A stretch of 64,000 nucleotides of DNA, from the NCBI RefSeq assembly GCF_032854445.1, contig NC_088301.1, positions 48,905,187 through 48,969,186 of the forward strand, written 5' to 3'. Under the pieces are notes generated by a model. It worked only from the letters and a program-made list of their open reading frames with translations. It made no database searches and was not told the DNA's origin. Source of the DNA: Liolophura sinensis. Its lineage: Eukaryota; Mollusca; Polyplacophora; Chitonida; Chitonidae. This document shows positions 1-64,000 of this stretch, one piece after another. The translations under genes were made by a program, and so were the position numbers. Each line of letters opens with the position of its first letter. Positions within the stretch are counted from its first letter, which is position 1.

Positions 1-3000
1 CACATAATGAGCACGTGTACTTAATGTATTTGTTATATAATCTCAGATTTAATAAACTTTTACACCTGCAGGTTTATAGAAGACTTGATACTGTGGAAAT
101 CTGTGGGAACCCAGTAAAGGGGATTTACAACCATTAACCTACTGTGACCACTTTTGTCAGTGAAACAGTTACATGCAATTCACAAAGTCAAAATCTGAAA
201 GATAAGTTTCTTTCTTCAAAGAATGAACCTGTCTGATATTTTGGGTTCCAAAGTTCTGGTAAAGGTTTCTAGGTTTAGATTCTAGTCCTGAAATAAAGGA
301 TGGTTTTAATCTTCTCCACTGTACTTGACCTACAGGCTAAATATCTGGTTTTCATTAGGGAACAGATCACAAATGATAGTGCTGCACAGTTCAGACACTG
401 GTAAGCTGGCTGGGATCCTCTGCATCAAAGTCATTATGAGCATGAAGTCCTCAATTAGCACGGTGTTCTGTGTGCATCAAGGTTATCATAGCTTGCTGCT
501 GTGATTGACCTGAGATCACATTCTTCTTCTAAGGTTTTATCCAAACACTCAGAGGGGTGATGTAGGTTTAGCTGAAATTCTTCAAGAAAGAACTACTTAC
601 AGTAGGTTCTTATTAATGCATGTTTCTTGGATTTAAAACCAAATTAAAATTTAAAATTTTTTTTTTAATTTTTCCAAATTTTAGTAGAGTAATTCTGAGG
701 TGGGTCAAACCTAGCATAATTTTCACAATTACTGAAATATACTAGCACCACTGCCAATATATATATCCTTTGACATGTATACAGGCACAGTATAATGTTT
801 TTGTAGGTAGGATGTTGATTGTGGTTCAGGCTGGAAGTAGTAAATGTAGATCTCCCCGTTTCAATTAGTTAAGCTAAAATCTGGCTAAGCCATGTCTTTG
901 TGCTGCCGACACTTTCAGAGGTCCCCATTGATTTTACTTGTCTGCATAATCCATGCTGAGAGGACTACATATGTCACAGCAAATCCCCCTTCGGCCCATA
1001 ATGCACCAGGTTGTGCAATGGTTGGCTTTGAACTGATATGAAAGACTTGACCAGGATGTCACCATGTTTTGATTGGGCAGCCAAAGCTCTGTAAATTGAA
1101 AGAATAAACAGATTTTGAATTACCCAATTACGACATTGGTGACATTCCATTGTGAAATGACTGTGCATGTTTTGAGGTAAGTTTACAGTGGAAAGTAAAA
1201 GTAGTTTCATTACCAGATCAGATTGTGAAGGAGCATAAAAAAAGTAGTTAATAGACCTGTATAAGCATTATTTGGTCCATTTTCCATGATCCCATTATTT
1301 TCATGGTTTCTGTGGTAACTTGATACATGTACCCGTACTTGGGTTTTACAGTCTGTTGTAAGGCTGTTGAAGAAATGGAATATAAATAAATGGAGATCAA
1401 TCTTAACCCAAATGAGGCTAATGGCCCATTTAGTAGGTTAGTATAAAACCTCAACTTCAATAAAAGCTACACTTGAAATTACATGATTAAAGAAAGCAGA
1501 AAACTGATTTCAAAGTGATGAAAATTTGTAATACGTTTTGACAAGAATATGATACATGCACATGACGTACACTGTACTGTATTATTATAAAGTTCAGAAG
1601 ATATCTGCATAAATCACAATGTATAGGTCACATGTCTGAAGCCAACCTGTCATTTTGTAAGAATGACGACTGAGTTTGCTGTTTAATGGGAAACTCTTTG
1701 GTTGAAAGATTCGTGTGTATACATGTACTTCATAAAATAGAGCATCATTTTAACAAGAAGGTAATTGTTGTCTTATTTAGACAGTAATATGTATGATGCT
1801 TTCACTTAGTCATTTCAGTATCATAATATGATACCGGGAACAAAGCTTCTCATCTTAGGTATATATGTGCCTATGAATATCCAGCTTATAAAATTTATTT
1901 CCCTTTGTTTACTTTATGTGTGCCCATGGGAATATGATATTGTATTTGTGCATGCAGCTTTACACACTTTTGATCAAGGTCATTTAGTCTTTAGCCCTAT
2001 TTGATGCCCCTTTTGGTGAATTTGTTGTCATAGCGACAGTTACTATGGGTACACAGTTGATTACTCTCAGAATCAGACTGTACCAGAGAAGCCATAAAGC
2101 GGTTTGTTTTTTGCTCAGAATGGTGATGGAAGAATTTTTATGATTTGTGTTCATTGTTTTGGATTGGATATTTTAGGAATAAGGATTCCATTCCATTTTC
2201 GTGTCAGTTCCCAGTTAAAAATTCACTGAAATGAAAGTCCATTACCCACAAAAAGGCTTAGCTACTCACTTAGTATTGCTCAGTAAACATTGAGTTAATT
2301 GTCTGAAGACTTCAGTTGTGAGTCTTAAAATTGTGGCCAAATTGTGACTAGACATTTGTACTTTGTTGCCACGAGTGTTCTCCTGTAAAAATGGATCTTT
2401 TTCAATATCACTGTGTACACCAAGTTTGCAATGCTATCTGCCAAGTTAGAAAGGAAGTAATATAGCCGATGAATTACATGTAAAACATTAAGCCAATCAA
2501 GGTCCTGGACAAAGGAAGTAGTAAATCATTTGAAATTTGGATTCTGAGAATCGTTTGATTTCAACACTGTTGTTGAAGTTGTATTTAACACATGCTGCAT
2601 TGTACTCTTTGGGTAGGGGGCATAACTCAAACTGACAAAGTTTGGAGTACCAAGTCCTCTCCCTTCGTATTTCCATAGTTTGCAGTCAGATACCTCAATC
2701 ATTCAGTGACAGTTTATGCATTTTAGACCAAAAAATTTACAGATTATGATAATTTTTACTGTACAAAGTAAATGAAAATCAGATTTGCAAGAAACACTGA
2801 ACACCAAAATTTTTTTGATGATATACAAATGATACTGAAATTATTGCAGTTAAATCGGTTCCCAAAGCAGAAATTGTTGAGAACCGAAAAAATGTTTCCC
2901 AGGTCAAAAATACACGTAGCCGAAAAAGTGTTTCCTGAAATTCTGAAATCCTCTTGCCTTATATTTGTACCTGTGTGTCCTCCTTAAAATACTCTTTAAA

Positions 3001-3211
3001 AAAAGTATCTTAGTTTAACATAGATATCCTCACTAACCAAACTGTATTAAAGTGGGAAAAAAAATTTTGTTACAAATTTCTTGCATTCACAGTCTCAAAG
3101 GATCGCAGAAAGTATGTTTTTGAGTTGCATTTTATAAAATTTCTTTGTGCACGTTATCAATGTCGCATATAAAATTTGAGGTCAGGATTTTCGTTTATTT
3201 ACTAGATATGG
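1..3211. other. Non-coding stretch, no gene seen
   Basis: No open frame longer than about 80 codons is present and none resembles a known family. The sequence is AT-rich, with scattered TACATGTA-type palindromes and short homopolymers. I see no conserved exon, tRNA or clear transposon end. Confidence 0.5.
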
Positions 3212-3812
3212 CCGTGGTAGTGCATGTAGCTCACTATGGGGGTGCATGTAGCTCACTATGGTGGTACATGTAGCTCACTATGGTGGTACATGTAGCTCAC
3301 TATGGTGGTGCATGTAGCTTGCTGTGTAGCTCACTGCGGTAGTGCATGTAGCTCAGTGTGGTGGTGCATGTAGCTCACTATGGTGGTGCATGTAGCTCAC
3401 TGTGTAGCTCACTGTAGTAATACATGCAGCTCAGTGTGGTAGTGCATGTAGCTCACTGCAGTAGTGCATGTATCTCACTAGTAGTGCATGTAGCTCACTA
3501 TGGTGGTGCATGTAGCTCACTATGGTGGTGCATGTAGCTCACTGTGGTAGTGCATGTAGCTCACTATAGTAGTGCATGTAGCTCAGTGTGGTTGAGCATG
3601 TAGCTCACTATGGATAGTGCATGTAGCTCACTGCGGTAGTGCATGGAGCTCACTGCGGTAGTGCATGTAGCTAACTTCGGTAGTGCGTGTAGCTCACCAT
3701 GGGTAGTTCATGCAGCCTACTATGGGTAGTTCATGCAGCCCACCATGGGTAGTTCATGTAGCTTTCTATGGGTAGTTCATGTGGCTCACTGTGGTAGTGC
3801 TTGTAGCTCACA
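3212..3812. repeat. 22-bp minisatellite, about 27 copies
   Basis: A degenerate tandem array whose unit reads approximately catgtagctcactatggtgg plus two bases. Copies vary at the CTATGG/CTGCGG/CTGTGG segment and at GGTGGTG/GGTAGTG. The first two thirds are fairly regular; the last third drifts to units such as gtagttcatgcagcccacca. Some units are shortened (tagctcactgtgtagctcac). Short open frames across it are artefacts of the repeat. Confidence 0.95.
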
Positions 3813-6800
3813 GTCAAGGCTGTCAAAAGCTGAAGGTACATGTACATGTAATTATTTATCAAAACAGACATCTCTACTCTGCTTGTTGCTATACAGGTGT
3901 AATATATTATTACTTATATAATATAAGACATAAAATACATGTGTACATCAGTATGTGATATTAAATCAAAAGAACTTTTATCAAGCTGTCAACCAAGTTT
4001 TTCTCACCGACAACATGGAATCAATTTGGATGACCCCGTTGATGACCTCACCTTTTATGTGGGCTGTTGATTGATATGATTCTTTATAAAATAAATAATA
4101 AAAGCATAAGGTCCGAAATTGAATGTAGTCAGACTTCTCTAGTCAGTATGTTTTGTGTGTGTGTGTGTGTGTGTTTTTCTCCCTCAAAGTCACATGAAGC
4201 CACAAGAGGGTCTTCTCATACATGGGATCAGTGTCTTCAGAAGTAGGTGGAGTCTTGAGGAGGACAGATCTGAATGGTTTGATGCTATGCCTTGTAAAGA
4301 CTGGGATGCTATGCCCTACATGTACATGTACACTGTACTCACTGTGGAGTCGGTTGTCTCTCTATATTTCCGGCCAGCCTTTGGCAGGCAGAGCCTTGCC
4401 TCAAGTGGCAGCATTCACACTGGTTTTCTCTGGTGCTTTTATGTTCAACTATAAACACTGTAATGTGTATATTAAACTTTCTCACACCACCAGATTTTAT
4501 GGCAGAGTATGTAGGTATGATCTAGTATATAAACACGGTAATGAAGTCTCCCAGATGCAGGGCAGTGATCTGTCTTGGAGAATTACAAGTATACATATGA
4601 CATGACATTAAATTCCCATAGTGTTGTACATTATGGGATACAAACTTTTGTTTTAACTTTTGTTTTCCTATTACATTTCATGGTAGAATAAACACAAATA
4701 CGCGCATGTAAATGTAATATATGTTATAACAAGTTTGACTAGTAAACAAGTACCCCATGACAATGTTTTGAACAGTGTATTGTATATATATAATTAAAAT
4801 ATGTATAACATAACACTGTACATAGTAAAGTATTTCATGTATAAGTATACATGTATATAGGCTGTTTCTTCATCCATGTTTTGAAGGATTTAAATTTTGG
4901 TTTCAGTAATTCACCTGTAACTTTTTACTTTCATTTCTGTATGCAGTGCGGTACATTCATTTTGATCTTATGCTAATTTTGAGTTAACTTTAGCGTTGTG
5001 CAGAATTACAAAAATGTATAAGTGACAAGGCTATTGTCCCCAGTTTAAGATGCAACATGGCTACTTGCAGCAGGATAGAGAAATGTGTATTAAGAGACAG
5101 TGTATCATTGAAGTGTATGTGTGTATCAGATAGTAGGGCAAGCCTAACCTGTGCCTAATGTAAGGTTTGTATACAGATGTTGACCAGTATTTTTACTCTG
5201 CCTTCAACTAAGTTAGAGTCTGATAAAGTTGAGGTCAGGTAGATGGGAAGGGTGGTTTTAGGAGGGTGCTGGAGAGAGATAATAATTATGAACGCCTATA
5301 AGCCTCCAGGGGTTCACAAGATGTCTGGTCGCACCTCATACCTAAAGCCTTTATCAACATTGAGGGGATATGGTGTATAAAATTTGTGACAGTGTTAGCA
5401 AGGTGCTTTTAGTCTTGATGTATGCTTAAGCTTAAAACTTAACTGATATTATTCAGGTGATGTCTTACACATGTGCATATTGTTAGTTCAGATCATTGTT
5501 AAGATATGCATTAAGAAAATAAAACATAAAACTTTAAAGTAAAAAAAATAACCCATTTATTTCACAACATTTGCTTGAACATGACAGATTTCCTTTAATT
5601 TGAAATGTAGCTGGTACATGTAAATGGCCACAGACATACATGCATATGTGTTGCCTGTAGCATGTAACCTTTGTCTAGAAGTGAATTTTTTGCTGAGACT
5701 TACATGTACCTGTCTCCCTCAATGACCTCAAAGAGTTTTGCCAGCCTAATGTCATGATGATTTGATTTACCATGCTCTACTTCTTCATTGTCGTATTATT
5801 TCTTTGGTTGTTTGTGTTGGGTTTTGCTGTTAACAGTACTTTAGGTTTGATCACAATGTTGTCGCCTTGTGCAAATGTGAACATGGTCATTGTGCTGCAT
5901 CACTAAAATACTGTTGTGAAGTCACTAGATTTGACATATCAGCAGGTCATCTTGTACTGATGGATGATGGGCTGGTTGAATAGGTTTGGTATGACTCTTA
6001 TACATGTTTGTGTATGTATATCCCCATAAGGTGATTACCTTTGAGTGCAAAAATTTGCCTTTTTGTGTGAGAATGTGAGAAATACACATGTACATAAAAT
6101 ACTTCTTGGAACATAGGATCTTAATTTCTTATAAACTCACTCAGCTGTATGTATACATGCTATACATTTTCTTTTTTTAACTCATATCTCTGGGCATGTA
6201 TTCATGGTCTTGATATATGGGGTCTGGTTATGATATGTATTCCTGCTGATACATGTATATAAGTTGAGGCCTTTATAGCTCGCAGAATGTTTCCTTTAAT
6301 AACTGAGAATTACTGTATAGTTCAGTACTTACAATTTAGTGTGTTTGTATCAGTTTGTATACATAGATGATCATGATTATGATACATGTAGGAAAGTGAG
6401 CTCTGTTATGTTCTACCATGTTGCAACCTACTCTACTGGGTTATATAAAATATATTTATTATTTATATAAAGGTGAAATGTAGGGATTTCCTTCACTGAT
6501 GAAGTGTTTCATACAGTTAGATATCACTTGTGTTATTACATTTTGATATTTCACACCCAGGTGCTGTGGCGTCGAAAAAGGAACTTTTTTCTTTCATGAC
6601 GTTCCAATCGGAGAAAAGGGGGATGACGTCATGATACACCTACATTTTGCTATAATGAGACTCAACATCATACAATACATCCTGTACGTCACAGTATATA
6701 CTTAAGTCTGTGCAAGCCATTCCATTGTACAGCTTAAAAAAATTGCCGAATTTATTCAGATACACAAAATTATGATGTTGTCAATATATAAATAATAAAA

Positions 6801-9800
6801 AGAATGTTTCACAGTGAAGGTTGAATACCGCAAATATTTTTCTCGTAAAAGGTGGAAATGATAACTCATTCATCGCTTGGCTTCTTGTGGTTTATCATTT
6901 CCACTGTTCACTTAAGAAAATATTTGTAGTATTCAGCCTTCACTTCAGTATCCTTTATAGACATGTCTATTTTCCTGAGCTGCCAGGAATCTGCAGAGTT
7001 CACTCCCTTCCTTTGGCCAGTGTAGCCCTGCAAAACAGTGCTGTCTTGAAAAGTATTTCAAGGATCGGGGGGGCGGGGGGGAGGGGCTAACCTGTGGTTT
7101 AAAAGAAAGGTAATAGTTTCACCACAGGAGTCTTTAAAAGCGAAGAACAAATCATGCACCTGTGCGGGTATAAACCATTATTCTGGATCTTTTAAGCAAT
7201 GAAAATCCTGCTTATGGCAACGGTTGTAGTTTGTGTGCACTGGGCTTACGACTGCTGAAGGTTTTGTAAATAAATATGATAACAATGCTTATCTTTGTTA
7301 TGGTGCATTTTATATATTTTTATATTCTGTTCCTATGGCTGTTGTGTAATGTTTGTTTGACACCATTTAAGTGTACCTTGTGTAACGACACTGCAATGCC
7401 AACACTTTAGGATAGTTGTACAACAGGTTTCCATGTATTGTTATCACAACTCGAGCTAATACTGAGCTAGCTCATGTCAAATTTGCTCAACCTAATTTAA
7501 ATTAAATTAAACGTGTGCTTTTGCACCACTCAAATTCTAGAAATTACTGGGTTGTCAGAACTCTGGTCTGTTTGTCATGGCAGATATCATTTTCTCACCC
7601 TCACCTCATCACCACCAGGCACCAGTCATTACCCCAACCACCCCCACACACACACAACAAAAAACCTATCCCAGATTGCATTTTTGGGGCTCCTTTTCAG
7701 CGTTCTAGAAGGATTTACTTACATGTGCTCCATCAATGAATTTCTGGTTAGCCCATTTTAGTAACTGTACAGATACATATTGGTAACCTCATTTATATCT
7801 GGGTGCAAATACATGTACATGTATGTACTATGGGTATGCTTGATAAAATATAATGGCGTTATACATATATACTATGTTTATTCCAGTTTTTGTTTCTACA
7901 TGTATATGTCAGTTTCCTTTGCTTAAGGAATATGGTGTACAAATGATCACATGAATAATTATATCGACCATTATCTCCTGCAAATCGGATGTGTAAGGCT
8001 ATCAATGGTACTGTCACAGTGTAGATTTCACGAATTAAGTTGCATTAGCACCAGTTTAGCTCTTATTGATCACAAATTCATTTTCTGGTAATTAGAACAC
8101 ATCTCCATCCTGCCAACAAGTGGCCCTTACCTTCACACAGTAGACTTTCTGTCTGGCTTACAATAGAGGCTTTCACAAAGGTGAAACTCAAGTGTGAAAA
8201 CTAAGTGATTATATTCACAATGTTCACTGTCTGTGCATTATGATGAAGATAAACTATGCAGATGTAGTCCTCTTATCAAATGACTGATGAATGAAATTAA
8301 TCAGTGCTACATGTACATATATATCAGCAGCGCATATATATCCATCAGATATAATGTGAATAGATTACTAGAAGTGCACATTGATTGTTTATGAAGGTGT
8401 ATCCAGTATTTAGTCCAGATTCATGCTTATAGGTTCATATACAGACAGATATATCAAGTACTCTTTTACTGGTGTAACGCCTAGTTTAGTACTTCATTGA
8501 CAGGGCCAAATTCAGCAATGTATTCTGTTGGCAAAGGTAAGCTCTGATCAAGTAAAATGAATGTCAAAGTATTTGTTTTTATTAGAGTATTGTGATTGAT
8601 ACCTGTCCAGTTTTTTATTACATGTATACTTTGAAGCATTGAAACTAAAAGCTGACCATACCTTAATTCTGATTACTGCCCTAGCTCAGAGTGTGTTAAT
8701 GATGACAAATTAATGATATTATATGTTCAAGAGGAAACCTTCCCAGTAATATTTTACTATTTAATAAGCCCAGAAAAATTGATAGCTTATTACAATTTAC
8801 ATGTAATTTTAAACAAATAAAAGTCTTAGAAATTAAGTTTCTGGTAAGTTTTTCTTGGTGGTGAAATACATTTTAAGACAAGATCAGCAGGTACCCAATT
8901 TTGACTATATGGAAGTTATTTTATTACAAAACGTATACTTGTCTTTCAGGCTGAAAGCTGGAAGCCGGTAGTTCTTTAGCTTAAATTAAGTGTAACACTA
9001 CTAAAACCGCCCTCATCATCAGCCCAACTTACGTGTACCTCCAGGCTGAAAATTTCACTAATTTTCCCTAAAGCGTAGGGCATATGGACAACATTTGTCG
9101 AAATAGTATTTTCAGATCCTATTGTCAAATAATCTGGAATATCAGTTATCTGCACACGAGCAACATTTGTTGTCGATTTTTGAAGATTTCAGGAGAGAAA
9201 AACCGTTACATGATACGTTCAAGACCATGTTAAAAAATTGATTGTCATACCACTGGGTGGTTGATATAGACAACAACAATCTCACAAAGTCTAGATTGCA
9301 CACACACGAGGAAACTTCGTGCCCTGCTCTTTTGTTTCTGAATTTTGTGTTGCCCAAAATTAAACAGGCTGAATCTTTGGATCAACTGTTCCAGACTCAG
9401 GAATTCTTGTTTTGCTTACCTGCACACATGTAAATTTGAGAAGTTTTCGATCAAGAAATGTTGTTTTTGTGCACTGGACTTAAGTTATCCATTGTGTAGA
9501 TATGAATTGTAGTTGAGGCTAAGTATGATCAAGTATTATAGGATGTGTCTATTACATATATTGGTTTTTGCTAATAAGAAATTTAGATTATATTGTTCCA
9601 CTGCACAAAATGAAGTGGAAGCATATGGTTTGAAATAAATTTTCAATTGCAACCCATTGCAAAAACAATGACATCCATACATACATATCAGAAACAAAAA
9701 TGATTAATGTTGTATGCAAAGAACTGAAACTGTTTAAATTCTGAACATTAAAAATTATATTACACAAAGTAAAGCAGATGTATCCAGCCATTTCACAACA

Positions 9801-11616
9801 GTGTTAAGACAGACTGAAAGTGTTATCATTTAGTTCATGCAGTTGTTACTGAGAAAATCATGTAAGGTTTCATATTTAAAAACAGGATGTGGCAACTTAT
9901 GTTTCACCATCTCTGAATATGCAAAGGTTCTCATGTCAGGATAGGTAATCTGAACATAATAATAAGAACAAATGTCTTCATTGTACTCTCTATAAAGATA
10001 ATGTAATGGTGGTGAACATGTGTACATGTGCTTATAACTGTTAATTTTGCCAAAGCCTCCTATTTGTATGAAGTATTATATGCAGTTTGAAATGTGGATC
10101 ATAACTAATAGTTTAAAAGGAATTCCGTTGTATGTATGTGCACATGTAAGCGTATATTTCTTCGTCTAAACTTGTTGTTGTCCTAATACTGTGACGGTGA
10201 TGGCAAGGAAAATAACCTTGGGCGACAATTTTCATGAGCAAGGCTACAAAACAAGGAGCCATTCAAGGGACACAACTCTTCACCTTCTTGATAGAGGTTT
10301 GGCGATATGTATAGTGGGTGTATTTATTTTGTGTGCTACATTTAATGTCTGACACAAGGGCTAGATTAACATACTAAATGGATTCATGTAAAAGATTCAG
10401 CTGTCACTGAGTTTAGGTGTTAAATTTTTCTGCCTAATTTAGTGTGGGAACACATATTTTTCTCAGTGTCACCATCTGCATTTTGGGACAAGTGTAAACC
10501 AAACCTTTTTCTTTGGTAAATATTTGGAAGCCAATTTTAACCAGATTAGCAAATCTAAGTCTGACTGCTCCAAACAGCCACAAACAGCCACACCAAACCT
10601 CACAAGCAGATGCCTTTCCTGACTTTGAATTTATGGTTTTGCCCACCGTACAAAAGCCTTTCTTCTTGTCTCGAAATTTTTCTTGTCTGAAAATTATTCC
10701 CCCATGATTGACATCGTCTGGTCAAAATAGGATTATCAAGAAGCATTTTGAACTTGAAGTCAGAGATAACCAAAAATAAAGTAAGCATCAGAACTTACTT
10801 TTGCTTATATTTTTTTTATTATGCTTCAGTGCAGTCATGTGTTGGAAGCCTTCTTTTCAGGAGAAAATATACATGTATAAAACATTTTTAGGAATTTGGA
10901 CTTTGATCAGATTTGCAAAGCATGCAAATACTTTTTTTTCTCTGTCTGTGTAGAATTTGTTCTGTTGATGATCTGTTTTTATTTATATTTTACATGTATG
11001 CTCAAGTAGTTGTGGCTATTTCTGTTTGAAAGTGGGGTAAGGATTAGATTATTTTGTTAACTTCAGATTGTTAAGTAGGTTAGTTGTCTAAGCTAATGTA
11101 AATGTACCTTACATGATATCCCTGTATCAGATGGCCTTTGCATAACTGAAGGGAGGGCACCTGTACATGTGTGATGTGACTTTAACTGTAGGTTTTGTAT
11201 TAGGGTTGTTCTTACCACACATTATGAGGTAGTTGGTGCGCCAGAGATATGGGGATTTGACCTTTAGGTTAGCAGTCCTTCCACACCTTTCCATTTGGCC
11301 AGGGTTTATTGTTGTAATGAAAGCCATGTACCCTTGGTGGTTGATGTAAACAACGTAAAACTGTACATGTTCTGGGAAAAGGGAATCAGATGCATGAAAA
11401 AAAAATACTGGCCAATTCCATTTGTATAGCCCTGATGTCCAGGGCGTGTGTGTGTGCTTTGAGAATTAAAAAGAAATAGAGGTGTAATGTTCACATACCA
11501 ATATTTAAACATCCTGATCAAATTACAAAACACTACCAGGCACATGAATCTTTTCTGTCAGACATTTTCATGATTTGTTGATGGACAAGGCACTGATTTC
11601 TGTGAATGTTTTTTAG
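3813..11616. other. Non-coding stretch with simple repeats
   Basis: No supportable exon. It contains a GT microsatellite at about 4155-4173, a G-rich tract at 7067-7085, and a perfect CRE-type palindrome TGACGTCA at 6624-6631. Open frames at 4155-4605, 7513-7761 and 10434-10707 show no family resemblance and no splice context, so I treat them as chance. Confidence 0.5.
6624..6631. promoter_or_regulatory. CRE-type palindrome TGACGTCA
   Basis: A perfect CREB/ATF-type octamer within a locally GC-richer segment. No transcription start is evident nearby, so function is unproven. A second copy of the octamer occurs at 14689-14696. Confidence 0.3.
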
Positions 11617-11721
11617 GGTGACTACATCATCAGGTGTATTTGGGTGTGTGGAGGATGAGGAAACACTCCCAGCTGCTGGAGCTGGCTCTACAGGATCCAA
11701 GCACTGAGCAGCTCAGAACAG
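11617..11721 (+). CDS. Candidate upstream exon, possible alternative RASSF 5' exon
   Basis: A GC-richer block preceded by a T-rich acceptor (gttttttag at 11616) and followed by CAG|gtgccc at 11722. An ATG at 11655 opens 22 codons beginning MRKHSQLLELALQDPSTEQL and leaves one base (phase 1) at the donor. Phase 1 is what the RASSF exon starting at 28555 requires, so the block could be an alternative 5' exon giving a short isoform. The donor is weak at positions +4 to +6 and there is no recognisable domain. It could equally be a 5'UTR exon or chance. Confidence 0.25.
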
Positions 11722-13194
11722 GTGCCCCCTGAGAGTATAATACCTGAACTAATGTATTTACAAGATGTTTAACTTTAGACTGATATACAGCTAGATGTAC
11801 ATGTAAAACCAGTATAGATGCCTTACATATGTTGTATTGCTGGGCTTCCTCTCTCCCTTAAGCTTCTCATAGACACCTCAAATGTATCAGAGAGCTACAC
11901 TATGTTTAGCTACACATGCATGCATTGATTGAGAAAGGGAAAAAAGCAAATACTTGTTGTTTTGTAAATAACAATCCATCACGAGCCTCGGAGATAATTT
12001 GTGTGTGGGGGAAAAAAGTTCAAAACATACACAACAAAGATCGCCACAAAAGAATTGTCTAGATTTGTGAAAAAGCACCTCCACCCCTCAGGACATGTAT
12101 TTATATTAATGTATAATAAGATACAGAAGTTGTTTACTTCTGTGAGATGACTATTTTAACTCGATTCACCATAGCAACAGAAATACATCAGTTATGGAGA
12201 CATTCCCCAGAAGTGGATTAAATAGTTAATTTCATCGAAGCTAACCAAGCAGTGGAAATTAAAATTGTATGGAAAATGTAGAATTTAGAAAAATATAAAA
12301 ATGTGTATTTTTCATCAAGCATTAAATATGGATTTGCGCGCTACGTTAGGGTGCTGTATATGAAGTTAAAATACACACTGTTACATGCTTGATTAAAAGG
12401 ACATCCTTTGTTGAGCATGAAATTAATCTTACCAAATTAGTTTGTCATTTGTTTATGACTTTTTTTGTGTGTATAATCGATCTGCAGGTGGTCAACATGA
12501 CCAGAAATAGGAGAAACTGAATTAAACTATCTGTTAAAGCACAGTACAAGTATATACTAATCAAAGACTGCAGGTACAGATGAATTACTGCTGCTTAACA
12601 AACCATTAGGGATGATAGAAAAGTTATGACTATATTTTTTAAAAAAAGAAAAGTTTATTACATTTATGATTCTTTATTTAACTAATACATGTAGTTCTCA
12701 TATTTTAATGTCCCTGTTTCTGTGGGTAAATGATTTTGTGTAGGGGGGGAGGGGGGGGGAATTGGAGCATGCCCATATGTTTCGGCTGATATCTTGTTGA
12801 CCACTGTAAGCCTACACCAGGCTAGAAATAGTTTGCATATCAAGACCAGTCCAAAATAAGCTGACAACCACATGGACTAGTGGAGGTACTAATTACATAG
12901 GTGTGGACAGTCTGACCATGGTGATCAAGCTATAGTAGGGTGGGAACTCAGAAAAACCATTTGCCCCCTACATATGTCAAAGATATATTTCTACTGATTG
13001 TAGGTTGGAGTACAATTAAGTACTTATCAGAGCATGGTGTTTTTCTCAACTCTTCTGTAGTTGTGCCTATCCTCTGAACAAACTTGGGAATCATGGTTTT
13101 TCCATGCTTGTGAACCTCTCTACCTGTAGTTCCAAGTTGTGGATGGTTTGCCTTCAAATTTCAGCCCTCTAACCTTCATGGATTTTTCTAAGCA

Positions 13195-13493
13195 CAGGAA
13201 CAAGGTGTGCACATTCTAACTACAAGTTACATGTTTTGAGGGTTCAATCCCAGCATCAGACAAGGAACTTTGCACACCCTCACTGTTCATAGGGGCTTTG
13301 CATGGGAAAAATAAGTGGTAATTGATGCTTGTAGGTCCATATAAGCAGACTTGCATTTGTGGAAGACACAGGTGTAGTATATGGTTTCTATTTGGTTCTT
13401 TCGGGTTCCTTCCACCCATAAACATCACTCTTATGTGAAGTAAGACATCCTTGAGTTTATTGTAACTACCAGTAAAATAAATAAATACCAGTA
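13195..13493 (+). mobile_element. tRNA-derived SINE, divergent copy
   Basis: It contains a Pol III B-box-like stretch (gggttcaatccca near 13240) and ends in an AAATAAATAAAT tail after a 3' section (cttatgtgaagtaagacatccttgag) that resembles the tail region of the better preserved SINEs in this window. The A box is not clear, so this copy is probably old or 5'-truncated. Confidence 0.5.
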
Positions 13494-14222
13494 TCACAGA
13501 GCAAACAATTGTCAAGAAAAGTTAACCAATATGCACATGTGCGAAACAGTATGAAACTGACAAATATAAATCCTCCTTCAAAGATGCTTCATTAGTTCAG
13601 ATATTTCTAAAATATTTCTTTATCGAACTTCAACTTACCTGGAATTTTATCCAAGAAGTTTACGTTTGTAAGTACAAATTATTAGAATTAGAGGTAGCAG
13701 AATAGGAGTCTAAAGCTTAGGCACTTTTCACATATATAAACATGTAACATCAATTGTATCTTTTTTGTTGCTGCAATGAATATACTACACCACAACAGCA
13801 GACAGGTTACAATGTTTATACACATTTAAGAGTAAAATGACAAGCATAGGTTGTTGATGGAAGTAAGAGTTACCTCAACGAACATTGGTACCTTATCTCA
13901 GAAATAACGAATCTGTCAAGTGAAGACCTATATCATTCTGTAACACTGTGGCTATATCTGGTGGAGCCTGGGCCTGGTTTCTAGACAGTGGTTCTGGGGA
14001 TTGGCTCTGAAGGAACTGGTGTTATTTATAAACACAACTGAGGAAGTATAAATATCTACACTGTGTTGTATTTATCTTTGCTTTTGGACACACATGAATC
14101 TTCATTCTGTACAGTAATATTAAAACTGAAGTAAATCAGATTTCTGTTATGTTTCTTCCAAGGCTGACAATAATCAGGTTTTCTTCTCCTATCTATCCAT
14201 AAACTGAATCTGGTTTCTACCA

Positions 14223-14487
14223 GTTTCCATCCATACACTGACATTAATCAAGTTTCCATCCATACACTGACATTAATCAAGCTTCCATCCATACACTGAC
14301 ATTAATCAAGCTTCCATCCATACACTGACATTAATCAAGTTTCCATCCATACACTGACATTAATCAAGCTTCCATCCATACACTGACATTAATCAAGCTT
14401 CCATCCATACACTGATGGATCAAGCTTTCAACCATAAACTGACATTAACTGACATAAATCCAGGTTTTAGCCATAAACTGACATTAA
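14223..14487. repeat. 29-bp tandem repeat, about 8-9 copies
   Basis: The first six units are nearly identical (ttccatccatacactgacat followed by taatcaag plus c or t). The seventh is shortened and the last two are diverged (accataaactgacatt). Units alternate between a GTTTCC and a GCTTCC start, suggesting local duplication of a two-unit block. Confidence 0.95.
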
Positions 14488-14569
14488 AGAGCTACTTTGG
14501 TGTCAAAACATCTGTGTCTTAAAAGCAAGGTAAATTGATAAAGACCGGGATGGTCTGAAAATGCTTTCC

Positions 14570-14760
14570 TAAATTGTGAAAATATTGCAGTGAATTAAAA
14601 CCGATATTCTACACTTTGTCAGAGTATACGGAAACAAAATATTTTTGTCCCTTCCACTTTGCCTTGTGTGACATCACCCACGAACAGATGACGTCATCAA
14701 TCGCTGACGTATATCCGACAAATGACGGTGCCCTTTCAGATGGTCTTGACCTCATCCCAG
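14570..14760. repeat. Dispersed repeat fragment with CRE palindrome
   Basis: The section around 14625-14690 (aaatatttttgtcccttcca, then a cttgtgtgacatcaccc-like run) is visibly related to 37505-37570, indicating a dispersed element. It also carries TGACGTCA at 14689-14696. No terminal repeats or boundaries could be defined. Confidence 0.35.
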
Positions 14761-15226
14761 CATAAATGCCTTAGTCAACATCACATCTGCCTTAGTCAGC
14801 GTCACATCTGCCTGATTCGAGGTAAACTGTAAACTCTTTTTAAGTCAGGTTTCTAACATGTGCCATCTTCGAATTATCATAAATGTTCCTGCAGTGTTTG
14901 ATCCATAAGTTAACATTGATCGGCTTAATGTTCTGCGTAAAACATTGCCTCCACAAGGCCTCTATGAAGCCTACTTGATCTCATATTTATGTCACAGTTA
15001 ATTAGCCTAATATATTGGCTGCTCACACACGTGTACATGTTGTTGTATTTTTCTCCAGAATCAGAATTGATAGTGAAGTGATGTAAATGGTTATAAAGTC
15101 TTAGACATACGGCCATTGACAAATGAGGCCAATGACATTGTTAAAGGGAAAGCCTGACCTAATTTATCTTTAGATGAAAAGTTTTCTTAATTGTTGCTTC
15201 ACACCATTTACTCCATGGACTTTACT

Positions 15227-15670
15227 TCAAGTGCCGCAGATGTTTCTGGTAGCTGCTGTGACAAATCCATAGACATGTTTCGTCAGTACGTCTTTGATGG
15301 GTGACAGGTGAGAGAGATCACCTTGTTGTATCTGTTGGTGCCTGGATGGCTGTGGCCTTTCATGCTGTACAGTTGTCTGCTGTTTGGAGTAGCTTTCATC
15401 AATACAATAGTATTGCCTAAAATTATGTGCACACTTCAGCCAGCTGTGAAGAATCGAGCATTTGTACATGTGTCTTATTTTAGACCAGTACCACTCAGTT
15501 TTACACAATGCACTTACCTGGCAATAAACTGGGATCTGTGTGGCATGAATGCCTTGAATAATAAAGATAACAGCATGTAGAGTAGGACCAACGTTTAGAA
15601 TCAACAGCAGTGTGATAGTTGGCTTATTGTCATAGATAACCGGTGAAATTGGGTTTTTCAGTCAATTTAC
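15227..15670 (-). other. Unassigned 149-codon open frame
   Basis: The minus strand is open for about 149 codons, from a stop at about 15673 to a stop at 15227; the first ATG is at 15604. The N-terminal half is hydrophobic (TLLLILNVGP and VIFIIQGIHA segments), the C-terminal half polar and Gln-rich. A consensus donor (CCAG|gtaagt) sits inside it near 15520. No family is recognised. It may be a decayed transposon or gene remnant; the opposite strand is also open here. Confidence 0.2.
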
Positions 15671-15959
15671 CCTTTAGGGTTTATTGTAACTGTTTATGTA
15701 AATGACTATAGATAGTAGGACCTGAAATACCCTGTAGCAACATGGCTTAAGCAGAATTAGGTTACACGAAAGGAAAAAAATGCAATGATGTTTGCACTCT
15801 ACATTGTGTGCATACTTGATGAATACAATTTCATAAACTTTGAAATAAGTTTGACCAAAATCTTAATTTTACAATTTTACACATGTATAATTCTTTAGCC
15901 TTCTCTTATCTAAAAATGTTGTACAGCAATCTATCATTATAAGTCTGTAGTAAAAGGGC

Positions 15960-16218
15960 ATTATCTGAGGTCTGCCTTGAAGTTGGGAGACCCTGTGATC
16001 AAACCTGGGTTGGGTCATACCAAAGACTTTAAAAATGGTTCTTGATGCTGCCTTGTTTGATGCTGCCTTGTTTGATGCTGAGTAAGTAAGGAAACATGAC
16101 TGGTTTGCCTGGTTTCAATATAATGCGACTGGGTGTCACGTCTGGTGTCTTCAGCATGATACTTCAGTAGCAGCAGCACTTTGGCGGCATGGATTTGCCC
16201 TGTCACAAGAAGACACAA
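15960..16218 (+). mobile_element. tRNA-derived SINE, 5'-truncated
   Basis: It begins within a tRNA-like head (tctgccttgaagttgggaga, then a degenerate B box gtgatcaaacctgg) and continues into a body with a GCAGCAGCACTTTGGCGGCA segment. An internal 15-bp unit (ttgatgctgccttgt) is present about three times at 16041-16078. The A-box half of the head is missing. It differs from the other SINEs here, so it is a separate family. Confidence 0.5.
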
Positions 16219-19200
16219 TGTATGTAATCACAACTAATGACTCCTCATTTTCATATGACTGAAAAATTGATAAGTACGATGTTGAACATACACCCATACA
16301 TACATACTTACATTATCTAAATTACACAGAATCATGATAAAGTAAGTTCAATTGAGCAGGAGTTACTAATGATTGTGATTTGCTGCGGATGTTACATCAC
16401 CTAGCATTATTACCAGTAGTTATCTGAGGTTCCTTTTCTTCTTCATGGAGCTGAGTAATGCAGATAAAGGGATGATGGAATAAATGACCTGAAAGATGTA
16501 ATCTAACTGCTTCATGAATCATGTTATGCATGTGCATGTATATTGGCCATCTGTCTTACATGCATGTTAAAAGAGTGTTGCTGAAATGACACTACAGCTA
16601 GTGCCAGCTACTCTGTACATGTTCATGTAAATTGAAAATTTTGATCAGGCCTAATGTCAGAGCCATGTCAAAGTCTATCTCAGCGAAGTGTAATCAGGGA
16701 GTCCAGGACAGTGGAGTTGTGTCAGGGTTTAGGGAGCTTGAGCTTTAGCTTTATTTTTAGGGTACGTCTGTAAAATTCCATTAGTTACATGTAGCTTGGT
16801 GACATATGTAAGCTGTGCTTCAGTGATAGATGCAGAGTAAAGTTGTTTTATACAGGGTGCATATAAACTTGCAATCTGCATGTGCATTTATATATGGGTG
16901 CACATTGTTGGGCTCTTACACCGAGACAGATACATGCTGGAAAAACTACTTGTGTCAGCAGCTCTAGCTTATAAACCCAATACACGACAAAGTTTTGGAC
17001 AATTTAGAGAAAATAGAGACATTACATGTATCTGTTATGAAATTATCATTTTCCTGTTCATACATGTATACATCTATGTACATGTGAACTGACATTAATG
17101 CAGTTGTAGCACATTGTATGTAAGTTTTTGAAGCATACATATAACAGACATGATGTTTTTGTGGTTTTCATACCCTGGTATTTTACAAAAAAAATTAAGA
17201 GTATTTTCGTGTTTTACTCTATGTCTGCCAGATTAAGGTATATATAACACGATTTTACACTTGGTTACAATGTACCCTAGCCAATATATATGTAATTCTA
17301 GCAGGAATATTGAGTTTCTTTTTTTCTAACATGGTTAGACCATCTAATGAACAACATACTCATATCTTTACTTTTCTAAAAGGCTAGTAAAGAAATGTAA
17401 TATTCTACTCTGGTAATATCCGTCCCAAATTTTAAAAGAATTAGGGTATGTGGGACTTGTACTTCATTGTGTGTTTGCTTAAGGGGATTAAAGTTTTATT
17501 TTGTTTGCATCTGATTGCTGTCTTCTTGAAGTTGTGCCTGTATTTTTAGGAGAAAATCCAACTTTGCACCCACTGGGATGTTCTAAAATATCTGTTGTAA
17601 AACTTCTTTGGAAGCTGGTAACACATCCATGGACACTGTAAATCAGTATTTTTTTATTTTTGCAGTGTATTATTTTAGAAATTATGTAGTATATTGTATT
17701 GATAAGTTTGCAAAAAACAAGATACATGTGAAATGATTTACAAGGTAGTTTACATTGCAAACAATGATGTATGAAAGTATGGTCTGGGGCGAATTCCCAT
17801 AAAGTGAATTTGGACTTGTATATGTCGAAGTTTGAAAACTCAATATATTGCACAGTTTATTGCCCAAGAGGTTCACAATTTATGACGGGAAATGTCCTAA
17901 AATAACACTTGTTATCTTATAACATTTCTAACTCCAACAGGCCAAAACCGAGGATTTCAATCACATATCAGATTGTCATATCTTCCTGTTACATACATGT
18001 ATTTATAAACTTACCTTTACTGGGTTATTGACCTAAAATTGGTACAATAACATGTACATGTATATGTGGTCTCACATTATTTATTGAAGTAATGAATAAA
18101 TAGGCTAGCTTTCTTGTAGGTGGTTCAGTGAATTGTTTGTTCTTAAAAACTAGACTGAAGGTGTACCATACACCTAGTAATTACATTTAGTGTGTCCCCT
18201 CAGGTCAACCATTATGATGCCACAAGCAATGATAAGTCAAAAAATCTAACCACTTCTTGTTATTGTAGACTGTGTAAGTTTGTATATTTATTATTTACAC
18301 ATTCCTTGAATATAACGTAAATGGCCATAAATTTCATCCATGACTGCTTGCCAGTTTTTCCTGATTCTGAGAGTTCTGTTGATTTTAGAAAGGTGTTTTG
18401 AGGTTTGCCTGGAACATGGTGCGATATTCTACGGGAAAAGGTAATTTTCAGCACCAAAAATCTTTTGTGACATTTATTTGCTTGTACAGTCAGGATAGTG
18501 ATTGAATTCATGTCTTTACTGGTACCAGGGAATGACTAGACCATTCATTTATGCCTCTTCTTCATAGAGTGTGGCTGAAATTGAACCTCACTCCACACTG
18601 CCTCACTGACTTTGCTTACCTGAGTAGGTTCATTCATTGTATCTTTGCTTATCTTCACAACTCATTGGTCATGGTTGTGATCACAAGTGGGTCTGGGAAT
18701 AATCAGTTCCCTTAACCCCAATCTTCAGAGGGAATAGTATGTATACAGAGAGAGTTTTTATTATTTAAAGCTCTGAATAACCCAGTTGTAAGACCGTCCT
18801 AGTGTGTGGGTTTTGATTGTTCGTGTTTTTTTTTTCTGGTTCATTGACACAGCATGTCCTTATATGTGAACTTCTCTTACACCGGTCACAAAATTCTAAT
18901 GTCAGTGTGCTTAGTACAACTTTTAACTGTCATGAAGATGGTTATAGGCTCATTGGCTGCTCAAAAACAAGTGATCTTATGCCACAAGTTATACATGCAG
19001 TTTTTTCATGAAATAGATTTGTGAAGTTCAGAGAAGGTGGTTGTTCTAGTTCTGTACACCCACATCATGTTTTTTCACCTGTTAATGTGATTTGGCAGGT
19101 GTCTACAAATTATCAACCAGTGTGTGTTGTCTGGCTCAGACAATCATATTGTCCTTTGTGTTCATTTGAGAGTTACCTTAGGCTTTTGTTCACCTTGCAG

Positions 19201-19231
19201 GAATGGGCCAGGTGCTAAGTGAGTTTCGGGG

Positions 19232-19356
19232 TTCCGGTTGACCCCATCTGATAATCAAGATTATTACCTGTGTATTAATACCCGGAATTAAGATTGAGTG
19301 AGTCAGTGGCTGTTGTGTTTATAGACTGTACCTGGTCACATGGGGTCAACGGTTGA
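19232..19356. repeat. Short inverted repeat, about 125 bp
   Basis: The segment ggttgaccccat at the left is matched by its complement atggggtcaac at the right, flanking about 100 bp of AT-rich sequence. This could be a tiny MITE or a hairpin in the RASSF 5' flank. No target duplication was seen. Confidence 0.35.
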
Positions 19357-19499
19357 GCGTCACAACCAAGACACATGACTTGTGATAGGGAGAGGGCCCT
19401 ACATGTGTGACGATAATACTAGGCTCATGGTTAATGCAGTGGATGACAGGTCTGTCTCCTGCGGTGTGTCAGCTTACAACAGTCCTTAGGATAACCCAA

Positions 19500-20055
19500 C
19501 ACATGTGCCAGTCTACCTATATATTGCAGTGGAGCGTACGTGTACATGTACATTAGACTTGAGTGAGGTTATCAGCTCATGTAGACAGCTTGCTGCAGTC
19601 TGCCTTCAAGTCCCTCAGCTGTGAGATGGAGGTAGGCCTAACACACTGTATAAGAGATGTAGATAGAGCCTGAGTACCTACAAGTTGAGAAGTTCTCTTG
19701 CCAGCTACAGCGTGTGCTATCTGTCTTGGTTTGTCCTATGGGGTGCCCATGATTACCTCTCCAGATCTCAGATTTCTCTGAGCCCCCTAGTTTTTCTGGG
19801 CTATTTTGGGGAGCTTCTCCTGATCTGAAGACCTGGAAGTCTGCTCTACCAGCGACTATTAGGCAGCCAAGATGCGCTGGGGGATACACCGCCAGCACAT
19901 GTGGGATGCAGTAACACACTCATCCCTATAGGTAACAGGTCAGAACCAACCCAGCTACAGCAAAACTTTTCCTCCACTTTGTTTATCAAGGGCACTCTAT
20001 GTGGCCCGTTCAATGAGTCTATTGGATGTTTACTGGCTGTGCTGGCTGACTTATT
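19500..20055 (+). promoter_or_regulatory. RASSF 5' flank and probable 5'UTR
   Basis: The base composition becomes less AT-rich immediately upstream of the long coding exon. An in-frame stop TGA at 20047-20049 lies just before the ATG at 20056, so the reading frame cannot extend further upstream without splicing. A possible donor (atggag|gtaggc) lies near 19628. No TATA box or initiator could be assigned with confidence. Confidence 0.4.
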
Positions 20056-22645
20056 ATGGAAGATAGCGGTTACTATAGTCACAAATCCGGGGAATTTAAG
20101 CTATTCTCTTCTGCTAGCAGCAGTAGCAGCTACCGACGCAGGCTCTTCTCACAGGAGCTCCTCAAGTTAGACTATGAACAGTTGAAGAAGTCGGATAAAT
20201 TTAAGCATTTGGTGAGTGGATTTCGTGATGAGAATGACTTTGAGGAGTTTAAACAAGACCTGAGAGACTTCTGGAAGCTGAAAGAAGATACCTGTGAGGA
20301 GTTTGGAAACCAGAACTGCAGCTCCCCTGAACATATGTTAATGGAGTTCTTCAATAGTGATGAAAACTTCAAGGAGTTTGAAAGGGTGTTTGATGATTTC
20401 AAACACCATCGGTTCTATGACTTTGACGAGTTAAAAAAGCGTCGTAGCCGTGGTGACCCGCGTCTGTCTGAAGATGGCGGAGTTCGTCGCGGAGCAGACA
20501 GAGATGAAACTTTCTCTGACTTTTTTGACAATGATGAGGACTTCCAAGAGTTTGAGGAAGAATTTGCTAATTTTAAGGTCATGCAGAGACGCTCAAGAGC
20601 TCTGGATGATTTTAACAGGCGCTCATGGTGTGATTTGCGTAGTGATATTAATGCCAGCTGTGATAGGAAGGCAAAAACAGATAATGCCAATGCAAAACAG
20701 AGCTTTCCAAAAGATGAAGCACTGAATAACCGTTGCCATGGAGATCGTCACCAAAGTTTCTCGACAGCTTCCGAAAAGAATAATGCAAGACAAGAAAGGC
20801 CTGAAGATTTAAGACAATTTAAGCAACAAAGCTCTAGTGATGATAGTCAGTATTACACTTGTCGAGATTTTCCAGAATGCAACTCTGGTAAACTTTCCAG
20901 GGAATCAAACTCTGCGTATCCCGCTGGACCTGGAAGAAGTCAGCCAATTCCAGATCCACCAAGCTATGATTTTGTGATGCAAAACCGAAAATGTAAGCCA
21001 AATGTGAAAAGTCATTCCTGTGATTATGATGATCGAAGTGAACAAGATTTCTCAGAGGGTAAAGAGTGGAATCCAAAATCCCACTCAAGAAGTCAATCCT
21101 ATGACTTTTCACAAAATAGCCAAAACACCACAAATGAAGAGATGTTCAATTCTAATTCTAAAAATCGATCCAGTGATTTTTCAAAGGCAACTGATCATAG
21201 TTACAGCAGTGCGAATCGCAAGTCTAGCACGAGGAGCCATTCTCAGGACATATTTGAGAAGTCAGAGGAGCAGTTTAATAGGCAAAACCAAAAGACTGCT
21301 TCAAACGTTTGTAACAGATCACAGTCATATGATTTTTCCAAAGTGTCAGAAGAAACTTCTGATTCAAAGAAGTTTAGCTCTAAAAGCCAATCATTTGATT
21401 TATCAAATGATTTGAATTATACCAGCAGTGATAAGAAATCAAGTGCCTTTACAAGAAATGAATTGCATGATTTTTCAGAAAATGTGTCTCAGGAAACTCA
21501 TAAGGACAGACAGGATTTCAAGTCCCAGGTTCACTCTTCCAACACATCAAATGATTCAAAATATGAATTCAGTGCTCATGATAAGAAGTCGAACAAAACT
21601 TCTAGAAGTCATTCTTACGACTTCTCAGAATCTTTGTCAAATGAAAGCACTGATAGCAGTCGGAAGTCAAATAGCAATAGGAAAAGTGAAAGTTTGACTG
21701 AAAATTCTAAATTTAAGTACAATGGTTGTGATCAGAAATCAACGGCGAGGACTACATCTAGAAGTCAATCACAGGACTTCTCAGAAAAGTTGTCTGAGAA
21801 AGTTTCAAATGATAGTCGGGCATCAAAATTGAACAGGAGCAGTTTTTCAACGGATTCATCTGAATCATCTAAATACGAATACAAGGGAGTAGATAAAAAG
21901 GCAAACACTACGTCCAGAAGTCAAGCATACAACTATTCAGAGTCTGCCGAGGAGGCACAGACTGACAGAAAGTCGGGTCCCAATGTATATCGCCACTCTT
22001 GCGATGCCAGTGACTGTCATGAAACCACTGCATACAAGGAAAGTAAGACGGAGAAAGGCTGTGCAGTGTCAAAGGAAGCAGGAAAGTCACGGTATTCCGA
22101 CAGCTTTTGTGATTACTCTCATTTGGGGAAAAAATACAGTTCCAGAGATCATGCCAAAGGCTCTGTGGGTGATAATTCGTCAAGTGTCTCAGAGGCAGAT
22201 TTTTATGATTGTTCTGAAGGAGATGGAAGCAGTAATGAGGATATATACAGGGAAATTTATCATGGGAGCACAGATTTTAGTCAGCGTCACAACCAATATA
22301 GCTTTGGCAAGTACAGGCCATCAAAACTGGCTACACATTTACCAACAGTGTATTCCAGACACTCATCAGATTCTGAAATACACATGGGTGGGACATACCC
22401 CAATATAAGATTGGACAGAATCCCTGGGAGTGAGGGATTAAAGCGAAGGTCTGCTGAGTATTTTCAAAACCAAGTCGAAGATGCATTAGAGGATTACTTA
22501 TATAACCCTTATTCCGATGTTGGCCCAAAGGATTATGGACAAAGAAGGTCCAGAAGTGACTACTCTGTATACAACCCTAAAGTGCCTCAGAAAATTGCTT
22601 GTGCCAAATGTCTTTCACAGAATTGCCATAATCCAGTAGTAAACG
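20056..22645 (+). CDS. RASSF1: RASSF exon 1: Ser-rich repetitive N-terminal region
   Basis: An uninterrupted frame of 863 codons plus one base, ending at a perfect donor (AAACG|gtaagt). The ATG has a G at +4 and an in-frame stop three codons upstream. Residues 54-174 hold three copies of an acidic/aromatic unit (DENDFEEF, SDENFKEF, NDEDFQEF, each followed by a D/N-F ending). Residues about 318-650 hold about eleven degenerate copies of an (R/K)S(Q/H)S-x-(D/N)-(F/Y)-S motif, such as RSQSYDFS, spaced 20-50 residues apart. The exon ends with a CAKC pair that may be part of the C1 finger. Composition (Ser, Lys, Asp, Asn) predicts disorder. If the donor is not used, the frame runs 14 more codons and stops at 22689. 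No homologue of this region is recognised. Confidence 0.85.
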
Positions 22646-25600
22646 GTAAGTCTGTGTTAAAAAAATATAGAAATACATCTTACAGGTAGTGGTCAAGATA
22701 TGTGGATTGTATTCAGGTTGTAGGGAAAACATTTTTACATATAACTATCAGACCAGACAAGATGGTTGCTGTTCAGAAAGGTATTAGCTCAATACCTGCA
22801 AAGGCATTATTTCATGGTGTTTTATTACTACATAAAAACAGTACAAAACAATGAACTGTTAGCAAAATATTGATAAATAGAAGTGTGCCTGTTTATATTT
22901 TAATTATGGAATATCTGAGCGTGTATTCTGTAATATACAAGTACATACATACGAACTATTGACATTATCCGTACATACAAACTTAAATTTAAATTCAGCT
23001 GTCGTGGTAGTGGGCTTTTTCTCATTAGTGGTTGGGGAGCAAGTGTATGTCTAAAGTGATAATTTTTTAATAGCTCGCTGGAATGAGACAATAGCAGGTG
23101 GCACCTTGACAGTCTGTACATTTTGATAGTGTGTGTATCCAATGAGATTCTATACATGGTATATTTTACATACAGTTGGTCAAACAAAATGTGTTTTTTT
23201 TTTTAGTTTTGAATAGTTTACCTTGCATAGTTTGGCTGTGGTAATGTGTTATTTTAAGTTCATATACTATGCAGCTCTTACTGCTTCTGTGGCAATCATC
23301 ATTCTATTCATTGCACACGTTATCTTCATTTCTCTTCATATCAGACTTGTTATATAATCCAAGTTTTGACAACTTGACACATTTCATTTTAGTTAAATTT
23401 TCAATTTAGTTTGTGTAAAAATTGATAAGATGTAGATAAAGCTTCAAACCATGTTTGGCCATTGTTTTTTCTGCTTTCTTTGCATTGGCTGTAAGCATGG
23501 TGCAGTTGATATACATTTACGCAAGTCTTTTACTGGGATAGTGATTGAGTTAGTTGAAGAGCACAAGTAAAAGTACATGTAGCACCTGAACAAGTTGTTT
23601 ACTAGGAAAGAGGGTTTCTTGGTTGCAAATAGAACCTGCTTCAGCAAGATCTGAAATTTCTGTACATGCTGAATAAGTCTCCAATTTTGTATTTAATATA
23701 AAGTTTTAATCTATCAGTATCACACAGGTAAGATTTTAAAAATTACAAGACTACATCTTTATTCCAAGGTCAAGTTCATAACTACAATATGTTACCATGT
23801 GACACAGTTGAAAAATTACAATAACATACATCTACACATTCACATACTTCTATAAATACTTTCTGCTTTACACATCTATTTTTATTACTGTCCTGTTAAC
23901 AGGAGACCTACTGTACATTTATGTAATACATACAGGCATTGGTCCACTAATTTGCATGTTAAATTGGCCTTTTCAAGGTTACTGGACAAGGGTTAAAATC
24001 TCATGAACGTTCATGTGTACTCTGCACTTTTAACTGAGAATATATTTCTGTTATACAGCAAGATAATATTTTGATATAAATAGGCTTGAATGTGCAGACG
24101 AATTGATTTCGTTTGACTTGGATTTAACCCCTCTGGATGTCAAGCAATCATACACCTCATACTGTTACATGTGGCTTTTCAAATTTGCTATGGGCATTGC
24201 GCATATACCTGTCTCAAAATAGATGAGATTTTGTACACTTGTTATAATTAATTATTTATTTGATTGGTGTTTTACACTCTACTAAAGAATGTTTCACTTA
24301 GGACGATGGTGTTCAGCATTATGGTCACAGGAAACCAGGCAGAATGAGGGAAAACCCACAACCATTGTTGCCAAACATGATGAATCAAATTCAGATTATG
24401 TATAAAGTGCATCAGAGCTTTTTATAAAATAAAGCCTGCATATGTAGATTAATGAATTTTGCTGGGGATGTCTTAAATTTTCAGCTCTATATTTCTTAAC
24501 GCTATTACCGGTAGTTTGGCTGAAGAATTTTTCTAATAGCTTAATATGAGATAAGCCACAGATATTTGAGAGATTAGCGTGGGTGTTCACAGATTACAAG
24601 GATATAGGCGAAAAAAAATTTACATGTATAAATATATATACATGTATGTTTTGCTCAAGGTAAAGTAGGAAGGGTCATACAGGTGGATGGCACCAAGCTA
24701 TGTACTTGACTGTGTAGTTCACATTTTGTGAATCGGTGGGGCGTTAAAAGGAAAGCTATATTTTCACACAGAAAAATAGAACTTGCACTATTTTCCTAGG
24801 CTATGAGGACAACTGTGTTAAATGGTTATATTGAGGTAATAACAAGATGTGGTTTGTACAGGTAAAACACTGATCTCAATCTCACTGGTGTACCTAAAGG
24901 GTTGTATAGGAAAGGTCACTGGGTAATCTTGCATTGTTTAGTAGGGAGGTCTGATTCACTGTGACTGTGCTTGTACATGTACACAGAGGATAGGTAGAAT
25001 CCGGAGTGCTATTATCTGTTTGTCAGACTGAACCGGAGTGGATTGAATTGATAGGTGAGGAAATGAAAGCAAGGGTTGCATGCTAAAAGTAGGGAGGTCA
25101 CCTTGTCTGCGTGCCAAACTCTATGTGTAGTTCTAGTCCCACACGTGATTTCACTATGTGTCATTGTACGCTTTTAAGTTCCTGTATATAATACAAAACT
25201 GCTGAAATCAGCTTGACTTAAGGAAAACTTTCTGAAATGAAACTGAAGTCTCGAAATAGCTTTGATCATTGCTATGTAAAATATAAAGCACATATTCAAT
25301 CATACTAAAGTCTTAATTTAAATTGATTTGAGTGCATTGGGCATTGAAGGAGAGGAAGTTTTGTCTACCTTAGCCATGGAAATGCCTGTGGTTTTTGCTT
25401 AGTAAAAATGGAATTGTAAGTGATGCATCTGTGCTGAAGGTTTGTAGGATAGGCTGTGGGTTGCAAAGAAAAGGTACAGGTGACATTGTGGCTTATATTT
25501 TTTTACGACACATTTTATAGTATAGGAAATGCCACATTTATAAAGAACATATCGGAACAAAATCAGTCCAGAGGCCAGATTGTAAACTTTTTTTACACCT

Positions 25601-28600
25601 GAATGAACCTGTGTAGAACTTTGAAAGTGAAAGTATTAGTATATCAAACTCTACCCATGACAAAAACATGCTTGGTGCTGAATACCATAGATAAAAAATC
25701 AATCAATAGGGTTGTGGCTCAGTTGGTTAGCGCTCTAGTGCAGCAAAATGACCTAGGAGCCTTTCACCAATGCTGTCGAGTTCAAGTCCAGCTCATGCTG
25801 TCTTCCTCTCCGGCCGTACGTGGGATGGTCTGCCAGCAACCTGCGCATGATCGTGGCTCTGCCTGGTTTCCTCCCACCATGATGCTGGTTGCCGTCGTAT
25901 AAGTGAAATATTCTTGAGTACAGCATATAACACCAATCAAATAAAAAAATCAAAAAATCAATACATTTAATTAATGTAAGGTGGCTTTTCCATCTTGCAG
26001 CATTATCTTTAATCAAAATTTTAATGGGTTACATGAAAAGTCAATATGCATGAAAAGCACAGACTGGCGTCAGTCACTGCACAAATTCTGAACAAATAAC
26101 ACTCGACAGTAAGCTCCTAAATTTACATATATACACTGGAACACTATTTTTAATTCTCTTTTTTTTTTTGCGTGTGCATGAGATCTGTGGGGTTTTTTTT
26201 TTTTTGTAAAAGGTAGATTCTAAGGAGCCATTCTCATTTTTACTATGCATTCAGTAAAAACCATAACTCTGTCAACAAAGAGTCTGCAGAGTTCAAAATT
26301 ATGTTTTTCCATTGCTTGCCTTAGGGCAACCCTTAAAAAATCTAATATGCCCTACGGCAACCATGATAGCTAAAACCTGAAGAAATGTAACATGCCTGGG
26401 GCATGTGACGTCTGTCATTATTGTTATGAAAATCAGTCATAATAAGCACTATCAAAAAGACTTTGAACACTGTGTTTCACCTGAAGTTTACCTTTTTTCA
26501 AGTAACATATTTGGCTTCGTTTTGATTGATTCATCCATCTTTTTGGGCCACATTTTTTGTGAAGTTGAATTTGTTATCAGCAGAACTTATGTATTTGCAA
26601 CAAATCATCATTTTAAGGACTAGTTCTGAAAGTGCATTTTTATAGTCAACATTTAAGTGGAAACAGTGATTAGGACATCTGTGCAGTTCAGTACATTTCT
26701 GTTCAAGAGTTCACTTTCTTATTTAACGCAGCCACTTGAAGCTTCATTGCATGTTCATCTGTGCAAGCATGTAAGGTTGTGTAAGATATAACTTTTGTGT
26801 AAGATATAGGAACTTGTGGTATCTATCTTTTTTTGTCTTCTTTCATCTTCCGATCCATGAACATTTAATAGTCCAGCTACCTTTAGAGAAAACTTTCACC
26901 AGGAAATGACTAAATATTGCCAAAGTTAGATTAAGCCATAATCATTCATTCATTCAAAGAAAACTTTATAAAACCATTTGTTCACTTATAGTTCTTATAG
27001 ATAAAGTAAGTCTTAATTGTAGGAATATATTATTATAATTATCAGAGTCAGAAGCATTATAAATTTGTTGTTTGTGCCTTGTGCCACATACAAGTATATT
27101 GTTTATAATTTAATATCATTTTGATGTGTATTTTTTTTCTCACATCTATTAATAGCATTCACAGACAACAACTAGCTGTAGAATTACAACTGTATGGTTG
27201 GGGAACAGAAATTTACAACTGCCGGTATGTGTGTACAAGTATTTGTACATTGAAAGGGCATGCATTACTTTTTTTCTCATGCTGCAAATTTCCTCTTGTT
27301 TTCAAACTGAAATGCAAGTTTGTAGATCAAATGCATAAAGTGAATGATGTAGGTGTACAGCAGATACATTTAGCCAGCAATCCTTCTAAGAGAGGTAAAA
27401 GATCCAAGGTATAGATGTAAATACAATTTATACCAAGTATTACCGCAAAATTTTTCATGGGATTAAGTGTTTCATGCATGGCTTTTAGGCATTATCTTGT
27501 TGAAACAAAAAAGAAAGTTGTTTTATTTGAAAGGTTTAGGTTGTTAGATGTATAAGCTAGACAAGGTAGACAAACATGATTATTGTTGTGCATTTTTCGA
27601 AAATGAAATACTGCACTGTTGTTGCTCTTGCGCGCGTGCCAGTTCATCCTGCAGTAGTCCACTACAAGCACATATCTATATCTATATATAACGATTAACC
27701 CTTCCTAGTAGTTCTAATTTTGGTGTTTTAATAATGCATTGCACAACCTCAGTCTGATTTCATTATGGCAGTCTTAATGTCTTGTATTTACCTGAACTTA
27801 CGTGACACATTCTTGGTATTTAAAAAAAATCTGAAAGGGTCATGAAATAAAGAGGTTTTTTCTTTTTGTTTTCTGATACTGATTAAGTCTTCATGAGTAA
27901 GTAATTTGATATGTCAAACAGAAAGAACTGTAATTTAATACATGTGCAAGTATTATCAGCACTGACTCCATAATGAATGAAAAGCTAATTATGATTATGT
28001 TTGTACATTCATGTTTATCAAAATAATATTATTATAGGCATGAAATTTAAAATAGAAAAAAGTCAATGAATCACAAGGAGTAAATTTGTGCTGTTTGGTT
28101 ATATGTGCATTTCATGAAAAAACAAGATTGGCAAAATCAAATCTTGTTTTCTGTGGATCCTCTGTTAAAAACCTTTTCTCTCTTATTATTGAAATGATCT
28201 TTTTAATTGTCCATTTTAACCTGATATTAAAGCATTTTTATGTAAAATAGTCTTCAGGGTCCAGACATCCAGTATAGGTTAGTCAAAATCTACATACATT
28301 TGCATTGTATGTGACCTGTAGCGTATGGTATATAAAGTGCCGTCATTTAGCACCCATACGTGTGAAATATGTTATAGATATTATAATAATACACCTACAA
28401 AGTTTGTTTAACAGTGGAGAAGATTTTTTCTGTATCTCTGGTGTTAGATTTTAAGTACCTTTTGGTTTCAAGTTTTGTGATGTGTGTAGGTGTCTTTTTT
28501 TTATGTGTACATTTTGTGCGGGATTGATATGTAGTTCTCTTTTGGTGATTGCAGATTGTCAGTACACATGCCACCACCGCTGTCGCCCCCTTGTGACATT

Positions 28601-31600
28601 AGACTGTACAGCTGTGTCCGAAGGTAGCAATGGCTCTACACAGGATGTGGACGAGCATTCAGCAGAGACGTCACTCTCAGAGATGTACAACTGTCAAACA
28701 TTTCAGTCTGATTACGATGCCTCTCAGTCACCAGAAAGCTCACAAAATGTGAGTTGAAGCAGTGCAAAGTCCAACCCGCTTTGAATGTTACTGTGAAACA
28801 TGATACACTTTTAAAGATGATCAGTACATGTTTCTTTTAAAAGCATCTCCCCACGCCGACCACCTCCAAAATACTCCATTAAAACATTTGCATGTCTCAA
28901 GTTTTATTCTTTTGAAGAACGAAGTTTAAGTTTACCCTTAGATTTGTTCACCCATTTCATTGATTCGTTGGGTTGTTATATATGTATCTAGACTTCTGTG
29001 TATAAGATATGTCATTTTCCAAATGAGTGATCAAAGTCCATTTTTTTTTGTATATAGACGACATTTACATGTATATGTATAATCGTTACATTTACCTTGG
29101 GAATATTTCAGAAATGTAAATGTTGCTTCTTTTTTCTGACATCAAGGATCAAGTTATATGTGAACTTCACTGTGTAATTTGTTTGAAACTTCTACAGATG
29201 TTTTCATTCTTCGTTAAGACACCGTTGATCAATATTCATAATCAAATGTGTTATTGGTGGTGCATTTTGATTGGCTGTAGGAGGACACAGATTCCGGGTA
29301 CAGGTCAGGTGGCATCCAAAGCCGACACCTTACAGAGACAGATCTCGGCACAGACTCGACCCCGATTCCATCAAACGAGAGGAGCTGAGAAAACTCATTG
29401 ATGCATACTGCGATCAATCACCAAGCTCTTTCTTCTGTTTTGTAAGTCTATGACTGAACATGCACAAAATTGTAATAAAAAAAAAAAACACAAAAAACAT
29501 GGTACATTGTATTCTTCAAACCGAAGCATAAGCTGAAGAATCAGTGTTGAAAAGGGAGCCAAGGATCCGGATGCTTGTATAAATTCAAATGTAGCTACCA
29601 GTTGACAGTCAACTGAATTATATTTATGTTGTTTGCTAGGCGAAAGCATAAAAGAGTGAAACGGTTTCATTAAAATTTAAATTCTCTGAGTGGATTTTGC
29701 TTTGGCAATATCTTGACGCAATGTAAACACTTTTTTACTTCCAGATTGGTGACAGTTTGCATTCCCAGGGTTTTATCAGAGTGACCTTAAATCTATTCGA
29801 CCAATAACAATGTCTCTGGGTGCTCGCCCACCATCAATCTACGAAGTGTTGACCAAAGAGCACATTGTAGAACAGAACACCATGTCCATATCCTTTTACA
29901 TGCCTCGGGATACCATCAAACAGATTCATGTGACCAGGTAACCAAGAAAGATTCCTTGCGCATGTAATAATGATGCCTCATGCACAATTCGAATTTAGTT
30001 TTTTTTTTTAAAACTACTGATATTCCCCCCACTCCCACCCCCATTTTCAAATTTTGCCCCCTAAATACATTTAGAGACACAAATTAATGTACGAAGATAA
30101 TACTTTTGGTGCTTAAACTGACAGGTCTCCTGTAAGACATCATCCTGCCTTCTGTTAAAACAAACCTGAAAAACACCTTTCAGAGATCAATGAAACTATT
30201 AGAATCGAGCAAACTGGTCAACTTTTGGGTCATTTACCATATTTATCATAGCTAAGAATGAGATTTTCTTGTGAAATTGGTGAAGTTGGGTTGGTATTTT
30301 GTGACGATGTCAGCTTTATGTGTCTGAATAGTGATGGCTATAAAATTCATACAAGACTTCAGATACCTCTATTGTCCCTGGAGCAGGGTTACAGAATTCT
30401 GCAACTCTAGTTTTCAAGAATTAGCCAGCTTGTCTTGTGTTTTAGGAATATTGTCTTCTTTTTAAATGCTGTACAATGTTGGTTGATGGTATTAAATTGG
30501 CCATTCAAGTCAGTGTATTTGTGAAATAGAAATATTTTGGGACTACATTTATATTTGTTCCTCAGTGCATGGCCAAATCTTTACTTTTCCACTTGCATTT
30601 TTGTATAAAGATGATCTGTGGACATGAGATTTTTTATGTTTCGAAATTAAACGATTGCCTTCAAATGAGATGGGGTACATGATTCAGGAAGAAATATAGA
30701 ATATCTGTACAGGTATTGCATCAGTTCATTTCATGTGGATATTTACAAGAAAGGAAAAGTTGAACACAACAACAGTACATGTACAAAACAACCTTAAACA
30801 ATAAATAAGGACAAGTAAATATTTACAGAGTTATTGAAATCTAATTTATTATATAGCAAAGACCAATGATTTAGAAATGTGTTTTTTCGTGTGTATAGTT
30901 CAGAAGCATACATTTACTGACTTGTCAAAGTTTTATATCAACACACTGTTTCAAAGGGAATTATGTAAGAAGGAAACAGTTCTGTCCCAAATTGATGTCC
31001 CTTTGAACCTCAATCTTAGATTTCTGTTTGCCTCTGTTAAAGGTGTAGTTAATGCCGAAATGTCAGCATATGTAACTCACGTCCACAGATAAGCTTTATT
31101 ACAAGTATCATAGTTCACATGCTGACACTTATCAATATTGCTCACCAACCAGAAAAAGCATACTGCATGCCAGGCAAGTACAATGAAAGCTAATTTCCAC
31201 TGTAATTAAAAAGTACTCCCTAATGTTTGGCTGGCTGCTTTTTTGATTATTGGTAGAGAAATTGTTTTTCATTGTCAACTGTTGGTGATTAAGATGCATT
31301 TCATGATCATTTGTCTCCAAATCATTGTCTTTTTTTTCGTAAACATCTAAAGCATTTATCATCATTGTGTTTTCAGTGAGAACACAACAAAGGAAGTGGT
31401 CACTGCTTTATTGAAGAAGTACAAGATACTGGATAACCCAAGGAAGTTTGCTATGTATGCTCAAGAACTGGAGAACGGGAAGATAGGTGAGAAGTCCGAC
31501 CCCAGTGGGGTGGTTTGGTTCAGATTTATTAAGGCATCCTACACTTATAGAAATTAATTATTTGATGAAATAACTAAGGGCTGAATTATTTTTGTTCTGG

Positions 31601-34600
31601 CTGATAATTAACCAGTAATTCAGTAAGTTTTATTGTTACTGTAATGTTGACTGAGGAAAGACAATCTTCATCAAGTCACTGAAGATACTACATATATCAA
31701 GATGCTTTTATATGATTTCTTTTTCTGCTTTGATCTGAGCGATGTGCAAGTGTCTGGCTACTAGAACTAGGTAAACTGACAGTGTTTTCCATTCAGATAC
31801 TTACCTTTTCAAATTCGCAAATTCACTGTAATGCACTGCACACCAATGCACTGTAAGATGAAAGTATTCATTTGCATGATGGACCAACTTAGAATGCTTC
31901 AGTTATGTTGATATCTCTTCTGTGGAAGCATACCAGCAACTACTGCTTTTTCTGCCATTTAAGACATAGAAAGACATTTTTGTCTCTACTGGTACAAAAT
32001 GTGCCAGGACTTGTGTATCAGATTTTCCATCTTATAGCCCTTAAACGAGCAAGAAAGACAGTAACTATTTACATATGAGGTTCTTGACTTCATAAAATGT
32101 AGACGAGAAAGCCGGGGAACATATAGCACTGGTCTGTTGTAGATGATGTATCTGATGTATAGATGTATCTGAACAATAAAGTTTCTTGTCTCGGTTTCCA
32201 GTAAAGCTATGGCGTGTGGGTGACAAAGACTTTCCTCTCCAAGTGTGCCTCAACTGGGGATCAGAGGACCTTAAGAAACATCGCCTGGTTCTGCAGGAGA
32301 ATGAGACAGGTGAAATAGAGGTAAGTAACAGGGATGACAGTCCGTAAAAAGTTGGCGTCATCATAGCCCCTCTTTAGTTGAATGACCCATGTTATAGGAT
32401 AGGATAGGATATCAAAAATGTGCAAATCAACTGTTTATCTCATTCATGGAGATGCTTGTCTGTGCCAGTAATATCAAATTTATTTTACATCAATACACAT
32501 GCAGCCAGCTGTCTTTTGGGGTTGTTGTTTATCATTTAATTGTTTATTGATATATAGTAAAAGCTTTGAAGCCAGCATGAAATAAAAGTGTATAAGTTAA
32601 ATATGCAAATACAGTACAGCCGGATCCTAACCATCAGTCCTACACCCATTGTGGTTGGATGGTCTGTGTACCCACAATACGCCCACTGTGGCCAGACCCT
32701 GATCAGACAAGCCGTCATTCTCTGCTTACAATCTGTGTATGGTCAGCGTATCATTTTACGACATTAATGCGCTTGCGACTTTGATGTAACGACATCCGAT
32801 AGCCTGTTCACACAGGCAGAGTCAAGCTGGTTTAAAGTGGCTTTGAGCCAGTTTGACGTCGCCCGTGTGAATGCAAAGTAGGGGCACTTAATCCGGGTTG
32901 TTTGTCCCATCTAGCAATGTGGCTTTAAGCCGGTTTCAGAGCTTGAGCTGGTTTATCTGTGCTGTGTGAACGGTAACTGGATTAAATGGCCCGGGTATGT
33001 GGAAGTGGGGATCACTCCATAATTACTAAATTGGCTGAAGTGTGACTAGGCAAATTTCTGAACTGGCTTAAAACTGGCCTGGCCATATGGTCGTGTGAAT
33101 GCAAGCATTTTTACAACTGGCTTCGATTTAAGCCAGCTCTGATTTGATGAGGTTTAAATTTTGGCTGTGTGAAAGGGGTGAGACACACACTGTAGACATT
33201 GTATTATTCGCGCAATCAAGTTTCGTACCAGTACTATTTAAATTGTTAAAATGATTCTTAAGTTAATTGATCAGCTGTATAAATTTTGTGACTTTATTGC
33301 TGAATTTACACATAACATTGACAAGGATGATATTTTGTGAAAGTTAATTATTTGGGCTATTCTAATGTAACGGCAAAAACTGGATTGAAATTGTGCTAAT
33401 GGATTTTTTTTACCGGTACCAAAAATCTCAGGTTTTGATTTTTACTTTCTTTGGTGTATTTTTATGATTTATACATTGGTGGGTAGAGAAATATTTTCAA
33501 AGTATGTACTACATTTTATAGCCCGGGAGATTCAGGATACATATATACATAGGCCTACATCGCATTTGTTCACGCTTAAGTGTATATGAAGGCTACATAT
33601 GATTGCGCTTGTTGTGTGCAGACTTATACTTTTGTGCTTATAAAAATTAATAAACAATAGGATTGACCATTGTGAAATTGGGTGTACAATTAAGGGACAT
33701 GAGATTAATGGGAAAACCATTAACCTGCATACCTTTATACGTGTCCGTGGTTTGAATTTTATAAATTGTAGCCCTTGTGTGATTTACTGATATACGACTC
33801 ATCATGTATACATTTTCAATATAGGTTTATGAAAACACCTTTTGTTGTATATAAGCGTGCGGGCTACTACACATCACACACACCGGTGTCGCATATTCCT
33901 GCGTAATTTTGTATCCAAAGTGAAACTGTGGTAAATTTACTAACTGATAAGCTGGAGTCCGTTTCCAAGTTCTGAAACATCATCATGTACAGCACAGATT
34001 TCAAAGAAAGCCATGTGTTGCATATACGTATATTTGTCAGTAAAGAAATGCCTTTAAGTAGGTTTGTTTTTTAATAATTAATGAACTAATGTTATATACA
34101 AAATATCGTATACTTGAGAAGCCGGGTACAAACTTGAATCCTCTGTTTTCAAGAGGACAGTTTCCTAAACAGTAAGCTATTAAAATTCAAATTTATGTGC
34201 AAGTAAATATGCTGTGAGACATCACAGTGTTCATGAGAGGCATGACGGTTTAAAGGAAATCGGTTTGTATTTAGTTTTAAAACATTTGATGATCATGGGC
34301 TCAGTGTTTGCGGATGGTCTGACGTGGGTCCGCGTATGATGTCAGGAGGATGCCGTCACAGGACGTGTATGAAGGTGCATGGTCAGCATGTTGTATGCTG
34401 ACCATGAGCCGACCGTCTTCATATCCTCCGGCCAGAACGGGCTTAGGCTTGATGGTTGGGACCCGGCTGTATTTTACTTGTATTGTGAATATTATGGACT
34501 ATGTGCATCGATATGAACATTTGATTAGGTGACCTTATAGGTTTGTTTTCTGTTTCAGTGGAATGCATTCAGCCAGCCAGAGTTGCAGAACTTCATGCGT

Positions 34601-34729
34601 ATTTTGGACAAGGAAGAAGGCGAGTGTGTTGCCCAGTTACAGTATAAGTACAAGGTTATGAAGAGAATTATTCAGCAAAGGATGAAAGAAATTCGAAAAG
34701 AGCGCAAGGAGCAAAGTCAGCGTTCTTAG
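20056..34729 (+). CDS. RASSF1: RASSF1/3/5-type Ras-association domain protein
   Basis: A seven-exon gene: 20056-22645, 28555-28748, 29281-29441, 29745-29937, 31377-31486, 32202-32320, 34559-34729. The predicted protein is about 1179 residues: Ser-rich repetitive N-terminus (1-863), C-terminal half of a C1 zinc finger (CQYTCHHRC then LVTLDC), a linker, the RA domain (GFIRVTLNL, SFYMPRDTIKQIHV, DNPRKFAMYAQE, VLQENETGEIEWNAF), and a SARAH helix (ELQNFMRILDKEE to the end). Family members bind Ras-like GTPases through RA and MST/Hippo kinases through SARAH; that role is inferred. Human RASSF1A is 340 residues, so the N-terminus is an unusual addition. Exon phases agree throughout, provided one missing base is assumed in each of exons 3 and 4. 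Whether it is orthologous to RASSF1, 3 or 5 cannot be decided here; an invertebrate may have one copy for all three. Confidence 0.88.
24247..24372 (-). mobile_element. SINE 3' fragment, minus strand
   Basis: It begins on the + strand with aattatttatttgattggtg, the complement of the CAATCAAATAAA tail, and continues through the conserved 3' body (ttcagcattatggtcacagg). It matches the 3' half of the full copy at 25704-25951 but lacks the tRNA-like head, as expected for a 5'-truncated insertion. Confidence 0.75.
25693..25962 (+). mobile_element. Full-length tRNA-derived SINE with target duplication
   Basis: It has a tRNA-like head with A box (tggctcagttgg) and B box (gagttcaagtcc), a body with ggccgtacgtgggatggtct, and a tail CAATCAAATAAA. 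The element (25704-25951) is flanked by perfect 11-bp direct repeats aaaaaatcaat at 25693-25703 and 25952-25962, the mark of LINE-mediated insertion. Intact boxes and perfect repeats suggest a relatively recent insertion into RASSF intron 1. Confidence 0.9.
28555..28748 (+). CDS. RASSF1: RASSF exon 2: C1 second half and linker
   Basis: Acceptor gattgcag, donor AAT|gtgagt. Joined in phase 1 to exon 1 it reads D-CQYTCHHRCRPLVTLDC, the last part of a C1 zinc finger with C-x3-C-H-x2-C and a final Cys eight residues on. The intron falls just before the DC, where the mammalian RASSF1 exon 2 also begins. The remainder is an acidic Ser/Thr-rich linker ending SPESSQN. Confidence 0.9.
29281..29441 (+). 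CDS. RASSF1: RASSF exon 3: linker before RA, single-base frameshift
   Basis: Acceptor ggctgtag, donor TTTT|gtaagt. The entry frame reads EDTDSGYRSGG and on to LGTDS, then hits a stop; the exit frame reads DPDSIKREELRKLIDAY and on to SSFFCF, the helix that precedes the RA domain in this family. The exon is 161 bp, whereas both flanking introns are phase 0 and require a multiple of three. One base is therefore missing, most simply near TCGACC at 29356-29361. Confidence 0.8.
29745..29937 (+). CDS. RASSF1: RASSF exon 4: start of RA domain, single-base frameshift
   Basis: Acceptor acttccag, donor ACCAG|gtaacc. It reads IGDSLHSQGFIRVTLNL in the entry frame, then RPITMSLGARPPSIY in the frame one base back, continuing to SFYMPRDTIKQIHVT. 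Both halves match the N-terminal RA domain of RASSF proteins (GFIKV and LVRP in human RASSF1). The exon is 193 bp; 194 are needed for phase 2 at its end. The missing base lies at TTCGACC, about 29796-29802. Confidence 0.85.
31377..31486 (+). CDS. RASSF1: RASSF exon 5: RA domain core
   Basis: Acceptor gtgttttcag, donor ATAG|gtgaga. It is 110 bp and phases fit on both sides. It encodes ENTTKEVVTALLKKYKILD and then NPRKFAMYAQELENGKI, matching the RA-domain stretch of human RASSF1 that contains the DPRKFALFE motif. Confidence 0.95.
32202..32320 (+). CDS. RASSF1: RASSF exon 6: RA domain end
   Basis: Acceptor ggtttccag, donor GAG|gtaagt. It is 119 bp, phase 1 in and phase 0 out. It encodes KLWRVGDKDFPLQVCLNWG and then HRLVLQENETGEIE, matching the final RA strands (VLKENDSGEV in human RASSF1). 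Confidence 0.95.
32803..33180. mobile_element. MITE with TTCACACAG terminal inverted repeats
   Basis: The left end reads cctgttcacacaggc and the right end ggctgtgtgaaagggg, which are imperfect inverted repeats. Between them are many internal GGCTTTAAGCCGG/GGCTTAAAACTGG-like words, so the element is largely self-complementary. There is no coding capacity. The superfamily is not assigned, and no clear target duplication was found. Confidence 0.6.
34378..34406. other. Perfect 12-bp stem, 5-nt loop hairpin
   Basis: catggtcagcat, loop gttgt, atgctgaccatg. It lies in RASSF intron 6, within the inverted-repeat material, and is probably part of a transposon end. Confidence 0.7.
34559..34729 (+). CDS. 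RASSF1: RASSF exon 7: SARAH domain and stop
   Basis: Acceptor tctgtttcag, 56 codons plus TAG. It encodes WNAFSQPELQNFMRILDKEE, then a heptad-like basic helix ending in KERKEQSQRS. This is the C-terminal SARAH coiled coil by which RASSF1-6 proteins pair with MST1/2-type kinases. Human RASSF1 has WDAFSMPELHNFLRIL at the same place. Confidence 0.95.
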   Translation, partial: WNAFSQPELQNFMRILDKEEGECVAQLQYKYKVMKRIIQQRMKEIRKERKEQSQRS

Positions 34730-37270
34730 TGAGTGAACTTGCTGGAGAATAGAGGTCATGAGACTAACTTACTGCCTACGATATGGATTTCATGTTTTGT
34801 GGATAGTCTTGTCCTCGGATAAGATGTTATATCAATTACATATAGATGATCCCTGTCACAGATTCTACAGATTGTGCTGTACATCCTCTTTTTCTGATGT
34901 ACTGCTGAGGATAGATGACCTTGAAAGCACAGCACTTGTACACCCCATCACCATGGATTATGCAATGACGTAATCAGTTAATACTTGAAAAAAAAAGGGA
35001 AGATGTTTGTATAATGTACCTATTTCTTGTATAATACACTACTTGTCTACCAAAGTTGTTTAAACGTTCTATATATTTTAGATCTGTGTGTGTGTGCATG
35101 TGTGAAATGAAGGTTTCTTTGAAACTTATTCTTTTCGCCCCCAACTACCAGATTCTCCAAGGACACATTCTATGGGTTATGGAAGACGTACTGAGTGACA
35201 TGGAGTTGCCTTTCAAAGAAGTCTTGGAGGGAGATTTCACTTTAATCAGATACAGATGTATCATGTTTTTTTTTTCCTTTTGATTCAATGCCAGGTGTGA
35301 TGATTACAGCAGAGGCATACATATACTTTGTTCTTCTGGTAATTTAAATTACCAATCAAGGCTAATATCGTGATTACTAAATGATTTTAGTTTGTGTGAG
35401 AGTAACACACAAACTCCTATACAATGTACTTAATGTTAATATCAGAAGGAATTTGTTTTTAGACATAATGGGCCTAGTGTATCCTTTACATTTACTCTGT
35501 TCAATTGCCATATAAAGTAACTCTCACTCCATTTTGATCAATACTTTGTTTGCATTTGAGTTTTGCAACTCATAGATTTCAGTTTGTGCTTCAAATGGAA
35601 CCGTCTTGCAATGGGTTACAGTGCTAACCTATATATCGGAATACCGGTCGTTCATGTTTTATAAAAGTGCATGTGATGAGAATGAATCCATCTGTTTTGT
35701 TGAAAAAAAAAGGTAAATGAGCCTTTTTTAAAATTTTCGTATTTCGGACTGTTATTGAAATATTACATTTAATAACACTCATCAATGCAAATGAAGAATC
35801 AGTGTTTTTCGAGACACATCTTGGCTATGAGGCTGTTATGGCTGAAACAAGTAAACGTGTATAAATGGGAGGAGTTGCAAGAGGCAATGTAGTTATTCAG
35901 CACTTAACACGGGAAGCAATCATGCTTTACTTACTTAAAAAATGAAAGAGCCATAGTGTGAAATCTCACTTCATAACACTTCGACAGTATTCAGATATGA
36001 TGACCAGTCAGTTTTTTCTCTGGCAGTTTGTCAATGCTATTTGCTTTAAAGATGATGTACATTTAGCTGTTAATTTGATATTCCCATTAGCAAACCAAAC
36101 AACTCTGTGTACTTATTTCCTAATGTGCCTTCAGGTGAAACAAAGACATTCAGCTTATCATAACAAGTACACCATGTGTATTATTTTGACAAGCCTTAAC
36201 CTTAACTATCAGGCTCTGCATAGCTCTAGTCAAATATCTCCATTGAATCACGCTTCTGCATTTATTTATTGGTTCATGTAACTTATTTTGAGAGATGCGC
36301 AATTCCATTTTTTAACTGCTGCCATAGTCTGGTCACAGAAAGTCAAGGGGAATAACTCTTCAAATGTTAAAAGTGGAATATACATGTTGTTTCAAGTTCC
36401 ATTTTGTTTTTTATTTAATTCAGTCCCCCAAAATTACATAAGGTGTTATTCATGTTTTTATTCAGAAATATTATAAAGCACAAAAAAAAAAATTTGTTTG
36501 ATGATTGAGGTACATGTGTAGCTAGTGTGATACAATCAGTATTGTGTTATTTCTCTGTGTTGCATGACCATTTGAAATGTTACGTTTTTCTCATCTTAAG
36601 TGAACATTTTAAATTTGGTTGCAAAATTGTTCAATGAATTTGGCAGATTTAAGTAAAAGCCTGTTAGGTGGTGAAATGCAAGATATATGTTGGGTGATAC
36701 ATGTACATGTATTGAACATGCATTTCCGAAAGCCTGGATTTATTATAGGTCACTGTCAGGCCAAATTTAAATATAAGGTTGTCAATTGTTAATCTTGTGG
36801 CCAACATAATCATAACATTTCTAGGCTTTGTTGTGAGTGGTTCATTAAGTAAAGCTCTTATCGTTATGCTATGGTCTTAATTAATTAAGCAGCAACTGAT
36901 TTGTTGAGTTTTGAGTCTTCTCACTAGATTTTAAAACATGGAACTGTTTTATGATTACAGTTGTTTGTATTATTCTCATCATCCAAGGGAAATGTGTACA
37001 TTAAGTTTTGCTGCTCTGAGTGAAGTTATGAGAAAGGTGAGGGAGTTGCACAGTGAAAGGGAGGCACTTGTTAGATATCCATTAGCCTATCAACAGTTAC
37101 TTGTATAATGCCAGGTATGCGTGTGTTTGTTTTTGTGGGCTGAGCAGTACAGCCTCAAACAAACTGTAATATTTGTAGCTTCAACTGTTCAGCCTGATGA
37201 ACTTAACATGTTATTCATTATGATATGAAAGATAACTTACGGTTCAATAAAGTTGTTGAAAACTCCAGTT
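34730..37270 (+). other. RASSF1: Probable RASSF 3'UTR
   Basis: No coding signal follows the stop. The first good polyadenylation hexamer I noticed on this strand is AATAAA at 37246-37251, followed by GT- and T-rich sequence. A later alternative is near 37996. The end is inferred, not demonstrated. Confidence 0.35.
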
Positions 37271-37424
37271 CATTGTCCGATGGAACATCTTCATATTTTG
37301 GTATATAAATTGGGAAACAGCTGCCTGTATAGTGAAATGGGCTGACTTATTACCAAATACAACTGTACATTAAAAATTGATACAGAAGGTTAAAATTTAA
37401 ACATACATGAAAAGTGAACATGCA

Positions 37425-37640
37425 GTCTTTTTGGAAGATACATGTATGGTGATATCCAACTGAAAAGAGTTTCACAACAATGTTTTGAGTTTGAAGTTTC
37501 AGAGGAAAGTGAAGCAAAAATTTTTGCGTCCCCTTCAACTTTCACCTGGTGTGAAATCCCAAGAACAGTGAGCCACAAAATATTGTCCGAGAAAGATTTA
37601 ATGTGCATGTCTTTTCATTGTGTTGGTCAGCATCCCAAAG
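37425..37640. repeat. Dispersed repeat fragment related to 14570-14760
   Basis: The run gaagcaaaaatttttgcgtc followed by a CCTTCAACTTTCACCTGGTG-like stretch aligns by eye with 14629-14690. The open frames here are incidental. Boundaries and family are unknown. Confidence 0.35.
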
Positions 37641-38840
37641 CTGGTGTCATAATCAGGAATGACTAGTTCAGCAATAAGACTATCAACAATTTTAAAATAC
37701 CAGTGATTGACTGACATTCAAAAGTACAGCAGGGGTAAACCACCAGCCTTGGCAAGTAGCTGACAAAATTTCGTACGTGATGTACAGACTGTTGTTCATG
37801 CATGAAAGAATGGTTTTCGTGCAGTTATCCAGAGAAGATAGAGATCACTGTCATTGTTCAACCCTTTTGCATGTTTACTATGTGTTTATTCATTTCAAGC
37901 ATATTCTGAAGGCATTATTTTGTGCAGATTGATAAAATTATTTTTTTGTGAATACCTGAAATTGGTCTATCCAATCAATGTAGTTTTGTTTCCAAAATAA
38001 ATTTATAAAAGTGCATAAACTGCACTGAAAGTTGCTCTCCCATATGCGGAAAGGTTGAGGAATAGGGCATTCATCATAAAGTTGTCTGCATATAAAGCAG
38101 TGATTGTTCGGCTATTGAGAAATTTAGCACATCAGCACTCTGCCGAGAAATAGCTCCAGCTTTAAGTGGGAATGCTTGCGGTGTCCGACAGAGCAGTGGT
38201 TGTCGAAGGGCTATACCAATATCCTTCAGGTTACACGAGTGCATCGACTTTTCCTGAATATCTATGTAGTAACTTTGTCAACTTCAATCCGAAAAATACA
38301 AATCTCCTAACTTTCATGTGGTACCATGCCACACATTCATGCACGTGCAGCTTGCACTTTTCTCGAACGTATCAAAAAATCAACCTAGCATGACCACCAT
38401 TTTTTGAGCTTTGGTGGCTGGAAGTGAATAGCATTATGTTACCCTGGTAACTTCCAGGGAAGTGGGTAGTAACACTTGGCAAAAAGTTTTTAGTTCTATC
38501 CAGATGAGATAACATTCTGATATATTTCAACTAGGTGCAAAATAACAGTGCAGAAATTTACAGTGTATCAACAGATTAAAATGTCTCTGTGGCAGTATTA
38601 TTCAATCAGTGCTCCTTTACACTTCAATATGGAGGCATATCTTGGACCTTGTTGCCTGAATTGTGCTTGTGTAACCTTTACCCATAAATATCCATCTTTT
38701 CCATGGTCATGATGTGTTGAGTTCAGAGACCATTTGACACCTCTAATACTTGGTCAGGTGTAGAAGTGAGAATTCCTTCAATGTCTAGTAAAAGACTCAT
38801 ACTGGAATATGAAATAACCACATGAAACATGTCTGTACAC

Positions 38841-38846
38841 TTTATT
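38841..38846 (-). terminator. Possible TUSC2 polyadenylation signal
   Basis: TTTATT on the + strand gives AATAAA on the - strand, about 1.7 kb beyond the TUSC2 stop. Another candidate lies at 39712-39717. Neither can be chosen without transcript ends. Confidence 0.2.
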
Positions 38847-39251
38847 ATATTTCACGTATTTACAACTTCTAGACATACAAATATTTCTTCATCAACAACT
38901 TCATATTTTGTTTTAAATTTACTCTGATTGATGAAAACCTTGTTAACTGTACACACACGTAAAGATAAAAGCTGCTTTTTGTGACGCTTAGGTTTACATT
39001 TATACTGATTGATAAGTAACGGGGAATGTTCACATGTTCAATACATATTCAGGAAATGATGAAACACTATGACATTTTCATGCGAAGGAAAACTAGGAAG
39101 AAATTACTGCAATATGAATTTAGGTCAAATATGGCAAACACTAAGAACATTAACATTTCATTATGAAACAGTAGAAAAAGTAATGTTTTAAGTCAATTAT
39201 TCCACACAACAGAAAATATGGTACCAGTACTGGTTCTAGTTTGACTTTACC

Positions 39252-39405
39252 TTTCCAATTTATTTATTTGATTGGTGTTTTACGCCGTACTCAAGAATAT
39301 TTCACTTATACGACAGCGGCTAGCATTATGGTGGGTGGAAACTGGGCAGAGTCCGGAGGGAAACCCACGACCATCCGCAGGCTGCTGGCAGATCACCTCA
39401 CCAAC
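39252..39405 (-). mobile_element. SINE 3' fragment, minus strand
   Basis: The + strand starts with atttatttatttgattggtg, the complement of the SINE tail, then a conserved body (cgccgtactcaagaatattt, agcattatggtgggtggaaa, cccacgaccatccgcaggct). It stops before the tRNA-like head. It is the same family as 25704-25951 and appears closer to the consensus body. Confidence 0.85.
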
Positions 39406-40546
39406 GATCACCTATATAATCAAATCTAATGAATAATATTTTCTTGACTAGAGAGAAAATAAATATAATATCTTTAAAGACTCTTATAGATCCACCCAAT
39501 GAACATATTTTTTCCACTTTGTTTCTTTTGTTGCAGAAACACATTTTTGGAGCTGGTAGGTAGGAATTTACATAGGGCATACTGTCCTTTCATACTGATC
39601 ACAACAGTTACAAAAATCTTAACACACTCAGAAGTATACACTTCTCTCTGCTAAATTCAACATTATCAGTAGGAAACAAAGAACTTTCAATATATATGTA
39701 ATTTAATTTAATTTATTTTTAAAACATGAGAAAAAGGCACAGCCCCCAATAGTAACTTTTTGTCTACCACAGTTTTAAGTCACCTTTTGTACACAATTAA
39801 AGTCAATTGAAAAAATCTGTCTATCCTAGTCCTCAAAATCATGTTTTCATGTTTTGAGCTTCCGTTGAGCACTCTGCTTTTACAATATCTGATAATTTAT
39901 GTAGCCATGTCTGAAACAGTGTAGACAAATTGTCACGAGTTATCTGCCCTTGAATTATGATATACATACTGAGCAGGCTACTGAGTTGTCATTTTTTTTT
40001 TTCAATATCCTGTGGACGCAAGTACATTTTTTTTTGCACTGCATTCTGTTTAAAGCTTTCTGAAATGATGAAATTAGCATTTAGATGTTATGCTAGCAAT
40101 GATGGTTTGATGCTTTACATTACTTGAAACTGTTTCATTGATTTGATTTACTTTGTCCAACCTTCAACTGGTTAGTGGAGATAAACATACAAATCAAGTA
40201 TTAAAGATATAAAAGCCCCAATCTCGCCACAAATTCCACAAAATGAGAATGACTAAAAACATGCCTTATGTCAAAGCTTTCTCAATTTACCACTAAAGGC
40301 GGTGAGATTCCCGAACAAGGACTGCTGAGCACAAATGTCAAATTTTGCCAGGTCTACAGAAAACTGCAGGTAAGATACAGATGTGCCTGTGTGACTGCTT
40401 TAATCAGCCAAGCCCTGGTTTGGTGCCTGTGCGGAGACATGGTGTCAGCTTGGAGTGAAAATCTCACTGATCTCTATGTACATGCACAACCGTCAACATC
40501 TTTCTACCATCATCACAATCAGTATTATCCATTGTCTTTGAAGTAA

Positions 40547-40624
40547 TCACTTTCCCGTGAAAACTTCACATAACACAGCTGGGAAGTCAACATGGAGTCT
40601 TGGATGAGGCAATTCCACATCTCC
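40547..40624 (-). CDS. TUSC2: TUSC2 exon 3
   Basis: Acceptor gtgtttacag on the - strand, phase 0, 25 codons plus TGA. It encodes GDVELPHPRLHVDFPAVLCE, then VFTGK. The HPR-HVDFP core is the most conserved part of the TUSC2 C-terminus. The protein ends four residues later than the human one. Confidence 0.95.
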   Translation of the reverse strand, partial: GDVELPHPRLHVDFPAVLCEVFTGK

Positions 40625-43600
40625 CTGTAAACACAAATTTAGATAACCAAATATTTCAAGCATAAAATTGGGCATTTTTACAATTTACAATGGTAAACTG
40701 GTTTCTTCACTTCAGAACCAAGTTTGTTTCCAACAATGTTTGGTCATATCACGACAACTATACGTCTTTATAACAGGCCCATATCAGTACAAAGATGTTG
40801 AAAATCATGTTCCACTCAGTCAAGGAGTGCAGACTCTGTGCAGACAAGTTGCTAACCCAATGCCAATATTGTTACCTGAATGCTAACTAACATTTTACAG
40901 TCAGACTTGAACTGAGTTGAGACTAAATATGGGTCCAAGCTTACAAAACAGACACTACCAGCAATGTTAAGGGCTAATTAAAGTTAAAGACAGCACCTAA
41001 CTAATGTTTATGTCCACTGAAAGACTACCTTTCAAAGGATCTCAAACAGGCATTAAATATTTTTTTACATTTTTTTTCAACCCGGTAACAGTTTAGTGAA
41101 ACTTCATCTTGACACAGCTTCAGCATGTCATCAAGAGCAAGGTGGCGTCACATTTACTCTAGCTCTCTAACGTCGAAGGTATTTTCTGCATAATAGTTTA
41201 AGCAGTAGCCTATGGCAGACAGAAATTGTGGACTTCGGCAATGAACGCCCAAGTGTTCAATATAGTTTTCTATTAAACCGGGCACACTGGAAAAATATTT
41301 CTTCCACTCCTTGAACTGTTGACACAGTAATCCTACTAAATCTTTTTCAGGGAACTCCAGAACTCCCTGTTTAAATAGTCTAGCTGCAAATGAACAACTG
41401 GGGGTATTCCTGGTTCAGGTCGTAGCTTCTGGAGGGGTTGTGCTGGCAATACTCACCCCTACTAAATTTTTACAAAATTACAATAGGATTGTTATACAAC
41501 TACATTTATGCTCAATTCTGAAACAAATGGAAATAAATCTAAGCACCACAAAGGCTGATCTAGGCATTCAATTGTTGCTGGATTTTACGTTTCAATTTTG
41601 TAGTGGTGGCTTCTAAAATGAAAGCACTGCTGACCTAGTTATCACTTATGTCAGAGAAAGCACCTTGGCTTGAATACTGCGTTTCAGTAATTTTACTGTA
41701 TTTCATGAAAGAAAACCGAAAAAAAAAACATCACTTCTATGAGAGAAAGACAAAAGAGCAAATTTAAATTCTTTAGCTCTAGTAAATTCAGAGAAAAAAA
41801 AATTAGATCAAAAGATTCAATTAATTTTAAGAATTGTTCGCTGAGATGCCGTCTTCTCATTCCCATACACTTTCAGCATCCCTATATGAATTTTGCAGTG
41901 ACCCTGATATTTGTTATTTACAAACTGCAGACTAAACGCTAAAATGATTGACAAAAAAAATGTATTTATATAATTTGAACTAAGTGGGCCTGTGTCTAAG
42001 TGGGCCTATGCTCTGCTGGGGAGATGAATGCAGTTTGGGTGGAGACAGCATGCATAATTTGACAAAATTTGTCTGATATAATTTGTAAAACCGTTGTTGA
42101 GTATTACACGGTTTGTAAATGAACTGATTTTCTCAATTCTCAACACGGCTGCCTTGACTCACACCAGCCCTTTGTCAGCAGCAGTATTGTCATTTCGTTG
42201 TACATGTTATTCTGTGAAATCTCATTAAAATAATAAAGTAGGATACTTTTCAGAAAGCTTCAGCATCCTGCTTTCGACTGAAACATGTTTTAGCCAGGTA
42301 CTGTCTTGTCCTTTAAATTACCCTCAATGCCTCAAAAGCAGCGCCCCCCCCCCCCCCCCCCCCAACTAAGGGAGACCACTCTGCTGCAATGCAGTTACTA
42401 AACCTGTGAATCATGATTACACACTGTAACTGATCGTTACTATTAGTACCGTTGTCATCTATAACCGAAACCATAGTTCATGATATGGAGGAATTCAGGC
42501 ATACACAAGCTTAGATGCACCAACACGTATGTAGCACCTTCACTAGATCTTTGGCATAATCAGATGAGAATATGCTTCATGGGATGGATAAAAACAGAAC
42601 AAAGTTACATTTATGCACTAATCTCCCCTGATGAGCACACAGAAAAGCATAATTTTTACAAGGCTCCAAAGTGTAAGCTGACATTTTGTCTGTATTTTGT
42701 GCTTGGTTTATCTTGCTCGGTGCAAGGTGAATTTTGTGCTTGTTTCAAATACAGGTGGCCTGTGGGATCTAGGACCTGACAGTACTTGGGACATGGACAC
42801 AGATTCAAAACAAAATAAAAATGTTTTAAAAAATTTGAAATGTCTGTTAAACAACTAAAATGAAAAACATGAAATTTAAAGACTCCTGGTCTGACGAGCT
42901 TCAATTCTTTCAAATAAGAACATGGCTACAAATTCATGGATTTAAACTGAGGTAATAAAATCATGCAGAATAAGACTATACACAAGCAACTACGTGTATG
43001 TTCAGCACCAGGGGTAGACAGTAGATTTTTTTCTTTTGTGGATGAAAAGGCAACTAGAATCCGGATGTCTGAAATATCCCGCCTTCCACACACCAACATT
43101 TACAAAAATTAAGAAAAAATTAATAAGAACTAAACCTTAAAATAAAGGACAGAACATCATGTTGCTTAGTTTGACTTCCCTATAGATTGTTTCATGGGCC
43201 ATTTATAGTGTGCACTTATTGTACTACTTGTGCATCCAGTTTAAAGAAATGCAGCAATCAGAAGAGAATACATGTACTATCTACACAAAATTCCATTACT
43301 GCACTAAGTACCTGAACGGGAGAAATTATGAAAATAATTACCCAATTGTAATTTAATTTGAGCATGCACAAGTTCATATTACAGAGAAGATTTGTCTTAT
43401 GTTTCACGGAAAGGGTTGAATACTTTAGGAAGAGTTACATGGAAAAAATCTTAATACATGGAAAAGCACTATTACTAAAAGCACCAAGTCATAAATGGGG
43501 GTAATTATGAAAATAATTATCTGATTGCCATTAAAGTTTAGCATGCATATGTTCAGATGACAGGCAAGATGTCTGCTAAATTTCATCAAAATCGGCGCAG

Positions 43601-46600
43601 TGGTTTGGGAAGATTTATATGGACAAACAATGAAAACATAGAAAAGCACTGATTTCTAAATGCGAGTAATTATGAAAAGTTGTTATGAAAATTATTTCCC
43701 AATTGCCATTAAACTTGTTTTTGAGGAGATACAAGGACAAAATCGCATCTACAGAGAGACGGACAAGGCATGGCGATTCCAGTACACGGTCCCCCCACCC
43801 CCACCCCTCCGTAACTTTGTTGAGGAGGTAAATGATACGGAAAATAGCCAGTGTCTGTCATAAGCAGGAACACATGTACCTGAGGTACCAGATGATGGTT
43901 TTTCTTCACCATCTTATATCTGTGACCCTGATCTCCATCATGTTTAATAGGAACTTCTTCAAAAAACTCGTGGGCTAGGTCTCCATCCTCATCCATGTAC
44001 ATCGATCTGAAAAATGAACAAAGAAGCATTAGGTCAACATATATATACCTTAAACTGCCAATTAGACATCAAGACAGTGAAAACTTCATGTGTTACGATG
44101 CAAGACAGATGAAAGGGTTTACTGCATGACTGAATTAATTTGATTGTTGTTTTACACAATGTTATATTCAAAATAATATAACTCTGTGGCCTAGGGGTTT
44201 ACACCCCAGCATGGTGCATTGACCCAGAAGCCTCCCACCATGTGGTCGTTGTGAGTTCAAGTCCAGCTTCCTCTCCAGCCGTATGTGAGAAGGTCTGTCA
44301 GCATACTGCAGATGGTCATGTGTTTTCCCACCATAATGCTGGCCACTGTCATATAAGTGAAATATTCTTAGTAAGGCATAAAAAACCAATCAAATAAATA
44401 AATAAAATAACTGATTATACATTGTGTAGATTTGAATGTTTTATGAGGTAAGACTTCTAGGTAGGCTATTTGTTGAACTTGCTGGTTTGACTGCTTTAAA
44501 GGCATTATCAAAAAACATCTGAATATTTTATTTATTTATTTGATTTTCTGCTGTTAACGAAATGTTTGACTGGGAAGCCAGTCTTCAAGATTCAACCTGA
44601 AACTAGCCAATAAAGCAATGATTAGGCAAAGTGGAGTAGATTATCCATTGGCCGGGTAACTCTACTACATGTAACTTGTGTATGAACCATTGTCACAAAT
44701 GTCACCTTGTTCAAAACTGGAAGTTGGCTCTCGCACCTTTCAGTTTAACCTGGCAGTAGCTACAAATATACTCAGCATGAATTGGAAACACTAATGAAGC
44801 CTGTTTCCTATTCAATTTTTTGCACACATACCCGTGACTAAATAGCAACAAAATATATCCCAGTTGCTTACCTCAACAGACTACTTGTCACCAGTTGCGA
44901 TGCCCCAGTACAAGTCTAATATTTGCAAATGTGTAACTTAGTCATATTTAAATAGTAACTGCATAACGTTTTTAAATTGAGTGCTCCCTGATGTTGGTTT
45001 GGGACCATTCATGGCAAAACAGACTTTTGCCAAACCTAACATCAGAGTAATCTTGCAAGTTATTTTGATGAGAGAAAAGGAAATATTTCTGTGAATTTCA
45101 AAAACAGTTTGAGTCAGGTTGTATTTATACTTGCAAAACGTCCTATTCATTTAAATGCACAACAGAACTTGGTGTGTGCTGTAGTCTAATGAATTAGATG
45201 TTGTATGGTAATGATATAATGTCTAACAGAGGTACCTTCTCAAAAAACTAGGTATTTTCCTATACACTAGAAGATCACACTTTTATTGGATCACAAATAG
45301 GCTAAGGTTATGATCATATCATTCTAGTCCACGATCCATCAAAAACTTCAAACAGACAGCCAAGTTCGCCCTCTCTATAAACCTTTGAAATATTCTCCAC
45401 AATGAAGGTTTTTAATCTGTGATGCAAAGTGGACGATTTTTATCTGCAGGGAACAGCCAAGAGTGTCACAAGTCTCTATTGTGGAAAACAGTAGGCAAAG
45501 CATCAAGAAGAGAAACATGTCTGCCTGTTAAAATTTTGCTGCCTTTACAGTCTGGAAATGACCAAAGTGAGCAAAACAGAAGTCGAATGTGGTCTAGTAA
45601 AAGTGCGATCTGCCAGCCGGGGACTGCTGATTGAAAACAAGTAGAAAACACTACAGAGGTTCCAAATGCAGACAAGAAAATATCCACTGTTTTGGGATGG
45701 GATCTCTGTTAGACCTTGTATCATTTAGCGTATAACATCTAATTAATTAGGCTAATGTGTGCTGGTGTTTTAAAGTAGATTTACAGGCCCACTTCGTGTA
45801 AGTGCTTCACAGAATGAACACACTGGATTTTTCAATTCAATGTTTAAATGCTGAGGCAGGTCATTATCAGAAATGATTGAAAATAGACCTCATTGTTTAA
45901 TTTAACGATGTTTCTGGGGTCTCGCAGAAGTTCACACAGATATCAGTGAGACAGCTGGTGGCTGTCGCAAACTAACATACATGTAGATAAAAGAGGTCTA
46001 TTTTATGATAGTTGCTACATTAAAAATATATGTCTGTCGAAACATAACATAAAAGTCCCCTCTTTTAAATGCGATAATTTGCGAGAGCCCCTACCTGTCT
46101 TGCTGATATCTGCATGCACTCGCGACACCCCTGACACACCGACTGGGGTTATTGAACTACAAGTTTGTCTACATTAGCAATGGATGACTATTCTTGCTGG
46201 CACTCGCATAGTCATGGATGACTCCCATTGACCCCTGAAGGAATCATCGTAAAATTTCGCAAAACAGTTAACTGCTAACCTCTCTGGCCTTTCCAATAAA
46301 TCCTCTGCAATGCTTAGCGTCTCAGGACACGTGACTATTAAAATTCTGTGCTGTTGATCACCCTCAAAAGGTAAATATCCATCCATCCTGTTAGACGGGT
46401 CAGGAGTTGGAGGTCACATGATCACCCTTTTGCGTCTAAAACAAGATGGCTGCTCAAAGTTAAAGCATTGAGGAGAAGGTCACTTTTTGTCACTTGTAAG
46501 GCCTAGTTGTACAAAATAACATCACAAAAGCTCTGCAGAAATGCTCAGACTATCTGGAAAGCTGAAAATAATACAAATCCAATGGATAGAAGATCTCTGA

Positions 46601-47399
46601 CAGTGATTCAAAAACAGACATTTTCCTATGTAATAACGTTGAAAGGACCGTTTTCTTCACCTACATCGTTTGTTACTAAGGAGATCATGTGGTCTCTAGC
46701 TTCCCATCCATCTTACAGAATAGTTCAGCAAGCTAAACTTTTCCGCTCGCTTGAACTTTATAAAGATGGTTGCTCATCACATGCACCATCTGGATTCCTG
46801 GGATACACATGCCCATCATTTGGCTTGGGAAACAGCCCCAATACTGGCAACATGGAATCAGCAGACTGGTTGAGCTTGCTCAAATATGGATTTCCCTTTG
46901 GGATAATTGACAGCTCAGGATTTTAACAGTCAGGTGCCCAGGTGCTATGTATTGTAAAGGATTAACTGGGCCGGCCGTGGAGAAAAGAAAACAACTGTTT
47001 TCCAAAATTTTACTATAGTTCCTTCTGGGGTCAATGGGAGTTATCCATGACTATACGAGCGCCAGCAAGAATCGTCACCCAGGGCTCGTCTACATGTAGT
47101 TGTTGTTGTTTGCTGCTTGGAGTAGATGCTTGGTGTCTCTGATAATTTGTTTATGTCGTAACCAACCATCACTAGCTCGACTAGCAAATAGGAATCCCCC
47201 AGGCAATCCTGTTTCAATTTACTACGATCTGGCGCTGTGTTTACTCTTACCCTCGTCTCTTGTGTACAAATGGAGTAGCACCGAATCGTTGGGCGATGGC
47301 AGCTTCATCCTGACAACTGTCACCGGTCTTGTTCCATGAAAACAGCCATTTCACGGGAGTTGAGACAGACTTGGCCAAAGAAGATGTCGCTCCTCCCAT
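40547..47399 (-). CDS. TUSC2: TUSC2 (tumour suppressor candidate 2, FUS1)
   Basis: Three exons on the - strand, 47399-47251, 44006-43880 and 40624-40547, give a 117-residue protein with phases that match exactly. The central block SMYMDEDGDLAHEFFEE and the tail HPRLHVDFPAVLCEV match human TUSC2 (110 residues; DEDGDLAHEFYEE and HPRIHVDFPVILYEV). The start MGGATSS keeps Gly2 and a small residue at position 6, fitting the N-myristoylation signal known for human TUSC2. TUSC2 is a small membrane-associated protein tied to mitochondrial calcium handling and tumour suppression in mammals; the same role here is inference. It converges on RASSF and diverges from FRMD4. Confidence 0.95.
41154..41383 (-). 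CDS. Unassigned terminal-exon-like frame in TUSC2 intron 2
   Basis: On the - strand a good acceptor (ccccagttgttcatttgcag) precedes 75 open codons ending in TAA, phase 1 at entry. The peptide includes RLFKQGVLEFPEKDLVGLLC, KEWKKYFSSVPGLIENYIEH and SAIGYCLNYYAENTFDVREL; it looks amphipathic and coding-like but I cannot assign it. Its phase does not fit TUSC2 exon 2 (phase 0 out), so it is not an alternative TUSC2 end. It may be the last exon of a nested gene or a decayed transposon frame. The opposite strand is also open here. Confidence 0.25.
42344..42363. repeat. Poly-C run, 20 bases
   Basis: Twenty consecutive C in TUSC2 intron 2, i.e. poly-G on the transcribed sense. Its length is probably unreliable in the assembly. 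Confidence 0.95.
43318..43780. repeat. Tandem divergent repeat, unit about 170 bp
   Basis: Three partial copies start at about 43318, 43497 and 43661, each opening with an AATTATGAAAATAATT-like run followed by (A/T)CCAATTGCCATTAAA. Each unit continues to ATTTCATCAAAATCGG-like and GAGGAGATACAAGGACAAA-like ends. GAAAAGCACT recurs just before copies 2 and 3. The array ends about 100 bp from TUSC2 exon 2. Confidence 0.75.
43880..44006 (-). CDS. TUSC2: TUSC2 exon 2
   Basis: Acceptor ttcatttttcag and donor CCTCAG|gtacat on the - strand; 127 bp, phase 2 in and 0 out. It encodes SMYMDEDGDLAHEFFEEVPI, then KHDGDQGHRYKMVKKNHHLV and PQ. The SM-x2-DEDGDLAHEF block is diagnostic for the family. Confidence 0.97.
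44170..44411 (+). mobile_element. Full-length tRNA-derived SINE in TUSC2 intron 1
   Basis: It has an A-box-like head (tgtggcctaggggtttacac), B box (gagttcaagtccagc), a body shared with 25704-25951 (tataagtgaaatattctta), and a CAATCAAATAAA tail. Flanks AATAATATAACT and AATAAAATAACT form an imperfect 12-bp target duplication. It is more diverged than the copy at 25704. Confidence 0.85.
46174..46386 (-). other. Unassigned minus-strand open frame with intron-like start context
   Basis: ATG at 46386 opens 70 codons. The stretch RILIVTCPETLSIAEDLLER followed by PERLAVNC has the hydrophobic pattern seen at the start of DEDD-type 3'-5' exonuclease domains, but the acidic catalytic residue expected after LAV is not present. 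The frame then enters an arm of the inverted repeat. A YY1-like aaGATGGCTGC lies nearby at 46442. It could be a gene remnant or chance. Confidence 0.2.
46507..46926 (+). other. 139-codon open frame between inverted-repeat arms
   Basis: This frame lies entirely within the spacer of the inverted repeat. The product is not recognised; it contains a Gly/Ser/Pro-rich stretch (GFLGYTCPSFGLGNSPNTG). It may be residual coding capacity of a transposon. No splice or promoter evidence. Confidence 0.2.
47251..47399 (-). CDS. TUSC2: TUSC2 exon 1 with start codon
   Basis: On the - strand ATG at 47399 opens MGGATSSLAKSVSTPVKWLF, continuing to GATPFVHKRRG, and the donor is GAGG|gtaaga (phase 2). The PFV-x-(K/R)RRG ending joins SM of exon 2 exactly as PFVFTRRG-SM does in human TUSC2. 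Gly2 is a likely myristoylation site. Confidence 0.95.
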
Positions 47400-47519
47400 T
47401 TCCACAGAAAATCATCGTTATAAATATACAAAGTTCATAATATTATCTCTTTTTATCATACAGTTTTTTCCAAACTACATGCTTACTTTGCCGTCATCCC
47501 GAACCGGAAATAACGTGGA

Positions 47520-47535
47520 CAGCGCCACCTAGCGG
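47520..47535 (-). promoter_or_regulatory. CTCF-like motif between TUSC2 and FRMD4
   Basis: The - strand reads CCGCTAGGTGGCGCTG, which closely follows the bilaterian CTCF consensus core (CC-x2-x-AGG-x-GGC). It lies 121 bp upstream of the TUSC2 ATG in the divergent promoter, a common place for CTCF. Binding is inferred. Confidence 0.55.
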
Positions 47536-47949
47536 ATAAAACTGTTTGTCAACTGATAGCTTAGCTATTTCGTTCATACCACACCTTCTCGCTCAGGCCA
47601 TATATAATTATCCACAGACTACATCATCAAATGGGGTTTAGTTGAAACCTGTACAATATCGTACATTTACTTCGTGAAAGTAACAAAGTAACACTTACAT
47701 TACAAAGTTTAGATACCACCTGAGGCTGCTATACTACTGGTACTACTTGTGATAAAACTAGAAAATTATATTATATCGGCAGAAATTCACAATAAAATCT
47801 GGGCGTTGAAAGTTTGATCAGTTCTAAATCTATGAGCAAGATTGTTAGTGTAAAAGACATGGACTTATGATAAGAGACGGGACACTATTTTTTTTTTTTT
47901 TTTTTTGGTATTTTTGGCAGGAGCAGTTTGTCATGCTGAGATTCGTATT

Positions 47950-48158
47950 TCGCGCGCAATTTTCTGTGTTTCAGAGACGACCCCTTATGTTTTTTTTTTC
48001 CCAACTCCCTCACACATGCGTGGTACAGCCGGAACGACTTCCAAGTGAAAGATATGGCGGATGCGAGTCTTTGGGTATTAGGTTAGATAAAAAGGAAACA
48101 ATGATCAAGTCAGCGGGAAAAGGTGTTATATCTGATCAAAATCTGCCGAAATGACAAG
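47950..48158 (+). other. FRMD4A: Probable FRMD4 non-coding first exon
   Basis: The sequence ends at a strong donor ACAAG|gtgagt. In the frame that would join the next coding exon (phase 0) there is a stop at about 48110, so it would be 5'UTR with translation starting at ATG 57689. The 5' end is not determined. Confidence 0.35.
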
Positions 48159-51100
48159 GTGAGTTTTAGATGAGCGGTGTATTTGACTAATATGCGCCAC
48201 GACGAGTGACTCGCGCTGATAACGGAGGAGTTCGCCAGTCAGTGGTTGTGTTTTGAAAATCCTCACAGCGTGAGCCGCTTTCAAAAATAACTACACACAA
48301 GCTGAGGTCGAGTTAATTCGGTATTACAGGCAAGGCTGGGACGGGGATTGGCCGCAGTATAGGATAGCTTTACAGTCATGTAAAAGGTAATATTACGTTA
48401 TTCGACAAGGTATATCTTTATTATCCCTTGTCTGTTTCAAGTTTTACATTACTTATAATTTCTTGGAACATTGAGTATGAAATCAACAACAACATGGTTG
48501 TTTGCTGTCATTCAGTCGTTCCATTTGACGGCCTTGGGATTTGTTTCAAATAACTGTGCAGGTGTATTATAATGTGACTTACTACTTGAATAAGTTAAAG
48601 TTTTAACTGGGTTATCAATGTTGATATTGATAACATGTAAATGTTTCCAGGGAATGTGCCATAAGTAATAGAGACTAACCATAGTACATTTTTTTGGTGT
48701 GGCATTAGTTTTGCGCAATTTGGTATAGTAGGATGTACGTTTGTGTTAAAAAACCTGGTCAAAATTAAAAACCAATAGTCAGCATATGCAGAATTGTGCC
48801 CTTACCACGTAACTAACAGTTTATTTCACTTTAGATTCACATCCTGTAATCATAAAGTTGGGTTAAATGTTGTCAAGTCTCCTCTTTTTTGATACAAATG
48901 TGAGCCTCAAGTACTCAGCCTCGTGCTGCCATATTTGGCCTCATTGAAATAAAAAATGTCTTGCTTTACACAGAATACAAGTACCTCTGTGTTGAATCTA
49001 ATTATAAAAAAAAGCCTTGTATGAAGCAAGTAACTTTCTGAGAAAGTGGCTAAGGGTATAGAAATTATTTTTCTTACCGTGATCAGATCAGATTGACATT
49101 GTTGTGGTACGTTACACAAGATAATTCTATTCTGAATGATAATAGCAATGTCTTTTGAGAGAAATAAACTATAATTTGGAATGAGTTTGAGACTGTTTAC
49201 CCAGCTGAAAGGTATTACAAAACCAGTGACTACAAAGAAAAAGATCATGTGGTTGAGTACAGGTAGAGCCTTTGGCAGCTGACCTGAGATGCAGGTGGGG
49301 CTAGACTAGGTAGGTTGGATAAGTTACATATAGCCCAAAACTAGCCCCTGCTCTGATTTTACATTTGGCAAAATTTTGTACGGCCAAAGGTGGCCCAAGA
49401 CAACATCAGAGCATGCTCCATGAAGAAAGCTGATGCAGTTACCTGCACTTGTCAAATATGTTGAGGCTGTCAGTAGAAGCGTTCGCTTCGAGCATGACCT
49501 TTACACCCTGACACACTGCCACTGCAACTGCCTCAGGTTTTTAAATGGAGCCCCAACATTGGTTTCGGCTCTGTGTTTAAGACATTATTACACAAGTGAA
49601 TAGAAAAAAGTGAACTCAATTATATTAGTGTTGTCAGTATAATGCGCAATGGTCTGTTTATGCATATTTCTTATTAGTTTTCAGGGTTTTCTTTGCATGC
49701 ATGCGCAGAAGCACAGGGTTAATCTTCCCTCCTCTAGATAGTTCTTTTAACAGGGTGCTCTCTACCTAGATGCATGTTTTTGGTTTAGCTCATTAGCTGC
49801 TGGGGTGACTTGAGCTGATGCCATTGTGGATCCTGTTCTTTAAAACCACATTTACACCTTAAAAGGAAGATTGGGAAACCTATCTATATGAAATATGTGT
49901 TAGAACATGCCAGGCAACTAAACTAATCTTACAAGAAACATATTTCATGAATCCTTTCAACACTTGATCCTTTCAACACCTCATTTTCGAATCCAGTTGT
50001 CGCTTATGCATGGCTGCAAGTTATGAGTTTGTTTTATGAATGGCAGTGATTTTCTCCATGGATGCACTCTTGTTTCCACCACCCCTTAAACTTGACATCT
50101 GTTATAAAAGTGTCAAATTCCTGAATACAATTGTTACATTAATATAAGTTATATTAGTACTTTACTGGTGGATCTTTTCAGTAGATTTCTCTGCAGATTT
50201 TTAATTCTGGATAATTCAGGTAGATAAAAGTACAATTACGTGTAAACAAACCTGCTGACAGAAAGATGTATTTAAATTTACTAAATTATTTAAACAGTGC
50301 AGATCTCACCCCAAGCAAACAAACGTGTAATGAGATTGTATTCATGCACATTATAAAAATAACATGGCTCAGTCATGAAAGTGTTCGTAATACCAATATT
50401 CAATTGGTCAGGTGCTTGTCCCAGTGCATATGAATTACCTTAGTTTATAGCCATAACCTGGGGCGAAGTCATTTGTTAGTGTCTTGAAATAGAAGCCAAT
50501 ATGAGCTGAATATCAGGGTTTTCATTTAGAATTGTAGAAGGAGGTCGGAGCTCAAAAGTAGGCGGCTGCATTGAATTATGTTACTATTACTGTTGATTTA
50601 AATACTGAGAATATTCCAAGTATGCGGCTAAGGGGGACGGCAATAGAAGGCTCTCTGCAACCTGCTACTGAATATGTACAACCAGAACCTTTAGTACTGA
50701 GCATTTATTTCGTTAATTGAAAATTCAGACACAATAAATATAAAATTCTCCATACCCTCATACAAAAAGCATTTTTTTCTGTTAGCTCAGAGATCAGTTA
50801 ACCATGTTCTGACCTTAGCTTTCATTATTATATTTCGTACATCATTATAACATGACCATAATCATTGTAAGTATTGTTTGAAGGTGATGTCAAGACCACT
50901 TGCACAGCTATTGCGTTTTAGTCATTTGATACTGGTTTTCTGTTTTCTCCTTCATGTTGTGCCTGAAAGCCTGCAGTAACAATATCTGCAATGTACACCA
51001 ATCATCCATTTGTGATATTTACTTGGGGGGCCTGCTTGAGGTCATATTCGCAATGATAATTAGTTTAATTAATGATGGATGGTAAAGTACAAATACTCAT

Positions 51101-52565
51101 ACCTTCATTTTCAATAGCTTAAATGGCCATTTGAAACAAGAAAAGACCCAATTTCAATGCAAGGAAGAACTAAATTTCCTCCAGGGAGAGGTGGTCAGTA
51201 TGCAGAAAATTGACTTCTCTGAATCTCTGATAATATATGTACGTGTACTCATATTTCTAATTATTTCTTGATGGACATATAAAGAGTTCCTGTGAATCAT
51301 CCTTCAGGTTCTATATATAATCATAGTTCCTACAGTTGATGTAACCACAAGATTGGCAAATGATTCATTTTGTGTTTTTCAACAGACCTACACATACATG
51401 TATCTTGCACAATGACAGGTGCCTTTGACATGCTATTTGTACTACTGTTAAACCATTACATTAAATCCAATACAAAAGTACAACATATCTGTCAACTACA
51501 GCTGACTTCTGGTTTCTGTAGCTGAAAGCTTTCATGTAAGGGTGGCTTATAGTTACTAATAAGGTCTATGGGAGGATCGTCAGTCCCCCATCTTACCCAA
51601 TATTAAAAGTTCACAGCTGATTTCCTGGCCTCGTGCCCCCTAGTACCTGAACTTAAAATATTTTATCATATCATTAGTAACTAGTCACTTGTAATTCTTT
51701 GAACCCTATAGATATCAGAATAACCTGTTAAGTTAAATTTTATTCACGGGGTGTGTTTTTTTTTTTATTACAGAGGGCCTTATAAAACTCAGGAAGGGCC
51801 AGTTGATTCCCAAGTCAACTGGCCCTGCTGGCCTTTTGATTTTCAGGGCTTATTTCTACCCCGGCCCTTGATTATATGAACTTATATACATGTAGTCATT
51901 TGTGTTATACAATTCAAATTCTTGACATGACCTCAGAAGTAGCAATTTCCTTGATAAATAAGTATGATCCACCCCACATGCCCCTCAGTTTGTGGTGAAA
52001 TACGTAATCATTCCTTTAATGGGATTAAACCTGGCAGCCCTTTGTTGGAGGAAGTCGGGTGCAGCTGGCAACATCCTGAGTTTATTAAAAACAGATCATT
52101 TGAATCCTATCCATCATACTTCTTGTCTGTACTTCAAATTCATCAGTGTTGAATAAATCTGATATAGCACCCCTATGTGACCTGAAGTTCTCACATTCTG
52201 GCATTGTAACCTCCTCCTGGATTTTATCCCTATTTTTCTTTTCCTTTTTTTCCTATTAATGAAGGAGAAAATAGGTGCCTGTCTGGTCAGCATTTGTTGT
52301 AGATTGTCATATGTTAAAATTCCAATAGTCCAAGAAAAATAGAACAATTTGTAGTGCCATTTCTTGCGACATTGGATTTGTAGAATTCAACAAATTGTGC
52401 AGTTCAAATGCAGTTTACACAAACTTGAAGTAGTTTGAATTTGGATAATATATCAGTCTATGTGCTAGGCTGTAGATATGATTTCAGAGAATTTTAAAAC
52501 ATTAGAATAAAACAAGAAGAGCCAGTAGCCATCTCCATCTTGTAAAACTCCTGTAGTATTGTGTC

Positions 52566-52936
52566 TAGGGATGTAATGATATGGTCTTGCCACAATATGA
52601 GACATGATGTGGGAGTGGCAATACGATTGATTGGCGACAATTCTAGTACAGATCATTTGATTGGCCGCGATGATGACCGATAGCAATCATAGCACATCTA
52701 AATGAGCCAACTGGCGCCTTCAGTACTCAGCGGTAAACCTGACATGGATTTATACACCGGCTAGAGGTTAAAAAGTTTGTAATTTATTTACAATATTTGA
52801 GGTACATTTTGTGAAATGTATTCAGGATGAATAAATTTTTTTTAAAATGGGTGTATTGTGATACATGTTTTGGAGTATAGCATAGTACGGCAACAAATCA
52901 AGATACACCAATATGACGGTGTGTCATTACATCCTA
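52566..52936. mobile_element. hAT-like non-autonomous MITE
   Basis: The left end tagggatgtaatgatatggt and right end ggtgtgtcattacatccta are imperfect terminal inverted repeats of the TAGGGATGTAA type common in hAT MITEs. The right part repeats words such as gtgatacatgttttgg and agatacaccaatatgacgg. The 8-bp flanks (attgtgtc and atttatgt) are only partly alike, as in an old insertion. No transposase is encoded. Confidence 0.75.
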
Positions 52937-54366
52937 ATTTATGTTAATTAAAATTTAAATCTACATGTAGACAGGTACAGTGGTGTAACTTAACTCTTGC
53001 CAAAACAGTTATGTGCTTGTAATGCTGTGCAAGCTTTGGGCAACATTGAAAATAAACAATATATTTTATGGTTCAGTGTTGGCTACCATGTCTGCATGTG
53101 TTTTGTGTGAAACAAGGCTACGTACCATTAATCTGATCATTTGTTGTTATTCTGAGGTAACATAAGTCAAATTGTTTTTAGTTTGGTGTACCTTGGTTTG
53201 AAATCTTGGTTCGAAATGTGAGCTATGGGTAATGATTTAATAAATCATCAAGGAACTTGAATGTATGACAGAATACAAATCTAAAGTCATTTTATTTTTT
53301 TTAATTTTTCGTTCACTTTGGCGGTTTTTATCGCCTTCCCCCGAGAGCATGCACCTTAAAAGCTTAAGTTACATTACTGATATACATAACCAAAAATCTG
53401 AAATATTTAAGTGAAATGCTCATTGCATCATTGAAAATGCTTTTAGGATGTAATTTAAAAAAAAAAAAAGTAATAATATCTAAAAATATAATAGTGAAAA
53501 ATTGTGGCAGACAAAGAAGTAATTGAGTTGTAGTGATCATGTTGTCCCACATGCATGTATTTTGGGTCTGCAAAAATAGTTGATGTATCTATGCCTTCCA
53601 CTCTCAGCCATGTTGGATCTCTAACAAAATAGTTACCATAATGGTAATCCAGTGCTCATAGTGAAAAGCACACTCAAGAGGAGAAATGCATAAGTGTGAA
53701 TGATTCAAGATGGCCACAAGTAACCTACACTGTTAATATAGCTATTGAAAGATTACACATGTACTATACTGAAAATAGAAGATGCTGATGAGTTTTCTAT
53801 AATGATTGACATCCAAAATTATTAAAGCCTCTTATAAAATGATAATCACATGTGGGGTGTAAAACAGTGTACTGTACATGTTCAGTAAGTTTTTTGCCTT
53901 GGTGAAGGCCTTTGGATAAACGTCTGTGGCAGTGTGACTAATCGTGTACTGGAAGTACATGTGTTACAACAGCATGTACTATACAAATTAACTCACCAGT
54001 GTGCTTGTATGTCTTAATGGCATACACAGTTGAAGGGATTGGATCATGCTTTTGGCTGCTCAGTAATGGTGTGCACGGATGACATGTTATTGGATCATGT
54101 TCATTGGTTCTGCGTGTACATGTAACCGTGCTGGTGGTTTGCAGATCCTTAAGGATATATGAAACGCTTTGGTTTTATTTCTTAATGTGCAGATTATCAT
54201 GCGTAGCAACGTATAACAGTACAAACAAATGTCTTCAGAGTACAGTTCTCTTAGGGCCCCAAGGGGTCAATCCAGAAATGAAGTAGCTTGCAGCAGTGGT
54301 GTCAACAATGATCCTTGTTTAGAGAGAACTCTGGGACAGACTGAACGGGCATGGCCAAAGGGGGCC

Positions 54367-54384
54367 GGGGGGGGGGGGGGGGGG
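54367..54384. repeat. Poly-G run, 18 bases
   Basis: Eighteen consecutive G within a GGGCCG-rich context; potential G-quadruplex and assembly-length uncertainty. Confidence 0.95.
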
Positions 54385-55361
54385 TGTAAGGGCTCGAAGG
54401 GGGTGCCAAGCTGGCCCAAAGAAGCCATGCAGTATCTGTGTACATATCACCTTGCCCACACTGTTCACCATGCTCGTGGCACTTTGAGGGTGTTCACCAA
54501 GTTCCAAGCAAGATCAACGATGACGTAATTTCTGAAAAAATCCGACCATCGGAGCATAACTTTCTTCATTTGGCATAGAAACATAATCTTCGTTTTCTAG
54601 TTCCTTTTCATGTATCCTTGAAGTCACTAAGTCTGGCTGTGTTACCATTTGAGCATACATGTACATGTGGACCTGTCTTTGGAGTTTCCTTCACAAATGT
54701 GTTGGTAAAACCAAAGTTTAAATGATGGTTTGTTAGAACAAACTTACAATTTTTATGAATACATTTGCTTGTTATAATGTACAAGTAATGTTCACGTGCA
54801 TTAGCTCTTGGACTTTGAAGCACAACATGTACTTTCTAATGCGAAGCGTTGGCTAGCAATGGGTGTGGAATGTATTTTACACTATACATGCGTAAAACAA
54901 AATACTGTCAGGGTAAGCAGTGCAATTTTAATCACATATTTCACTCGCAATGTTTTTATCTCGGGCATTTATTAAAAATTTGGTATGGTGAGATAACATG
55001 TAGTCATAATTTTATGTATACCCACCCTTTTAATTTTCATAAAAGGTTGTAAAATATGAATGACGTGTACATTGTACCTGCGTCATGAAAGTTTTTCCGA
55101 TGATAATCATAAATGCCTCATTGGAAAGTACATCTGTAAACAATACAGGCCACCTTTAGTATGGTTGAGAATAATGAAAAAAAAAGTTGCAGCCTAAAAC
55201 GAGGCAATTACAGATGTTGTTTTTTATTTTCCTTTGATGAAAATCAGATGATTTATGTGATACATGTAGATTATCAGTTTATACTATCAAAAATTTAGTA
55301 CAGTAGGTGTATTGTATTTCCGTAACACCAGTTTACATACTGTGCATATCAAAAACAGCTG

Positions 55362-55398
55362 ATGTGTGTGTGTGTGTGTGTATATATATATACATGTA
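55362..55398. repeat. GT/TA dinucleotide microsatellite
   Basis: A (TG)n run passes directly into (TA)n. Confidence 0.9.
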
Positions 55399-56278
55399 TA
55401 TACACATTATATGTTATAGTGGGACATGTCATCATCTTTTTCACTTGGTGGCTAAACATTCTCTGTGGCAGGAAAATGATTGGCATTAATATAAAAGCCA
55501 GCATTTACCCAGGCTATTTATCATATATAATTGCGACAAACATTATACTGAATGCATATGATTAATGCATAATATTCAGACTGCACAGATTTACATTTGT
55601 GTGAAAGCTTCTCTTTGTCTTGCACAGTAGTAGTTGCATAATAAGCCCATGAAAAAGTCTCTGCCAAGTCCGAACTAGATTGCCCTTTTTTAGGCTGGCA
55701 ATTAATAATATGTAAGTAAATCTTACAACAGTGTGGGCCCTTGTGTGAGTTAACACACTAAATAAAGCTCTAACGGAAAGTGCATGCCAGAGCAAACAAG
55801 ATTTCATAGACTTGCATTAGTCATACCTTGAGTGGATTGATGGCAGGATCTCTAGCTAATGCTGCGACAACTGTACATGTACCTTCTCAAGGCAGTCAGC
55901 ATGAAGCTTATTTCAAAGGTATGTCTGTGGTCGTTTAGTGATAGGCATACACGGTATGTGTACACACACATGTGAGTTAGGTGTTACACTTAAGCTCAGT
56001 GGTATACAGAGTATGTGTATGTAAATATTCAAGTGAATGAAATGCAAGATCTGATTACACCTTGAAGTGTGGGGAGAATTTGTTAAATGCCTTGATAATT
56101 AAGGGTGTCCTTATTTTACCTGAGGTTTTACTATAAATTTTTCTTGCTCCATTAAGTACATGTATTATGGTAGTGTTTACAGATTTACCCTCAGGTAATT
56201 AAAGAAGAGTTTTAAGATAATATGTGACACCTGCACCTTATGTCCGGCCACACATTGGGTGATACGTATATGTGCATA

Positions 56279-56282
<4 letters not shown>

Positions 56283-56334
<52 letters not shown>

Positions 56335-56341
56335 TTTTTTA
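56283..56341. repeat. TA microsatellite followed by poly-T
   Basis: About 17 TA units are followed by about 24 T. Confidence 0.95.
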
Positions 56342-56835
56342 AATATATATGCAATGTATCATTTAGGCAAGTGTATCACCTGCGCATGTACATGTGCAGC
56401 TCTGTTAAGTCTGAGTCTGGGCTCTGGGCGAGTGCAATTTGTCTGACGCCAAACTGATGTTAGAGAAAACTTCAAAGCTGTAAATTAGGTGTAACTCTTC
56501 TGGAACTTTGTGCAGAACATGTACATTTCTTTTGTAACGTGTACATGTATTTTTAGTACTGACTGCTGTTATTGTGTGGTGACTAGTGTTCATTGTCATA
56601 AAAACTGAGCACAGAATGTACAGTTGGATGCTAGTAGCTACAGTTCTTGTGTAAAAGTAGAAGATATTCAGATAAACTTCCATTGGGATCATTCCTGTTT
56701 TCAGCATGATAACTCCTGACTAAGGAAATTGGTCATAACAGTCTCTCCTTTCGTCTACTTGGACCAGACTTCTGGCAACTACCCATGGTTTTGTTGTTTA
56801 TTGTTCGTGTATAACTTAGTTTTATCAAGAGGGTC

Positions 56836-56916
56836 ATGTTCAACTGGTTTCCCGGCTGTACAAGACTTTCTCAAGCTGCTAGACAGGACATGCTTGTCCT
56901 ATTAGTGCTGTTTGCT
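56836..56916 (+). CDS. FRMD4A: Candidate alternative first coding exon of FRMD4
   Basis: ATG at 56836 opens 27 codons (MFNWFPGCTRLSQAARQ, then DMLVLLVLFA) ending at a consensus donor GCT|gtaagt in phase 0. The next coding exon (57689) begins exactly at ATG in phase 0, so the two join in frame to give LVLFA-MSEGRK. Human FRMD4A has a comparable short N-terminal leader ending LGLLM before MTEGR. The local sequence is less AT-rich than its flanks. No transcript support; the acceptor-side ATG alone is an alternative start. Confidence 0.4.
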
Positions 56917-57688
56917 GTAAGTGAGAATAAAGAGGAGGCAGTGGGCCACTGGCAAGGCTGTAAGCTGCAACAGGTCTCTCTACTTCTTACCCAGACTCGG
57001 CAAGGGTCTTGCATATTGATAGATCTCCCTGAGGTTACAAAGGATGCTTTTCGTGTACCTGTACACACGCCCCAGATGCTACAGGTGTATGCTTGTACCA
57101 CCCATTAGGATATTTGGCAGTGTTCTCCATGCTAATGGAGTTTACAGTGCTTACCTGTACAAACGAGCCTACAAGTCTACCAGTACAGGTAGTGCTGAAT
57201 TTAGTAATGAGTACTGAGTGGATCCATCAGACTACTATATGTACCCCACCCTGTCAGCAAATGTAGGGTGGCAAATATTCTGACCTGGATGAGGAAAACA
57301 ATAAAACCTCAGTGGTCGTTGTGGCATGCGTGGTGATTGTTTCCAGACATCATGAACTAAAACAGAGTTTGTCTGTGTCAGAGCAGGACAGGAACATTAT
57401 GTTGAAGTTGTTACACGTAGGTAACTTGTGTTATCATTGAATTATACATTGAATTCAGCTGAATGGATATTTGACATGGTCGAAAATAATACTGTTTCCT
57501 TTTCATTTTCATTCCAAGGAGGTGAAGTCCGCCATCTTTTGTTGATATACATTGTATGTATATATATAAATGTATAAATATATTTTTTTTGAACAGCCCA
57601 TCACATCACTCTGACTCCATCAGAGAAGTCTCTGAAATACTTTATCTTTGTTCACTTTAGCTGAGCCTGTTGTGATGTTTATTTACAG

Positions 57689-57760
57689 ATGAGCGAAGGG
57701 AGGAAGACACAGATAATACTTTTAGAATGGGAAGACCACAAATTGGAAATCCTTGTGCAG
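57689..57760 (+). CDS. FRMD4A: FRMD4 exon A, start of FERM domain
   Basis: Acceptor tatttacag lies directly before ATG; donor GTGCAG|gtacat. 24 codons: MSEGRKTQIILLEWEDHKLE, ILVQ. Human FRMD4A reads MTEGRRCQVHLLDD at the same place. Confidence 0.93.
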
Positions 57761-60700
57761 GTACATAATTCTGTTACAGATACAGACTTAATATGGTACA
57801 CATACATGTATCAGTACATCCACTTACATCACATCTGACTCCTTTGTATCCATGTATGTTCCTGGAAATGTTCTTAATTTTGAAAGTTCTTTATGTGCTA
57901 TATCACAATGTCTGTCTCTCAACATGTGCCATCTTCAATTTAATGTAGATGAAGATGAGCTTATTATGATGTGTTTACATAGATCAATGCATGACATAAT
58001 ATACATGCATAAGGACTTGTTTAAATAAATTATGTGCTTATTTCTCTGTATTGCATTGTGAAACAGTTTTAAATTTACGTCACAAATTGTGTTTGTTTGT
58101 TAGCAGTAAGGTGAATTTGCCTTGAGTTGATGTAGCAGATTGATTTCTTTAAACAAGCCTTGGCAGGATTATCTTAAGTACATGTATCTAGTGAATTAGA
58201 TATTCAATATATTTGTTTGATTGGAACTATTTTTTTTTTTACGTTTTTCTCTCTCTCATCTTCAGCCAAAACTGTTGGCCAAGGAATTACTTGACCTGGT
58301 GGCGTCACACTTCAGCCTGAAAGAGAAGGAATATTTTGGGTTAGCTTTCATCATTGACACGTGAGTTTTATTTTGCTTCTAATAATCCTGACTCTCTTTT
58401 GGCTTTGTGCCCATATTTTGTACAAGTTACTACACTGATTGAGGGGAAAGCAGATAGAGGCTTATTTATAATACAAATATGTCATAAAATTACATTGTTC
58501 AGTTTCATAAGTACTTAGTTTGTATTTGTTGGCACATGTACAATTATGGACATGCAATGATATTCTGAACATATAAATACTTGTACTGACACTCTCCTGT
58601 GTATGAGTATGTAGTGTAACGTTTTTTATATATGTGCATTCTTGTCCTAACTGAATGACCTGTATAAAAGCTATTTGAATTTTGAGGGGGGGGGGACTGT
58701 TTAACTTACTTTCAGAGGAACAAAATTAAGGGGATTATTCATTCTATTGAAAAAACAAAAAAGCAACGTTTGGCTTGAACTGAAAAATTAGCAGCATTTC
58801 ATTCATTATGGGTTAAACACTATTCTTATAATTTATCTTTGTATAATTCTCTTTGTGAATAATTCTTAGCAGCTCTTCTTCAAGATGAAATTTTATATCT
58901 GATAATGATGCCTGTTAAAAGTGTGTTTTATGTTTATATATGACAAATTACACAAAAATCATTTAATTATTTGCATAATACTACTTATGGATACTTTGTA
59001 AAACTAGAATATCAACCTTTGTGCCAAGCTGTGTTTACATGTGCTTATCTATTGAAACATCTAATTTTCATTTAATTAACCCATCATTCTTGCTGACAAA
59101 GTTAAATGTACATTCAAGTTACATGAGTTTTTTGTCTGAGATTGCACATGTGTGTACCCAATACTATACAGCACATGTTTGTCAGTTACATGTTCACTTT
59201 GATGATGTGTGTGAGTTTCAAACCTGACCACACCCCATTCTACTGGTCAGGGAAATGTATTGTGACTGGGACTAAGGCTGCTCTCAGAGCAACCCTGTAA
59301 TGTGATGTTTACACACCTCTTGTGGTGAAATAGAATTGGCCTTAGTCAGACAAGCACAGGTTTCACTTATTTTCTTATCTTCTTATCTTGGGTAAGGAGA
59401 AAGTGCAAAGCTGTTTTAATTGACATTTAGGCATTGTTTTAATGCCTATTCAGCCATCTGCTTACAATCAATTTGCAAGATTATTTATAGAGCTCCAACT
59501 TGCATAACATGACTTGCTCTTTGCCTTAGGGACTGTCTCCAGACTACAGTAATGATGTTCAGCAGATGTGGCCCATTATCATGCCACATAATTCCAGTAA
59601 AAATAAATAAATGTTTTAAATTGAGCAAACATATATATATAACATTCATTATGATTCTGCATGTTTATTTTTGTACATTTTTGCAAGTAACACAGACTCA
59701 TTGTAGGTGAATAAATCAATATATTGTTTAGCCTTGTTAGTATGAAGTTAATTGTCTTTTTAACATGTATTCCATCTACAACATATACTGTTGCTTGTGT
59801 AATATATTTGCACTTGTTCACTTGCAAGCAATAATTATCATTATGGCTTTCATTTCACAAGAGTAAACAGTTGGTGTTGCTCACACTTAGGTAAAGGGCA
59901 AAGCAGTGTGAGAAATTAAACATCAGAAACAACAGGCAGAGTATTTATAATGTGTTACACTCTAAGAGAAAGGACCTTGATCTTTTTGTTTTTTTCTTTG
60001 CAAACTTCAGTGATTTGATCTTAAATACATCATGTTGAATTAAAAAGGCTCTTGGGACCATCTGGTCCTCTCTCCATAATTACCTGTGTTTAAGTGGTTG
60101 CCATGTTGACTGGTTATAATAAAATTTTTACCTGTATTTTGGCAGAGGGCATTACAACTGGTTGGACTTGGATAAAAGAGTACTTGAACATGAGTTTCCT
60201 TCAAAAGTTGGACTCCTGACTCTGTACTTTGCTGTCAGGTAAGAGGTTCTGCAAAGCATGGACAATTAAATAAGGTGACTTTATGAATGACTTGTTTAAA
60301 CATCATGAGCAAACTTTTGTTAATCTAAAAAAAAAAAATATTCAGAAAGAAATGCTAGGATTTTTTGGTGACATTCGGTTTTGAAACTTTTGTCTGTGCA
60401 TTCCTAATTGATAACAGTGGGTCTGTGAGGTTAGTAGGCAAACTGGTCAGTCTGACATTTCCATAGTGAATCAGTGACGTACACAAAGCTAAGGTGAAGC
60501 CTGCTATCAGGCCTGCCTAACCTTTTGTCTGGTCGAGATAGGTATCAACATGTTATTGTGCCTCATTATATGTGGGTACATGTTGTCCACCATGTATCAC
60601 CGTGGGCTTTGTTTGTTGTGCAGTGGTATTTTTGTGGTGGGTTTCGGGCCTGACCTTTTCTTGGCAAACCTAAATCAGCTTAGAACAGGAAATTCTCCTT

Positions 60701-62051
60701 GTACCATTGTAAACAAAAGTAATCTACTCATGTGGTATAAAGATGTATGCTTGTTTGCCAAAGAGCTTTGTCTGTTCTGTGTGCTTGAGTATGTTCTGTA
60801 CAGAAGATTCTTTGTCCGCAGGTTTAAAGGTAATGTTTTGTTTGGCTTCTATAGCTAATGAGATTAACTGCAATTTAAGGATTGACATCAGCCGTCGGTG
60901 TATCAACATTTACGGCATGTCCATGTTGACAAAGTTTCTGTCAGCTTTTGGTTGGATGAATAAGCGAATATACATAATAGGTTTGCAGATTTAATGTCTG
61001 CTTCGGCTTGACATTTTTGTGTTGGTTATAGCTTGAAATCAACTGTTGAAAGATTATAGTTTGCATACATTTGCAAATGTATTTGTATTTGCAAGCATGC
61101 AATGTATTTTGAAATCGAGAAGTTTGCAAACCTACTTGTACTTAGTGTACATGCAGTTTTGTCTGCTGTATATTTTTATTATTTCCTGAAGGCAAGGAAA
61201 ACACTAGCCTGAAAGATGTTAGATGACAGACCATTTAGCACTGTGCATAAAAATATTTAATTTCTTGTTATAAGAATGTTTTTAATATACTTTTAAAAAT
61301 GTACTTGAAACTTTGAATTCTTTGAATTGCCTTTTCTGACAACAGATTGCATTGGGATCAGTGAGGAGACATCACTTCAGGTCTTCATTGGATTTCACCA
61401 TTCATAATGCATGTCAGATCTATGAATGCATTCGTGGAAAAAACTTATTATTAGTCCAAAAATATGTGACATCATTGCTACAGACTACGATAAGAATCTT
61501 ATGTTTTAAAACCACTCAATCAGGTCCTCTAAATTGAATATTGATGTTCTCTAAATATTTTTGTTTCCAAAATTTCTTGGGAAGTGACTGTGGTCTAGTG
61601 GTGCTTGATGTTTAATAGCTTGGACAGAGGAGGTGTAGGTTCAAGACCTTCGACGGGGAATTTGTAGGTTGCCTCCGACCTTGGCGATGACAAACAGTCA
61701 GCGATGCTCGTGTGGCCGTTGCACAGTCTAACTTTTGTTGAAGACCACTTGTCTTCCACAAATATGATTAAATCCGTGTGTAGCACAGGAATCTGTATCC
61801 ATATTAACTTGCCTAAGATTGGTTATTTTCCATGGGCACTCCAGTTTAATCCCATAATACTCACCACTGTTGTACAAGTGAAAAATTTTTGAACACTGCC
61901 TTCAACATTGTGAGTCAAGAGTTTTAAAATTTTTAATTAGGTCTTTTCTTTCAATTACATTTTCAGGTTCTATGTGGAAAGCATTAACCAGCTGCGGGAC
62001 AGCTCGACAATAGAGGCATTTTACCTCAATGCCAGACATTTGGTTTACAAG
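57689..62051 (+). CDS. FRMD4A: FRMD4A/FRMD4B-type FERM domain protein, 5' part
   Basis: Four coding exons, 57689-57760, 58266-58361, 60146-60238 and 61967-62051, give the first 115 residues; the gene continues beyond the window. The translation (MSEGRKTQIILLEW, PKLLAKELLDLVASHFSLKE, GHYNWLDLDKRVLEHEFP, FYVESINQLRDSSTIEAF) matches the FERM F1 lobe and start of F2 of vertebrate FRMD4A and FRMD4B (PKLLAKELLDLVASHF is nearly identical). In mammals these scaffolds link cytohesin and PAR3 at epithelial junctions; the role here is inferred. Exon 2 carries a one-base insertion. The invertebrate gene is probably co-orthologous to both vertebrate paralogues. Confidence 0.93.
58266..58361 (+). CDS. FRMD4A: FRMD4 exon B, with one-base insertion
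   Basis: Acceptor catcttcag, donor GACAC|gtgagt. It encodes PKLLAKELLDLVASHFSLK in the entry frame and EKEYFGLAFIIDT in the exit frame. The exon is 96 bp but phase 0 in and phase 2 out require 95. The extra base is one A in the four-A run at 58320-58323. In frame the sequence would hit TGA at the end of the exon. Confidence 0.9.
60146..60238 (+). CDS. FRMD4A: FRMD4 exon C
   Basis: Acceptor tattttggcag, donor GTCAG|gtaaga, 93 bp with phase 2 at both ends. It encodes GHYNWLDLDKRVLEHEFPSK, VGLLTLYFAV. Human FRMD4A reads GHLNWLQLDRRVLEHDFP. Confidence 0.95.
61588..61890 (+). mobile_element. tRNA-derived SINE, full-length, second family
   Basis: It has A box (tgtggtctagtggtgc) and B box (taggttcaagaccttc), then a body with ttgcctccgaccttggcgat and gtgtggccgttgcacagtct. 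The 3' part is ctgttgtacaagtgaaaaat. The body is unrelated to the CAATCAAATAAA family. It lies about 75 bp upstream of FRMD4 exon D. Confidence 0.8.
61967..62051 (+). CDS. FRMD4A: FRMD4 exon D, last coding exon in window
   Basis: Acceptor acattttcag, donor TACAAG|gtgagt, phase 2 in and 0 out. It encodes FYVESINQLRDSSTIEAFYL, NARHLVYK. Human FRMD4A reads FYIESISYLKDNATIELFFL. The following exon was not found before the end of the window. Confidence 0.95.
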
Positions 62052-64000
62052 GTGAGTAACTTATGAGCATTTGCTGAAATTGGATAAAGCTGATTTAATG
62101 TTCCAACTTGGATAATTATACATGTGTGCTTCACAAGGTTTTGGTTAATGATTTGTTCCATTGACCAAAATGTAAAATCAATTTCATTGTTTGGTTAGTT
62201 ACATGTACAAAAGTGATGTTTGAATGATTTGAGGTAGAGTCACCAGATTTGGATAAAATATGAGTTATCCAAAGAAATGCAGGTTTCTACAAAATTTACA
62301 TTATCATTATTACCTGATACATATATGTTTTGAGGTTACGTTTAAGCTGTTTTTGGAATTACTATTTTTCACCTTAAGTTTAGCATTTTTCAGATGACAC
62401 ACATTTCTTGATTCAGATTGGTTAATCCAGCCCATAAGGCCACTTCAGATGGTTTCTTTGCTGATGTGAATGTTCATTAATTTCTTATCAGAAAATTTTA
62501 GTGTTGTAATCATTTTAAGGTCATTATGTGTCCTGAAATTACATATTTAAATACTAAACTTAGAATGGTGTTTATTGTAATATGAACACTTGTGTGCAAG
62601 GTATCAAAACAAAACTTAAAAGAGACAAATATGCATAACGAAGATGAAGCTGTGATGGTAGACTGTTAAACCCAATACATATGTGTTAAGGTGCTTTACA
62701 TTATAATCAACATCTGGTAGAATTGTGGTTTATTATGCATGCATGCTGAATAATTGGTACATAATATATATACCCAAATTTCTAAACCTTTTCACATTTC
62801 AATTTTTGCAGGTTTTTAATATGATTTTGGAGACAAAACTACATTGGTTGGATTTGCCAATTTGAGGGCATCTCAAAAAGTATACAGCTTACTCAGAATA
62901 ATACCCTCAGAATTTGCTTGAATAACACCTTGTAAAGAAGTGAAAAGGGTGAAGAATTACAGTACATGTATAGTATACAGTAAACGTCTCTGTTTTAATA
63001 ACCTATGGCAGGCCCCTAGCTCGGCTTTAGAAGGGTATTGCTCTCTTCCCATTTTTTAGTCTGGCACAATGTCCCTTTTTTGAGAAATGTACCTTTTACC
63101 TGGGCCCTTTTGATTTCTAGCTAGGTATCTGGACCTACGATCTGTTTATCTGCTACCTCTCTGGAAAACTATACATGTTGATTGGCTTGTTCTCATAGAC
63201 AAATATGCGCTTTGTCGTTTTTAGTGACTATCTAATGTTTTTCTTTTTTGATGACAAGTTACTTAGTATGCTTGCAAGAATGAAAATATGTTAAAAATGT
63301 TTTGAATCATAATGAATTTGTTCGAAGGTGGGACATCAGAGACACCTGTATTATGACAAGCCTTTGTTAAGTGGTTAAAGGGTATTTGTCTCTTGCCATT
63401 GCGATGATAAGTGTATATACATGTACATGTGTCACAGTGTTCAGGGGGAAGGATTGACATGATTTACGGGAAGGATATCCTGCTTGTTCAGTCATGTCTG
63501 AGTACTGTGTCTCTCACTGTCTAAATTTATAACACTTCACCATGCAGTAAATCATGATACATCAGGTTTAGTTGAATAATTTGCTAATGTTATACCTTTT
63601 TGTATGCGTGCTGCTGATACATATACGATGTATGTACAACGTATGTATACATGAAGTAGATTAAAATTAGCATTTTGAAATTAACAATAAATAAATGAAC
63701 ATCTACATGTAAGTTGTACGTGTAGATAACAATTTCACATTCCCAAATTAAATGTGATTTTGTTATTATGATTTTTTTGTTTTTGAATTATTTTCACTTT
63801 CTTTGATTCTTTAAGTGCGATGAAATACACTGACCACTGCTGTGCACAAATTTTGTGGTCAGAAAACACTTTCTAGTTATATCTGTGTCTACATGAATTA
63901 GTAGCTATAGACATTCACTTAAAGTTTCATAAAACACATCCTTCTTCATATAGGCTCCAGACTGTCACGTTTATCCAGGGCAAAGATCTGCTGTTTGTGA
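62052..64000 (+). other. FRMD4 intron, partial
   Basis: No exon with the expected continuation of the FERM F2 lobe was recognised. The sequence is AT-rich with TACATGTA words (for example 62961-62968 region and 63420-63427). Confidence 0.5.

Follow-up and report, generated by a model that had tools for sequence, protein, structure and literature searches.

The locus described here raises the question of whether a long, uninterrupted exon on a chromosome of the chiton Liolophura sinensis lengthens a RASSF protein at its N-terminus, as the original prediction had proposed, or stands in some other relation to the RASSF gene around it. The window, i.e., the whole stretch of DNA that was analyzed, comprises 64 kb (64,000 nucleotides) of chromosome C7; positions without a prefix refer to it, and negative ones lie upstream of its first letter. 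Two candidate first exons are considered, the long exon (L) inside the window and a second one (U) upstream of it. Judged from its sequence, L is most likely a real and unusual alternative first exon, replacing the C1 domain in an invertebrate RASSF1-type gene, the two-promoter design itself being known.

The RASSF Gene and Its Neighborhood

The exons common to both starts and the neighboring TUSC2 gene are located as follows:

28555 to 28748, + strand: exon 2, second half of C1, with a phase-1 acceptor common to L and U
29281 to 29441, + strand: exon 3, linker, with a change of frame between its halves near 29366-29372 (slip or splice variant)
29745 to 29937, + strand: exon 4, start of RA, with an apparent one-base frame slip near 29793-29799
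31377 to 31486, + strand: exon 5, RA
32202 to 32320, + strand: exon 6, linker between RA and SARAH
34559 to 34729, + strand: exon 7, SARAH domain and stop codon
43871 to 44005 and 40565 to 40639, - strand: TUSC2 (FUS1) exons, beside RASSF

The RASSF identity that had been proposed for this gene holds. The SARAH domain of exon 7 scores 57.1 bits against PF16517 (C7:48939751-48939870, window 34565-34684) and is, of the 2 matches listed in a genome search with this profile, the only one over the cut-off. The best PDB matches of the gene are RASSF5 chains, namely the RA chain 3ddc_B over 106 residues from exon 4 into exon 6 (E 2.9e-18) and the SARAH chain 4lgd_E over the SARAH part (E 4.5e-10). 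Possessing a C-terminal SARAH domain and an RA domain ahead of it, as the C-RASSFs (RASSF1-6) do, the gene is assigned by these matches as the RASSF1/3/5-type C-RASSF of this genome. This gene, whose RA domain is split by introns, is not among the matches listed in a genome search with the Pfam RA profile.

Exons 3 and 4 show changes of frame. In exon 4, the switch falls between GFIRVTLNL and RPITM, and the two readings were scored over unequal lengths (23 residues with 8 identities and a score of 30 versus 12 residues with 6 identities and a score of 32). For the piece of exons 3-4 that lies in the other frame, a PDB search gave no RASSF chain among its matches (best 0.7). Inspection by eye suggests that splicing alone could account for the reading of exon 4 if an acceptor near 29756 were used, and there are such alternatives for exon 3 too. 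Our first guess is an assembly error, with a true lesion or alternative splicing also possible. In the mitochondrial contig C99, a concatemer, COX1 is present seven times at intervals of about 15.5 kb, and one of these copies is shorter and lower-scoring, which suggests that indel errors do occur in this assembly. Under the invertebrate mitochondrial code, a mitochondrial COX1 reads through. Given the frame slips, an intact protein of the U or the L isoform is not proven from this assembly.

As in human 3p21.3, where TUSC2 adjoins RASSF1, TUSC2 is found nearby. There are 19 stray ORFs of at least 85 aa after exon 7; 10 of these were searched against Pfam, and only the TUSC2 one was over the cut-off. 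Four further families of the 3p21.3 type were searched for, two of which are encoded on the same chromosome 3-4 Mb off, i.e., DUF1751/TMEM115 at 52.10 Mb and NPR2 at 52.71 Mb on C7. Matches to hyaluronidase are all on C6 (15 of 15), with none on the RASSF chromosome, and a search for the VGCC alpha2 family gave no match, which does not show its absence. TUSC2 together with the neighbors of the 3p21.3 type supports the view that this gene is the RASSF1-lineage locus; a literature search for synteny of TUSC2 and RASSF1 gave no paper in the collection covered. A second NPR2-family match on another chromosome (C1:72471099-72472202) consists of one open frame of 404 aa, versus the multi-exon copy on C7, and is possibly a retrocopy.

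Boundaries and Uniqueness of the Long Exon

The long exon is placed as follows:

20056 to 22645, + strand: L, candidate alternative first coding exon, long (863 codons and 1 nt), GTAAGT donor, phase 1

It had been described as one uninterrupted exon of 2590 nt that joins exon 2 in the correct phase, and both points stand. The reading frame is unbroken from the ATG at 20056 to a stop codon ending at 22689 (877 aa), and a GTAAGT donor follows directly after 22645 (at 22646). The 2590 nt end in phase 1, the phase of the exon 2 acceptor (28555), and the reading continues in frame into 28555-28748 as DCQYTCHHRCRPLVTLDC. An in-frame TGA is the third codon 5' of the L ATG, and L is therefore not just an internal exon read in frame.

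Since no splicing is needed to read the ORF from its ATG to its stop, L might instead be a nested single-exon gene (877 codons) in the first RASSF intron, with an accidental GTAAGT near its end. The ORF runs only 14 codons past the donor to its stop, so this donor could be fortuitous, and the L protein matches no Pfam family and no PDB chain in sequence searches up to E 1; also, U alone suffices to complete the C1 domain of exon 2. However, the + strand of the 64 kb contains 20 GTAAGT sites, which corresponds to about 0.014 in a stretch of 44 nt such as the one from the L donor to the stop, and for a consensus donor there whose phase fits exon 2 the chance is about 0.014 x 1/3. Also, the SGYxS at the N-terminus of L parallels the C1-less RASSF1C. 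We consider a nested gene unlikely.

In the 609-Mb assembly, the single match of the L protein is L itself. Searches for relatives in genome_contigs and viral_contigs gave 15 and 5 pattern matches, respectively, 0 being confirmed in either set. The serine-rich and predicted disordered character attributed to L was confirmed, as serine makes up 17.7% of its residues and the charge-hydropathy boundary places 4 of the 4 tested blocks among disordered sequences. Residues 1-200 give a single-sequence model with a mean pLDDT of 49, but residues 22-91 are modeled as helices in a single-sequence AlphaFold model (mean pLDDT 71), so the arm encoded by L may not be wholly disordered. A fold search with the model of residues 22-91 gave no match at E <= 0.001.

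An Upstream Exon Completes the C1 Domain

As seen in DCQYTCHHRCRPLVTLDC, exon 2 starts halfway through a C1 domain, and its partner must therefore supply H-x12-C-x2-C-x13-C. A search of the assembly with the C1 profile listed 73 matches with E values of at most 10, and one of these (C7:48901896-48901997, + strand, 32.6 bits) sits on the following exon, whose ATG is directly preceded by a stop codon:

C7:48901542-48901992 (window -3644 to -3194), + strand: exon U, 150 codons, phase-1 GTAAGT donor, first half of C1

Counted from the start of the window, U lies 3.2 kb further upstream. The join of U and exon 2 yields a full C1 domain, HDFIPQQLINPTWCDNCGAFIWGVLKQCLRCQYCQYTCHHRCRPLVTLDC, with the spacing HX12CX2CX13CX2CX4HX2CX7C and a Pfam score of 58.2 bits (E 7e-16), versus 31.2 bits for U alone and 19.0 for exon 2 alone. 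L joined to exon 2 scores 12.9 bits, and only the second half of the domain is aligned. As a control, the L tail was joined to a random intronic stretch and then to exon 2 in eight versions, and each was scored against Pfam C1; five of them reached 9.4 to 18.0 bits and three gave no C1 listing. The drop in score after joining thus means little in itself, since random joins score likewise and L behaves about as a random flank. A C1 domain N-terminal to RA, as in RASSF1 and RASSF5, is obtained only via U and exon 2, the product of L containing half a domain. As the first half is provided by U, in the same phase, and not by L, L replaces the C1 domain and does not extend it, contrary to the original prediction of an extension added to a C1-RA-SARAH protein.

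That earlier model, i.e., one protein with a long region ahead of an intact C1-RA-SARAH, could draw on the in-phase junction of L and on a longer form of exon 2. Among the ten AGs in 28402-28554, only one other is both in frame and stop-free, the acceptor at 28454-28455, which opens an exon 2 from 28456 that is in frame with L and reads ...CHNPVVNVPFGFKFCDVCRCLFFMCTFCAGLICSSLLVIADCQYTCHHRC...; the end of the intron (28458-28554) then reads as a C1-like string (FCDVC...GLIC...ADC), and the Cys/His string with L becomes H-x12-C-x2-C-x14-C-x8-C-x4-H-x2-C-x7-C. This longer exon 2 scores 14.1 bits against Pfam C1 without the L tail and 11.7 bits with it, the latter being within the range of the random controls, which run from unlisted to 18.0 bits. 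With U, on which the true first half of the domain is found, C1 is completed through the acceptor at 28554. We treat the C1-like string of the longer exon 2 as probably chance or a relic and regard the one-protein model as hardly credible.

A refinement of our preferred reading, C1 replacement by L, would be that the cysteine-rich end of L (CAKCLSQNCH) forms a hybrid zinc finger with the Cys and His residues encoded in the short or the longer exon 2. A CxxC, a further C, and an H occur in the last 30 residues of L, beside the CQYTCHHRC of exon 2, the acceptor opening 28456 brings more spaced cysteines in frame, and dRASSF of Drosophila is described as having a LIM domain that resembles C1 (PMC1828611). 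In contrast, Pfam searches up to E 10 give no LIM domain or other zinc finger, just a half or weak C1, and the cysteines could be coincidental. Such a finger seems quite doubtful to us.

Should L be the only first exon of the RASSF gene, U would belong to another gene or be a relic. U indeed lies outside the window, with about 23 kb separating it from L further downstream. However, U and exon 2 are complementary in both sequence and phase, and no second C1 match is listed between them, although the same search did not list exon 2 either, which indicates that it can miss half domains. Also, there are 18 stray ORFs of at least 85 aa outside L and before exon 2, and none of the 10 searched against Pfam was over the cut-off. 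That L is the sole first exon is, in our opinion, very improbable. It seems probable that L is an alternative first coding exon of this RASSF1/3/5-type gene, situated within the first intron of the C1-bearing isoform.

In the C1 domain that U and exon 2 would form together, the spacing is canonical, and the Pro, Trp, Gly, and Gln residues needed for binding of diacylglycerol or phorbol esters are retained. It differs in this from the C1 domain of vertebrate RASSFs, described as 'atypical' (PMC3337673), and might bind lipids.

Repeats and Short Motifs in the Long Exon

The repeats and motifs of L are the following:

20062 to 20079, + strand: DSGYYS, residues 3-8, resembling the N-terminal SSGYxS of RASSF1C and the DSGxxS degron for beta-TrCP
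20215 to 20277, + strand: FxEF repeat 1, residues 54-74, the weakest copy
20341 to 20406, + strand: FxEF repeat 2, residues 96-117
20515 to 20580, + strand: FxEF repeat 3, residues 154-175
20956 to 20967, + strand: PPSY, residues 301-304 (204 of 5000 shuffles have one)
21430 to 22047, + strand: four degenerate units of 50-54 residues (459-508, 509-558, 559-612, and 613-664), each with an RSxS..DFSE-like core

Motif counts in L were tested against 5000 block-wise shuffles. DFS occurs 8 times (shuffle mean 0.81), YDF 5 times (0.18), and [RK]S[QHS]S[YFQ]D 6 times (0.02), counts that none of the 5000 shuffles reached. The recurrence of RSQSYDFS-like motifs at residues 318-650 is thus beyond chance, but their number, given earlier as about eleven, needs correction, since only 10 of the 11 [RK]SxS sites of L fall within this stretch and the eleventh is at residue 831. 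Copies anchored on DF(S) number nine at residues 330-625, eight of them at 349-625. RSxS alone is found 6 times versus 1.9 in shuffles, 51 of 5000 reaching 6. The pattern of basophilic kinase sites formerly ascribed to L does not extend to plain R-x-x-[ST], which is not enriched (12 versus 12.6 in shuffles, 3154 of 5000 reaching 12); the basophilic signal is therefore limited to the specific motif. Sites of the SP/TP type are depleted (1 versus 5.1 expected in shuffles), which makes proline-directed kinases unlikely. The idea of a site for LATS has no case, as HxRxx[ST] occurs once, at residue 343, and 1551 of 5000 shuffles match it.

Features that had gone unmentioned in the original prediction are the four units of about 52 residues and the FxEFxxx[FL]xxF repeats. 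The best ungapped self-alignment scores 69 for residues 1-200 (maximum of 47 in 60 shuffles) and 146 for residues 301-660 (maximum of 96 in 60 shuffles), while the pairing of FxEF copies 1 and 2, with a score of 38, falls inside the shuffle range (maximum 47). Tandem Repeats Finder detects one array of 19 nt only, and self-BLAST of L gives no off-diagonal pair. Copies for substitution counts were chosen by amino-acid likeness, which lowers pN; pS and pN are 0.82 and 0.30 for the eight core copies and 0.63 and 0.55 for columns 21-55 of the units. These values suggest old repeats with constrained cores but, given the choice of copies, we do not lean on them.

DSGxxS is the form of the degron recognized by beta-TrCP, and L begins with MEDSGYYS, i.e., with an SGYxS near the N-terminus as in isoforms of the RASSF1C/RASSF5C type. 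From composition, SGYxS is expected about 0.0005-0.0016 times in 10 N-terminal positions, whereas DSGxxS anywhere in L is less rare (338 of 5000 shuffles). As a counterpoint, DSGYRS is also present in the common exon 3 in frame 0, and the motif is not specific to L if that frame is right. PPSY is a WW ligand motif of the PPxY type and a possible WW-domain ligand for partners in the Hippo pathway.

Comparison With Known RASSF Systems

Vertebrate RASSF5A and RASSF5C (NORE1A and RAPL) are C1 and C1-less forms with a common RA-SARAH part. A C1 and a C1-less start would be present here too, in a gene whose closest PDB chains are those of RASSF5. The N-termini of RASSF3 and RAPL contain SSGY[CS]S. 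Vertebrate RASSF5 and RASSF3 have short N-termini without repeats, in contrast to the long, repetitive L.

Human RASSF1 is described as having a first exon, 1-alpha, that leads to C1, and an internal CpG-island promoter from which exon 2-gamma leads to the C1-less RASSF1C (PMC8521318, PMC3337673). The chiton gene is alike in that an upstream first exon with C1 and an internal C1-less first exon, located 3' of the C1 exon, would share RA and SARAH, and in that the C1-less N-terminus has SGYxS. The parallel is inexact since RASSF1C, a protein of 270 aa, skips the exon for the second half of C1 (PMC8521318), whereas L has 863 codons, is repetitive, and is phase-matched to exon 2. The N-terminal SSGYxS of RASSF1C binds beta-TrCP, reportedly not via its WD40 repeats (PMC10487276, PMC3371342), and GSK3 phosphorylation of Ser19/Ser23 of RASSF1C and its degradation are reviewed in PMC5954166.

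In Drosophila, the C-terminus of dRASSF (CG4656) is at residue 806, according to the position given for an antibody, with RA and SARAH located there (PMC1828611), so the N-terminal region must be long, as in the L form. dRASSF also has an N-terminal C1-like zinc finger; compared by description, it differs from the C1 of the chiton gene in that a LIM-like finger takes its place (PMC1828611).

Two Proposed Starts and Their Possible Significance

U and L would compete for the same phase-1 acceptor of exon 2. From U and the common exons, a protein of conventional type with a full C1 and about 466 aa would result, and from L one of about 1,180 aa with a disordered, repetitive arm in place of C1, both being estimated lengths that count one extra base in exon 3 and in exon 4. 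RA (Ras/Rap binding) and SARAH (Hippo/MST docking) would be kept in both isoforms, and as these domains are common to the two, both should bind Ras-family GTPases as well as Hippo/MST. In NORE1A, C1 is described to contact RA and to block Ras binding (PMC3337673); by analogy, the RA domain of the L form should be exposed, since this form is without C1. The L arm would add sites for docking, turnover, and phosphorylation, i.e., the N-terminal DSGYYS, at which beta-TrCP may bind, aromatic FxEF helices, and RSxSYDFS cores. Competition of dRASSF with Salvador for Hippo is described in Drosophila (PMC1828611), and a U/L switch would therefore be expected to tune which RASSF form occupies Hippo; promoter choice would set which form of the Ras effector does so.

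As a tentative and rather improbable extension, the choice between a C1-bearing start and a C1-less start with SGYxS, together with the linkage to TUSC2, could be ancestral to bilaterians. In that case, what vertebrates retain as the RASSF1A/1C promoter switch would be a shortened version of an ancient Ras/Hippo isoform switch, whose C1-less form had a large, repetitive docking arm. In human tumors, silencing of the RASSF1A promoter is described as frequent, with RASSF1C still expressed (PMC8521318, PMC3337673). An invertebrate gene with two starts of this kind, a similar SGYxS, and a TUSC2 neighbor would allow this switch to be studied in a one-gene setting, and it would indicate that a very large repetitive scaffold, far beyond the scale of human A and C, can serve as the C1-less arm. 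For annotation, caution is advisable, as L should not be fused to a C1-RA-SARAH model.

A promoter at L is what the two-start model would entail. Observed/expected CpG ratios are 0.68 and 0.71 in the segments starting at 20014 and 20414, with a mean of 0.36. This rise at the start of L is compatible with a start region without settling the matter; equal or higher values occur in segments from -7986 to -5186 and in the segment holding exon 7. At U itself the ratio is 0.28-0.57, i.e., not raised. A CpG-rich stretch from -7986 to -4387, 5' of U, reaches observed/expected values of up to 1.10 versus the mean of 0.36 and is possibly the main promoter region or part of another gene.
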